A DNA stretch of 64,000 nt, taken from contig CANTFL010001117.1 of the NCBI GenBank assembly GCA_947650285.1, forward strand, positions 18,580-82,579, written 5' to 3'. Below, one piece after another: positions 1-64,000 of the stretch. Source of the DNA: Hyaloperonospora brassicae. Taxonomy: Eukaryota > Oomycota > Peronosporomycetes > Peronosporales > Peronosporaceae. A program made the translations under genes and the position numbers. Every line of letters starts with the position of its first letter. The stretch's first letter is position 1. The notes beneath the pieces were generated by a model that ran no database searches, was not told the origin of the DNA, and saw only the letters and a program-made list of their open reading frames with translations.

Positions 1-785
1 ACAGTGAGGTAAGTCCTGTACCGATCACGATGCCCGCCTGACGGCGCATCGTGATATTCGAACATGATGCATAGACTCAAATCAGTATGATCGGGAACGA
101 CGTCACGAGGCGTGTCGTCAGCAACTGCTGTGTTATAAAGCATACCATTGTAAGTCGTATACCGATACAAAGCGAAACGGTATGGAAGTGGCATTTCCGA
201 CAAGGATTTCCGGGATGAGTTTGCAAGATGACCCATCCAACGGAGGCAATTCGTATCTCCTGCGTACAACTTCCGCACGTCGTCGAGTAAAGGCGACGAC
301 GGCACGCTGACTGACAGCGCCGCAATAGTGGGCAAGGCCTCACGATCGACTGGTGTAGTTGGCTCGAAAACGGGCCGACGCGAAAGCGCATCAGCGACGA
401 CGTTCAGTTGTCTTAGTTTGTACTCCACGGAGACGTTGTACTCCGCGAAGAAAGACAACCACCTCGCCATTCGTTGCGAGAGGTGGGGACTGTTTACGGC
501 CGTGCGCAGTGACGCATGGTCCGTGTAGACAATGAACGGTCTATCTCCCAAGAGATACAATCAAATCTTAGGCAGTGCATAATTCATGGCAAGGCGTTCC
601 TTGTCATGCATTGGGTGATTGCGTTCGGCTGGCTGCAACTGACGCGATTGATAGCAGACGACACGCTCCACGCCTTCTGTGCCGTATTGCATCAATACAC
701 AGCCTATTGCAAAATTGCTGGCGTCACAAACCACATGAAATGGTCTGTCCTGATCTGCAATCGACAAGATGGGCGATTGCATCAA
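1..785 (-). pseudogene. Ty3/gypsy pol remnant: RNase H and start of integrase (runs off left edge)
   Basis: Read right to left, this is the C-terminal half of a gypsy polyprotein. RNase H begins with the VVCDAS motif (first catalytic Asp) shortly after position 785, continues through a DKERLAMNYAL block (catalytic Glu) and a VYTDHASL block (second Asp), and ends near ADALSRRP. It is followed by a linker and a His-rich EYHDAPSGGH segment resembling the integrase H2C2 zinc finger, which is cut by the window edge. One in-frame TGA at 561-563 interrupts RNase H where relatives have a short basic/hydrophobic stretch before YLLGD; otherwise the frame is open from 785 to base 1. The frame also breaks upstream, between 785 and 938. 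Family assignment rests on motif order. The element is certainly dead as read, unless a complete copy elsewhere supplies proteins. Confidence 0.88.
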
Positions 786-937
786 GTTTTATTGATACCG
801 ATAAAGGAACGCTGACAATCAGCGTTTCATGTCCACTTCACATTTTTCTTGACTAAACAAGAAGGATAAACAGTCATCTCAGCATAGTTTCGCGAGTACT
901 TATGCCAGTACACCGCTAGCTCAAGGATATTTTTTAG

Positions 938-1294
938 TCACTTGACATCGACTGGCACGGGCCAGTCGGTGAACGCCTTGATCTTTTCGGGATCAGCGCT
1001 CACGCCGTGCTTCCCCACAATGCACCCAAGAAGTGATATTTCGCTAGCCGCGAATATACAATTCTTGAGATTAGCACACAACTTGTGCTTGCACGTAGGT
1101 TGAAGAACCAGACGATCGTGTGTTCTGTGAACCTCAATGTCCGTCTTTCCGTCAATAGCCCGGATATGGACGATCCCATCTTCGAAGTATATCGGTGCAA
1201 AATCTTGCACCGGTCTCAACAGATTTGTGACGCATCTGTTGAAAGTAGCAGGGTCATTGCTCAGCCCTTGTGGCATCACTAGCCACTCCCACAA
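938..1294 (-). pseudogene. Ty3/gypsy reverse transcriptase, palm/thumb segment with altered active site
   Basis: This segment carries the gypsy RT motifs LVMPQGLSN, then PATFNR, then the catalytic box, then the block ending in KAFTDWPVP that precedes RNase H. The catalytic box reads Y-F-E-D at about 1178-1189 where functional enzymes have Y-x-D-D, so the first metal-binding Asp is Glu. It is in a different frame from the RT fingers just upstream (break near 1295-1300) and ends at a TGA at 938-940, after which the conserved linker to RNase H is still visible but frame-broken. Together with the flanking fragments it forms one collinear minus-strand pol. Confidence 0.87.
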
Positions 1295-1295
1295 C

Positions 1296-2110
1296 CTACC
1301 GCTGGGGAGTGCTCACTGCTGTGTACGGGATGTCCCGTTCACGCATGAGGATCTGATAGAACCCATACATCAGATCCATGGACGAAAAGATGGTACTCTT
1401 TGACATACCATCTATGATGACGTCCTTCCTCGGTATCGGCGTCGGAGCCGGTACCGTTGCAGCATTCAACTTGTTGAATGCGTGCACTATCCGCCACCCT
1501 CCTGTGGCCTTTCGCACACAGAAGTTCGGAGAGATATGAGGGGATGTTGATTCCCTCACATGGCCCGCTGCTAAGCGATCGGCAAAGAACTTGTCGATCG
1601 CTAGTACTTGTTTACGATGCAGTGGCCACTGCTTCATGAAACAGTACTTCGAGCCCGGTTTGAGCTCGATCTCATGTCGAGTGCCTTTGTCCTTAGGCAA
1701 CTCGCAAGGTACGAATTTAGGGAATACAGTCCTGAATTCGATCAAATCCTTATACAAAGGATTTGCCTAAAGTGACTCCCAGGATTGAGACATGTATCGC
1801 TCAATCCGAGTCTTCTCATCGAGGACACTTTCGCCCATCGGTGAGCTGCTGAGAACCCGTTCGCTCTCAGCAAATACTGTTGCCGACCGAATATCGGCCA
1901 CATACTCATCCTCCGTGACGAGTATGCAGATCTGCTTGACTTTGCCACTACGCAGATCACGCAAGAACCGTTTCGGTTCTAGCGTTGGCAACTGAGTTAC
2001 CTCCGAAGTTAACTTCGGAGGCTCAATCAGATCAAGCGTATAAGCGCCTACGCTTGATCCGTCATTAACCAAGACGTTCAACGTCTCGGTTTCTTCCTGG
2101 GAACTTGCTT
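1296..2110 (-). pseudogene. Ty3/gypsy linker and reverse transcriptase fingers
   Basis: From right to left: an acidic linker (EEASSQEETETLN), then a region with LVNDGSS and LDLIEPPKL typical of the spacer between protease and RT in oomycete gypsy elements, then RT proper. The RT part contains HEIELKPGSKYC, the RKQVLAIDKFFADRLAAG block, SPNFCVRKATGGWR (KKxGxWR motif), VHAFNKLNAATV and SSMDLMYGFYQI (first catalytic Asp). A single in-frame TAG at 1767-1769 separates the linker from RT, and the frame breaks near 1296. The stretch is packed with perfect inverted repeats (see findings). It is a dead relic but well enough preserved to be fairly recent. Confidence 0.86.
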
Positions 2111-2239
2111 CCTCAGGTTGCTGAGGGCCTGATCCCTCAGCAAGTGACTCTTAAGGAATTCCTTCCTCAAGTACATGGGGACTTATTCCCTCGACGTCTT
2201 CTGACTGTGGCTGTGCAACCACAGTCAGGCACCGATCAT

Positions 2240-2812
2240 CTACGGTCGACTCTCCAGTCGATCGAGGATGATCGTGTTGACCTTTGTGGCAGCAATTTTC
2301 TCACTTCTAGGATGCTGCCCGCTAGGCATACATCCATGTCCCGGTCCATTTGACTTATTCGAGTGGTGGATCTTCGGCGCTGCCTGGACTTCTGTACGGC
2401 CACCGGGAGCTTGCTTCGCAGTGTAGTGATCATCTACACTGAGGTCTTGTGCAGTCGTGACAACGACCGTACCGTAAGAAAGGCCGTCGCACTCACTCAC
2501 AATACACCCACACACCTGTGGACTTAATAAGACGTTCGTCAGATAGCCATCTGATCAACAAGCGGCAGGCATCTTTACGGATCGATGCTGCCAACACACT
2601 CTTGGCTCGTACTATCTGATCCAAGGTCATTTTTGAATGACATCACATTTGTCATTCAGATCTAGTACGATGAAATCTTCGTCGTAATATTCTCCCTATA
2701 ACGTGTAGGGAATTCCCAAATCACGTTTTGCAGCGGTTATCGATGCGCCTGTCGCTAGGCGCACCGTCATTCTCGCTAAGGGAACTACCGCTTCACGCAG
2801 TCTAAAATATAG
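2240..2812 (-). pseudogene. Ty3/gypsy aspartic protease and downstream linker (multiply stopped)
   Basis: One frame runs from about 2812 to 2240. It opens with MTVRLATGASITAAKR, followed by IPYTL, then YDEDFIVLDLNDKCDVI and WQHRSVKMPAAC, which match the layout of retropepsin domains in oomycete gypsy elements as I remember them (a beta-rich block, the FIVLDL...DVI block, then a W-R segment). It continues without a frame change into a linker with CGCIVSECDG and TAKQAPGGRTEV. Four in-frame stops fall in the protease part (after IPYTL, DVIQK, PWIR and MPAAC). The Asp-Ser/Thr-Gly active-site segment expected upstream is not recognisable. It precedes the RT fragment in the correct order on the same strand. 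Confidence 0.72.
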
Positions 2813-5800
2813 CCTTCAATGATTGGCTGAGGACAGAGTAGGATGACGCCCCACTGGCCACGGAGCCCGTAATGATAAGTCGTTCGTCACGTTAAACGTT
2901 AGATGGTGAGGGACTAGTTATTGCCCGGTGCGAACATACATAGATCATTTGTGTCAGGATGAATATTCGTCAAGAGATTTGCAAATTGTTTTGGATGTTG
3001 TTAGATCAGTAGGGCGTTGCGCCCTTACTGAAACGACCATTTTTAGGGTCCAGCCTCGCTTTGGGGATTTGCAATAGAAATAGACCCTCGTTATCCAGGT
3101 CTTCTGGCCATGGGCGGTCTTTTCGCTTACAACTGCGCAATTATGAGTGACGGATACTGCAATTATCTGCTCAGTGTCCTAATTTGTGATAGTGATAGCA
3201 TCTTTGCAGTTGATTGCCATTTCAAAGGCGTTTGTGTTCGCCCTCGACATATATGGTGTCTGTAGGCTCGTAAGCGCCTATTATTTTTTGACATGCTCCG
3301 AAGCGTAGATCGCACGAGAGTGTCGATAGATTTCCCAAGACAGCTGGTATCACACGATATATCTGAGAGCTCTTTCATGCGGCTCGTGATCAATAAGAAT
3401 GCACTATAATATTTTTTACCATGCAATTGGCAAATAACGCACGTGTTTGGCGTAAGCGTGAACATCACGTTAATTATGCTCGAGTTGATGGATCTCTATC
3501 TCATTCTTAAAATTTGCCCTGCCAAGATCACACGCTTTCCTGAGAACGCACGTGATGAGTCAGAAAGAACTCAACTCATCTGGTTCTTGCAAATTGAGAA
3601 AGGGGTCCAGTTTTCCGCACGACCTGCCAAGTTTGTGAATTAAAAAAAGCTTATATTTGTTCATCGTCGATGAGACAATCCTAGATGGTACCGTCTAACT
3701 CCTCAAATCATCTCAACAGGGACAATTTAACCACATCTTAGTATTTGGAGCATTCTTTTTTCATAGTCTCCAGCCGACGCGTGAACGTCGATTCTGCGTA
3801 CTTACACTGTTCCTGTCTCGACATCTAGTCCGGTGAATATCTTATAATCGTCAATAGGTCATAAACGATTGATCCTCACCTATTTATAGCTACAACAACT
3901 TGGTGATAATGTTAGAATGATGGTGCTTGTCAATTGAAGAAAGCATGACCCAGATAGCTTCTTCATAAAAGAACACACGCATTTGCCCTACCGCTTTTTT
4001 TCGGATTTGCTTTAATCGGAGTAGGTTTAAAGAGTGCGTACTAATGTTGGGCTTATTCATCGTCAAGCTTGTTCATGTTGGGCGGTGCGCTTGTTGTCCA
4101 TAAATGGCATCTACGTGCTCCCAGGGGAAACGGAGCAGCTGTATCTACGTAATCAATTACCATTTCAGAGCTTACTTTCTCTACAATCACTTTAGTCAGT
4201 GCAATGCTAAGTCTTTACACCGTACACAAGAAGGTAAACAATTAGGATGATACTTCAATCGTCGCGATTTTTTACCGGTTTTTACGATAATTAATTCCTA
4301 TATATCTTGTGTCTAATTCAACCGACTTTATTTACATACATAAAACAGATCCACAGATGCATCTACTAATTACCCATTGCACGCGTCTAGCATCAATTAG
4401 ATAGATGATAGAGATACAATATCGACATAGAAGTTCTTCTTTGGGTCATTTAAACTAAACTTCTATATCTAGTGACATTGTCAAACGAATATTCAACAAA
4501 TTTTTATTTATCAGCCCTTTATCATATATTGATTGTCATGTTATGGGCTTTCCGGTTACGAAAATCACCTCGTGTACCTCAAATTGCATGAATGAAGGGT
4601 AGGCATGCTTTTCTAAGCATCGTCTTTTGCGTTGGGTATGGCGCTCTTTGTCTAGTTTGTCGCAGTGATAGTGATGACAGTAATGCGTAAGGTCAAATAC
4701 TTAACGAAATCTTAGGATTAATACGAGTTATTTAAATCGTTTCTATGACGAGCACAGCGAGATCACGAAACAAAAAAATAGCCTTACTTTACTAAAAGCG
4801 ATTAGGATCTATCTGTTATAAAGTTGTAGCCTATTTATATGACGAGAAAAGGTTTGTCAAGTAACGTTGATCTTTGTAGTAGCAAGAAAATCGATATTTG
4901 ATTAATTTGGTAGTATGCCTGTGCTTAAAAGATATTCTTGAAGTATTTTTGATAAACCATGAAATACTTGCGTACCATATACCTGGTCATAATCAGCCTA
5001 TTACTATAATTTGATGCAGGTAGTTTTGATGTTAAGAGCTAGAATGATAAAAATCATCTTTGTAATTGCAAATAGTAATTGATAAGTACCATTTATTAAA
5101 TTTGGTCCACAGTTCAGATAGAAGCAATATAACGTAACAAAGTTTTTACAAATTAGCATTGCTCCCATCATGATGACAGCGCTTTTATCAGAGAACGTAC
5201 GCGTTTATACAAAGCAGCTAATGGGCTTATATAAGTCCTTTCTAAATTGATCATCATCTCATCCGCAGGCAAGAATGAATCATATGTGTATGATATGCCC
5301 AAGATTGTGATTTAAGTGTTTTATGAAAATGTGCACTCATGCTTTGTCATCATTAAATTTATAACCTGAATCCACTTTCTGTATTGTTTTCTTTTTCGCA
5401 AGATGTACATACATACACAAGATAAGTCGCACGAGTGTAGATTGTTTTGCTGATAATGCCATAAAAATATATTAGCGATTGCGTGATGGCGACAATCGGA
5501 GATCCGAGGTATCGCGTCGTTACTGAAATGAAGTGAGCCCATTTTTGTATACTATGTGCAGCGGTAGAATAATACGTACGAAAAATCATCAAGTTGTCAA
5601 ATTTTACATATGATTGCGCAGAAAGAAAGAAGCAGGTAGTCGATATACCGGATCATTGATGACAAATTTGCATGTGTGAAGTGAACAAGCTGGGTATGTG
5701 TTTAGGAGTTAATGGTTCAAGAATATTTCATTGTCGTACACGATTCCTTAATTAAAAGTTTGCTTGCGTGATGTATTTAAGCTGGATATATGTTTTTTTT

Positions 5801-8800
5801 GTGAAGCGCAAGACTGTATAATGTCAGATGCGAATCTTGCGGATGTCCTTTGGAGTATTTTTTCTTCGATTGACTGCGCTTCGACATGCTGCACGAATAG
5901 TTAACATGTTTACAAATATAAATCAATTTGATGATACTTCTTGTACAGAAATTTACACTGACATAAGCGCGAGTAGCGCATTCTGCATTTACACGTTCAA
6001 ACGTTCTGGTCGGTCCAGCCACTTTGTATCTATATAAAAAAAACTTTGTTTAATTCCTTCATTTTTACTTAGATTTGTATATATACTAACATGAGCGCGA
6101 ACCATGTAATTAAAACAACATTGGGTCAATTACAATTCTATCAAAATGATGATATATACAAATAGTTACCTTGTCGTGCAAATTATGTATAAATAAAAAA
6201 TATATGAAGTTTCATTCTGCACGGATCCATTATTCTGATTGGTATAGGCTTTTCACAAATTTAAGGAGCTTTTAAATTATGCTAGACGCGCCTATTGGGT
6301 AGTCACCAGTAGCAACATTCGACATATATATCAGAAAGGTGTAAATTACAACTGTAGGCAAGTTTGTCGTAAAACTCAAACCATATAATATATAATATAC
6401 TTTTGCCGAGCTTTCGTTTTGGAATCATTAATTTGTCGGTAACGTACAGGGTGGGGATGATTAGAGGCACCTGTCTACGAGTGTTAGTGTAAGTAAATTT
6501 GATGGTGTCAGTATTAGCAAGGATGACACTTTATATATAGCTCAGTTTTATTGCTCTTTCTCTTCAGGAATCCGAATCCGAAACCTTCAGCTGGCTTAGA
6601 CAACCAATGTATAAGAGTAGGTAGTTTGTGCGAAGCGACAGCATTATCAGAAGCTTATTCGACAAACCTGCTGTCAAAACGAGGCCATCTGGCGATCGAA
6701 ACACAACGCTATTAAAATAGTGGGTAAGGATATATTACACACCACGTGCGAAAATTATATATATATACAATAATTTCTATATAGAATCGGCAGATGAATA
6801 CAAGTTACAGTATGAGGTCGCCTGGCATTGTAATTGTGGCGCATTGGTTGTACCTTTTAATGTCACGCATTCTAAAGATCGACAACTTCTGTTCCACCTA
6901 GACAACTACATTTATTATATATTTTTTTAATTAGAAATAATTAGAAGTTAAAGTACAACAATACCTACATCACCATAGTTACCGACGTTAGATGCGTCAT
7001 AATATGGGTACCTAACAAGCTGACTAATGGGAACAAACTCATCCTAACATCTAACACTGCTGAGAAAAGTCATTTTAGTCTTGATGCTTGTGTCTCAACC
7101 ATAAGCCATTATGAGTTCTTAATAAACGTTATTTGGTAAATGAAACACCCATAAAGTACTTCATATCCAGGTGACGCGTTAGAACCGCGATGTACAACAA
7201 TCTTTCTGCATCAAATACGATGGGTTGAACGTAACGTATGATTATGGTTAGCGTGATAATGCGTACTATAAGTTTGTCATTTAGGATGATTTGTTTGGCA
7301 AAAGAAATTTTTAAATATAACAAATCACGTTTTGTATCGCGACGGAGTATATCCATTACTCAAGCAGATCACAAGTAATTTTGTGGTTTCTACTTTTTTT
7401 GATCACGAACGATAACGCGCATAATTGTTTCAGAATAAATGAGAAACCAAACATTTTTATATTCACAGAGGTTCCACGGAATAGTCGCATTTAGATTAAC
7501 ATTTCACCGGGAAACTGAGAAGCTTGTGATGACGACCTTTGCGATGGCATAGGATATCCTAAGTATGAATTAGTCTTTCGTCGACTCGTCATGTACAATC
7601 CACACGGACATGAATATGATAATGTCCTGACATAATGGATCTGAGTTAAAAATAGTGCACATTGATTATTATCCTTTATACAGCTTATGTCGAGGTGCAA
7701 AATCTTTCTAAGAGATAATAATACGCTTTTCATTTGCAGTGTCGCTCACCCATAGTGCTGAAAGGTTAAGGCAAAATACCCTCAGCAGAGTCTAAAACCT
7801 ACATACGTAAAATAATGTCTTTGCAACATCGCGACAATATCACATATTGATAACATGGCTGAGGAAGTGTTTTAAAGGTTATATTTGACGAAGACAAATG
7901 AATATATACTGTTATCTCGGTAATGAGAATATACTACTAAACTGTTATTGCGTGTTGTTGACCACGAAAAGTCACTTAATACACTATAGATTAGAGACAT
8001 ATTTAATATTTCACGTCGTGCAATTGGTAAATAATGAACAGTGATGCTATATGAAACACCACTTATTATATATTAAAGATTAAGCTCGATGATTTTATAT
8101 AATATTTAACGAAGCTAGCCGTGTGCCTCGCTACAGAAGATTCATGTCATCGATAAAGCATGCAGCGAGAGTCTAACATAGTTTGCTAGACAAATGATTA
8201 GATGATAATTGCGTCGTGTTCGCCTTAGGTGACTAAGGTTTTTGTATGATAATGAAATTTGTTAAGCCGAAATTGTTGCCACGGACCCCGCCTGGTAGGT
8301 TTCTAACGTTAAGGAGTCCCATAACGGTAAGTCTAATGACTACTGAACGAACGGCTCTAACCGATTAAATTATTCGTGTGATAAGTCAAAGAATGAGCGC
8401 GTAGTTTATTATTGTTAGAAGTTTTGGGGCGCGATTATACAGCCTAACTTTCATACAGTCAAACACACTTTTTAATAAAACTGAAAGAAGTTAAGCAAAA
8501 GCATAAACAATTTCCAAGGCCCGCTAATTTACAAGTTTAAGGCAATTAGAATATAAACAGTGCCGATCTTAAAGTGGAAATAAAAGAAAATTGATATCTG
8601 AGTATTCAGCACAGAAGTCCTATATTGCATGCAAATCTATTAATACTTGTTTGATGTTATTGCTTGGCTAATACCGCTCATCTATATTAACAATAAATTT
8701 TAAATAATTTCTAAAAGCCTATAATCATAAGGAGATAGGTAACATACCATCAGGTAAATATATTATTATATAATGCATCGAAGTACAATTTCAATCGATA

Positions 8801-11800
8801 TTTATATCGATACTGAGATCGTGAATGAGACGTTCAAAGCCTCGCGAACCTCGGAGAAGTTTAGGTGCTTGATCTTTCTGCGTCGAAGCAGTTGATATCA
8901 TAACTAGCGTAATAAATTTACGAACCCGAGACCACTTATGGTTCTCAACCGGTATCGAAATATAAAATGCTTCAGGTTTGTCGAAAAACGTTACATTTTT
9001 ATGTTCGTAGATTAGCAATATAATGGTAAGTATGGAGAAAATTACCATTAATCGGTTGGCAGTAGTTATCGCTGCAACACACGAGATTTCAGCATCATAT
9101 GAACAAAAGCCGGTGCCTTAAATAAACGACTTAAGTTAGATGGTTATGTATTGATTATTTTACCTAATAATACGGAGCACAGCAAAAAAAAGGTCAATTT
9201 GAGAGCCGTCTTATTTGTTTCGAGTATTAAAATCCAAAAAGGGATAATAGCGCATACAACAAGATCAATAGACAAAATGTCATGTAATACTATGTCTTAA
9301 ATCAGAGTTCGATGCTTCGTCGGCAGGTCTCCACTATCGACACGCTTTTTCCCGATCGATTATTCATAAGATAATTGTGAGGGTCAATACCTCGTCAGAG
9401 CTATCGGCAATCATATATTTATAAAGTATTAGGTTGAGTGCAGATATTGCACAACGTAAATTAGTTTTGATTATTCGACAGTGCATAAACATAAGTGATA
9501 CAGATTGAAAGAGATTAACAGAGATGTTATCCAAAGAGTGACATGATTGCATACTTAAATCTGATCTAATTAACTGTACCATCCTGTTGCGGGAGCGGAG
9601 CGATTCCTGCAGAGTGTTTAGTCCCTTCTATCGAATACTATAGTAGTAATTTTACGTTTTGCTAATTTATCCGACAACACTATGTATTCAAAGTCTATTT
9701 AATATGAATCGAAGTCCTTCGACGAGTGTCGTGGTTGTGAGTAGTATTAGATCGAAGTGCACCGTGACTTTCAAATGGCTAATATAGAATATTTTATAAT
9801 AAGATACATTATATCATCTTGCGCCAAAGTGTAAATCCCAATTTATTTAATATGTGCACTTTTTTGTCCTCTATCGATCGAGTCAGAGTAATCCTAGTAT
9901 GGCTTGATTAGCTTTATCGTTATATGCTCGAAGCTTTTTGTTCAATATTGAACTACTTAGTTCTAGATCGTTGTTTGAACAAGATAGGTTACGGTTTCAA
10001 AACGAAGACAAAGAGCTATTGTCGATTTGAATGCAGTTGAATGCTCCATTAAATGCTCTAGGAAAATTCTACCGGTAAGCAAACGTGCTTTGCGGCACAT
10101 TTGGTGTCCAGCACTTTAAAGATAGAAGCAATTTTATAATTGCTACGTATTAATAATTACTTGACGGATGTTTTTATGAGACACCACTTGCATTCTAGTT
10201 TGAATAATACGATATAACGTCCACACGTTAACAATCCGTCGTTTGTTTTGCCGACGGTTTAATGTGTAATGGAAGACTTAATGTTTATCTATGCGTCCAA
10301 CAAAATGGATCATTAGTTTTAAATTCTAAATGGTATACCGTGACACCCGCGTATTTTCGCTATGCTGAAGTGTGAACCTATTACAAATACATGATGTAGG
10401 CTTTATTGATACTGAAACATCTTTGTGATCGACAGATCACGACTTTAGCTTAGTTAGACGTGGTGGAATCCGATGATACTAGCGCCAATTTCGAAGATAA
10501 GTGAAAGCAAATTTTTAACACATATTGCGGTCAAAGAAGCATCATGCGAATTATTGTCCACGATATATTTTATGAGAACATTTTCGTGCCCGTTTGAAAA
10601 GAATTAGATTATCTGTTTTAATGAGCCTAAGCTACACGACAGGCGATCTTAGCCTATCAATACTAATATACATTCTTGATCGAAGAAATTTTTATCTTCT
10701 GCATAAAATTCAATCATTATGCGGTAAGTATACAAACGTGAAAAAATGCATAAAAATGCATCGTTGCTTTAGTGTTCGGTACAAAAATTTATCTGTATAG
10801 ACCGCCAATCATAATAAATATAGAAATATGGATGTAACATTAATGTTGGCAGCAGCAGAACATATACCGATATTGCTTTGTGCGCTCGAGCTCCAAGCAG
10901 ATTATATCACGAGTAATTGCCACGTTGAAAGGGTACAGGCTTTGTAATAAGTATGGGAAGTCTTTATCCATAAAAATGTAACTCGAATTCTTCCTTCCGA
11001 AAATCGATTTGCTACATGCATAAAATCTCGAATAAATTCTAAAGTCACTACCCAATTTTGCGGCGTGGTCATTTCTAAATGCAATGTTAGCATACCAGCG
11101 CGATATGCCGATGGTAAAGAGATATGCAGCATATCAAGTTAAATACCCGTGAAAAACATCATCTTCAAGATAAAATCGTTGTTCTCATTGTTTTTTTTCT
11201 TCTCGGAAACGAAATTTGACCGGATGTTTGCCCATCATATGCAATACCGACGCATGTTGTAGCATAATACGAATTTTTTGAAAGCTTGAGCTCATAACAC
11301 TTGCATATCTAGTGTAGTTTTGCGGTGGGACGACTAGACAGTATAAACTTACAGCAAATCAAATGGAGGAAAGTTTTGACTGACACCGCATAAGTTGGTA
11401 ACCCTAGCAATTTTCGGTGCGTCTGTTTTACTACTTTCAACACACCAAACGCACAGAGTTGTCGAACGAGATAACGTTTGCCGTGGTAAGTAAACCCTCT
11501 CTCGTTGACCTTTCGGTATCCTCAATAATCGCTTATCAGTTTTTGTTTTCCGTCTCGGGGTCAGGTATGACAAGACCCATCATGAAAAAGAATTTCTCGA
11601 TAGAGAAAAAAGATAATAATTTTATAAATGTCGTAGAAATTATTATAGGAAATGCTTTAGGTACGATAGAAGCTCGTATTAAAAAGTAATAAAATATTAG
11701 GAACACTTTAAATGGAAGGACGGCATGACTTGTACAGTTCCGACTACATACCAGTAGAACAATAATATATACAATTTTTTAAAGAAATAACGCGATTTAT

Positions 11801-14800
11801 TCGTATCACTAATAATGTGTATATCCACAACTTAAATGAGGTTTTTAATAGATTGCTCATCATCTCTTATTACTTAAACATCAAATAAAATGACTTACAG
11901 AATCTGCACGGAGACATTTACACAACTCAATCTGCATAGTATCTGTTCATTGCTGTAAAACAATAAGTTACATACAAAAGTTGGAGTATTTGTGAACCGA
12001 CGAAAGATATTACAAGTGTTTTTTTCTAGAAGCGTGTGCGAATTTGTTAATTTCTCGAAGTGTATTTTGCTTTTTAAGACATACCTAGTCGAAATCATCT
12101 ATCAGCCTAATTTTTTAATTATGGTGAGGGGATTCAATTCGATCGCAATAACAGTAAATTCATGTCTGTAAAGGCGTACTTATATATAAATATTACTGAC
12201 AATCGTAATTACAGTTATGTGTATTTTGTTGAATATATTTCTATTAATACCACCATGTACGGTGATATGGATTTTATGACCCAAAAATTAACGAATCGGT
12301 TAGTTTGGGCCTTAATAAAAAATACTACATACTAATCGCTAATTGACGCGCAAAATAGGTGGTGAGTTGACGTCACCGTATGTAAATGTACGGTAATATA
12401 TATTATGAATTACGACATAACTATACATTAAATAACAATTCTTATATATGTAGTAATAAGTTTTGATTTTCTTACTTCTAAGCGTATCGTTTTGTTAAAG
12501 CACTTTTCTTTCTGTACGTGTAGGCGAGGTAGCAGGGAGTAACCTACACTGTTGTCAGCGAGGTTCATTTACCTACCTGAGGAAGTTTGTCGTCACCCGT
12601 CCCTCGTTATATGGTAGGTCAAAAATGCCAGCGAGTTGTTCACATACTTACCGATATACACTAGACCGATCATCTACAGCGCAAATTTAGCGAGGCACAT
12701 TTAAACGCTCATATGCATCATTAACGGTAGCGCTGTTCATGCATAAAAGAGACAACCGCGAAGCATAGACCTCAAATGATAAATATTTCGAAACAAGGTT
12801 TATGTATCCCGTTTAATATGGCATATCTCAAGCATTGGATTTAACTAATATTACCATTCTGGATCAATCGGTTCAGTCGGCCCTTATATATACGACTGTG
12901 AGTATTTATACTTCGCGCTGCCCGCGCACACGTCACTTACCTTTAGGCTCTAAATTTGTATATAAAACCATGCAGAGCTGAGAAAGATGCTTAGAGATGA
13001 CTTGACGGGAATTTAACATCGAATAACCTTAAATACAAAAGACGCGGCTATCTATCGATTTGCATCTCGTAATAACTGCATAAATGTTGATCCTAACAAT
13101 CAGAAGCGCGGAAGAGCCAAAAGACGTTTAACTATCAATGTTTCAGGTATAACTCACCAATAAATTTAAGCAGTAGAATATTAGTACGCGCAAACATTAA
13201 AGAGCTTGATTTACCGAGAAGGAGATCTTGAACATTAGTATATAGGTTGAATAAACACCAAGATAAATTTAAAAGGCCATTGCTCCGTACAAATTTTGTT
13301 AAGCAATTTATTAGAACGGAGTCGCGCAAAGTAGGTTTATATCATGCATAAATCGGCGCGTTGAACTATACACGGCGATATTTTATCAAGTCCAAAACGT
13401 TCGTTGTTGTTGACGATAAACGCCTTCCATTTCATAAAAACACATGATTATATTTTGCAACCTATACCGCAGTAGACCAAATATTGAAGGGGGCCGCATT
13501 AAATGACAAATACATAACTTTTATCATGATTAAGTACGTTAATTGGCTCAAAAAATGAATGAGATTTAAACAAAAAACAACGTTCTAGCAAAATGAATCA
13601 ATAAGTAATGATCCATGAGACTGCTGAGAACTTAATTGAGCACAAAAAATATATAATTAACATACACGACTGACGTTCAATGTGAATCGAAATAAATGCT
13701 TGTATGAGGTAAGTCTCGTCAAAACATAAATATTTAGACTTGATTTCCTCCATTTTTGAATGTAATAGCATCTTTTTCCTATGTTGTGATCCGAAGTCAT
13801 TTTACCAGCAGCAGAAATTGCATGGTCATTTGATATAACCATCAGTTTTGTTTATTATTTATGCTGTAAGGATATTCAGCATAAACACTATCTACGTATC
13901 GAATGGCTTCATCAGCTTAAAATTCGTAGCTTTCGCCTGGGCTTAACCGCTTCATAAAAATTGAAAATTTAGCGCAGTGTAAAAGTGTCGCATCTCCATG
14001 AACTTTATGAAGTACAAGTTATGTTAAAGGGCGGTAATATACAAGCTTTACAAGAATGCAATATATAAAATATAATGAGAAACCGACATTCATTAATGAT
14101 AGATGTATAGCTGATAAAGGGAATGTTGGAGGATGAGTATAAATAAGGCTCACTGAAAATAAAAACGCATGGATGTTGAATTGATACTATCGTCATAATT
14201 TTAGTTCGTTAGTGATGCCAGTAGTTAAGTGTCGGCCTAATAATTTTCTCACAGGCTGTGACTATATTGGCGATACTCAAATCTAGACATGAGGCGATTT
14301 TGGGCATATTCGTGAGTTCTTTGTCCTCTTTGGGCTCCGGACACCCAGCAATAGAACACTATACCGAGATACGTTACATTCATTCTAGTCGCTCACCTAC
14401 ATTGACAGAAAATTATATATTGTCGCTTGCGTTATTTATATAATGTATCCTGTGTAAAAATTAGTCGTCCTGACTATTTTTTAAGCGGTACTTTATACAA
14501 CAGACATGCGCAAATCTGTTCAACCACCATCTCGTTGCTGGGATCGATATATAATTAATCAAAAGTAGCACTGCTACAAATTCTTATACCTTCAAAGCTT
14601 TCGAGCAACATTTCCATTCAATTAGTCGTTTTAACGCACCCGTTTCTATATTTCGATTCATAAAAATGTATAATAATTATTTATTAAGTCGTTTGTTGTC
14701 TTTATTAAACCTGAGAGCTAGAAGAAAATCCGCAAAATTTTTGCCGGTTTAGAAACGACATGATATAAAGCCAGTATATAGCAAATGATCAATTTTTGGC

Positions 14801-17800
14801 TGATTGTTGACAGTTTCCATTTAAATACTAGAGCAAGCATTTTTGAGCGATAACTTGGCTATTTATATATGGTTCAGTTGATGATCTCGTATACGCATCA
14901 AACGCATATTAGATATATATGCAACGAGGCACGAAGAAGTATAAGAAAAACGTCGGTAGCCAAGACGATCTCGCCAAAGCTATCAGTTTTCGTGAATGCA
15001 TCATTTTGTAAGGCAATCTGTGCCAATATGTCCCCAAAATCCCACAAAAAAACGATCCACCGCAGCGCTTCTCAAAAGGGATTTGTTGGGACACTATGAA
15101 TACCTGTAACACCGCCCGTTCTTTATCAAAAAATAGAAGACGACTTTCAGACGTGGATCGTAGAAATTCAGCGAGACGGTTCCTTTTTTACGCGTCAGGT
15201 GGCATTTTGATATCCGAATAAGGCATACCGAAGGCTGTACAGTCCTGCGAGATGGGCTAGAATCCTGGCGACGAATGGGTTGATCAATTTTTTCTCGTCG
15301 CCCGAAGCTTTCACTCAGAGCCCTTCGAGTGATTTACCGCGCGTATAACCAAGTCGGGCACGACAACCTCAATCGTCTTCTTAATTACCTGATTTAGTAC
15401 GCGATCGAGCGCAAAATTAAGTAACGACCGCGTTTTAATTCGGACAAGACGATATTTGGTCAGAAATTGAAGTCAAGGAAAATCATCGCTGTGCGTGGGT
15501 CTAGCTAAGTATGGACAAACGGCATCGACATGAGCTTCCACCTAACGATTATTACTCATGAAAGTGCCTTTGGATCGTGTCTACCGCCATTTTTTCAGCT
15601 TCCAGGCCAACATCTGAATCTTGGCATCCTGAGTAAGTGCTACGGCCCTGATTCTACAGTTGCCGTCGCCGCGAATATTAATATGAACTAAGCTGTCTTC
15701 GTCAAGTGATTGGAGCGCTTTGCAGCAAACGTACATAGCAATTTTTTTTGGCCACCTGAGCTCATCTATATCGATTTAGCAAGTCATGATAAGACAAGAT
15801 AATCGTTGATAAGGCGATCGAGATGTTATCTTTCCATTTCTTGTTCCCCTAAATTCCACGCTTGTATTCAGCGTTTAAATGTCTCTCTTGTCAATTCTTA
15901 TAGGCCCGCTGCTTCGCTCCATGGAAATAATGATGATTGATAAAGATGTGCCAAGCTTGGCGAACAAAAAGGCGATTTTTTTGCCATGAATCACGCAAAG
16001 AAATGGTGTGATTGTCTAGCCATATATTTGATATCTGGCTTTGTTAGCACTGGCCTTTGACCAATCTCAGCATCCAAAATGCGTGCACGTAAAGATTGAT
16101 ACGCCAATGGATGTATTATTTACGAAAATGTACAAAGTAACCTTATGCAGTTCAAAGTTCAGCAATAGCTATGTGAGCAAGTACTCTTCCTTTTTAACGC
16201 GTCAACGAAATGCAAAGGAGAGCACAAGACAGCCAACATGCTTGATCGCATTATGACTCTAGAACCTTTGCAACAGCTCGAGTACTACAATTAGGTTCTG
16301 TATTAGATTTATAACGGCCATTAACTGACCATTTCGTGAAAGATCCAGTATTTTCGTCTCTTTGCTTTTGTCAAATCTTTCTTATTGTTCATATTTAAGA
16401 CATATAATATGCTGCAACGGGTAGCCAAGGTCTGCCGATCTATTTAAAATATGCAAACACAAAAAGAACGCAAAGCGAAGTCAGTATTTAATATTTAGCA
16501 AACGTATAGAAGTTGCGGTCATCAATCGGTAGCATAAATTAGGGGTCAAATGATAAGCAGGGGTGTTGGCCGTAAATTAGCAGTTAGGTATCGACGTATA
16601 AATGTACGATCGGTAAATTAAAGTCGAGGTTATAAACCACCTTTTTACGCTTTATGAAGAGCAAATGTATTACAGCGGTTAGCTTAAAAGTACCTAATGC
16701 AAGTAGCCTTCCGCGATGAAATGAATAATATCTACAATTTGAGCATCCTAAGCTAAACGATAAAGAACGTTGTCACAGCAATTTTATTTTCTGTAATAGC
16801 GATCTTTGCAATACAGTGTCGATGATCATACGGAAAAGTTATATTAGATAAAAGTAGCCGGCGAAAGAGATTTACGTCATAGTCGAACTTAAGCTCAAAC
16901 GGCCATGACGAATGAATAATGAGAATAGACAAAACGAAGGTAGTCATTGGACTTTGTTGCATTCTTAAAGACTCCAGATGAATATCGGTGATCAGCCGCG
17001 GCAAATGCAGACGACAGAAAGCGCGCTGTGACTAATGATCACATGTACAGAATAAAAAATGAATTGTGAATTTAAATAAAAAGGTTTCGCAAAAAACATA
17101 TATTGTATAATAAACATAAAAAAGGTTTCATATAATTTTAAATTCAAAATGTATAAGGTTCCGGCAAGTTTTTTTTGGGAATTTAATATGACTTACGCTA
17201 AGCCGTATAACGCATATATTGTCGCAATTTTGGTTGGCAGCATCAAGAGCATTAGTTGTACCGGGTCGCAAGACATGCGATAAGCGAATATGGTACGCCA
17301 ATACGTACGTGTATGTAAATTAGTACGCGGCCTCGTTTAAGTCACGTCAAGCTACCAGATAATCAATTTAGTCTACCGCGCCGTTGAAATGTCGTCCAAT
17401 CAAGCCATAACATCGATGAATAGTATCTTCCAAGTTGAAAATGTGACAATTTGATGCTTCAGAACGTAACAGCGCAAAAAGATTTGAATCTCAAAAAGTG
17501 TCAGCATCGACCATCTCTGACGGGCATACCAAATGTTGTAATCTCACATGAGTGTAAGTAAAAGTCTTATATGCCGAACAAGCTTAAAGAAGGCTTTGAT
17601 TGGGTGGTATTGGTTTGGAGACCTCCACCTGCATCCGGTGGGAGGAAAGCCCCGATTTATTTTTTCAATTTTTAAAGATCAAGCTTAATTACCTAGTTTC
17701 TTCTTTTCTAAATTGTGGCGAATTTGAGACCAATCTGTCCTGACTCACTATCTATTAACATGCATTAGCGCAGCAACACGAAATACAGATTCCTTTCGCT

Positions 17801-20800
17801 TATCAAGATCCTTTTAACGTACTGAAAAAGTGTTGGGAGTTCAATAATATAACAGACGGGCAGGAATATATGGGCGATACATCAAAAGTACGCAGGCCAC
17901 GAACATATTTTGAAAAAGAGGAAAGACAATTAGACATATAAATACAAATAATGATTCGCGCAGACAAGAGATACTTCTAGATCCAAATAAGTGCGGCCTT
18001 AAATAGGATAAAAAAGGAAATGTAGAAATGATTAGATGATTAACCGCTGTGGCATAGTGTTTTCGAGTATCGACAAAACAATAGAATTCAATCTTCTGGT
18101 GTATAATTTAACCCCTTGTTTTTTATCTAGTCAAGAAGGCTAATGTCGAACATTCCAGACAACGATTAAAATATCTTCAATCAACTATTTTTGCTAAAAT
18201 AAATTCCCGAAGATTTTAAAGGGCTATAACAAATAGCCTAAATAACGATTCTTGCAAAAATAAAACCCCGAAGACATTAAACGGCTATAACGAATAGCTT
18301 GGTCTTAATAAATTGCTAAGATCAAATTGTAGATAAAGGCAAAGGTGTATTACGAAAACGAGTTAATGAACGGAGCGAAATAAGTCTATTTCAGCAAGCT
18401 AGTCGGTTATAGGTTGCGGCCCGTACATACGTTAATATTACTTCGACAAGATGTACCCTTTGAGTATAGGCATAAATGACGATTGTAACGCATCTATCGC
18501 GCAGTACGAATATAAAATGTTCGCCTGGCGCAGCAATACAGTAGTTTTAATCGACTATCGATATTGAATGCGTTTTGACGTAATAGCCAAAGCAAGTGTG
18601 TATAACATGACAACGTTTCAATTCAAAAAGGTATCATTTATTATATTATTTTTTATATTCAGCATTATACTAATCATCGGTTGAGGTAAATATTTTTAAA
18701 ACACATTTAATATTAACAGGGTATATTGTAATGATCCAGACATGGCGTTATATTAGCAATATTGATATTTTAAAAAACGGCTTTTGAATGGTAACATTTA
18801 AAGATCTATCGGTTACGGACAGGAAACGATCGAAATATCTGCTAGGTCGAGGGCAAATATTGCAGGTACAGGTTTTTGATGAAAAAGAATACAAAAGCTA
18901 TAAAATCACGAAATTTTGGACACTTGAAGTCATCCTTAGCTCATAGCTGGCCAACGAACCTCAGAGGAAGTGTTACTAAGGTATTTGGCAAACAAAGCCG
19001 ATACCAAAAAGCGTTTCAATCTTTCAAAATACAATTTAAAGTACAACTGAATGACGTAATACGCGGATTGTGAAGTAAAATGAATAAGTGCGAAATAGTT
19101 GACTAATATATAAATAAAAGAGCTGAATTAGTAGACACTATAAAGATGAAAAGTGCCCATTGCATTTCTTACGGACTTAAAACATCCGGTTCTCTATCCT
19201 GTATTAACATATTAGCACTTTTCAAGCGCCAAACGTCAAGTGTGATTGCATAAATTTACAGTAAGTGATCGGATATAGTCATATGATGCAATTTTAAACA
19301 ATATCAATTAAATTAAATTTTATCCTACGTTGTAATTCGGTGTGTACAAGTTCCTTACAACAATGAATGATACACAATATTTTAGGTGCTTTTGTAGCAA
19401 TGTTGTCTCGAAATATGTAAGTAGTGGTCTCGGCAATTTCTAATAGCAGTACCAGTCAGTTGTCTTGACGATTCATGTTGGTTTACAACAATTATGATTT
19501 GTATACAGGGCGGTTGGCTTGTCTCCGCATTATTGAATCTATGATGCTAGCATTATTATCAGATTTCTTGTTACTGATGAAAGCCCATAACAAAATGTAG
19601 TATCCTACATCAAGTTAATGGATCTAATATCTGAAGTTGACCAAGTGGGCTAGGCGTTTTTACTCTTGTGTATTGATTTCCCTGCTGCAAAAAACAATTG
19701 CACACTTATCGTTATAAAAATTAATATAGACCTTAGTTATAAACAGTATCTTTTATGTGTCGGACACAACGACCTATCACCATTACTTGTGATAGTAGAG
19801 CGGATGACGACGTATTTCTGTGACATCATTCACGTGATATTAGAAGTAGTACCGACATTCTCGCGTCAGATCTACATTACGTTAAAAACAATTGTGTCCC
19901 AAAAACACCTCTTTCTGCATCGGTTCTATTTTATATGGTATATCTTACATATCAATTAAGATGCGTGCACTTCAGAAAGTACGAAATCGATGTGCTTAAA
20001 AAAATACGAGTAGAAAATTAATTAATTACACAGTTACCAATTTATCTGACTTGCTACTGTACTTATAAAATTATCGTAAGAGGAATTGAGTCAAGCTTAT
20101 AATTAAGAAGGTAAGCCGAGATAAAAATTGAGTAAACATGAGTGTGACCATTTTAAAAATAAGGGTACGAATTAAACGTGTTTAGGTATACCACAATTTA
20201 CAAGAAAGGGTAAACAACAAAGGCAATAAAAATTTGTTCGGACGATATGAAGATAAACGCCAAAATAAAGAAGAGCGAAAGTAGTCTCTACATAACGTGC
20301 CAAACTAAGTCGTTTCGGTTAGTTTAGAAATGTGCCACGATTTCGCGTTGATAACGCGGGTTCTGATTCAGCTTTTAACATGATTCTGACAATTAAAAAG
20401 CCTGCAGTTTTAACTTTGGCTGGTATCGTGTGATAGGGATAACTTGACCATAGTATAATAGAAGATGTTATTTGTAAGCAATATTTGCTTGATTTTTCAA
20501 TAAAAAGCCTTCCATTCGAGGTGTCCGTTAGAAGTATTGAAACGATAGCAGTCGGAGGTGTGAATCGTACAGCGTATCGGTATGAACATCATCAGTTTAA
20601 TACGACTTCGTATCAAGTGACTTAAACTTGCGAATGCCTTGGCCGCAAACAGGCGCTGATAGCGTTTCGATACAATCAATCAAGAAACGTAAAAGGAGAT
20701 CAAAAGCAGGTTTGACTGCGAAGAGCAAAGTTAAATGCGAAGTAGGCGGAGTGAATTTGTAAGGATACTACCATCTGCAGAGGCAGTATCCATGGGATAA

Positions 20801-23800
20801 TACCGGACGAATACGAGCCAATTTGCGTATTTAACTAGAGATCTATAGGAAGGCGACGTGAAATAACACGTTAAATGAGCCTCGAGGAAGCCAATCAAAC
20901 AGTGCATTATTCCAATTCGACAAATCTTCAAAGTACTACCTTAAATCACCGCATTGCCAGATTAACTCAGCGATCGGCGAAAGAAAAGTCTTAAAAGGAT
21001 AAATTCCCCGTAGATCGAAAGCCCATGAAAAAGTGTGTGTTTGACTAAGTGTACGGCCGAAATCACGAAAGCTGCGGCTTATCAAGCCGTGCAACATTAA
21101 CACCAATGGCTATAAATAACCGTCTGGATGATTTTTTAAATTTGGAGTTTTTGCTTCAGTATCATGAACCCGGAAAATATTCCGACGAATTCAAAGACAG
21201 CGAAGATTGACTGACCATGCTATATGAGAGGCCATCAAACGCTTTCGCCATACGTTCCTTGCGCAGCCGATGTCGGCTAAACATGGAAGAGTAGGAACGA
21301 CCGCATTAAAGTAGATTACCATTAGAGATTGAAAAAGGTCAAGACATAGGGTATAAACGTGAGCCTCGGAATAACGGTCTTGAAAAGATGAAGTGTCATC
21401 TTTAATTTACCCCACTATGAGGACAACAAAAGGCAGCACCGAAAAGGTTTTGTGTCACTATCCTAGAAATTTTGAGCTGTGTTGGTGACTAGATTCGAAG
21501 TCTCTCATATACAGGTATTGGAATCTTTCACATCCTACAGGCTTGACTCTACATAGCTAGCGTTGGCTCTAGTTGAAGCTCAAACGTGACAACGGCAACA
21601 CTTAGGCGACCGATTACACGATAATTTTCCTGGATCCGCGCCGCACTGAATTTTCGGAAAGTCAAACTAACCAAAATTTAAGCGTTGAATTCCGTAATGA
21701 TAGTGAAGCGCCTATATCAAGTCGGTATCGTTGTTACGTATCTACACTAACAACCTTAGAACACCAGTAAAAACATAGTTAGAGCCAATACGAGAGAATC
21801 GGATATGACGGAAGGAGGTGAAAGAGTGAAAGCGTTGCTTCCGTGTCTAAAGTTATAAAAGCTCAGGACAATTTACAGTGCCATTTTAGTTCGAAGTCGG
21901 CTTAAGAGAAGTCATTACGAACCGCTGATAATTACCAGCCACCTGGGCTCCCAGTATGAATTGATATGGGGTTATCCTTGACAAGCATTGGCGCGGTGCG
22001 TTTGGCTTTCTACTAATTTGTGTTGATAAAGACTGGAAGTCGACATGAATTCCTGCTAAAGAGAGCCGCATAATAGAAATTAGTAAGCGCTTACCAGCGG
22101 CGAGGTGTCGATGAAGCTGAAAAACCTAAACTGGACGTAACGGGCTTATATAAAGTGCCATCATTATAGCCCAAATAACATAAAGGATTATAAAATAGGC
22201 GACTGAACAGCCTTACCCACGTTAAAAGGAACATATAAGAGTGAACTATGGCCTACAAAATAGATTTGCACAGCAATTTAGCTATGCACCCAATCCCTTA
22301 TATAAGTAGTACCTAAGCCGTTTTGATCGTAAGGAACTAACCATAAGTATTTTTATAAAGAATATTTAAAATTGAACATACAGATGTAGCGATATTATTG
22401 AAGGGAGAATTGATCAAACAACTCAGTCGTGGAAAAGTGACAAACTCTGACTGAGTGTTGAAGAATGGGTAAACTTTGGTACTGCAGAACTTTCAGTTGG
22501 CCTTAGAGCGTGCGGGCCAGTGAGATCAAGGGAACGGCAGTTTTGTATACTATAAACTTTACCTTTGTTCTGCCAAAAATGGTGGGGTACATCGTGGATA
22601 ACAAGTAACTTTATTATTTCACTGGTAACCACGACATCAACTTTATATATTCCGCGCGTAAACAAAGAGGCTCATGAGACCTAGATTAGAGCCAAAATGG
22701 CAGCTGCGCTGTCTTTGGATTATTATTACACATACCGTTTTCCGAACAAGCGGTCTTTTTGTAATTAAAAATGTATTCAGTGTAGCGGAGGTCGTGCAGT
22801 AGACCGCTACAGTCGCTCGCAAAATTAATTACTGAGTTTGTCGAAAAACCACTGCATATCAATTTACTTTTAAGATTGGCACGATATAGAATAATTTAGT
22901 TAATATACAGTAAATAGATAAAAAACGCCGGCTACTAGGGGGCGCTTTATCCAACCGTAAGTTCAAACGGGGCCAAAGGCCAGCCTATCCACCTCATAGT
23001 TTCAATAGTGTTGAGAAATGGTATTTCACTGAATAGTTGAGATGTATAACAGAACCGAAATTTATTAGTCCAATTTTAACCCCCATCAAACAACGCAATT
23101 AAAAGCCTTAACTAAATCCCTTTAAAAAATTTACTACGTGAAGCGGGGTTAAAATAGAAAAAAGCTAGTGCTCGTCCGATTTAAGTCAGACCAAAAATCG
23201 CGCCCCAGGATCAACCCATACTGATCCATATACATTCGGGTATTTTAGTGCCCGACTTAGTCGAGATATAAATTTGCGCAAAAATTTAACGTATATATAG
23301 AGTATGGAAATAGAGCGTTATTAGTTATCACTTTGAGGTCGCCTTTTTTCACAGCAGGAAAACTTGACCTGTCGCTGCAACTTTGTCATTTTGGCCAATT
23401 ATATTTGGCACCAATCTTTAAGTAATTAGTACGGCTCCAAAGGGGCATTTCGACGTGGTAGTAATCCAAGAAAAAGCCATCGACCTGGCGTCTTACTGAG
23501 CGCAGTGTGTTACAAGCCCCGAAGAAGTCGTTTGCAGATAGAAAGGCTTTATAAGTTAATATGACCCTCGAAGACAATCGTGGCTTTGTAATTATGTAAC
23601 AGCCGAGAAAGATCTATGAGGTCTTAAGTGAGCGCGCATCCTGCCATATACGGAAAGACGAGCAGCAGAATCAAGACCAATAATGATAAATGTAGATTTG
23701 GAAGACGCCAACTATTCGGCCGAGTACATAAAGAATCCAAAATGACGAGCCTTGTCAAAACTTAACCGTTTTACGGACAAGGGTATTGGCGGTTTGCAGC

Positions 23801-24203
23801 GGCTTGAAGAACCGCACCGATGAAAAACCTTCACGCAGAGATATTGGAAGTCGTAAACAGCCTCAATGTCTAACACAACACGCAAAACACTATGTGAGGC
23901 TTAAACAATGAAAAAAGCACTCTTTACAACCTGCCCTGAGTAGAAGTTTTGCAACATTTGTCGATCACAACACGTAGATAATAAAAGGTCAAGTTCTTAC
24001 CGAGCCTTAACAAACGGCCAATAGTAGGAGGTGATTATGAAACGCAACTTGTCCCACATATTAACTTACCGATCGAGGAGGGTCAAGCGATTGATACAAT
24101 AAAAGATATTGATAAATAACATTAAATCTCCGACCGCACTTGAATAGCATATTGAATGTATTGACCAATAGTGTCAGCCTAGTGATATAAAATTCTTTTT
24201 TAA
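2813..24203. other. AT-rich gene-free stretch
   Basis: About 21 kb of AT-rich sequence with stops in all frames. The longest open frames are around 60-105 codons, none shows a recognisable domain, and I regard them as chance. The part next to the gypsy relic (2.8-3.6 kb) may be its decayed 5' side (gag), but I could not identify it. Part of the 15-24 kb stretch looks purine-rich on the plus strand, which could reflect very old decayed coding DNA. The only repeat I noticed is the small tandem duplication at 18.2 kb. Confidence 0.6.
18191..18304. repeat. Diverged 61-bp tandem duplication
   Basis: A unit beginning TTGCTAAAATAAATTCCCGA at 18191 recurs as TTGCAAAAATAAAACCCCGA at 18252. Both copies continue through GGCTATAAC[A/G]AATAGC. 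The period is 61 bp, and scattered substitutions show the duplication is old. Confidence 0.75.
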
Positions 24204-24248
24204 GTGTCCAATTGCACAAAGGCACAATTATATCCAATCAGAGAGCAG

Positions 24249-26472
24249 ATGGACAAGTACAGCTCTCTCAGCTACCTCTCCGACGTATCAGGTAGGAGAG
24301 AACAGTGCTGTTATAGTTATCACTATACAAACACCATGTTATTAGCATATTTTAAAAATAATACACAAGCTCCGACATCTCCGACAAAGGGTAACTCAAT
24401 CGCATATTTTACAAACAACATCCAAGCTATAACATCTCCATCGAGGATGAGTCTGACCGACCTAGCACCTGACAACACAAAGCGTACCCGTGAGAACGCA
24501 GCGCGCTCATTTTTAAAGGTCCTCGAGCAGGAGTAGGTTACTTGGGAGTACCTGCAACAGTGCATGCAGCGCGAGAGGGCACCTCTCGCACTAGAAGCTG
24601 TGATGGACAAGTTTGGCATGTATATCGCGTTCAAGAAAAGCCGAAAGGGACAGCTCACAGCTCGACACTCGGTCATGCAATACTTTCGACAAGCCAAGAA
24701 TTGGCTGCTGGAGCAGTTCCCTCAACATCGAGCAGTGGTTAGAAAGAATTTCTCAAGAAAGGTCAGACACTCGAACGTCATTGCATGAAGCGTGAGTCAG
24801 GATCGTTTGTTAACAAGGCCTTAGCATGCACAAAGTCTGCTCTCAGAAAATGATGGAATACTTGTATTCAACTGCGATTACTAGTGCTGACTACCAAGAT
24901 GCGGCGCTGTTGTGTTTGCTTTGGTACCTATTTGGGCGTGCATCGGACCTTACAATGCTGCGGAAGGCAAAGCTGTCTATCGGCTCGGGCGACATAATCT
25001 TCGTCCGATTTATCCGAATTAAAACTTCTGAAGAGCAAGGTCTTTCACTTTTCCCTGACAAAGACTTCACCACATGTCCTCTGCTTGCCATAGCTCTCGC
25101 CCTCGTGACCCACTCATCGCCAACTATATCCGTGCTGAGTCAACTTCCTGAGCAGATGGTTATCTCACAGTCCATTTTAGCTCCAGCAACTCCGCTGATC
25201 GATTTGCTCAATCTTCCAAAGGCTGTGGTGTCTTCACAGGATATATTATCCACCTCTGCTAAGAAGGAGAACATCACAGATAACGCTCCTGGTGTACACA
25301 GCTACGTCAACCGTGTTCTTGATCGGGTCGCTGTAAAAGCTGGCGTATCCGAGCGCTTAACATCTCACTCTTTTCGGCGCGGAGGAGCGCAGCATGCAAA
25401 TGGGGCTGGATTGTGTGTAAGTGGATCTTCGACCGAGGCGCCTGGAATATGACAGCGACAAACGAGGCCTTCGCGTACGTTTTTAATACGGCTTTCAAAG
25501 ACCATAAGGTTACCCGGGTCTTGAGTGGGCGACACCTCGATACCGACGTATCTCTCCTATCTCTTAATGTCTTCGACTCCGGTACGCAGACAAAAACTAC
25601 AAACTGTTGAGACAGCGCTCCTTAATGCATCTCAAGGGCTCAAGACTACACAATACAACGTGAGCGAAAGAGTGATTGAAACCCTTATCACTTACCTGCT
25701 GATTCATTATCCATCGTTGAAGCAGCTAAATAAAGACGGACTTGTAGTCACACGTTTAAAAGCGTGTGTAATCCAGCAAGGTTCCTCCGTCAGTGAACTT
25801 GTAGATTGGTCTTCACATCTAACCTGCTACACGAAGACAAATTTACCACCAAATCCCATCAAGGTTTCAGACAGCACGATTGACATCACAAAGCATCCAA
25901 TATATCTTCGTCAAGCTTCATTGATTATGAAGTTAATTAAGGTCAACCAAAAGCTTTAATCTCGTGTCTCGATGATTGGAGCTGAGGTCTATAACAAGGC
26001 ACAACCAAAATATTTACATAAAAGAAGTGAGGGTAAAGACAAAGAACCACCCGCCAAACGTCGCCGAACGAGCTAGTTAACAAACCTAAAGGAAATCGGG
26101 TTTTGTTGGTATAACTAGGAACCCCGCCTATGGAATTCGTTTGATAGCTCGAGAAAACACACGAAATTCACCGCCAAACTTGTCGTTGCTTTCATGAAAC
26201 TGTTTTTTGCTGATAACTTTGTGCTTGATGAGAAGTTCCCGCAGTATCGAGAAGATGTGCTGGAATTAGGCGATGTCGCTGAAATGCAGTTACCTTCGTT
26301 TCTTGGCGAGCACAACATCAAGGCCCGCGGAGCACAAAACGTCCTCAAGTCCATGCGCAAGCTACAGAAAGCTGGTCATCTAAGCAAACACTTATAACTA
26401 TACTGACAACTTCAAGCCGCCGGGCTCATTGTAGATCCAACACCTGCGCATACTACAAACATCATCGGATAG
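24249..26472 (+). pseudogene. Crypton tyrosine-recombinase transposase (decayed)
   Basis: This is a relic of a Crypton, a DNA transposon that moves by a tyrosine recombinase. Segments in order are a variable N-terminus (ATG at 24249), a SAM-like DNA-binding part (MDKFGMY, ARHSVMQYFRQAKNWLL), and the recombinase core with the catalytic Arg in LFGRASDL (24937), H-x-x-R in HSFRRGGAQHAN (His 25366, Arg 25375), DRGAW, and the probable nucleophile Tyr in AFAYVFN (25476). A C-terminal extension follows with a basic PPAKRRRTS tail like a nuclear signal, then a conserved block around FVLDE and KARGAQNVL, ending near VDPTPAHTT. At least four frameshifts (about 24750, 24846, 25413, 25580) and in-frame stops (24534, 25957, 26074, 26116, 26395, 26404) disable it. 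The stretch 25525-26472 stays in one frame across its stops, which is why I join the last open frame to this gene. Element ends were not found. Confidence 0.85.
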
Positions 26473-26723
26473 ATTGTCAACTCGCAGTACCCATAGATGA
26501 TGGTCTTTACGCCGTTGTATACATGCTGAGTGATTCCGCACTAAAGAAGGAGAAATACAACAAGTACGTATTAACAAGATCGGCGAAACACTTGAGCTCT
26601 TCCTTACTCTCATGATACATCGTATATACATCATAGTACAACAATCCATTTTTCCCTTAATCGTCGAGGTCAGATCGCTTAAAATGTTTCTAGGACATGA
26701 CAATATCGTATTACGATGTACAT

Positions 26724-27150
26724 CATTTACGCACGGGGAACATGTCATCCGGGTAGCACACGGGCGGCATGTAGTCCACCATGTAGCTGCTTACCTGTCA
26801 TTGAATACAACATAACGATCAATGCGCAGTCAATAAAGCGCGTAATAATACACATGGAAACGGTGCACACGGGCGGCATGTATTCCACCATGTAGCTGCT
26901 TACCTGTCATTGAATACAACATAATGATCAATGCGCAGTCAATAACGCGCATATAAATACACATGGACACGGGTACACGTACGCAGCAAACGCGTTGTGC
27001 ACCACTTACGCACGGGGAACATGTCATCCGGGTAGCACACGGGCGGCATGTAGTCCACCATGTATCTGCTTATTTGTCATAAATACAACATAACGATCAA
27101 TGCGCAGTTAGTAACGCGCGTATAAGTACACACGGACACGGATGCACGTG
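26724..27150. repeat. Three-copy imperfect tandem repeat downstream of the Crypton
   Basis: The core unit begins CACACGGGCGGCATGTA and contains CCACCATGTA, TGTCAT, ATACAACATAA[C/T]GATCAA and TGCGCAGT. Copies start at 26757, 26866 and 27036. Copies 1 and 3 are preceded by the same ~33-bp leader (from 26724 and 27003: TTACGCACGGGGAACATGTC), which copy 2 lacks, so spacing is 109 then 170 bp. It could be the 3' region of the Crypton or an independent minisatellite. Confidence 0.85.
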
Positions 27151-30100
27151 CATATTCATTGAAGCCTTATTATGTACAACTCGTCCACAGTCCACGTTTC
27201 GTGGTAAATTGACACGTTGGCACAACTCACGATGTAGTGGAGCAGATCAGTACGTAATATTTAACTTTCGTACACGCACACAAGGACTATCAATTTGCCT
27301 CAATCAATCATATTTTAATACCCCTGTATACTTATCATTGCTAGCACAAAAATGCACACAAAGTTGCACACTATTACACAATTCCGTACTGGCTTTGTCC
27401 CGGTCGGAGCGTGTCGGAGGTCGAAGATTTCATGTAATGGTAGCCTGTTAAAATGAAACAGTCATATCCTTCGCCAAATTTTTCTTAGGACTAGATTCAT
27501 GAGTTAATCAAAATATCCTATCAGGAGGGAGAACGCGTCGCGTGCTGATCATCCCGCTTCCCGGTTATTGCGGAGACCAAACTGGCATTATTGATACAAG
27601 TGACGGTAAATGAGTGAAAGTATAGCGCCGACATGGAATCAGGTATTGTCGTGGGGCCATAGGAATCAAGGCGAATCATTATTAATAAACGTTTTAGCCA
27701 TGGCACCAGAAAATTTGGATTCTGAGTCAATCGAACTCGCAATTTGTAGCACACCGTCGCAATCGAACATTTCAGCTATGGAGCTCTTGGCGTCCGAGTC
27801 TTTTTCATTTTTATATATGCGAATAGAGTGTCCTCATCTATTTGTAAAGGGTTGGTAGCTGAAGCTTGAATAGTGCTGGCTGAACGACTTGTCGCACGTT
27901 GTGCTGCAATCAAAGGTAAAGCGGTCCGGTTCTGAAACCCCTATCGATGGTGCACATAAGCAAATTCTTGACCAGTAAGCTGAATTTGGCTAGTATAATT
28001 ACGCCTATCAGGTACAACAGATGATGGTGGTGACGATTTGATAAATCAGACCTGGCGATTGTGGGAAAAGATACCGCCTACCTCTTGATCTGGTATAACG
28101 TATATACTATTTTTTTCCTCTCGATTCCAGTATAAACTTCTTCGCGTAGGTGCTGAAGGTTACAGTATTCTCAATGAGAGTATAATAGCAGTTATGACTT
28201 TAACAGAGAGACCCTAGACGTTCATTCATAATAATTCCTATTTCGTACATACCTACCGATAAGTACACAAGAATATAACAGTAACATCGAGCCTCCTAAA
28301 TCCCGTATTGCGTAAGGCTCTCCGTCGAAAAGAGACATAGAAGCTACAATTCAAGCGGCGTCACGATTCCGATGTTGCAATATCTGGACGTGAGAGAATG
28401 AGCAAGTATTCACATAAAGGCTACGAATAGGAGATACTGTTTCCTGCACGCCCGCAAAATTGGCACAAGGCTTGTCACATACATCTCTATCAGGTCCATT
28501 AGGTAGTGTATAGCCTTCGAAAAGATAGCGTTTGTCGGGCGAGAAAAATCCACTTAAGGGCGGCTGTCTGTCAGGCCTAACGTCATTTTTATTCCGCAAA
28601 GAGCCACTGCCTCTACTCATATAGGCATGATACGAGACGTCGAAAACCGACGATGCATAGTGGAATAGATTACAAAAGAAGAGTCAAGACAATTACAGAT
28701 GGGATTGTTTAATAAATTATCACTTTAACTATTGATAGCGAGATCGATTCATATTCGCCAATTGCAAAGTATCAATTCTGCTAGCAGAAACCAATATCAT
28801 GGTAGAGACGCTAGAACGAGCCACAAAAGAAATGTTCGAAGGAAAATACGAAGACTGCAGATCTAGAGTCGTAGAGATCAAAATTCATACCGGTAAAGGT
28901 AACTCGATTGTAACTGGGTGGGTCCGTTACTTCAATTTTATACGAATGAATAGAGTTTTAGAAATAATATTCATATCGATAGATTTCAATGCAAATTAAT
29001 TTTTTTTTAGGTAATGATGGCGGAAAAATATATCCAAGGGTAACATTCTTAAGTGCTTCACTTATTAATATGTGTAGACGCTACATCAATTCAATGAGCC
29101 ACCAATTGCTGCTGAGCACGCGCAATGGTTTGTGTGCAAGGATCCCACACGAAAAAAGTAGTTTTGTAATTAGATGAAGATAATGATAGCTATTGAAGAT
29201 ACATAAGTATATATATACGGATCTATTTTATGTTACACAGAGCTTTCGAGATCTGTTCGTTTCCTCGCGCATCCTCTAGCTAGTTGTACGCGACGTGGGG
29301 AGTATGCTGCCTTTATCTCAGTCAACAAAAGGTCTTTGCAGCCATATGGTAAGGGCGTTCCCATTACGTCAATACTCGGACATCAAAGATTCGACCTACC
29401 TTTAAGTGTCCTCAGTAGTTCACGCAAGTTAGACTTGTGAATGACCACGCTCCATTGCCCTAGCATTAAGGTACGTGTAAAAATTTTACCTCTTGATGCA
29501 AGGGTCTTGCTTTGAAATATAGTTGGACCGAACTGGTCGATTATTTCTGAAATAGACTAAGTTGGGTTTAAGGTACGTTAACGTCATGAACTTGCAGTAG
29601 AAACTATTGGCGCTTATTGTCTAGGTGTAAAGAATATTTAAGGCTTCCGGATGAGACTCAGCACGATCCGTAGTCAGTCGTAAGAGCAAAACTTAGGCGA
29701 GCGAACAAAGGAAGAGCATGCGTGGGCTTGTTTTGGTCCACGATAGCGTACCTTTTACAAATTTAGCTAATATGAAGACGATTAGACTGATACAAAGATA
29801 TATATCTTTAATAGTAAAAACATTATTTGCTGAAATGCTTATAAACAAGGTTGGTAACGAAATGTCTGTAAACATCGATGATATGCGCTTTAAGTGTAGA
29901 CGTGCCCTTATTAAATAAAACACAGCGGTAGAAAATTTGAAGGCATATAGGTCTACCAAGAAATTAAACTAGATTTACATTTTCATGTGTCATAGATTAA
30001 GTGCTTTAAAAATGTTCCAAGTATGATAATAGAATATATTCTATAGTAAATATATGTGTAGTATAGTTATCATAATGCATCTTGAAACACTCCGTTTTAA

Positions 30101-33100
30101 TATATCTAATTTAAATAATTTCAGATGAAATCTCGATATTCTTGATATAACGGATAAAATTATCATATGATATGATTCAATCATGCATTTTATATGACAG
30201 GGTCGGTCCCAAAAAAAAGTATTTTTTACATGTTCGGCAGAAGTTACGATAGCAAACTATTTGCGTTTAAATTTTGACCTAGTGTTTAGAAGGTTTTCTA
30301 CAAAGGAAATCTCGGAAATCGTTTAAGTTACTAGATTTACTCATGACCCTGTAAATCAAGTTATAATATTGTCATGGAATCTTTTTTTAATGTAAAAGCT
30401 GTATTTATAATAAGTGAAAGTTTGACCTATGTATCGTTATTAATTATCGTTAACATTTGCCGGATGCAAAATAGAGCAGACTTGGTATGTTAAAAATTTC
30501 GTTGTACACAAACTAATTGTTTCAATCATCTTCGATTGTAATTACCTGATTGTTCATCAATCTTGTACGTTACAAGCATATATTATATACGGGCGATCTT
30601 TGTTCATTGAACATTGCTTTAAGTTCCGTCGCGAGTGCTAAAAACAAGAAAGCGTCTGTATCGAGTTTTTATAAGATTGCTCAAAAAAGTGTGCTGCTAT
30701 ATGAACCGACCTAAACAGTATATGCAATTAATGTGCCGAGGTTTTTTTAAGCATAATATATACTGCCAGCGTTATGGTATTTTCGGTTAAATATTGGAGC
30801 CCTGAAAAAGTTACAGGGCTTGCTTAAAGTTATATGTAATGGCCATTATTCTCTTAGGTTCTATATTAAAGAACATGAATTTATATTGACGAGGTTGCTG
30901 ACCAAGGTAAAACGCACGAAAATATATTAGCGTTTAGTGAGAAGCGTGAATTTATTAATCGCAGATTTAAAGACAATCTTTAGAATTGAGTGGACAAGAC
31001 AAAATCTCAATGTGTAAAATCTACCATCCAAAAGCAACATGTTTCTTTACCAATTTAACTTGAATTTTTATCGATAATTCGTGAGATAACAAGTCAAAAT
31101 GTTGTGAAGCCGACTTGATATCACAAAATAATATAACATATTTAAACGTTTGTACTGCATACATTGTCCTAAATAGCTATTGAAATCTCAAAAAACTTGG
31201 ACGCTAGCTATATGTGATATATATTGATCTTCTAATATATGCCATGACCATTTAATCACGTATTAAAATACTGACGATATTTTATTACTTTCATCCGCTG
31301 GGGATAACCCATGAAGTCCCAAATTTAGTGAACAAAGCAAGCGTTGTTATAGACCTAACTGACGATACAATATTACATTACACTTCTAATCCGGTATTAC
31401 ATCTTTAATGGATGCACATCAGCCTAGCTCGTTGGTCTCCTGACAATAAATTTAAAAGCGAACGCAAAAAAAAGCAGCGGCGCTAAAACAATTTATAAAG
31501 TCGATATATGTCAACTACGCGTTTACATGAATGGTTAATCGACTACGAAACGATAGCGCGTTGTATAATCGAATGGTAGACCACAAAATGCGTCGAATTA
31601 GTATAGCGTAGATAACTATAATACCGGAAGTATGATCGACAATATATATATATTAATTCTTGCAACGACAAATCCGAATAAGGACTCGCATCATTCTGCG
31701 TTTAATCGGTTCAATTGCTAATTAAATATGCGTGCGCGACTATTTTGGCACGATACTACTTCAAGGAAACAACAGTGATACTATAAAGCCCATTTTTTTA
31801 ACTTGAACGCTACCCAATGGACCATCTAATTTTTAGCTACCCATACAAAAGTATTTAACGGAAGATAAACATACAATTTCTTCATATTCATCGCAAGAAT
31901 TGACTTAAAGGATAGAAAATTATTACAAGACGCAGGATAGGAAAAGATGTAATTTTTTTTTCTTTTAGTTCTGTATTTTTTGTTGACTTGTGTTGTGTGC
32001 TAAATCTATTAGATAAGCGACGCATGCCGCTTTATTCTGGAAAAAAATCGATAATCTAATTATATATATGACTTCCAATTTGCCGATAAAATTTGACCGC
32101 AGTAGTTTGTATGGCCAAGGATATCGCACATGGAAAGGTCAATCAATTTTCGGCCAGGAAATAATGTCTTCGTTAGATATTCCGAAGCAAAAATTGCTTA
32201 TTTTTTTAACTATGTCTTACTATCAATTAGATTTCGGACATAGGTTGGAAGAATCTTAAATTTATGCATTGGACACCACAGAATTTACAGCCACGACGAC
32301 GACGACAACTAAATAATATAGATGTGTGCATTTATCAAGAATTTTGTAGTAACATATACTTGAACATCATGTTAAATACTCATATAGTAATGAAAAATGA
32401 TGAAAAAAATTTCGCCATCACAAAGTAGTTTGCATAGTTAGATACAAATCGTATGGGTCATTGCTGTTAATTCTTACCCTGAATGGACATGGACTTGTCT
32501 CGATCATTTACCGGATACATCGGTGAATTTTCACTATAAAGCAACAAATTTAATTACTGTTGTCAACCCCGAAGACTTTTTTAAACGTTATAAGAAATAC
32601 TGTTCCTGTCGCATTAAAGCTGCACAAGAATCCCCTTTGTGAATTCATTTTAATACGTTGTATTAATGTCATGACAAATACAAAAAGGTGTTTAAGGCAA
32701 AATGTAATTGAGCATATCAAATGACAGTGTAACAATATAAATAAGCAGAGGTACTTTACTAAGGAATTCACACGAAGTCCTGCCGCAAAAACGATATGGT
32801 TAAGTGTGGTTGCCGGATATACAGCTAAATATCAAGCAAGTCACCCGGTCACAAGCCTAGAAACTCACAAAAGCTATCGGTGCATTGTGATATATATTAA
32901 TACGCATCCTTTTGTATAGCAGACACCAATAATAAAGATGTAGCGGGGCTACAATTTGACTATAAGCCGCAGTAGTCTGTAAATCGCACCACAATTTAAA
33001 GACCTTTAAAGGTTTTACCGTGAAAACGCCACGTACAACGTTGTCAGTTATTGGACTCATAAAACAAATACAAAGACAGAACATTAAACAAGTACTTATA

Positions 33101-36100
33101 TCAGCCGGAGCCAAAGACTCAATATAATGATGTTACATCGCTAACATAAAGAGCGAAGTACCGATTGGATTCTAATAGAGCAAAGTAATCGCCGTCCTAC
33201 CTGACACAACATGCCTAGATGTTTCAGCAAGTCATTAATATGTTAATATCCGAGTTCCGTTCGAATATGACGTCAGATATCCCAAAGCCAAATTTAAGGC
33301 GACGAAAGCATATGTAGACCCTGTTCTCAGGATTTTGAACGACAGAAAGCATTTTCACATCGAATTTCTTTTTAAAAACCAAATAGAATCGCTGTGAGTC
33401 CGGACGGTACGCTGTGCGGATTTGAAAGTGGCCGAAAACATTCATTATAGCAACATCCGCCCTCCGAGCTGTGACTCGGTATTAGACACTGATAACAAAA
33501 CGAAATCAGCACCGGTTTTTGTCGATTCAAACGAGCTAGAACTTTCATACGTCATATACCGCTCTCATCTTAAAAAAGCATTTGACAGTTACCTATACTG
33601 CTTTGCCTTAGATTTGATAAGTATCTGAGAACACCTGTAAGTAGATATAGACAGACAAAACGAAATATAGTTGTTCTACTGAGAGAGGAGACTTTTAGAC
33701 TATCCACTCGCTTAATAATAGTGGTCACTAGCAGTCTTATCATCGTCGATTCAGCAATCGCCGCGTTTTTATTTAAATTGTTGAGGGAGAAAGGTGTCTA
33801 AAATGTTCATATATAAAGGGACCGATTCATCGTACACAATTATACCTATCAAAGAATGTGAGTGCGTGCAAAGCGTAAATTGAAACACACGCACGCAGAT
33901 AGGAAATTTAGTGGGAAGTACGATGTATACACGACGATATTCACATTTGAAAGACCTGTCGCATGCGCTAGTACGACTTAAAGAGCAATATTTGAAATTT
34001 GCGACGGGTAAATAAAACTTAAATTTTCCCTTACACAGCCATTGGACTCGAGGAGCTCAATAATTGACCTATCCTGTTGTATGCAAATATTCGACTTTAT
34101 GATCAAATTATATATTGTATAGGTCAACGTAATCTGTGTTCAAGCTAATACCCCAGTGCACAAGCAAATTTGCCTCACATTGTAATATTATAATATCAAA
34201 GAATGACGCAGATACATAAGTTAAATGTCGAAGTGTCGATTTTAAGGCATAGGGGAAGATAAATAATCGTTTTTTAATATGCAATTGACTCTCCGATAGC
34301 TGGATTTTCGTTTTTAACCAATATTCAAGCAAATGAGACTTTCACTAAACGAATAGTTACAATTTTACAAGTTTAAGTATGTCATTTCACTACAACATTA
34401 GTTGTGAGATCTTATAGACGCTTAAGCATGTCCAAGATGCCTAAATGCGGATACGCTGATAAATAATCGAGTTGTGACTCGTTCCAAAGACGTACTATTA
34501 TGGTACCAGAACGAAGGCTTCTAGCCATCATTAATTCAGCAGCTCATTGTAAGGTAATGTAGATCCCACAAGAAACGATGTATCGCTGGCTATTGGTGGT
34601 AGAACATATGCAAACATTTTATTCAATGTGCTTAAATTTATGACGAACTATCGCAATCCACAAATTGCTGACTTGAATGGCCACTCGATACTTCTAAAAA
34701 TTATCGGCTTACGGTGAAGGTGACTCATTTATAACAAATTTTAAAGTATCGAGCTTGTCGTATTTGTAATGGTTTATTGTTGCTTTAGGACATCCTGATG
34801 ACTTTTACCGTTGTATGTTTGGAATGTATAAGGGCTTATAAGGATTTCGCTCGATGTATGCTAAAATGAATAAAAATTTAAATAGTGGTATGTCAATCTT
34901 GACTTAACTTTGCCGATTAATATGGATTAAGATCGTAAGATTTATTATTTATTTCGTGGTCATTAAGTATTGGTCTTATTTGGTCTCGTCTTTTAGTCTC
35001 TAAAATGACTTTCAATAACTAAAGCGGTACACTGTCTAGTCTAATCTATACAATCACATAAATTATTGATCAATCCTTACCAATGATAAATCCAAACGCC
35101 TTCAAATTTCATCTAGAAATAGGCGCGACCAATGATTATAACAATTGGCTGACTCAAATTTTTGCTTTAATCAGAAGTATATGACGCCTGTTGCGATTAA
35201 TTTTGAGGGTTGTTAGAGGCCGACCAAAATTTCACATAAATATCTCTTTTCTATGCGTTTCCTGCCATTTGAAATGTTTTGATGAGTTCCAAGTTCTACA
35301 ACTCACCCCCTCCTCACTTAAATTAAGTTTCGATAATCCGGTGACTCGCTGCTACAATTAATATGCCGTATGAGATTTTTGGTGAAAAGCATAAATTACT
35401 GTGTGTTGAAGGCTAAGTATTGTAAGCTTAGAATAAATATGACAAATTTCCGAATTTTGTAAATATCACCCGATTATGCGTCATATATTAGTGAATGTGA
35501 CCGATTTATTAAAAATTCAATGTCTGGTACGTATTTGGGCACTTCTTATTTACTCTATGGTTCTAAGAACATTCGATATGTCTGGAACTGTGTTGAACGC
35601 TTTATTACACGAACCAAAGTTTTTTCCTACGTACTTGGGTTCAATAGAAGTTTTGTAAATACCATACCTCTCGTGCACGAAAAAGTAGGGTTGTATCGCC
35701 AATCTCGGTCATCCAGAATAGCGATCGCAACAATCAACCAAATATATATTGTATTGCGTGCAGTATACGACCATGCTTTGTAAATATTAGTTTAAATATT
35801 AATTGCTCATACCATGCATTTGTCGGACACCAATTGCATACATATTGCATAAGTAGGGTAACATCGATTTCGCCGAGAAAAAGGTCCGTTTGCACCGATC
35901 AATGTATATAGTGTCATATGTCACATGGAATTTACGGCTTGATGATTATACGTTGACTTGCTCCAAATATTCAACCGCCAAAAATATGCAATTAGAGGTC
36001 TCTGATCCAACGCTAACTAGGTTTAGTGGATAACAGGTTCCAAAGCGAAGTAGTAGCAAGAAAGTATTATCGAACCTTTAGAATTAGTCTGCTGATATTA

Positions 36101-36764
36101 AATTTACGGATTTTGAAGACACCAAGACGGCCACTACCCATAACGCTTACAGGTAATTCATGCCTTATTTACCATCTAACTTATAATGCATTATACCATG
36201 GGGTGCTGTAATGTTGAATTGGATGCGAAGGGGTTAACAAATTATAAGGAGCGATACACATGACTACGTGCAACTCATATTTGATAGTTATTGAAGAAAT
36301 GAATGGAGAGAGGTCAAAATATCATACAGGTAAATTTCTAATTTCGTTTTTGGTTAAACAAATTGCTCGGTTTCTTTGTACCGCGTCGGTAGCAGTAGTA
36401 ATATAAGTAAAAGCATTGAATAGGCTAGCTGTATAATCTTGTATCCCGTTCGGATACGTATGTCACTAGTCGACACTGCAAACAATGTCAAAAATATCTA
36501 AACACGGCAAATTAAGCCCAGAAAATATGATCTAGGCGAGCAAATCCCTCCAATGTATCTACCACGATTTAAAATTGGCGAGTAGATTCTTACCAAAAAA
36601 CAATATTTGACTTAAGCAAAGGGTTTAGGAGTGCTAGAAGGCCCTCTCCGAATGAATAAATTTATGTGCTAGAGAGATGGAAGGAGGCTAGATAGTCGTA
36701 CCATACGCTTCCGCAATAGCTTTATATATACATAAATTTGTTGCATTATCATTTCTTAAACATT
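27151..36764. other. AT-rich stretch without recognisable genes
   Basis: Open frames are short (up to about 90 codons) and I recognise none. Frames at 27610-27858 (+), 28351-28620 (-) and 28799-28999 (+) have a somewhat protein-like composition but no motif, so I do not call them genes. A possible LTR scrap lies at 29.24 kb. A lone 7-bp hairpin (AGCCCTG/CAGGGCT, 30798-30820) is the only clear inverted repeat I noticed. Confidence 0.55.
29237..29305 (-). mobile_element. Possible LTR fragment of the TGTAACGGGG family
   Basis: ACAGAGCTTTCGA at 29237 is identical to a 13-mer inside the LTR at 38.6 kb. Both are followed, at similar distance, by TTCCTCGC and then TGTACG-GACGT. Similarity is lost on both sides. 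The orientation given follows the 38.25-38.72 kb LTR. Confidence 0.4.
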
Positions 36765-36778
36765 TTATAGCGTAAACA

Positions 36779-37003
36779 TTGCAGGTCCGCAGCTTCTTTG
36801 TGAAGAGTCTATTGAATCACCGTGACAATATAGGATCAAGGACGGGTTCCTCGTCCAGTGGCGGGGTATCCCCCTACGTGAAACAGCTGAGAGCCCAGCT
36901 TTTAGCTGACGATGGATGTGCCCGGCCTCGTCGATCTGTACGAAGAGACAATCTGATTGGAGATGGAGTGCCATTGTCGAACGACCGCCTGGCGCGTTCA
37001 TAA
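36779..37003 (+). other. Unrecognised open frame in a small GC-rich island
   Basis: A 74-codon frame begins with a non-ATG start. Its second half, SPYVKQLRAQLLADDGC then RPRRSVRRDN, looks protein-like, and it stands out as GC-rich inside AT-rich DNA. It ends with TAA at about 37001. It lies just left of the gag relic but on the opposite strand to it; the minus-strand frame over the same bases is also open. It could be a scrap of another transposable element. No function can be assigned. Confidence 0.2.
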
Positions 37004-37267
37004 AGGTATTGTAACGTCTCATTTACTTAAATCATCTAGGAAGAGATACGCGCCCTCCAGTAGGGTTGATAAAGGAGGTATGTCTCCCTAGGTGCGCAAG
37101 CAGAGTCGTCAATACAATTCTGACATTTCTCTCCCTACAACAGGCAAAATAAACTTACCTTTCGAGCCAATCGATTCAAATTAAACCGAGCACCAGTAAT
37201 GGACTTCTGTTCAAATTTACTGCTAGCTGCAGAAAGTTTGTCTAGCCAAGTGTCACGACAAACATTC

Positions 37268-38209
37268 TCAATGTTGCCGATAAAAGAATTTCTCGCCTAA
37301 GCCGACGAAAATTCGTCTCGTTTGTGGAAACCGTGGTATCATCGATGTCTCAAAAAGACATCGATGCAAAATTATGCTCACTGCTATAAATTTCCGCACT
37401 GAGATCAAGATCATGGATCCTTGACTAGACGAAGAGTGGGGTCCAAACACTCCCAGTGGTAAAATAATACCACTCTATTTCTCGCTTAAGGTAGGCATCC
37501 ATGGCTTGCTCTCAGGAGCAGATCGCAACGCGATGCGATCCTGATCTTCCTGCGTGGTGCCAACATAAGAGCTAGCACCTCAATCGCCGCAATACCTAGG
37601 TTCGCTGCGGCTCTGGCTATGATGACTCCGCGAAAAATCATCGATAATTTCATTAGGACATACGTTTTCATGTTTCGTAGTCGCCTCGTACGAATACGAG
37701 CACGGTCAATCCAATCCCGGCGACGAATTCACAGACTTGTCGGATGAAGCGAACATCTCATGGCGCAAGTCTTTCTCGAGGGTGCCGCGAGGCGCAGCAG
37801 TCGTCGACTCCGCAACCTTACGGTCGGGCTCGGCGCATGGCTTTGAGTCGGATGGAGAATTTGACTTGCGTGAATAGACCACCTCTGTCTCGGTAGCTTG
37901 GTCCATAGAACTATCTATCGCAACCGAAGCTGCGGAAGGAGCAGCACGTGGTTGACCACGTGCTCTTGCAGCTATGGTGTTTGCAGGCGGCTTACTGGCA
38001 GCAGAAGGTGACTTGACACCTGCTGCTGAGTCTTGGACAGCTGGTTCTCCGGCAACACGCCCCCGTGCAGCCGCTCTACTGGCGGCCTTGCTCGCGCAGC
38101 GCATGGACGAACTCGTCATGCGCTGAAAGGCTGAATTCGTTAGGCATAACCAACAAGTGCTTTCTTTTCCACTGAGCGACCCAACGGTAGTCACTCTGTT
38201 ACTTATCAA
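37268..38209 (-). pseudogene. Decayed gag of an LTR retrotransposon
   Basis: Immediately inside the LTR at 38.25-38.72 kb and on the same strand, a frame of about 167 codons (38209-37706) encodes an Ala/Ser/Pro-rich, low-complexity protein (for example ASKAASRAAARGRVAGEP) without enzyme motifs. The reading then breaks and appears to continue in other frames (37671-37486 and 37450-37268). Position just after the LTR, composition and lack of catalytic motifs fit gag. No zinc knuckle is visible. The nucleotide sequence is full of perfect hairpins, like the pol relic at the left edge. Assignment rests mainly on context. Confidence 0.55.
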
Positions 38210-38248
38210 TCAATCAATCACTGTAGTGACTGATGGTTAAGGGGGTTA

Positions 38249-38718
38249 TATAATGGGGTGAGCCCGTTACATAAAAATTGATATCTTTATTTCAATTTTT
38301 GAGCATTATCCATTTAGATAATGATTAATTGACATTACTCGTAAGGCTTGAGGTGGATGGAATATCACCCCCGAGGGTAATATCTTTTTGATGGGTTGCT
38401 TCATCTGACGGTTGATGTTCACGGTACATCAACCAGATTAAGCACCAGTGGCTGCTGGACGCGCGAAATGGGTGGTGAGCAAGAGACCCACAAAGGAGAT
38501 GGTTGCTTAATATACTTAGATTAAGACATAAGATGATTTAGTAAGAAGCTTAACTATATTGAATAAAGGCTCTACTTTTATCCTTAGACAGAGCTTTCGA
38601 ATTCTGCCTAATTCGCTGCGCTTCCTCGCCACGTGTACGTGACGTCGGGTGCACACAACCTTGTTTAGAGTACACACAAGGTATTGCCAGTCATCTGGCA
38701 AGAAGCGTGCCCTGTAAA
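38249..38718 (-). mobile_element. LTR adjoining the gag relic (TGTAACGGGG family)
   Basis: Its plus-strand left end (TATAATGGGGTGAGCCCGTT) aligns with the left end of the solo LTR at 41990 (TGTAACGGGGCAGCCCGTTA), and its right end (GCCCTGTAAA) with GCCCCGTTACA. Between them lie homologous blocks: the GGTTGAT hairpin, GACGCGCG-AATG-GTGGTGA, GCTTCCTCG and GTGTACGT. Terminal bases are eroded, so the ends are approximate. The gag relic lies directly downstream in LTR orientation, which makes this a 5' LTR. Confidence 0.75.
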
Positions 38719-39660
38719 GAAGATAGTGTTATGTATTATAAGGTCGCCTTATCAGTGCAGCTCTGTTGTTCGGCAGGTATAGAGTAGCAAGTCTTACATG
38801 AGCGCCACCTTGCACCACAACTTCAACATATCGCTCTTTTGAGCTGTCCAATAGTGCGAAAAGTCGACTACAACATACACACAATGTTGTGAGAAAGACG
38901 TGCTTGCTTTGTGAGTGGATGCCCGTGTTTTGTCTCCGCGAGACTCACAAAACACACGTATACACACAAAGAAAGAAGACACCGAGAAGACGGCTCTCAC
39001 CTACTGCACACTGGTAGCATTGCCCTTCAAACTTGCATAAGCCTTCGATATGGTATCGAAACAGCCAGCTGCTTTTCATATCGACTGCTGGAGGGAGCAC
39101 TGGACACGTCGCTCGAAACCTCGTTTCTGTGCAGTCCCACAGGCTTGTACACAACAGCTCAAGCCCACATTTGCTCTATACAACCCATCACGAAAGGAGG
39201 CGTGCTAGAGACACTGGCTCACCAGTGCTTGAAAACCTTCTTTTCCAAAACCAGACGAGCTGTGGAACTACTTCCGGTCGCGCGATCAGATTTTCTTTCC
39301 CGTAGGCAGCTCTTTGCACGAACAGGCAGTCTGTGGAGTGGTGACGCGCGCGCTACACGTGACAGACTCGGCGCCCTTTTTGGCCCTGTGACACGTTGAG
39401 CTTAGCTTTTACTGTCAGCTGTTGGCAGCACTCACAGCATGGAGGTCTCGGGATCTATCAAATGGCAGAACGCGCTCGTTGTGGAGTAAATTGCTGTGTG
39501 CATTGTGAAAGAACGATATGAGGGCTGTTGTGGTCGTCGTCTCGTCTCGTCTTCGTCTCGTCTTCGTCGTTGAAGCCGGTGGAAGCTTCTTCGGATCAGA
39601 CCTGTGGAATCCGATAGCTGAGCACAGGTCGAAGAGCTCCACGCGCGTGCTGCTCCACAA
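38719..39660. other. Upstream region of the effector gene
   Basis: GC-richer intergenic DNA between the LTR and the effector initiator. Several frames are open by chance (one of 162 codons from a GTG at 38911), but none has a motif and different frames are open over the same bases, so I treat it as noncoding. Confidence 0.5.
39534..39570 (+). repeat. TCGTC/TCTTCG-type microsatellite
   Basis: Short imperfect array of TCGTC and TCTTCGTC words just upstream of the effector initiator. Confidence 0.7.
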
Positions 39661-39661
39661 G

Positions 39662-39677
39662 TCTCACTTTGCAATTT
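39662..39677 (+). promoter_or_regulatory. Oomycete initiator (Inr) core promoter of the effector
   Basis: TCTCACTTTGCAATTT matches the oomycete Inr consensus GCTCATTYYNCAWTTT at 14 of 16 positions (mismatches at positions 1 and 6). It lies 117 nt before the effector ATG on the correct strand, a plausible 5' leader length. The leader that follows is rich in CCACCACC/CACCGTCA words. Confidence 0.7.
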
Positions 39678-39794
39678 AGCTGCCTCCACCACCACCGTCA
39701 ACACCACCGTCACAACTGCCACATCCAGCACTACCACCGTATCACGGTCACCACACCAGTTGCGCACGGCATATTTGACTGAAGCAACTAGAAC

Positions 39795-40856
39795 ATGCGT
39801 CTGGCCTACTCCGTTGCTACCGCTCTCGCCGCTGTTTTCGCTTCCAGTGGCGCGGATTCGACTGGTGTCACGGCGAATGCTCTTCCCGAGCCCCACGTCT
39901 CTCTTGTGGCCCGCGTGATGGACAGCAACGCCTACGACACGGACCCGCAGAGGCTTCTGCGACAGTCTTTTGGCGATGATGATTCGACGCTGTCTGTAGA
40001 CCGTGAGGAGAGAATCAACACTGCACATGTCTCCGACATAGCTGGGCCGATGACTGGAGAAATTGCTACAAGTGGCTTCCTTGCGAGAGCGTTGGACCAA
40101 TGGGCATTTCGGTCGGCCCGCTACGGCCAAGTTCTTGGGAACTTTAAGGAACAGCACAAGATCCTGGGAAAGCCGCTTAAGTGGTGGGATGAGATAATGA
40201 AGCGGCTGTCTAATAGATCTTTCATTGATAAGTTCACAAAATGGGCGAAGAGTTTGAAGGTCGAAGGTAAATCGATCGGTGACCGCTTTACGCAAGCTTT
40301 TCAGAAGTACACGCAAACCGCAACGAAAGGCGCTGCAGATGTAGTGGATGGTCAAGCGGTATGGACTCGTTTGGATGAGTGGGGCGGAAAGGTCGCCGAC
40401 GACGCCTCGTTGTATATAACGAATGCCCTGAAGACGATGGACGAAAGTAAGCAGCTTGCAGTGATTAAAATCAGTGTCAATGCTGTCGCTGGCGACTTAG
40501 CCAAACTCAAGGCCACGTGGAAGAAAGAATACGAACCACAGAAAGATGTGACTTCGATCGAATTGGCATACTCGAAGTTTGACTCCACGCGGATCGATAT
40601 CCACAATCACCTCAAAACGGTTATAGATGATCTTTCGAAAGTGGGCGAGGACAAGGTGGCCGGTGTACTCAAGACCAACTTCAAATCGCTTGATGATTTT
40701 TTCGAGGGCCTGAAGTTTCCCGCGTTCAAGAAATTTGCAGAGGGGGATGGAACCGCGGCTGCAGCTCTTCCTACGGTAAAGCTGCCAGAACCTCTTCCCG
40801 GTAGCCCGCTTGGAACACCTGGGACGCCCAAAGACAGCAACCCCAAGGTCGAGTAG
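39795..40856 (+). CDS. Secreted RXLR-EER effector protein (353 aa)
   Basis: A single uninterrupted frame from ATG to TAG. Residues 1 to about 20 form a signal peptide (MRLAYSVATALAAVFASSGA). RLLR lies at residues 53-56, followed by an acidic stretch (GDDDS) and DREER at 69-73, the canonical RXLR-dEER host-translocation signature at typical spacing. The effector domain (about 74-320) is mostly alpha-helical by composition, with Trp-containing helices around ALDQWAF, LKWWDEIMKRL and KFTKWAKSL; no unmistakable WY fold can be asserted by eye. The C-terminus (from about 320) is Pro-rich (PLPGSPLGTPGTP). Proteins of this class are secreted from haustoria and act inside plant cells against immunity; the specific target is unknown. 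The gene appears intronless, has its own initiator motif, and is flanked by LTRs about 1.1 kb on each side. Confidence 0.93.
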   Translation: MRLAYSVATALAAVFASSGADSTGVTANALPEPHVSLVARVMDSNAYDTDPQRLLRQSFGDDDSTLSVDREERINTAHVSDIAGPMTGEIATSGFLARALDQWAFRSARYGQVLGNFKEQHKILGKPLKWWDEIMKRLSNRSFIDKFTKWAKSLKVEGKSIGDRFTQAFQKYTQTATKGAADVVDGQAVWTRLDEWGGKVADDASLYITNALKTMDESKQLAVIKISVNAVAGDLAKLKATWKKEYEPQKDVTSIELAYSKFDSTRIDIHNHLKTVIDDLSKVGEDKVAGVLKTNFKSLDDFFEGLKFPAFKKFAEGDGTAAAALPTVKLPEPLPGSPLGTPGTPKDSNPKVE

Positions 40857-41688
40857 GATGCCCTTCGACCGTCCGGCCCTGCTTGGCGTTGACACTTGAG
40901 CGATGGGTGCGCTGCATTTCTACCATTCGCCCACAGCGCATGCAGCTTCTGGTACGTATTTTCATGTCGAATACATTTGATCGAGGGTTGTCAGACACAA
41001 GGGCGTCACTTTGATTTTACGCTCGACTTTCGTCGTGTCGCACTTATCAATGCTAAGACATAATACATTTCTTTTGACGCTGTCTGTTTGCCTAATGCCT
41101 AACATAGAAGGAAAACACGGGTTGCATCTCTCTACTTCGCTCAACGTCGCCATGCGTAAACGAGACAAAGTAGGATGTCACTCAAGTGCGGATTATCGGC
41201 GTCGTCGGTCGAATGAAGTGTCAGAGCGCACCATATTGCCGAAATGCATTGGTCGTAGTGTCCTGGATAGCACGAGTAAGAAGAGGTAAGCCTGTTGCGT
41301 GAAGCAATCGACTGCGCGACCCACTTCGGATGGGATTCAAGGCGGGGGTCGCAACCACGTGCGCAATGCGCCTCCTTCCTTCACTCAAGTAAGATGGCAC
41401 TAGACTAAAACTGCTTGTCGCGACAACTTGATGTACAACACACAGCTCAAGTCACACGATTCGCGACGTTGTTGACGTGGCAACTAGTAACTTATCGCGA
41501 TGCAAAATGTTTCTTACGGCAGTGCATCGAGTTACTGTAGAGTCTTTGGTATTGCTCGGAACTTCGCAACACCAGACTCTGTGGCTGGTCTTCCTGGATG
41601 ATCACGCACCCGACCATTCTCACGTGCCGCGTGTTCTTGTCCACCACAATGCTGCAGCTCAAGTTACAGCTTCTTTGTTACACGTAAT
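40857..41688. other. 3' flank of the effector
   Basis: GC-richer DNA with short open frames (for example 41011-41289, +) that show no motif. I see no polyadenylation signal that I could support. Confidence 0.45.
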
Positions 41689-41925
41689 TTACCTTTTCCT
41701 TCGTACCACACGCCACCACTGCAATGTAGAGTTGTCACCCGGCCTCCAAACATTAAATACGCCGCGTTCATGCAGCACAAATTCTTTCTTTATACTCGCG
41801 CCAAATAACCGCAAAGACTCCGTCAGGTCTTCCGCGTCTGCCGCGACTATAGCTAGCACGTGTCGAGTTGATAGGATAGCATGCCGCGAGAAGTCAACTT
41901 CAGTCGTTGGCTTGGACTTGTTCTG
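41689..41925 (-). pseudogene. Unrecognised protein fragment, about 78 codons
   Basis: Between a TGA (41926-41928) and a TAA (41689-41691), the minus strand is open for 78 codons with a strongly protein-like composition: VLAIVAADAEDLTESLRLFG, a VLHERGVFNVWRPGDN segment, and a Trp-rich WWRVVRRKR end. Beyond the TAA another frame reads VVDKNTRHVRMVGCVIIQED, so a longer frame-shifted gene is possible. No ATG start is obvious and I do not recognise the family. It lies between the effector and the solo LTR. Confidence 0.35.
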
Positions 41926-41952
41926 TCAATGGTACACTGTGGTTGAGCATCC

Positions 41953-41974
41953 ATGGCACACGTACGTGTGCCAT
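41953..41974. repeat. 22-bp perfect palindrome
   Basis: ATGGCACACGT followed by its exact reverse complement ACGTGTGCCAT, without a spacer, 15 bp outside the solo LTR terminus. Confidence 0.95.
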
Positions 41975-41984
41975 TCATCGTACC

Positions 41985-42386
41985 ATCCCTGTAACGGGGC
42001 AGCCCGTTACATGGAAATTGTCATTTAAAAGATAATGACAATAAAGAATATTAACGTAAATATTCTTTGTACAATATCACCAATGGTGGTGATATTGATG
42101 GGTCGACCAAAGAGTCTGCTCATTGGTTGATATCTTGATGATATCAACCCACCAATCGCCGCAAGACGCGCGCAATGAGTGGTGACGAGACGTCGTCATA
42201 CTTTCAGTTAGATTGGTATAATTGAGCTAAGTCAAACAGAGAGACAGTGGTTAAAGACTTGATTATATTAATATAACAGTTCTGCTTTTACCTTATCTAT
42301 GCTTCCTCGTTTGCCTCGTGTACGTCTGTTGGGCGCACATTACTCTTGCGTTAAGTTCACGCAAGGGTGTGCCCCGTTACAATCCC
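41985..42386 (-). mobile_element. Solo LTR with perfect 5-bp target-site duplication
   Basis: The LTR occupies 41990-42381 (392 bp) with exact terminal inverted repeats TGTAACGGGGC / GCCCCGTTACA. It is flanked by ATCCC at 41985-41989 and ATCCC at 42382-42386, a perfect target-site duplication, so this is a solo LTR left after LTR-LTR recombination. It is the reverse complement of the LTR at 53.7 kb and related to the one at 38.25 kb. Internal perfect hairpins include CAATATCACC/GGTGATATTG (42072-42097) and GGTTGATATC/GATATCAACC (42125-42149). Confidence 0.92.
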
Positions 42387-42580
42387 CCAACATCAGTGCC
42401 GTTTTATCCATCGAAGATATGTTTCAATTTTTACTTTAATACAGGGCAAAGCCTTAAAATGTAGTAAATTGGCAGGATTCATCTTAGTGTTAAAAAGTGG
42501 AAATAAACATCACTTGCACTTTGACCTAATCCGACACGTGCCTTGTTATGGCGTATTTGATTACAAGAGTTGTAATCCCT

Positions 42581-43480
42581 TGTAACGGGACTACACGTCG
42601 ACTGGTAGTCGACAATAGGTGTGGTTCACACAAGGGATGGGAACTCCTTTCAAGTAATATTATAACACAAGTATCAGTAGTTGAAGACTGATGTCTGTCA
42701 ACAATTGATTACGAGATCTTTTAATAGGTTTATTTAGGACATAAGTGAGTAGGTTATTTACTTTGTTCTACGGTTTTCTTTTAGGTTAAAAGAAGAAACA
42801 AAATTCAGTTTCCATAATGATCAACAAGAGACACGTGCCTCTCTGAGGCGTTTTGCGATCGTAAGGAAGTAGCAACGCCTTGCTAAGGCAGCTACTCTTC
42901 GTGCACTTGGTGCGATTGATTCTTTGAATAGTTTCGTCCGCCTGGAACAGGGACCGTAAGCTCTTTGAGCTTGTGTGACTCTTTGAGTCGGGTTCTTTGA
43001 ACCACCTTTTTGCTCTCGGAGCTGTTGACTCTTTGAGTCGGGTTCGTAGAACCAAAGTTGCTCGTAAGAGCGTTAAGTCTTCCTCTGACTTAAGAATCTG
43101 TGTAGCTCCGCTACAACGATGTCAAGGCATATACTCGTAAGCGCTTTGTGCTGGTGATTCATTGAATCGTTGAAGTCCCTTTACCCGGGACTTGAAGCTC
43201 AGTGAGCTTAGTAGACTCGTTGACTCGTGTTCTTGTTAAGGACGACGTATATCGTAGAGCTAAAGCCTTTCTTTGTCAAAGAAGCTGTTTTAGCTCCGCC
43301 GCGCTTGTTGTCAGGTCTTAAACTGCAGTCGCGTGATTGCGTAAATCACAGATTACAAGAAGCGGCACCGACATCGAAAAGGGCGACTCAGACATACCTC
43401 GTATTGGCGAGACTTCGCATATCAATCAACTTGTTTTCATCTCCTCGATTTTTTAAGAGGTCGTTACTTACTCCACAGCA
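42581..43480 (+). mobile_element. LTR-like element containing a micro-hairpin array
   Basis: It starts TGTAACGGGACTACACGTCG at 42581, the same terminal words as the LTR family, with hairpins GTCGACT/AGTCGAC and GTGTG/CACAC immediately inside. About 240 bp further, a run of tight stem-loops begins (about 42820-43240), including AAGCTC-TTT-GAGCTT (42958), GACTC-TTT-GAGTC (42977), GGTTC-TTT-GAACC (42991), GTAGC-TCC-GCTAC and AAGCTC-AGT-GAGCTT. A matching terminus on the right was not found, so the end is approximate. An inverted, partly matching copy lies at 63.79-64.0 kb, proving it is a dispersed repeat. I suspect a Ty1/copia-type LTR and leader, but no coding sequence supports it here. Confidence 0.6.
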
Positions 43481-46400
43481 TTGAAGCATGATGCACTACC
43501 ATCACAGGATGCACAAATCACAGACTTGGCTCGTTGTATCGATTACACCATCAATCATAGCCGTCCACCACTTTAGGTCCACATATGAATGGTATGCCAA
43601 TCATCCGGTCAACGAAAAGAGCGACGTATTTAAGCACGACATTGTAAATCGCTTGCATCGATTTGATGGAGTCATTCGTAGCCTCCATGACGTCACCGTA
43701 GCCCGGATAAGTAAAAACAATTCGATAGACGGCTATAAGTCATGGCGGTATTTCTTACATTGGATCGCACCAAACATTGAACATAGAGAGAGAATGTCTG
43801 AGGTACATTCGGGTTGGCGTAGGCCCCACTATATTCGGCTTTGTTAGCCACTCTCCGGCGATGTGTAATCGTATCGCCCCTGCGCGGGTATAGATCCGCG
43901 TGCCTCCCGGTCCCAGTGCCAGTGCGTTTCCACTCTGTCACCGAAGCAGTGCAATTATTGGACATATCCTTCGGTGCGTTGGAATGGGAGGGTCATTTCT
44001 TCATTTTGATCGAGCATCGTCATACCCTACGAGTATACGAGCTCTGGCGAAAAGTTAAAGCAGATCAATAGTACTAGCACGTTTTGTTCATGAAAAGCGT
44101 GTAGTACTTTGCCCCTGATCGTAAAATGACGAAGCATGAGCCACATGGCGCGAGCAACGAAACAATGCTATTCAGCCAACAATAAAACGGGGAGAAGTAG
44201 AAGGCTGAACCGATCAGCGATTATCAGGTACACGAGGTGAGGGCGTATTCGCGAATGAAAGGCTAACCTTCGCTGCAGGCCATATACACACGTAGATCTA
44301 CTTGTGTTGCTCAATATCGCTCATCGCCTTCGGGGCAAATGCCGCTTTGACAAATATCTTGATCGTTGATTTCATTAAACACATGTGTCGTTATCATCGT
44401 TTTCGAATGCCGTAGTTGTAAAAAAACAAGTCGACGGTCACGAGCGCGAGCCAAGCTACGAATCAAAATATTGTACCAGGAGTATTGCTCCTATTAGGAC
44501 CCAAGTATAAAATAAAGGCTAGATGTTTTACCCGAAATTGAACCTACTCAGCATATCGAAACAATCGCATTACATTAACATGAATCTCATCGTTGCAGAT
44601 AATGTCTAGCTTAGAAAAGAACCTGTGGTGCAAGTATTAGCTTTAATAAGTAAATAGTTCTGTTTTGTTGATATAGACCCTAGGGTCAGCTAAAAAATAA
44701 ACTTTCAGACTGGCCGGGCGTTATTTTGCTATGAGCCAGGTGTGTGCACACAAACTTAAACTTTTAAAACTTAATCAAAGTCTAAATAAGCTTTACTATT
44801 ATACAAATGATCTGAGCCTATACTACTCTTACATCTTTCACTCAGCGCTATTTGACGCATTCAATTTTACGTTTACCGTCTTTTCAACTGGAACGAAAAG
44901 GAAAAAGCTCAAATTTTCTATAACAAACTACAGGAATTAAATACAACGATGTGAAAACATGTGTTTTTTTATGTGTGTGTATTTCATTAAGTTAAGTAAT
45001 AACATTACATCAATTTAAGCATAACTTCAAAGCATTAGGCGTAAAATGCTATTCTGATTTTTTCAAATTTTATCATCTCAATGGTTTTGTATTCGTACAT
45101 GTATTTTTGAGTACTGTATATTGTCAAAATAACATACAGATTGGATGTTAAACGAGCGGAAGGTACCTGATTGCGCATTCATCCGGTGTTAATGTGCGCT
45201 ACAACTTTTGCACCCTTGGTTTCACTGTCATTACAAAAATCTCAAAGCGATTATATTATAGTAATTACCTAAATCTGTGTTTATACAAACTAAATGCACA
45301 AATACAACATTTCGCCGATGCAAGTTCGTCTTATGAGCCATCACGTCGGAAAAGTACCGATTGGCTTTGTCCGACCGAAAATGTGCACGGCTATCATCAC
45401 AATTATGTCTCTCGAGTTTAAAAACGAAATATCAATGAACAATCAATAGTATAGTACCAATCATTCTTATGATAAGTAAACATAGCAAGCCAACTCCACT
45501 ATCGATCAAAATAATTAGTGCCGTAATGATAAACAATCGATAGGACGTCCCCGTTTAATATTTATAATGATAAATATCGTTTACCAGCCCCGTACTATGC
45601 CAAATAATTTGTCAGAAATGCAAAACAATCGATAGAATTTCTCTAACCGTTCGTTTAATAGCAAAGTCAAAAACAACATCACTAAAAATCGAAGCTGTCA
45701 ATTTTAAATCTTTGGTCGGTCTTATTTTCGATTGTTTAACTCAATTATAAAATTAGCAATTGAACTTTACTATTAAGCCAAACTAACAGGAAACGGATAA
45801 GGCCTCACAACGATAAATTATCATACATTACCAACCTTACTGTTCAATAACAGAATTGGCAAGCCAGCTCCACTATCAATACCTACTATCAGATTCGGTT
45901 TTTCGATTCCCATGAGAAAAAAGCCTATAAATCCAGTATAGATATCGAATTAGCCAAACAATTCATTATTCTACTTCGTATACCAGACTAGCCGCATGAA
46001 TGACTGCCCGAGCTCGAAAATTTTTATCCCTGAACTCCTTCTAATTCACACCGTATGGCAGACATCGATGCTTTATCTGATTTTACAAATCTCCTGCGCA
46101 ACAAATTCGGATTATAATTAATATCGTACTGTATGCTAGGTCAATCATTTTGGCACTATATAAGGGATAGACGATCTTTTCTATATATTGTTTTAGCTTG
46201 TCACCAAAAGCACCAAGGTGCTGTCAATAGGTCACCGGCTCGTACGTAACGTCAGTTTATGGTATGAAATTCTGAACCATGCCATATAGACCTATTCGTA
46301 TTCTCTGCCGAATTTGCGACATAATTAATTTCTCTGCACTTAATGTTCAGCATCACCCTGCCCACGTCTGGGCTGACCTGCAGCGTACACGCTTCAATTA

Positions 46401-49400
46401 TGTTTGAGAACGAATAAAGCAACTAATTTATATAAATTTATGAAATTAATGCGGTAGCGTGTTGTATATCTACATATCCCTCTTCTTTTTGCCATACACA
46501 TTAGTTACACAATCCAGAGAATATCTTTTGGAACTCCTCCTTGAGTTGCTTAATTCACTCAATGTCTACCAGTGAGAATTTACTCACTGAAATTTAATTG
46601 TTTTGGATACACCAGCGGAATTTGCTCGCCTAGCACATATTTGCTGGGCTAAAGCCATGTGTTCAGATAAATTGGACACTGTTTGCAGTGTCGATCTCTT
46701 ACAAATGTTATATAACGAGATATGAGAAAAGGTAGTTAGCGCACTCGATATCTCTACTTAGATTAATCATGCTACCGACGCAATACGAAGTCACCGAGCG
46801 AATTTCTCGATAAAATATGGCAAATATTGGTTTAACAATACTTGATGTTATTCTTTCTCCTTCACTTTCATCTGTAAGTGTCAAATTCGAGTTGCGCATT
46901 ATCGTTTAAGTTGCTCCATGGAATTTTTTAGCCTCTCCTTATCCTTGTTAAAAATTGATCCCCTATTTATTCTGATTTTGTAATAAATATAGGCTGATTG
47001 ACCAGGCACGAACGACATCCAAGGATATGTAGCGCGGTCATTTGATGTCGTCGCTTCTCTAAGGCTAATATCGGGAGACAGATCATATGAGGACACATAA
47101 TACTTCAGTGCAAATAGTTCTATCTGGAATCTGCTGCCCATTAAATAAAGTCAGAAATGGGTTATGGACCTTAAATTCACATATTTTCAGCTGTGGCATA
47201 TTAGAATTTAGTCAGTGTTTCCGACAACAAATTTTAATAGCCATGTAACCTACGGCACTTAATGCTATAATGGATGCAAACGGACCTTTCTCTCGGCAAA
47301 ATCGACAATCCATTACTTTCAAACTAATTTACTAAAAAGCGTCCAACAAATAAATTGAATGTGCATGGAGTGTTATGTTATTAATAACAAAGAATTGTCG
47401 CACACGCCACGCAACGTTATATTAAGAGTAATAAAAGTTGCACTATCATTCATAGTGACCGGGATTGCCATTTGGGCGCTAATTTTGCGTGTACGGGTGG
47501 TACATAGCTTGCGACTCTTCTATTTAAACAATGTGGGTAAAAATAAAGTTGGTATGTCTAACGATGTGTTCAACACAATTAAAGACAATATCAAAATGTT
47601 CGAGAACCAAAGAGAAGAATAGGTGTCCAACTACACGTTGGGCCTTTTTTAAATTAACGTAAGAACGATCACTGGTTTTGACGTAAAATTGGGTTATATT
47701 TCCAAAATTTGAAGTTTATCATTTAGAACTAATTTTACAATACTTAGCTCTCTACACGAACTATAATATGCTTATCAACACTATCTGGCTATGGCGGACA
47801 AATTGTAGCAGAAAATGATCGGATCATCGACACATTATATAGAAGGGGTATTGAAGAACTTATAACTTACTAAACTTTTTGAAAAATGAGAGGACACGCA
47901 TTTAAAGATATGGATCTGTCATTAGTCGGTCGTCCTCCGAAACCTTTTCAATTTTATCTGTACACGCGTCTCATACTTCTCGATTGAGCAAAATCTTGAT
48001 CCGGCCGACCGATTCAATCATCGGCGAAGCCTAACTCTTTATGACTTCTCAAACATTTTAGCTTCATCATGGTAAAGAAAAGGTCAATAATTTTGCTTAG
48101 CGTGATTTTACAGAGTAGTCAAAACATTGTTAGGCGGGAGCAGTCACAAGTCAAATCAAGAGACCAAAAGGAGAGACCAGATAAGCTCAATACTTATGAC
48201 CTGGAACGATAAGCTACAATAAATAGGACGATCCTATTCCTTATTGGCATGGAAAATTAAGTCAAGACTGACCACCCGCTAAATCAGAACATACAATATA
48301 CCGGATATTAAATAGAAGCCTTTTAAAGCCTCAATTTATTCCATATACAGCTCTCAAAGTCACCAGGACATCTTCAAGCCATAATCGACCTGCAAATACG
48401 ACAAGCTTTAATTTAAAAATAAATGAATTGAAAGGATCACCTTCGCCGTGAGCCGACAATCGTTCGTCGTATCATGTGGCTTTTTATAGTCAGCAAAGTG
48501 TGGAGAGCGACATTTCGTACTTCATTTGAGCACATAAAGTAATTTTTCATTTACACATTGTATCCAATTTGCGGTCAAAACATCCTTTCACGTACGCCCT
48601 CCTTTACTTTTCATTGATTTGATATATACACTGCAACCTTAAAGTTTTCATTCAGCTAGCCTTCTGGTGCGTCTTTGAAAAGCGCCACGGCTCGATAATT
48701 CTATTTACTGAATCTGTCGCTAGGTAATAGGATATACTAAGGCATATAAAAAACTTCACAAACCACATTTATGCGATATTACGTGTTATACACTGTATCA
48801 AAAAATCATCTGGTTTAAATCACTAATGAATTGTTAAATGAATTTGAGCTTTCCAGAAAGAGCTCATGTAATTTATCAAAAAATTTCCATTCATCTCGGT
48901 GGGCGTTACCTTTTATATATTAAATATGAAGTACGGCATATATGCTTCTGCATCGGCTTAAGCCCTTCGACGCCGATCAATCTGACATAAACAATATGTT
49001 ATTAGAGATTCATGTAGAATTTATAGAATACACCACGATAAGTCTTTCAACGATTTTATTTACTTTAAATATGTAATGAGGAAAGCCCTTCGTTTATATT
49101 TTAGTCGAAAATTTTAATTATTGCTCATTACTTCGTGCTTACGCATGCAACAGGTATATTTAGTGTGATTACAGTAGTTTATTTTCATTCTAAACACATT
49201 CAGTTTCTTTCGCTGCACAAGGTTGTGTCAATTGTTTTAATACACGCAGTCACTTTCCGATATGATACAATTTTTACGGTAAATCGGTCTTTGTAAAATA
49301 TAATATCATAAACACCTTCTTACCACTGTATTTCGTTTAACATATACGGAGATTGGTGAATCGTCGATCATGAGACGGCTGGTGTCCACCACGAATATTA

Positions 49401-52400
49401 GAGTGTTAATTTAGAATGTCAACATCCTCGAGATAACAAATTTATTATCACTGTTAGGGCTATATATCCAAATTCAGTAGGTTAAGATCGTTAAAATGGA
49501 TAAAGCTTCAAAGTAGTTTAGCTTTCTGTTTACACTTTCTCACTGGCTTGGAGAAGTTTTTAACGCTTAAATATATAGCTCCCCATATTCAAAATGAACT
49601 AAGTGCTGCATTTTTGTGTTATGGACGCCAAAAACTGATAATACATAAAGAGAGCAAATGTTGCAATCGGGAATGGTTGCGGTCAACTTATGGATCCACA
49701 TAATTTACTATCCGTACTCACAGGAACATTATTTGATATTTAATGGTTTTTTACTTGAATAAGGTTTCCGACGTTTAGATAATCTCAAGAAAATTCTACC
49801 GCTGCTTTCGTCGCCTACAATTACGCTCTCGCATACTTACATACTTTCTGAACGGATCTCGATTTGATATATGAATGGCTTTTTTGAACCCTAAGTCATG
49901 TTGTTCCAGTTAGCCCGGCGATTCCTTTGCTCTGTTTGAATCCGATTGCTACTTTCCTCTCAATGCTAGCGATGTAGCCCAATCATATTGATTCTTTGTC
50001 TCCAGCTAAGTATATTTAGTTGTTAAATGTGATGTCTATGTTGTAGGCCATGGCTTGAGTATTTGTTCAAACGGTGTATGTCCCGTTGTCACGGTCAAGA
50101 GCTTTTAAGGTCTTGAGATTAAGGTGAGAGTAAACGTATAGCCCTATTATAGCTTAAAGACTAATAAAAAACCCACTTAAGCATTTTTATTGCTGTTTGG
50201 TGTACTAAAGGTAATCTATCCATATATATGACAATGAACCGATGCCTAAAGTGCGTTATCGGCTTGTGACCGGAGTCTTGCTTTATTCCTAGCTGTCTGA
50301 CCGGCTAATGTATCAAATAATCAATATTGCGGCTGAACCACCGATTTTTTGCTCACTTCATTACCGCTGCTTTGTTATATTGTTCCACTGAATTTTGTTA
50401 AGCTCCATCAACTTCCGCTTCAAAATCTGTTGGTACGTGTTGTGACAGTTAATTAGCTTTTAGGAATCTAGTCACAAAGGAGCCTATTTGGCATCTTTTC
50501 AGCGATAGGAACGGTAGCTTTATTATACTTAATAAAGCCTTCGGGAATAGCAACAGCAAATTAAGTCGTTGCCTGGACGCTGTCCATTACAAAAGCAAAA
50601 TCACATCGAAAAAAATAATCATATAAGTCAATCTATGTATCCAGCTTATACGAAGTAACAGAAAAAACATAGTCTCTGAATGTCACTCAGCAAAGTACCA
50701 CGTCAATATCAAATTATTTCTTAATAATTTATCGCTACCATTATACATTGTTATTATAATGTATAAGTATGTTTCACTGCAAAATCCTTTAAAAATGCGC
50801 GCACTTTTGCTCTTTATTTGTCATCTATCATCATATATGTGTAAAGCCTGTAGTCTCCAATGCATCAAGTTTAGAGTCTCCAGGATGATGCCCAAAATTA
50901 TATTAATAGTAGGACATAGGTTAAAAAGTCATCAGTTTTAGATCCGAATTATCTGACCAGAACTTATTTTCCCCCAAAAAATGATCTGCCTTATTGATTC
51001 CGGTATTCTTGGCCACACTATATCGTTCAGCATACTTCAATGGCTCAAGAAGAAATTATGTTCTCATCAAATGTTCATCAAGTTCCTTTATAAAAAAATT
51101 GAATGCCTTGCTGATTCTAAATGTATAACACACAACACTAGTCAAGAGAAGGTACGAAATTTTTAGGAATGTCGTTAATAGAATTTCCTATCCTGCGTGT
51201 TGTACCGATTTTTATCAGCTAAGTCGATCTTTTCATTCAATACAAAGCCTTCGCAATTTTTAAATTCCTCCTAAAAAATTGTATGGGCAGCTGAAATAAT
51301 TGGTTGTCCACAAGGTCGCATTTATTAATAAAGTGACACTTAATATAATCAATGTAGTTTCCTCTTGGTTTAACCGTGCCCAAATTATTCCACACGTATA
51401 TTCTAATATCAATTCTACGCCTTAACGTTATATGGCGTGAGTCATCATTTAGCTTTGTCGGTGCAAGATTCGATGTATGTTTTCGATCATTCTTATTGGG
51501 TCATTGTTAAGCTACGTTAATCTAAAGCGACGGGTATTATGTTCGACAAATTTATCACGCATCGCGCGAGCGGTATTGTAGTCGAATAAGAAATTATCGG
51601 AACCGCGGAATAGACATAGAGCCTCCAATTTGTTGTTTGAGCGCCGCTTCTTAGTATGTACTCGCTTATAAATTCAATGTTAATAGACCAACGAGCTTGG
51701 CTAATTTGCATTTAATCACGATAAAAACACTATTATTGAGTAGAAATTTTATTTAATTGCTTATGTAGTCTTTGATAACTACTTGCTGAATTTATTAAAT
51801 AAAGGATTTCTAGAGGAAAACCTAGCGGATGAAAGTAATACTATATTTTTAGCTTTCAAACACGTGGTGTTTAAGCCAGCACTTGTTTTCAGTGATCATT
51901 GTTAATCACACACATCTTGCACCTCAGTATTTTTCTGGTTTTCTTCAGCGACTATTGGTGGTATCTGCAACGGTATGATTATATTCATCATTTTGATTTG
52001 TATTTAAGTCGGCTTATAAACAAAATCACTTCTTATTTGCTAAATGACTCACTAAAAAGTATTTTATGTATAAAAAGGTTGTTTTTAATAGTAAAAAACT
52101 ACATTTTAAATTTTCTTGTCCATTCTCTTGGTAACGCTTCTTCCACAGTGCACTTTTTATGATTGATTCTTCTTTTTAAACACTAAAGTACATTCGATTT
52201 GTTTTTCGATCCATCAACCTCATCAATCGTTAAGTAATTCTTTCGGGTAAATTAATTAATTACTGGACCATACATTTTACTTGAGGCAAACGCTATCTTT
52301 GATAAATGGTTCACAATTTGTGTTCAAATACCATAACTCTGGCAGTGAATATTTTTGATGCTAATAAACATCGGCTTCAAACTTGCGTATAATGTTAAGT

Positions 52401-53713
52401 TCGGTTCATATACCAGCGTACTGTCCGCAAGCAATCTTTTTATCGCTTGATGAAGACATATTTTCGTTTCTAGCACTAACATCGAAACCTAATGCAATTT
52501 TTATATAATATAAGATTGCGCGTAGATTATAAAATGTGGCTAGCATACATGATGGCTAAACGCCTATAAAACCAGAATCTCAGCGAAATAAAACAATTCA
52601 TCTGTGTACACGACGCAATTAAAAACAATTTGTCGGCTAAATTTAGCACCCTACACATATGAACAATCATTTGAGATCTTATATAGGTCAACCTTCTAAT
52701 TCTAATAAATACAACAGACCGTAAATTTATCATTAGTCCCTAATACAAATTTAATAATTGGCCATCGGGTTCGAGAGTAAATTTTGTGACTTTAAAGACA
52801 TTATCGATAATTTTTATAATGAGGATTTTTTGGTCACGAAATGACGATTCGAACGCAAAATTTCTCTAACGTACCTTATTCAGAATATTTACATAGTTTC
52901 TACGTTTTGGGGACTGCCCTGTCAGGAAAAATGAATAATTTGAATAGAAATAGGATCAATATACCCAATACTATATGAATATATGTGTTCATGTAAATGT
53001 ATACGACAAAATTAATGCTAAAATAGGAGATTACAAGATGACATTATGATTCGAGTAAGGACAAAACATTTTATACTATACTTCAAGATGTACGAAAGCC
53101 CATCCAGTTATGACACTTGATTATTGATATTTGCCCATGTATATTTAAAGGTCGCCTAAGAATTTAAATTTATCTAGTCGTAATACATTATATGATGGCA
53201 CGTAAACACTGAAAGCGCAAAAGAACGGTGTTTAAAACCTCTTTGACTAAACGTTTTTAATTTGTTCAGTAAAATGATATTTGTACTATTATCAATTGTT
53301 TATCTTTTTATGGGTCTACATGTCTTTCTCTAATCCACCATTTGCCAGACACCGCAAAAGTGGACCGAGACACGCCCACGCTTGCCATTCCGTTGTTCGC
53401 TTGCCTACACGCCTTCGATTTTAGATACCGACTCCGTTTCCTGCTGGGCCTCAACCTTGACGCCTTCGATCCTCTTGCTACCTAGAAAATTTGACACCGA
53501 CAGTCCTTACTTAAAATATATTCCAGCTACGTAACTTGTGTTCGCGCTCAGGTATCGCGGATAAATTAGACTGGTTTGGCCCCGACTTCGTAAAAACCAC
53601 GAGGCTAGCATAATATGATTTTAAGTTTATACCATAACTTGAATGCTACAGCAAACGAACGTGGTCGTTGAAAAGTCTAAATTACGCGAAGTACGCACAA
53701 ACTTTGAGGTAGG
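43481..53713. other. Mostly AT-rich stretch without recognisable genes
   Basis: Short open frames only (for example 43488-43847, 119 codons, +), none with motifs. The first ~0.6 kb is less AT-rich. At 45485 and 45859 a 19-bp word GCAAGCC[A/G]ACTCCACTATC-like recurs, and AACAATCGATAG recurs between 45.5 and 45.7 kb, so some weak local duplication exists. Confidence 0.5.
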
Positions 53714-53718
53714 CTGCA

Positions 53719-54134
53719 TGTAACGGGGCACACCCTTGCGTGAAATTTACGCAAGGGTATCGTGCACCGACAAGCGTACACGAGGCAACCGAGGAAGCGG
53801 TAGGTAAGACAGAGGCAACACTGTCTTAATGAAAAAGTAGAACTGTTATATTAATATAATCAAGTCTTTAAACCACTGTCTCTCTGTTTGACTTAACTTA
53901 ATTATACTCATCTAATTGAGTGTATGGTGACGTCTACTCACCACTCATTGCGCGCGTCTTGCGGCGATTGGTGGGTTGATATCGTCAAGATATCAACCAA
54001 TGAGCAGACGCTTTGGTCGACCCACCAATATCACCGCTATCGGTGATATTGTTATAAGAATATTCAATATATTATTCTTTACTTGTCATTATCTCTCAAA
54101 TGACCATTTCCATGTAACGGGCTGCCCCGTTAGA
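53719..54134 (+). mobile_element. LTR of the TGTAACGGGG family
   Basis: It begins TGTAACGGGGCACACCCTTG and ends GCTGCCCCGTTAGA (terminal CA changed to GA). It is the inverted counterpart of the solo LTR at 41.99 kb along its whole length. Flanks are CTGCA (53714-53718) and CTGTA (54135-54139), a likely target duplication with one substitution, so it is probably also a solo LTR and older. Hairpins include CCCTTGCGT/ACGCAAGGG (53733-53757), GGTTGATATC/GATATCAACC (53974-53998) and an 11-bp stem at 54026-54051. Confidence 0.88.
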
Positions 54135-54159
54135 CTGTATGTTTACTCTTTCCGGATAT

Positions 54160-54351
54160 CAAAGTACTAATCTTCTGTTTAGATTAGTCTTTCGATACTA
54201 GAGGTTCTGCTTCCACCTTTCACGTTCTAAAGTTAATTTCTGTCTCTTTACTAGCGTCTTTACCGTGAGGATGGTTATTGCGTTCCATAAGTGGTCCTAA
54301 CCATCTATTGAACTTATTTCTATCCTGCTATCCGGTGTTACCGCGGTAATT
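54160..54351. repeat. Inverted-repeat cluster next to the LTR
   Basis: ACTAATCT/AGATTAGT (near 54167-54189) lies inside a longer imperfect palindrome (TATCAAAG...CTTTCGATA). GATGGTTA/TAACCATC spans about 54270-54305, and TTACCGCGGTAA is a perfect 12-bp palindrome near 54340. No coding sense is seen. Confidence 0.6.
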
Positions 54352-57099
54352 AAGTAGAGGTTCCTTTCTGTATTGTTCTCGACTACCCCGTTGTCATCAA
54401 TTCCATTGTGAACCCCCCGGTTTCCTTTTTTCGTTAAGTACTATGCTCCTATAAATAGGTACAGCGTCCTTACACGTAATATAAAAAATATTAGGCCTGG
54501 TAGACAGCCGCACCTCAAGTAGATAATCTCGCCCAGGACACGATTGTTTTAAGAAGAATACAGGTAATTTAATGAATTTCATCGAGAATTATGTGACAAG
54601 CGGTGTGCTGATCTCGCAGCTGCGCCTTTACAAGAATCGCGTATACACTGTCTTCCCTGTTGGATAATCGCTCGTGATCATTCGTCCAGTTTTTACGACA
54701 CGAAAGCTGCCGTCGCTTGAATCTACGCCCCTTGTTCTGTTGTGTACGGAGAGATTATAGTATTAAATCTTTGATAAAGGATTTGTAACGCAAAGATTTC
54801 TTCTGGTGTACTAATCAAGAGAAATTAACAAAGTCAGGAGGATTAAGTGTGACCCTATACGGTCGCTCTGTTAAAGTCTAAATCGCTTTCAATATTTATT
54901 GTTACAACAACTTTTTGTAGCAATGACCCGACGACGTGTATAGTGGCCTCATTTAAGACTCATTTGCGGATATAAGTACTACGCTAGTATATTATAACAC
55001 AGGCTCATAATGATAAACAATCATTCCTTACAACCGCTAGGTGTACTGTAAATAAAGTCATTTCCACCATTTATTAGACCTGATACGCGCACCCAACTTT
55101 GCCAAATTCAGTTAACTGGCCAAAAATTCGCTGTGGTGCACCATAGATTGAGGGTGAATAACCGCACCGATCCACCATTTCTTCCAGCACTACGTGAGAC
55201 GAGAAGGTCCGTTAGCACTATTTAATCTCTAGGTGCCACACCTTTGCTGTTAGACGAGGGAATTTCGCCCGCCTTCGACGATGAAAACGACTCGGAAGGC
55301 AATAGCTCAATGACAGAAGTACCCGATCAGGACCCTGCGCCACAGATTGTGGGTACGTGTGACTCGTAAATAGGCCATTCTTGTATCATATAGATATTTG
55401 AGTCGGCGATAACGGTTCGTCTTTAGTCTTTATGTCTTACACGACAAGCGCCTGTTTTTAGATTCAGCGATGTCGACACTGGCACATTTTTTTCACTCGT
55501 ATCAAAAAGTCTGTTTGAGCTCCGTTCCCATCTCTGAGCGATACAATCAGCAAGCTACCCTTTCACCCTCTCGATTGTAAATTCTGTATATCTCATCATA
55601 TAATTCCTAGTAATTAATAAGCGAAAACATGACGGCTTTAATATTATTGAATACGACATCTTTATCTGGTATTGATTGCTTAAATAACCTAGAATGGTAA
55701 TTTCTTATGTAGGACTAGTTGTAGTTCATGACTCAGATCAAGCGTTTGGCCGTCAATCACAGCTCGGTAAAAAATATTTTTTACTAGCTATGTGCTGTGA
55801 ATGTTGACGTTTTGCGCAATTTTAACTCAACGTAACTCCCGACAGCGCAATTTCCACGAGACAACGCTATCAAAGTATTTTACGCGTTCTATTTGACAAC
55901 GGGGTTGTTGGCAGCTTTTACCATCGTCGCTCAAAGGATTTTTCATTGAGGTGCTTCGAGCCGATGCAAACCGCCAATGTATTTTGACAAATAAGAGCTA
56001 GTTTTTGACGAGGCTAGTCACCTTGAATTGTGTGATGACTGGCTTTAACCATCAGTCGGTCCTCAGCCAACAATGCCAAGAATAGTCTCACTACTGTAGC
56101 CATGTCAAATAAGCTGAATTTGATTTGGTACTACAATTTTTTGCTCTCAGTATCGATGTGAATTCCCTGTAATTAAAGTCCATACCTGAAGTGGTAGCGT
56201 TGGCCCTTCCCTAACCGATTGAAGTCCTTTAAAACTACTAGACCTTGGCGCCCATTAAAGTCTCGCATTTATAAAGAAAATTTTGACTATGACGAATCCT
56301 GCCAATCTTTGAGACACTTTGAAATTTTACGAGAGCGAGCCTATGCTGTAGTACATCATCCTAAAGGTCAAGGGTAGGGTGCTTATGTCTCTACAAGAAT
56401 ATTGGATAACTCCAATGGCTTATATATTATCACGACTTCGATTCCTAAATACTTAACAATATCGTTTACATCGTCGACCTTCTATAGAACCATTTTACAG
56501 GAATACAGAGGGTTGATCGGGCCAAGCACCTCTGGTAGACAAATTTTTGGTGTTACTCAACTCATTAATCTGGATATACTAAAACAAGCCTTAGTAGGCT
56601 GACGGGTGTGGGATGGCGTTTATGTCCGACCTGTATTTTTTGGCACATTCACGACTTTAACTCTTGCTACACCAGTTCTGCGTAGCTTCTTTATAGCTAC
56701 ATACTGGTGGCAGGATCTATGATCTGGTTTCGCACCTAAATTTATATAGCCTACGCCCTTGTCTCTTCAATAATTCAATTAAATTTTATCCTCTCTACCT
56801 CGTCACGTCGAAGACGACGCACTCCAAATTGGTATAGGGGATCTCCAACGGTTGTTAATGCCCGACAGTACCGGGACCGTTCAACTATTCGGCCTAGCTG
56901 TCAATGTCTAAGAAGAGTAACATTTTTGAATGTTAGATTTACGATTGGTTGCCCCTGCCGACTTCAGCATCACGAGGTATAAAGGTTTAACGGTCCGACC
57001 CGTGCTTCTAAAATTAGACTGTTTGTTGTATATTACGGTATTTAGGTTCCTTCTATAGAATGTTTTATGATTTAATGCTCAGTCTGGCACGGGCGACTA
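54352..57099. other. Gene-free stretch with possible decayed coding scraps
   Basis: No gene recognised. Near 55.05-55.37 kb the plus strand is open in one frame across a single TAA, with a plausible acidic segment (PAFDDENDSEGNSSMTEVP), which might be a protein relic, but I cannot name it. Confidence 0.35.
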
Positions 57100-57400
57100 C
57101 AACGGTATGTCCTGATGTGGTGAAGTGGTAATCACGACCTTGTGATTTCGACTCTCCACTGGCGCCCGGACGATCGACTAACGGAGGGGGTACCCCAATT
57201 CTAAACTCTGGGTTTTCTGGATCACCTTTTGTACCCGTCTGTGGGGCGGGTTGCGCCCTTCTTAATGGATTTGAGCTGAAGCTGAACTTCAACATTTTTG
57301 GGAATAGGTGTTAATCGGGTGGAAATTCTTCACTTGGACACACGTGGGGTGGATCGAGTGGAAATTCTTCATTCGATCGCAAGTACACTTTGGCGCTCTC
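57100..57400. repeat. Hairpin-rich block with a short direct repeat, probable retroelement scrap
   Basis: Contains AATCAC/GTGATT (about 57128-57145), the palindrome GGGGTACCCC (near 57186) and GGGCG/CGCCC (about 57243-57257). GGGTGGAAATTCTTCACTT is followed about 41 bp later by GAGTGGAAATTCTTCATTC. The minus strand is open for 76 codons without a recognisable motif. The style matches the retroelement blocks elsewhere in the window. Confidence 0.4.
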
Positions 57401-57784
57401 ACATATTCGCCTCTGTTAGGAACGATTCTTGATACTTAAGCCTTCATGACCACTTGAGCCGTCTCGCGATCTTAAATCAAACCCGTAAGGTTCTTTGCGT
57501 CCTATCGCAGTCGGGGGGGGGGTGAGAATTGATATTCTGCCTGACTAAACAATCTAAAGGCAGATTTTGTAAAGACGCGGGTAATTTTGTTTCAACTGAA
57601 GGCCAAATTTTCTGCCCGGGAGAAGTCGACGTGTGTCTTTCGATGCAATTCAATTCTGGTTAATGTCGACCAACCAAAGATAAAACATATGACTGTTCTA
57701 ATCTGTTTGCTCAAAGTTTGATGCGTTTCGCCTGTCAAGGACATTCAGCCTCTTGCACCATATGATTCACATCATACACTCCGT

Positions 57785-57889
57785 AGTAAATCGCGGGGCA
57801 GTGGATCGCGTTTTAGTAAATCGCCGTGCAGTAGATCGCAGAGTAGTGGATCGCAGTGAAGTGGATTGCTGGGTAGTGGATTGCGGTAT
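57785..57889. repeat. 15-bp minisatellite, seven units
   Basis: Seven consecutive 15-mers of the pattern AGT[A/G][A/G]AT[C/T]GC followed by five variable bases, in exact 15-bp register from 57785 to 57889. On the minus strand the period keeps frame and gives a degenerate pentapeptide repeat ending in [S/F]T within an open frame at 57767-58036. GATCGC words are also frequent in the surrounding 57.35-58.2 kb. Confidence 0.9.
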
Positions 57890-60800
57890 GTAATCCTCAC
57901 CACCTATGTGTCCACACACCCAGCGATACACACTAGGGTGGATCGCGATTAACCTTTTGATTCGCTGATCGCGCATCCACCATATGATTGCAACCACTTT
58001 TGAGACCTCGCATGTTTGATGGTCTTGGCGATCCACTTTTCCAGCTTGCTTCCATATTCACCTATCTTCCATTGTCGTTAGCGATCCAGTACTACGGTTG
58101 ATATTCACCCCTTAAGTAGATCCGGTCCTTGTAACTTGGTGATCCAAGCCCTTTGATCGCAAGTCGAGATCGGTCAATTATCGATCCTCGACTATACTCC
58201 TTCTTGATTGTGAGATAGATCAATTCGAATAGCTTCAACAGTCGTTTTCTGTCACTTAGTCGTCTGATCCCATCCCGCGTCACAACGCAACAATCTTATC
58301 TGTGATCACTACAACACAATGTAATCTAGTCTATAACACCTTTAAGTCGTTCGGACGGGCGCATTAGACATGTTCTATATGGTTTTGTCAATTGTCTGAT
58401 ACTCATACCTATTTATGGATCCCTTAGTCTGACTTTGACGAATACTTATATCCAGTGTTGCGGAGATCGAATTGTGGAAGTTTGTTCATTGATAATAAAA
58501 GGCACTACTCAGACTCTTTTAAAGTAGTAATTTCAACCACGAATATTGCACGTCAACGTGCTATAGAAGATCTACATCAAACTGTCTACCAAACTTAGTA
58601 CCGGCAGGCATTAGACGCTTCGATATAACTTCCAATCGCTATTGTTTCTGCCATGGAGATACTACCTGACAAAAATAGTGGAGTCCTCGCAGTTTGCGTT
58701 TAGGCGCATATTAACCCCCGGCAATAATGATACTAAGCGTTGATCGAAAGATGCTATCCGACCCCCCCCCCCACGATCTTCACAAATACAAGTTAATATG
58801 GACTCGGCCGAAAAGTTGGCGTCTACCTGTTCTACAGAAACAATTATTGGTCTGGTTTTTACTGTTCGAATTGACGTGATGTCATGATGCGCGGCCTAAT
58901 TTCGACCGCATGGACCTTTCTTGGCTGTCTCAGCATACTTAGCTATGGCTGTCTTCGGGAGAACATACTTACTCAGACATTTTTTATAAAAGCTAAAGGC
59001 TTCGTTTGGAATTTGAAAAATCTGTGCCCTCTATACGACGCCAGTGCCACTGGCTTTCCACTAAATAATTACCGCGGTCGACTTGCCCCTTTGAGCCTGT
59101 AGTTTTTAAGTAATCTTTGGTGCCCAATGTGACAAGGGCAAGATGAACAAGTCCCACCGACAGGCGCATATTTCGCTGCAAAAACAATTACGAACGCGAT
59201 ATGCTAAGCGATTATTGCGTTACTCCTCTCCTTAAAATGGACGCTAATTTGTCGCCAAATTATTAGCTCACCGATTTGGTCGGTTTTATAGGCGTATCTA
59301 TTGTATTTAGATTTATATAAGTTAATGCAGGGGCGCGATATTCGGTCCGCCCATGCATAGTTCCAAGACTTGTTTAACTTTTTAGATTTTGCATATCCAG
59401 CTGATTAATAAAGTAGTGTTTCTAAGACTTTTAATAGCATTATTTGACCGGCTTTAAGCATGGGCAAATGAACTTTCGGTTACAATTTATCATTCGGCGT
59501 TAGATGCAGATTATTTATCAAGTAACTTATTGATATTGCTGTTTGAGGGCCTGCTTGGTTCCGTTTAATTTCAGAGCTGGAATGTGCCAGGGAGACGCCT
59601 GTTAACCGGTATTTTTGTCCGAGGTATTTTGTTTTTGCCAGATATTAAAAGTCGTTTCAAACCTTTACGGTAGAGGACTTTGCTGTGGTTCACTGACACA
59701 GTCAGTAATTAATTTGCAGAAGACTGTACAGGTCTACTGCATGACCTTCGCTGCACTAATGAATTTCTAAATTTCGTCAAGACTGTGTGTTCAGCGAAAG
59801 GCATGCAGATCAATGACGCAAATACAGTGGAGCTGTCATTGTGCACTCAGCTGGGTATTCTGAGCCTTTTTCTAACCTCGCCCAAATGGGAGTTGATGTC
59901 AAAGGTACTTGTAGGCGGATCAACTTAATAAGTATTTGCAATGAACCTCAGCTTAGTCCTGCCGCCCGACTACAGCTTTGTTTGCTTACATGCATACACG
60001 CTGTCTTCTTGGTCTCACCCGAACGCACGCTTCAATATCAAGTGAAATAATGTAGCAAATCAGTTTACTCCTTCTGTAATACTTAGCAAGTGTCTATCTC
60101 GTTTCCATGATTTAGTTGTTTGATTGAGTGACATAAATAATATATTGCTTTGTCTTCAAGTTCAATTCCTAAAATGGCTTTGTATAAGATCTGATGATTT
60201 CTTTGATCCGAGAAAGAAGACTCAAGTTTTACTAAGATCCGTGGTATGTGCATAGATTTCGATCCTATACATTATACAGAGCTAATAAAATGGCCAGGGC
60301 TCACACTTAAATAGTACTTTTTAACGTGGGTGGACCCGATCATTTGCTAGATAATTAAAACTGCATCGTTTTGGCCATCCTGATGGCATATTCTATACGC
60401 CCATTACGACCGGTCTAGATTTTATCGTTTTCCATCGACATCTCGCCGCTCGTCCGCACTCGGTCACTACTGACGCTCAGTTCTTTTCGTCTGACATTAA
60501 TGTCTCCTTCCACAGCATGTCCACCCAAAAATAAAATTTGACAAATGTTCACGCGCCGATACTTGTCAATTCTGAACTCATTTCAATTTGAACTCGACGA
60601 CCGGTTGCTGAGAATTCCAGGCGGTCCATAATAACGTCGATTTAGTAGAGTTCGGACTTTTGACCCTGTGATTTGTTTAGAGCCTGTATCAATTTAATTA
60701 CAGAAATTACGATTTCCCTCTTTCTCCTCGTATTAAATAGATCGAAGTCGCTATTATTGGCTCTTGATCGGCCTCTTTATGGGTTAATAGGTTTTAGAGC

Positions 60801-63790
60801 TTTAACAGACAATCGTGCTAGATTGACTTTATGTTCACTATTTCTGCGCCCTTAATTGCCGACATTGTTGTGCCTATGACATACCAGAACTTTGTGTGGC
60901 GCACATTTCATAAACTATTGTCAATCCAGTCGCCTTCGTGTTGCCTTTGTCACGTTTAAACCTCGACTTAAGCCCACTGCCAGCTATGGTGAGTCAATAC
61001 TTAGAGGTACGAAATCATCTACTACCAGTAGATGCCGAATATCACTTCCGTCTCCGACACAACGATCCATTTCTAGAGTACCGGTTACATCACCTCCCCG
61101 GTGTTTGCCGTTCGTTGTCGTCATAGGTGAGGTAAATTGTAGATGGCCTCTAGTCTTTTAATATGTTTGTAATGCGGTTCTCAGTTGGAACCCAAGACTT
61201 GACATTTTTTACACATCTATCTAATTCCCTACTTGCATGGCAGGTCTGATCTACCCTATCATAATGAGCCGACACCGGCTGCGCTTGTGACGTATGGTGA
61301 TAGCTTTTTTGTGGGTTTAATATTATTTGGGTATTCATCTTTCGCAATCTTAAGGTTCATAAGAATGATATCCGATATCATGGTGCTGCAAAAATAATCC
61401 TTTAAATTCAAACTCGAATCTACGCTGTGGTCGATAGCCATATGGCGTGAATTTTTCTCAGCTTAACAAACCGCATCTCTCGTCATTCCGGTTTTACACC
61501 ACAGCAAAATAACAATCTGACATCGATTTACCATGTACGATTTTTCAGCCTTTTAAATTTCTCCATGTGATTTATATGGTGTGTTGACCTAGCGATGCGG
61601 TTTTGCAAGGCTTTATTTTGCAAGGTGGTCGATTTAGAAATACGCACTATATTTTTTGACTGACTTGGGTCCTATTTAGCGTGTAATCTTCCGTCGCCTA
61701 CTCATAGATGTCTGCTTCGGTATGGAAATCGCTCTTATTAGTCCGGCATACTCTCATGGTTATTGCCTCTAAAATGTTAGCTTCTTTACATATTCACTCC
61801 ATCGCCTTCGCATTCGCCTTTGCCTTTTGCAGTCGACTCAAGCTTTTCGCCTCCTATTACGATCTCTTTTTGATTGTATGGATTAGATATCTGCGCATGG
61901 TTATGGCCACATCACAACCCCAATTATGCCACTCAGCGCGAACTTTTATCAAAGGGATATTGATTTCACCGATATGCTGTACAATACCGCCTCTGACTGC
62001 TATCGTTTCAGACCTACTAATTCAAACGTCTTATGAAAAGTTTTTAGTTTGGACACCAAGTGAATATAAGTTAAAAATGTCTTATTTCGTAACAGGGTAA
62101 ATTTATCACTACCACACGCCATCAATCGAAGTATATTACTACAAGCAGTTCTAATAATTAAATTTTTGCTCATGTTGAATTTAAACCAGCGTCATTAACG
62201 CAAACTCGTGGCGCCTTTTTACCAAACGGTAATGACTTAGTTTTGGTACGTTATGCAGAGACTACCTCGACACTTATGCCAGTTGGCTTTGGTCTTTACA
62301 TCGTCTAGACATCGTAAACGATCTCTTGGTATAGTGGTATACTTCGACACATCACATGCGTTAACTTAATTTCTATGGCTGCGCAGTCGTGTTTGTTCCT
62401 ATTGTTTTTTCGGCTTACCTTTTGACTTTTAATCTTTTTTTAATATCTTTGCCTAGTAAATTAGAACGGTAGCAAGTGAAATTGATTGGTAACATAATCA
62501 AATACATTTATCACTACTTTTCTTTCTGTGTTTAGGTAGATAAAAGCCGTACCTTATGACGCGTACGCACTTAAAATGCTGTGTAAGATATACCATAAAA
62601 TACGAGCCAGGACATTCTAAGACGAATGGTAGGCAAAAAATATATCACTAATGTGTAGATTGCCGCACAAATTGTTAGTACCACTGCCAGATATCACACA
62701 AATGATTTTATAAAAGTATGGCGCTGTACGCTCTCCCATCAAACGAATTTATTAAACGTCATTGTGGTCGACACATCATTGATACTGTCGACATTGAGAG
62801 CTATATCAGTTTTGCAAAGATAGGTGCAAAATTCCATTTTGGAGCGGGGGTCTTTAATACATGGAAAAGATTCCCTTTTCGCTTGGTTCGCTTCAGACAT
62901 CAAATCCATCAACTTGATATAAAGTACTACGTTTAAATTTTAAGATGCTTTAGTCACGAGAAATCTATAAATGGTGCTAGGTCAATAATTCATAAATGCT
63001 GTGATTTTTAAACCACCTTGCGAACAAATTTATTAATATAAATTAACCTGGATCGACGGGACAACTGATTGGTACTGCACATCCAATTTGCCTAATCCGT
63101 TACTCACATATTTTGAGAGAACGTCGATACAATATAACACAAAGTATCGTGTCAAATTTATAATTGTAAGGAACTTGTACAGACAGCCTGACAACGTACG
63201 ACCGAATACCAAATACATATTTTAACATTTGTGCTTATTACATCTTATTAGTCTAATAGTTGATGTTTGCAGTCTCCGTGCAATCATTTTGAAGTATGGC
63301 GCCATTTGATTTCAGATTCATCATATTTTTCAATACACCACATTTAAAAGATCTTCCTACTATCACATTATACGACTTCCACTGATTAGTCAATGGAAAA
63401 ATTATGCAATCGAACTTAACTTTTGGCGCTCTATTAGTGGTAATAAAAATTGCCGGCTAAAAATACTGACGGTAGTAGTCCGGGCACTTTTTGTCTTCGT
63501 AGTTCGCACTTATGCAGCTCTTTTGACTATATATTGGTCAACCATTTCACACTTAGCCACTTTACCTCCTAAACACGCGTCTCGCGTTATTTCTTATTAA
63601 TCTTAATATTTTTGATAAGGCATTAGAACGCGTCTTGGTATCGATACATATTTTAAAGACAATATTAACATTTTCCCTGAGGTGCTTTGTCCAGATTTAG
63701 GGATATAAATACTTTAAATGTCATAAATTTTGTTTAAATAGCTATTGCTTCTCCTTCACCAAAAAACTTTATATGCTTAATTCACCATTG
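57890..63790. other. Gene-free stretch
   Basis: No recognisable gene. Open frames up to 130 codons (61708-62100, +) lack motifs. The sequence looks pyrimidine-rich on the plus strand through much of 58-62.5 kb. A run of eleven C lies at 58762-58772. Confidence 0.5.
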
Positions 63791-64000
63791 ATGTAGCGGA
63801 GCTATAAAGCACCTTAAGTCAGAGGAATACTTTAAATCTCATTGAGCAACTTAAGGTTCAGAGAACCCGATTCAAAGAGTCAACAGCTCCGAGAGTGAGG
63901 TTTGGTTTAAAGAACCCGACTCAAAGAGTCAACAAGCTCAGAGAGCTTACTGTCCCTGTTTCAGATGGACCAAACGATTTAGAAAATCAAACGCACATAG
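63791..64000 (-). mobile_element. Inverted second copy of the micro-hairpin array (cut by window edge)
   Basis: The reverse complement of this end aligns with 42.93-43.11 kb: a CAGGGAC segment, AAGCTC/GAGCTT, GACTC/GAGTC, GGTTC/GAACC, GCTC-TCG-GAGC-like, GACTC/GAGTC, GGTTC/GAACC, the TTCCTCTGACTTAA segment, and TAGC-TCC-GCTA, in the same order. Loops differ between copies more than stems. The element continues beyond the window. Confidence 0.8.

What the first reader, a model, noticed from the sequence alone, without database searches (positions are those of the whole stretch)
42820..43240. Array of about 18 distinct micro-stem-loops, repeated in inverted copy at 63.79-64.0 kb
Successive units have different stem sequences but the same architecture, a 4-7 bp stem around a mostly 3-nt loop (AAGCTC-TTT-GAGCTT, GACTC-TTT-GAGTC, GGTTC-TTT-GAACC, GGTTC-GTA-GAACC, GTAGC-TCC-GCTAC, GATTC-ATT-GAATC, AAGTCCC/GGGACTT and more). 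The second copy keeps stems and order while loops change (TTT to TCT, GTA to TCT on the same strand). This is not an ordinary tandem repeat: structure, not sequence, is repeated. It may be an RNA packaging or priming leader, or a recombination-prone structure of an LTR element.
Basis: partly seen in the sequence, partly recalled or inferred. Interest (0 to 1): 0.85.

Follow-up and report, generated by a model that had tools for sequence, protein, structure and literature searches.

The report
Retrotransposon packed with tiny hairpins
The odd array of tiny hairpins is one end of a mobile element's terminal repeat in what is probably a downy mildew, and the sampled elements of that branch turn out to be filled with similar tiny hairpins along their length, even inside their protein-coding genes, for reasons that are not yet known.

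Summary
The array is real: 10 perfect hairpins (stem >=5, loop 3-6) at 42820-43240 against 1.4 expected. It is composite: a solo Ty3/gypsy LTR (42581-43115) inside an older LTR of the same superfamily. The array is the inferred R-U5 part, just downstream of an oomycete INR+FPR-like block. A two-stem pattern with free loops occurs 851 times in the genome.

Across 78 LTR copies, variants shared by >=8 copies fall on 0 of 146 stem, 11 of 47 loop and 13 of 103 linker sites; private mutations are even. Between subfamilies several pairs changed on both sides and stayed paired.

Larger finding: two whole elements of this clade carry 5-6 times the expected micro-hairpins (triloops 8-10 times) throughout, beyond synonymous-codon shuffles. 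Sampled copia, LINE-like, other-clade gypsy and host loci show little or none. Sizes differ by family.

Most likely: selected folding of the element's single-stranded nucleic acid; Gag binding or packaging is a guess. Against a simple RNA role, G.U is tolerated no better than C.A. Main rival: fold-back mutation by the element's reverse transcriptase.

The parts
42581..43115 (+). Solo LTR of a Ty3/gypsy element, subfamily A (starts TGTAAC, ends GCTACA); about 93% identical to both LTRs of element L009
   Evidence: BLASTN of the L009 element and LTR; 79 LTR copies collected, 78 distinct
42805..42820 (+). INR + 2 nt + FPR-like 16-nt block, the inferred transcription start; degenerate in this copy
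   Evidence: A looser 14-nt pattern (recalled) matches in 58 of the 93 loci then held, some of them overlapping fetches of one place, mostly once per LTR directly 5' of the array. INR=YCAYTYY, FPR=MWTTTNC and the 2-nt gap were read in passages of PMC3599244; the common copy TCAGTTC-CC-ATTTTGA has, by eye, one mismatch to each motif. No transcript data.
42820..43115 (+). Micro-hairpin array of the LTR (inferred R-U5): 14 helices, mostly 5-bp stems with 3-nt loops
42837..42849 (+). hairpin GCCTC-TCT-GAGGC (GCCTT-GTT-AAGGC in some subfamily B copies)
42863..42900 (+). three-part stem: inner GCCTT-GCT-AAGGC, middle GTAGC/GCTAC, outer AAGGA/TCCTT-like (outer part imperfect in this copy)
42902..42930 (+). 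hairpins GCAC-TTG-GTGC and ATTC-TTT-GAAT (GATTC-TTT-GAATC in 46 of 78 A copies)
42935..42955 (+). stem GTCC/GGAC around CCTG-GAA-CAGG; outer pair mostly G-C in A, A-T in B
42958..42972 (+). hairpin AAGCTC-TTT-GAGCTT
42977..43023 (+). three-hairpin block, copy 1: GACTC-TTT-GAGTC, GGTTC-TTT-GAACC, GCTC-TCG-GAGC
43027..43071 (+). three-hairpin block, copy 2: GACTC-TTT-GAGTC, GGTTC-GTA-GAACC, GCTC-GTAA-GAGC; subfamily C rows carry one block
43073..43093 (+). hairpin TTAAGTC-TTCCTCT-GACTTAA; one T-A pair is mostly C-G in subfamily B
43101..43115 (+). hairpin TGTAGC-TCC-GCTACA forming the 3' end of the LTR
42377..42580 (+). left part of an older LTR (subfamily B) into which the A LTR is inserted
   Evidence: 89% to L092, an uninterrupted copy
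43116..43300 (+). right part of the same subfamily B LTR, with its own hairpins (43156-43168, 43173-43193, 43195-43209)
   Evidence: 97% to L092 over 43120-43272; 68-91% over parts to 38 further loci
63792..63996 (-). partial second LTR copy (R-U5 part), cut by the end of the contig
   Evidence: 83% to the L009 LTR
361..2356 (-). Ty3/gypsy element of a second hairpin-rich family (stems up to 9 bp, loops mostly 4 nt)
   Evidence: 90% to L149; 25 hairpins in 1-3000 against 7.4 expected (three 1-kb bins)

Best explanation
The array is the R-U5 leader portion of a Ty3/gypsy retrotransposon family. It is the densest stretch of a property of the whole element: its single-stranded nucleic acid (genomic RNA, and perhaps its cDNA) folds into a string of separate micro-hairpins. 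Shown: position in the LTR, hundreds of pattern matches, conservation of stems against loops and linkers in the leader, both-sided changes that keep pairing between subfamilies, element-wide excess beyond codon choice, and its near-absence from the other retroelement and host loci sampled. Inferred: that selection for folding keeps it, and that the leader is transcribed from the INR-like block. Guess: the hairpins act as many dispersed low-affinity sites for Gag/nucleocapsid, helping packaging or compaction, with the leader array as the main site.
For: Leader: variants shared by >=8 of 78 LTR copies are 0/146 stem, 11/47 loop, 13/103 linker and 18/238 U3 sites, while private mutations per site are even (0.51, 0.53, 0.49, 0.55); no circular shift of the mask, of 295, does as well. 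Canonical pairs (G.U counted) 88.8% of cells versus 65.2+-2.9% in 300 tree-based simulations; double-difference covariation 2.56 versus 0.81+-0.24, maximum 1.50. A versus B: 7 of 64 pairs changed on both sides, 6 keeping a pair, 2.85 expected, P=0.023. Whole element: loop-3 hairpins 67 versus 7.0 (L114) and 69 versus 8.6 (L009); coding segments 78 versus 18.0 (7 segments of L114) and 38 versus 9.4 (6 of L009) against synonymous-codon shuffles, my sums of the rows. Stem lengths for loop 3 in L114 fit a minimum of 5 bp followed by chance extension: 52, 11, 4 for 5, 6, 7 bp. In L114 and L150 the orientation of stem pairs lowers RNA energy (P=8.6e-6, 0.0016) but not DNA energy (P=0.58, 0.34).
Against: G.U is not favoured over C.A in stems: 30 versus 36 one-sided variants in 78 LTR copies (sums over), near-equal ratios in near-miss stems, and about 5.6 widely shared G.U-making variants expected, none seen, P=0.004. 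The count of compensatory events on the tree is not above its null (15 versus 13.4+-3.7; internal branches above clades of >=8 copies 2.1 versus 0.6+-0.8), and more pairs break than in the null (539 versus 437+-21). A versus C and C versus B show no significant surplus of both-sided changes (P=0.32, 0.25). With a sharing threshold of 2 or 3 copies the loop-stem contrast is not significant. In coding pieces stems are not clearly slower at codon position 3 (0.084-0.111 versus 0.103-0.114 over four near-identical references), and the leader/gag start of 44 copies shows no clear effect. The L146 and L149 families show neither the RNA-energy nor the closing-pair preference. No transcript, protein or probing data.
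Confidence: 0.5

Rival explanations
1. Mutational origin: the element's reverse transcriptase (or repair of its cDNA) folds back on itself and copies one arm into the other, turning imperfect inverted repeats into perfect ones; each clade's enzyme leaves its own stem and loop size. No function is needed.
For: Strict Watson-Crick pairing with G.U no better than C.A; hairpins throughout, also in coding sequence; restriction to one RT clade among the families sampled, with family-typical sizes; loops diverge faster than the rest of the element (0.207 and 0.192 versus 0.167 and 0.169 in the two directions of L114/L009).
Against: Most changed stem pairs between copies changed on one side only (94 one-sided, 18 both, 8 of these Watson-Crick; L114 hairpins in L009). 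The leader stems are frozen, not hot. A minimum of 5 bp followed by chance extension looks like a required threshold rather than a copied tract.
Confidence: 0.22
2. A shield against silencing: local hairpins hide the element's RNA from small-RNA-guided cleavage or from pairing with antisense RNA.
For: Coverage of the transcript beyond the leader: mean spacing 47-103 nt and 14-29% of bases within hairpins in the 7 sequences measured; strand-symmetric pairing would suit both sense and antisense RNA.
Against: No small-RNA data here; other abundant retroelements of the same genome lack the feature in the copies sampled.
Confidence: 0.12
3. An array of palindromic binding sites in double-stranded LTR DNA for a dimeric protein; the hairpins are incidental.
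For: Many leader stems share a YTC-NNN-GAR core (sequence); no G.U tolerance.
Against: Half-sites differ from unit to unit, which a single binding protein would not ask for; the same architecture runs through several kb of coding sequence.
Confidence: 0.06
4. An ordinary tandem repeat or chance palindromes.
For: One roughly 50-bp block is tandemly duplicated.
Against: Excess over shuffles, codon-preserving shuffles and the other loci sampled in the same genome; stem-specific conservation.
Confidence: 0.03

Closest known systems
Structured 5' end of LTR-retroelement genomic RNA (yeast Ty1 and Ty3, HIV-1)
   Same: Structure concentrated at the 5' end, where dimerisation, primer annealing and packaging signals lie; short palindromes in the 5' region (passages of PMC11381356)
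   Different: Here the unit is a repeated micro-hairpin (about 5 bp, 3-nt loop), 14 helices in about 296 nt, and hairpins continue through the coding region; no function is known
Genome-scale ordered RNA structure (GORS) of some RNA viruses (recalled; only search listings seen)
   Same: Excess folding along the whole genome, coding region included
   Different: Here perfect short hairpins with a family-typical size, in a DNA-integrated retrotransposon, with no clear excess of G.U pairs
Dispersed packaging signals of small RNA viruses (recalled; one abstract start in a search listing, PMC6475782)
   Same: Many short stem-loops spread over a genome
   Different: No shared loop motif was evident here; no coat or Gag binding data
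Ty3/gypsy elements of Peronosporaceae (protein relatives in Peronospora and Phytophthora)
   Same: RT, RNase H and gag domains; named near-full-length protein hits at 72-89% identity
   Different: No report of hairpin arrays appeared in the listings of the paper searches made

Membership tests
Ty3/gypsy LTR retrotransposon | Two near-identical LTRs with TG...CA ends flanking the element | tested here: met
   L009: 535-bp LTRs, 98.3% identical, 7.2 kb apart; L114: 475-bp LTRs, 98.7%
Ty3/gypsy LTR retrotransposon | RVT_1 with RT_RNaseH, Ty3-type gag | tested here: met
   L150, a piece 88% identical to L114: RVT_1, RT_RNaseH, RT_RNaseH_2; L114 open frames: Retrotrans_gag, Ty3_capsid, SH3_Tf2-1
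Ty3/gypsy LTR retrotransposon | Primer-binding site next to the 5' LTR | tested here: inconclusive
   A shared TTGGTAGCA... follows the 5' LTR in L009, L114 and several other copies; the matching tRNA was not sought
Conserved RNA secondary structure | Covariation above a phylogenetic null | tested here: inconclusive
   Leaf-level score and paired fraction exceed all 300 simulations; event counts do not
Conserved RNA secondary structure | G.U pairs tolerated better than C.A on the sense strand | tested here: not met
   30 versus 36 (sums over); 0 seen of 5.6 expected. Pairwise comparisons are mixed: G.U versus C.A 51 versus 35 for L114/L009 and 14 versus 8 for L150/L114, but 8 versus 15 for L149/window copy (both directions summed)
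Packaging or priming leader | Required for encapsidation or reverse transcription | not testable with these tools
   Position only; no experiment
Genome-scale ordered RNA structure | Folding excess along the genome beyond codon constraint | tested here: met
   Hairpin counts; local folding z (dinucleotide shuffles) -1.6 for L150 and -4.7 for L149 on the sense strand, against about 0 for 2 host loci

The most novel reading that the evidence does not exclude
A whole clade of Ty3/gypsy retrotransposons is written, from LTR to LTR and through its genes, as a string of perfect micro-hairpins with a family-typical size (5 bp around 3 nt in one, up to about 8-10 bp around 3-4 nt in others). It would be a distributed structural code in a mobile element, kept by selection on its single-stranded genome or stamped by its own reverse transcriptase; either would be a new way for a retroelement's biochemistry to shape its whole sequence.
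Probability: 0.5. Interest if true: 0.9.

Novelty: new variant of a known kind. Interest (0 to 1): 0.76.

Why it matters
Structured leaders are known in retroelements, but a micro-hairpin architecture that fills a whole element, respects the protein code, differs in size between families and is missing from the other retroelements sampled in the same genome would be a strong natural experiment. It makes an open question directly testable: how far genome-wide folding is selected (packaging, stability, escape from silencing) and how far it is imposed by the copying enzyme. Hundreds of copies in one genome give unusual statistical power.

Tried and rejected
Rejected or weak. (1) Event counting on the tree, as a test for compensatory change, did not separate from the null. 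(2) G.U versus C.A as a sense-RNA signature: no clear preference; pairwise comparisons mixed. (3) Regular spacing of hairpins: not beyond random (P 0.11-0.21 for L149, L146 and the window copy; 0.91-0.96 for L150 and L114). (4) Loop composition as a strand signal: inconsistent between members of one family. (5) Stem versus other sites in the leader/gag start of 44 copies: no clear difference; at codon position 3 of coding pieces: none clear. (6) Energy with arms exchanged: uninformative. (7) Relatives outside this genome: no confirmed hits in viral contigs or genome contigs; these collections hold few eukaryotes, so this says little. (8) In one search the hairpin at 43073 was placed 2 nt off; one search corrects it, and the single 'stem' variant then falls in a linker. 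Several A/B/C alignments are offset by loop-length changes, which inflates one-sided changes. (9) Not all hits listed were fetched; of 46 loci fetched entered the A/B/C alignment (43 loci plus L114, the latter with both LTRs), while L093 (the window's neighbour) and L131 (no hit) did not. (10) In one search ten loci were left out before alignment: nine double fetches and the truncated 63.8-kb copy.

Full report
CHECK. The array at 42820-43240 is real and well beyond chance: 10 perfect hairpins with stem >=5 and loop 3-6, against 1.4+-1.1 in 300 dinucleotide shuffles (maximum 5); 15 with stem >=4 against 5.3 (maximum 11). The folded strand has z -3.6 and its complement -5.7. The inverted copy at 63792-63996 exists but keeps only part of the stems (4 of >=5 bp).

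WHAT IT IS. The genome is an unnamed eukaryote of 100.6 Mb. The best named protein relative of the element's RT is Peronospora matthiolae (89%), followed by many Phytophthora; one unnamed metagenome protein is 95% identical over 84%. A downy mildew is likely; this is inference. A search with the array scored 40 matches of 1608 candidates, one with the second copy 40 of 1534. Many are pairs about 7.2 kb apart: the two LTRs of Ty3/gypsy elements. L009 has 535-bp LTRs, 98.3% identical; subfamily C (L114) has 475-bp LTRs. The array is the 3' half of the LTR. Directly 5' of it lies TCAGTTC-CC-ATTTTGA in common copies, close to the oomycete INR+FPR block (YCAYTYY, 2 nt, MWTTTNC; passages of PMC3599244; one mismatch to each motif). 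The array is therefore inferred to be R-U5. At its 3' end the LTR closes with TGTAGC-TCC-GCTACA, followed in L009 by a candidate primer-binding site TTGGTAGCA.

The window copy is a solo LTR (42581-43115) inside an older LTR (subfamily B). The uninterrupted site is seen in L092; the 4 bases beside the insertion (CCCT before, ACGA after) are not an exact duplication. A second locus on the same contig, 97% alike over 1.3 kb, keeps the 3' half of the A element. So the array's last third, 43116-43240, belongs to the B LTR.

STEMS AGAINST LOOPS. 79 LTR sequences (78 distinct) of subfamily A were aligned (nine double fetches and the truncated 63.8-kb copy were left out). Variants carried by >=8 copies were counted as old (source lineage), single-copy variants as young. 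Old variants sit on 0 of 146 stem sites, 11 of 47 loop sites, 13 of 103 linker sites and 18 of 238 U3 sites; young ones are even (75, 25, 50, 132). Loop versus stem P=1.3e-6. The contrast fades as the threshold falls (P=0.001 at 5 copies, 0.01 at 4, 0.12 at 3, 0.46 at 2), as expected if low-frequency variants are mostly neutral. Sliding the mask round the array never gives as few stem or as many loop variants (0 of 295 shifts). The copies are the best-scoring matches to two queries, not a random sample.

ACROSS SUBFAMILIES. 124 array sequences (78 A, 14 C, 32 B including the window extension) were aligned. Canonical pairing (G.U counted) is 88.8% of 9228 cells against 65.2+-2.9% in 300 tree-based simulations, and 25-38% with arms slid by 1-3 columns. 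The double-difference score is 2.56 against 0.81+-0.24 (maximum 1.50). Counts of compensatory events do not exceed the null (15 against 13.4+-3.7), and more pairs break than in the null (539 against 437+-21). Restricted to internal branches above clades of >=8 copies the result is weak (2.1 against 0.6+-0.8). Between A and B, 7 of 64 comparable pairs changed on both sides and 6 stayed paired (CG/TA at 42841-42845, TG/AT at 42902-42914, GC/TG at 42991-43003, TG/AT at 43059-43072, TA/CG at 43078-43088, GC/AT at 42935-42955); 2.85 expected, P=0.023. Four of these six involve no G.U... the three TG states count as wobble pairs, so only three are changes between Watson-Crick pairs. A versus C has one such change (0.39 expected, P=0.32), C versus B five, four kept (3.39 expected, P=0.25). 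A 27-base pattern fixing two neighbouring stems and freeing both loops occurs 851 times (reversed control 0), and the first 100 or so places listed show many different loops.

THE LARGER FINDING. The excess is not limited to the LTR. Summed over the regions, L114 has 129 hairpins (stem >=5, loop 3-5) against about 20 and L009 111 against about 22. Along L114, loop-3 hairpins number 67 against 7.0, loop-4 40 against 7.6, loop-5 28 against 5.6; loop-1 is also raised (24 against 7.0), and loops of 6 or more are at most about twice background; L009 is alike. In 7 open segments of L114 there are 78 hairpins against 18.0 after shuffling synonymous codons, and in 6 of L009 38 against 9.4 (sums of the rows; some L114 segments overlap slightly in different frames). 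Loop-3 hairpins in L114 coding segments prefer the codon phase that lets third positions pair with second positions (22 of 35).

Other loci of the same genome, one copy per family: gypsy of the same clade L150 38/5.9, L149 31/5.5, L146 18/6.1; RVT_1-only (LINE-like) L147, L148, L151, L152 4-9 against about 6; copia L153-L157 3-6 against 4.8-7.0; 12 chaperonin loci (9 genes, some loci overlap) 0.84-1.71 of expectation; gypsy elements of other clades L161 3/3.1 and L162 2/3.1. L161 and L162 are 26% identical to L150 in protein, whereas L149 and L146 are each 56% identical to L150. L158-L160, pieces 96.8-99.8% identical to L150, give 25, 21 and 18 against about 3. The sizes differ: 5-bp stems with mostly 3-nt loops in L114, L009 and L150; 5-10 bp with mostly 3-4-nt loops in L149 and L146. 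Only a handful of families was sampled, chosen by eye from capped lists (150 scored of 3546 RVT_1 candidates, 150 of 1136 RVT_2), and the clade statement rests on these.

MECHANISM. Favouring selection on folding: the frozen leader stems; a stem-length spectrum that looks like a minimum of 5 bp with chance extension (52, 11, 4 for 5, 6, 7 bp with loop 3 in L114); a C/T-loop-G/A closing preference (91 of 129 in L114, 83 of 111 in L009, 31 of 38 in L150; shuffles 46-48%) that is absent in L149, L146 and the window copy; and stem pairs oriented so as to lower RNA but not DNA energy in L114 and L150, not in L149 or L146. Against an RNA-only account: G.U pairs are no commoner than C.A in near-miss stems or among LTR variants (30 versus 36, sums over), and widely shared G.U-making changes are absent where 5.6 were expected. 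In coding pieces stems are not clearly slower at third positions, although over the whole element stems diverge less (0.104 and 0.085) and loops more (0.207 and 0.192) than the rest (0.167 and 0.169). These leave room for fold-back copying by the reverse transcriptase. I put selected folding first (0.5), with dispersed Gag binding or packaging as the most likely use but unproven, and fold-back mutation second (0.22).

LITERATURE. Searches of the open-access library for hairpin arrays or genome-wide structure in oomycete or LTR elements listed nothing like this; only listings and abstract starts were seen, except passages of PMC3599244 and PMC11381356. Most subscription papers and all preprints are missing from that library, so absence there is not shown.

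Noticed in passing
window 361-2356 (-): A Ty3/gypsy element of the second hairpin-rich family (90% to L149), with longer stems and mostly 4-nt loops; L114 itself is flanked by a copy resembling window 1014-2018.
   Followed up: partly
window 39792-40856 (+): Open frame of 354 aa beginning near a signal-peptide-like stretch with an RLLR...EER arrangement, resembling an RxLR-type secreted effector (motif recalled; frame); no Pfam match at E 0.001.
   Followed up: partly
window 24814-25452 (+): Open frame with a weak Phage_integrase match (E 7e-5, below the curated cut-off), perhaps a tyrosine-recombinase mobile element.
   Followed up: no
window 26714-27080: Two short direct repeats: 108 nt in tandem at 94% and 88 nt 279 bases apart at 92%.
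   Followed up: no
window 42042-42255 and 53868-54081: Inverted pair of 214 nt, 88% complementary, 11.6 kb apart.
   Followed up: no
C4:27-155, C6:94019-94147, C33:157470-157598 (G000): The two-stem unit occurs three times at about 51-bp spacing in some copies, so the array varies in length between elements.
   Followed up: no
L114 element (LTR to LTR, 263-7846): Hairpin loops diverge slightly faster than sites outside hairpins, which could mean loop hypermutation.
   Followed up: partly
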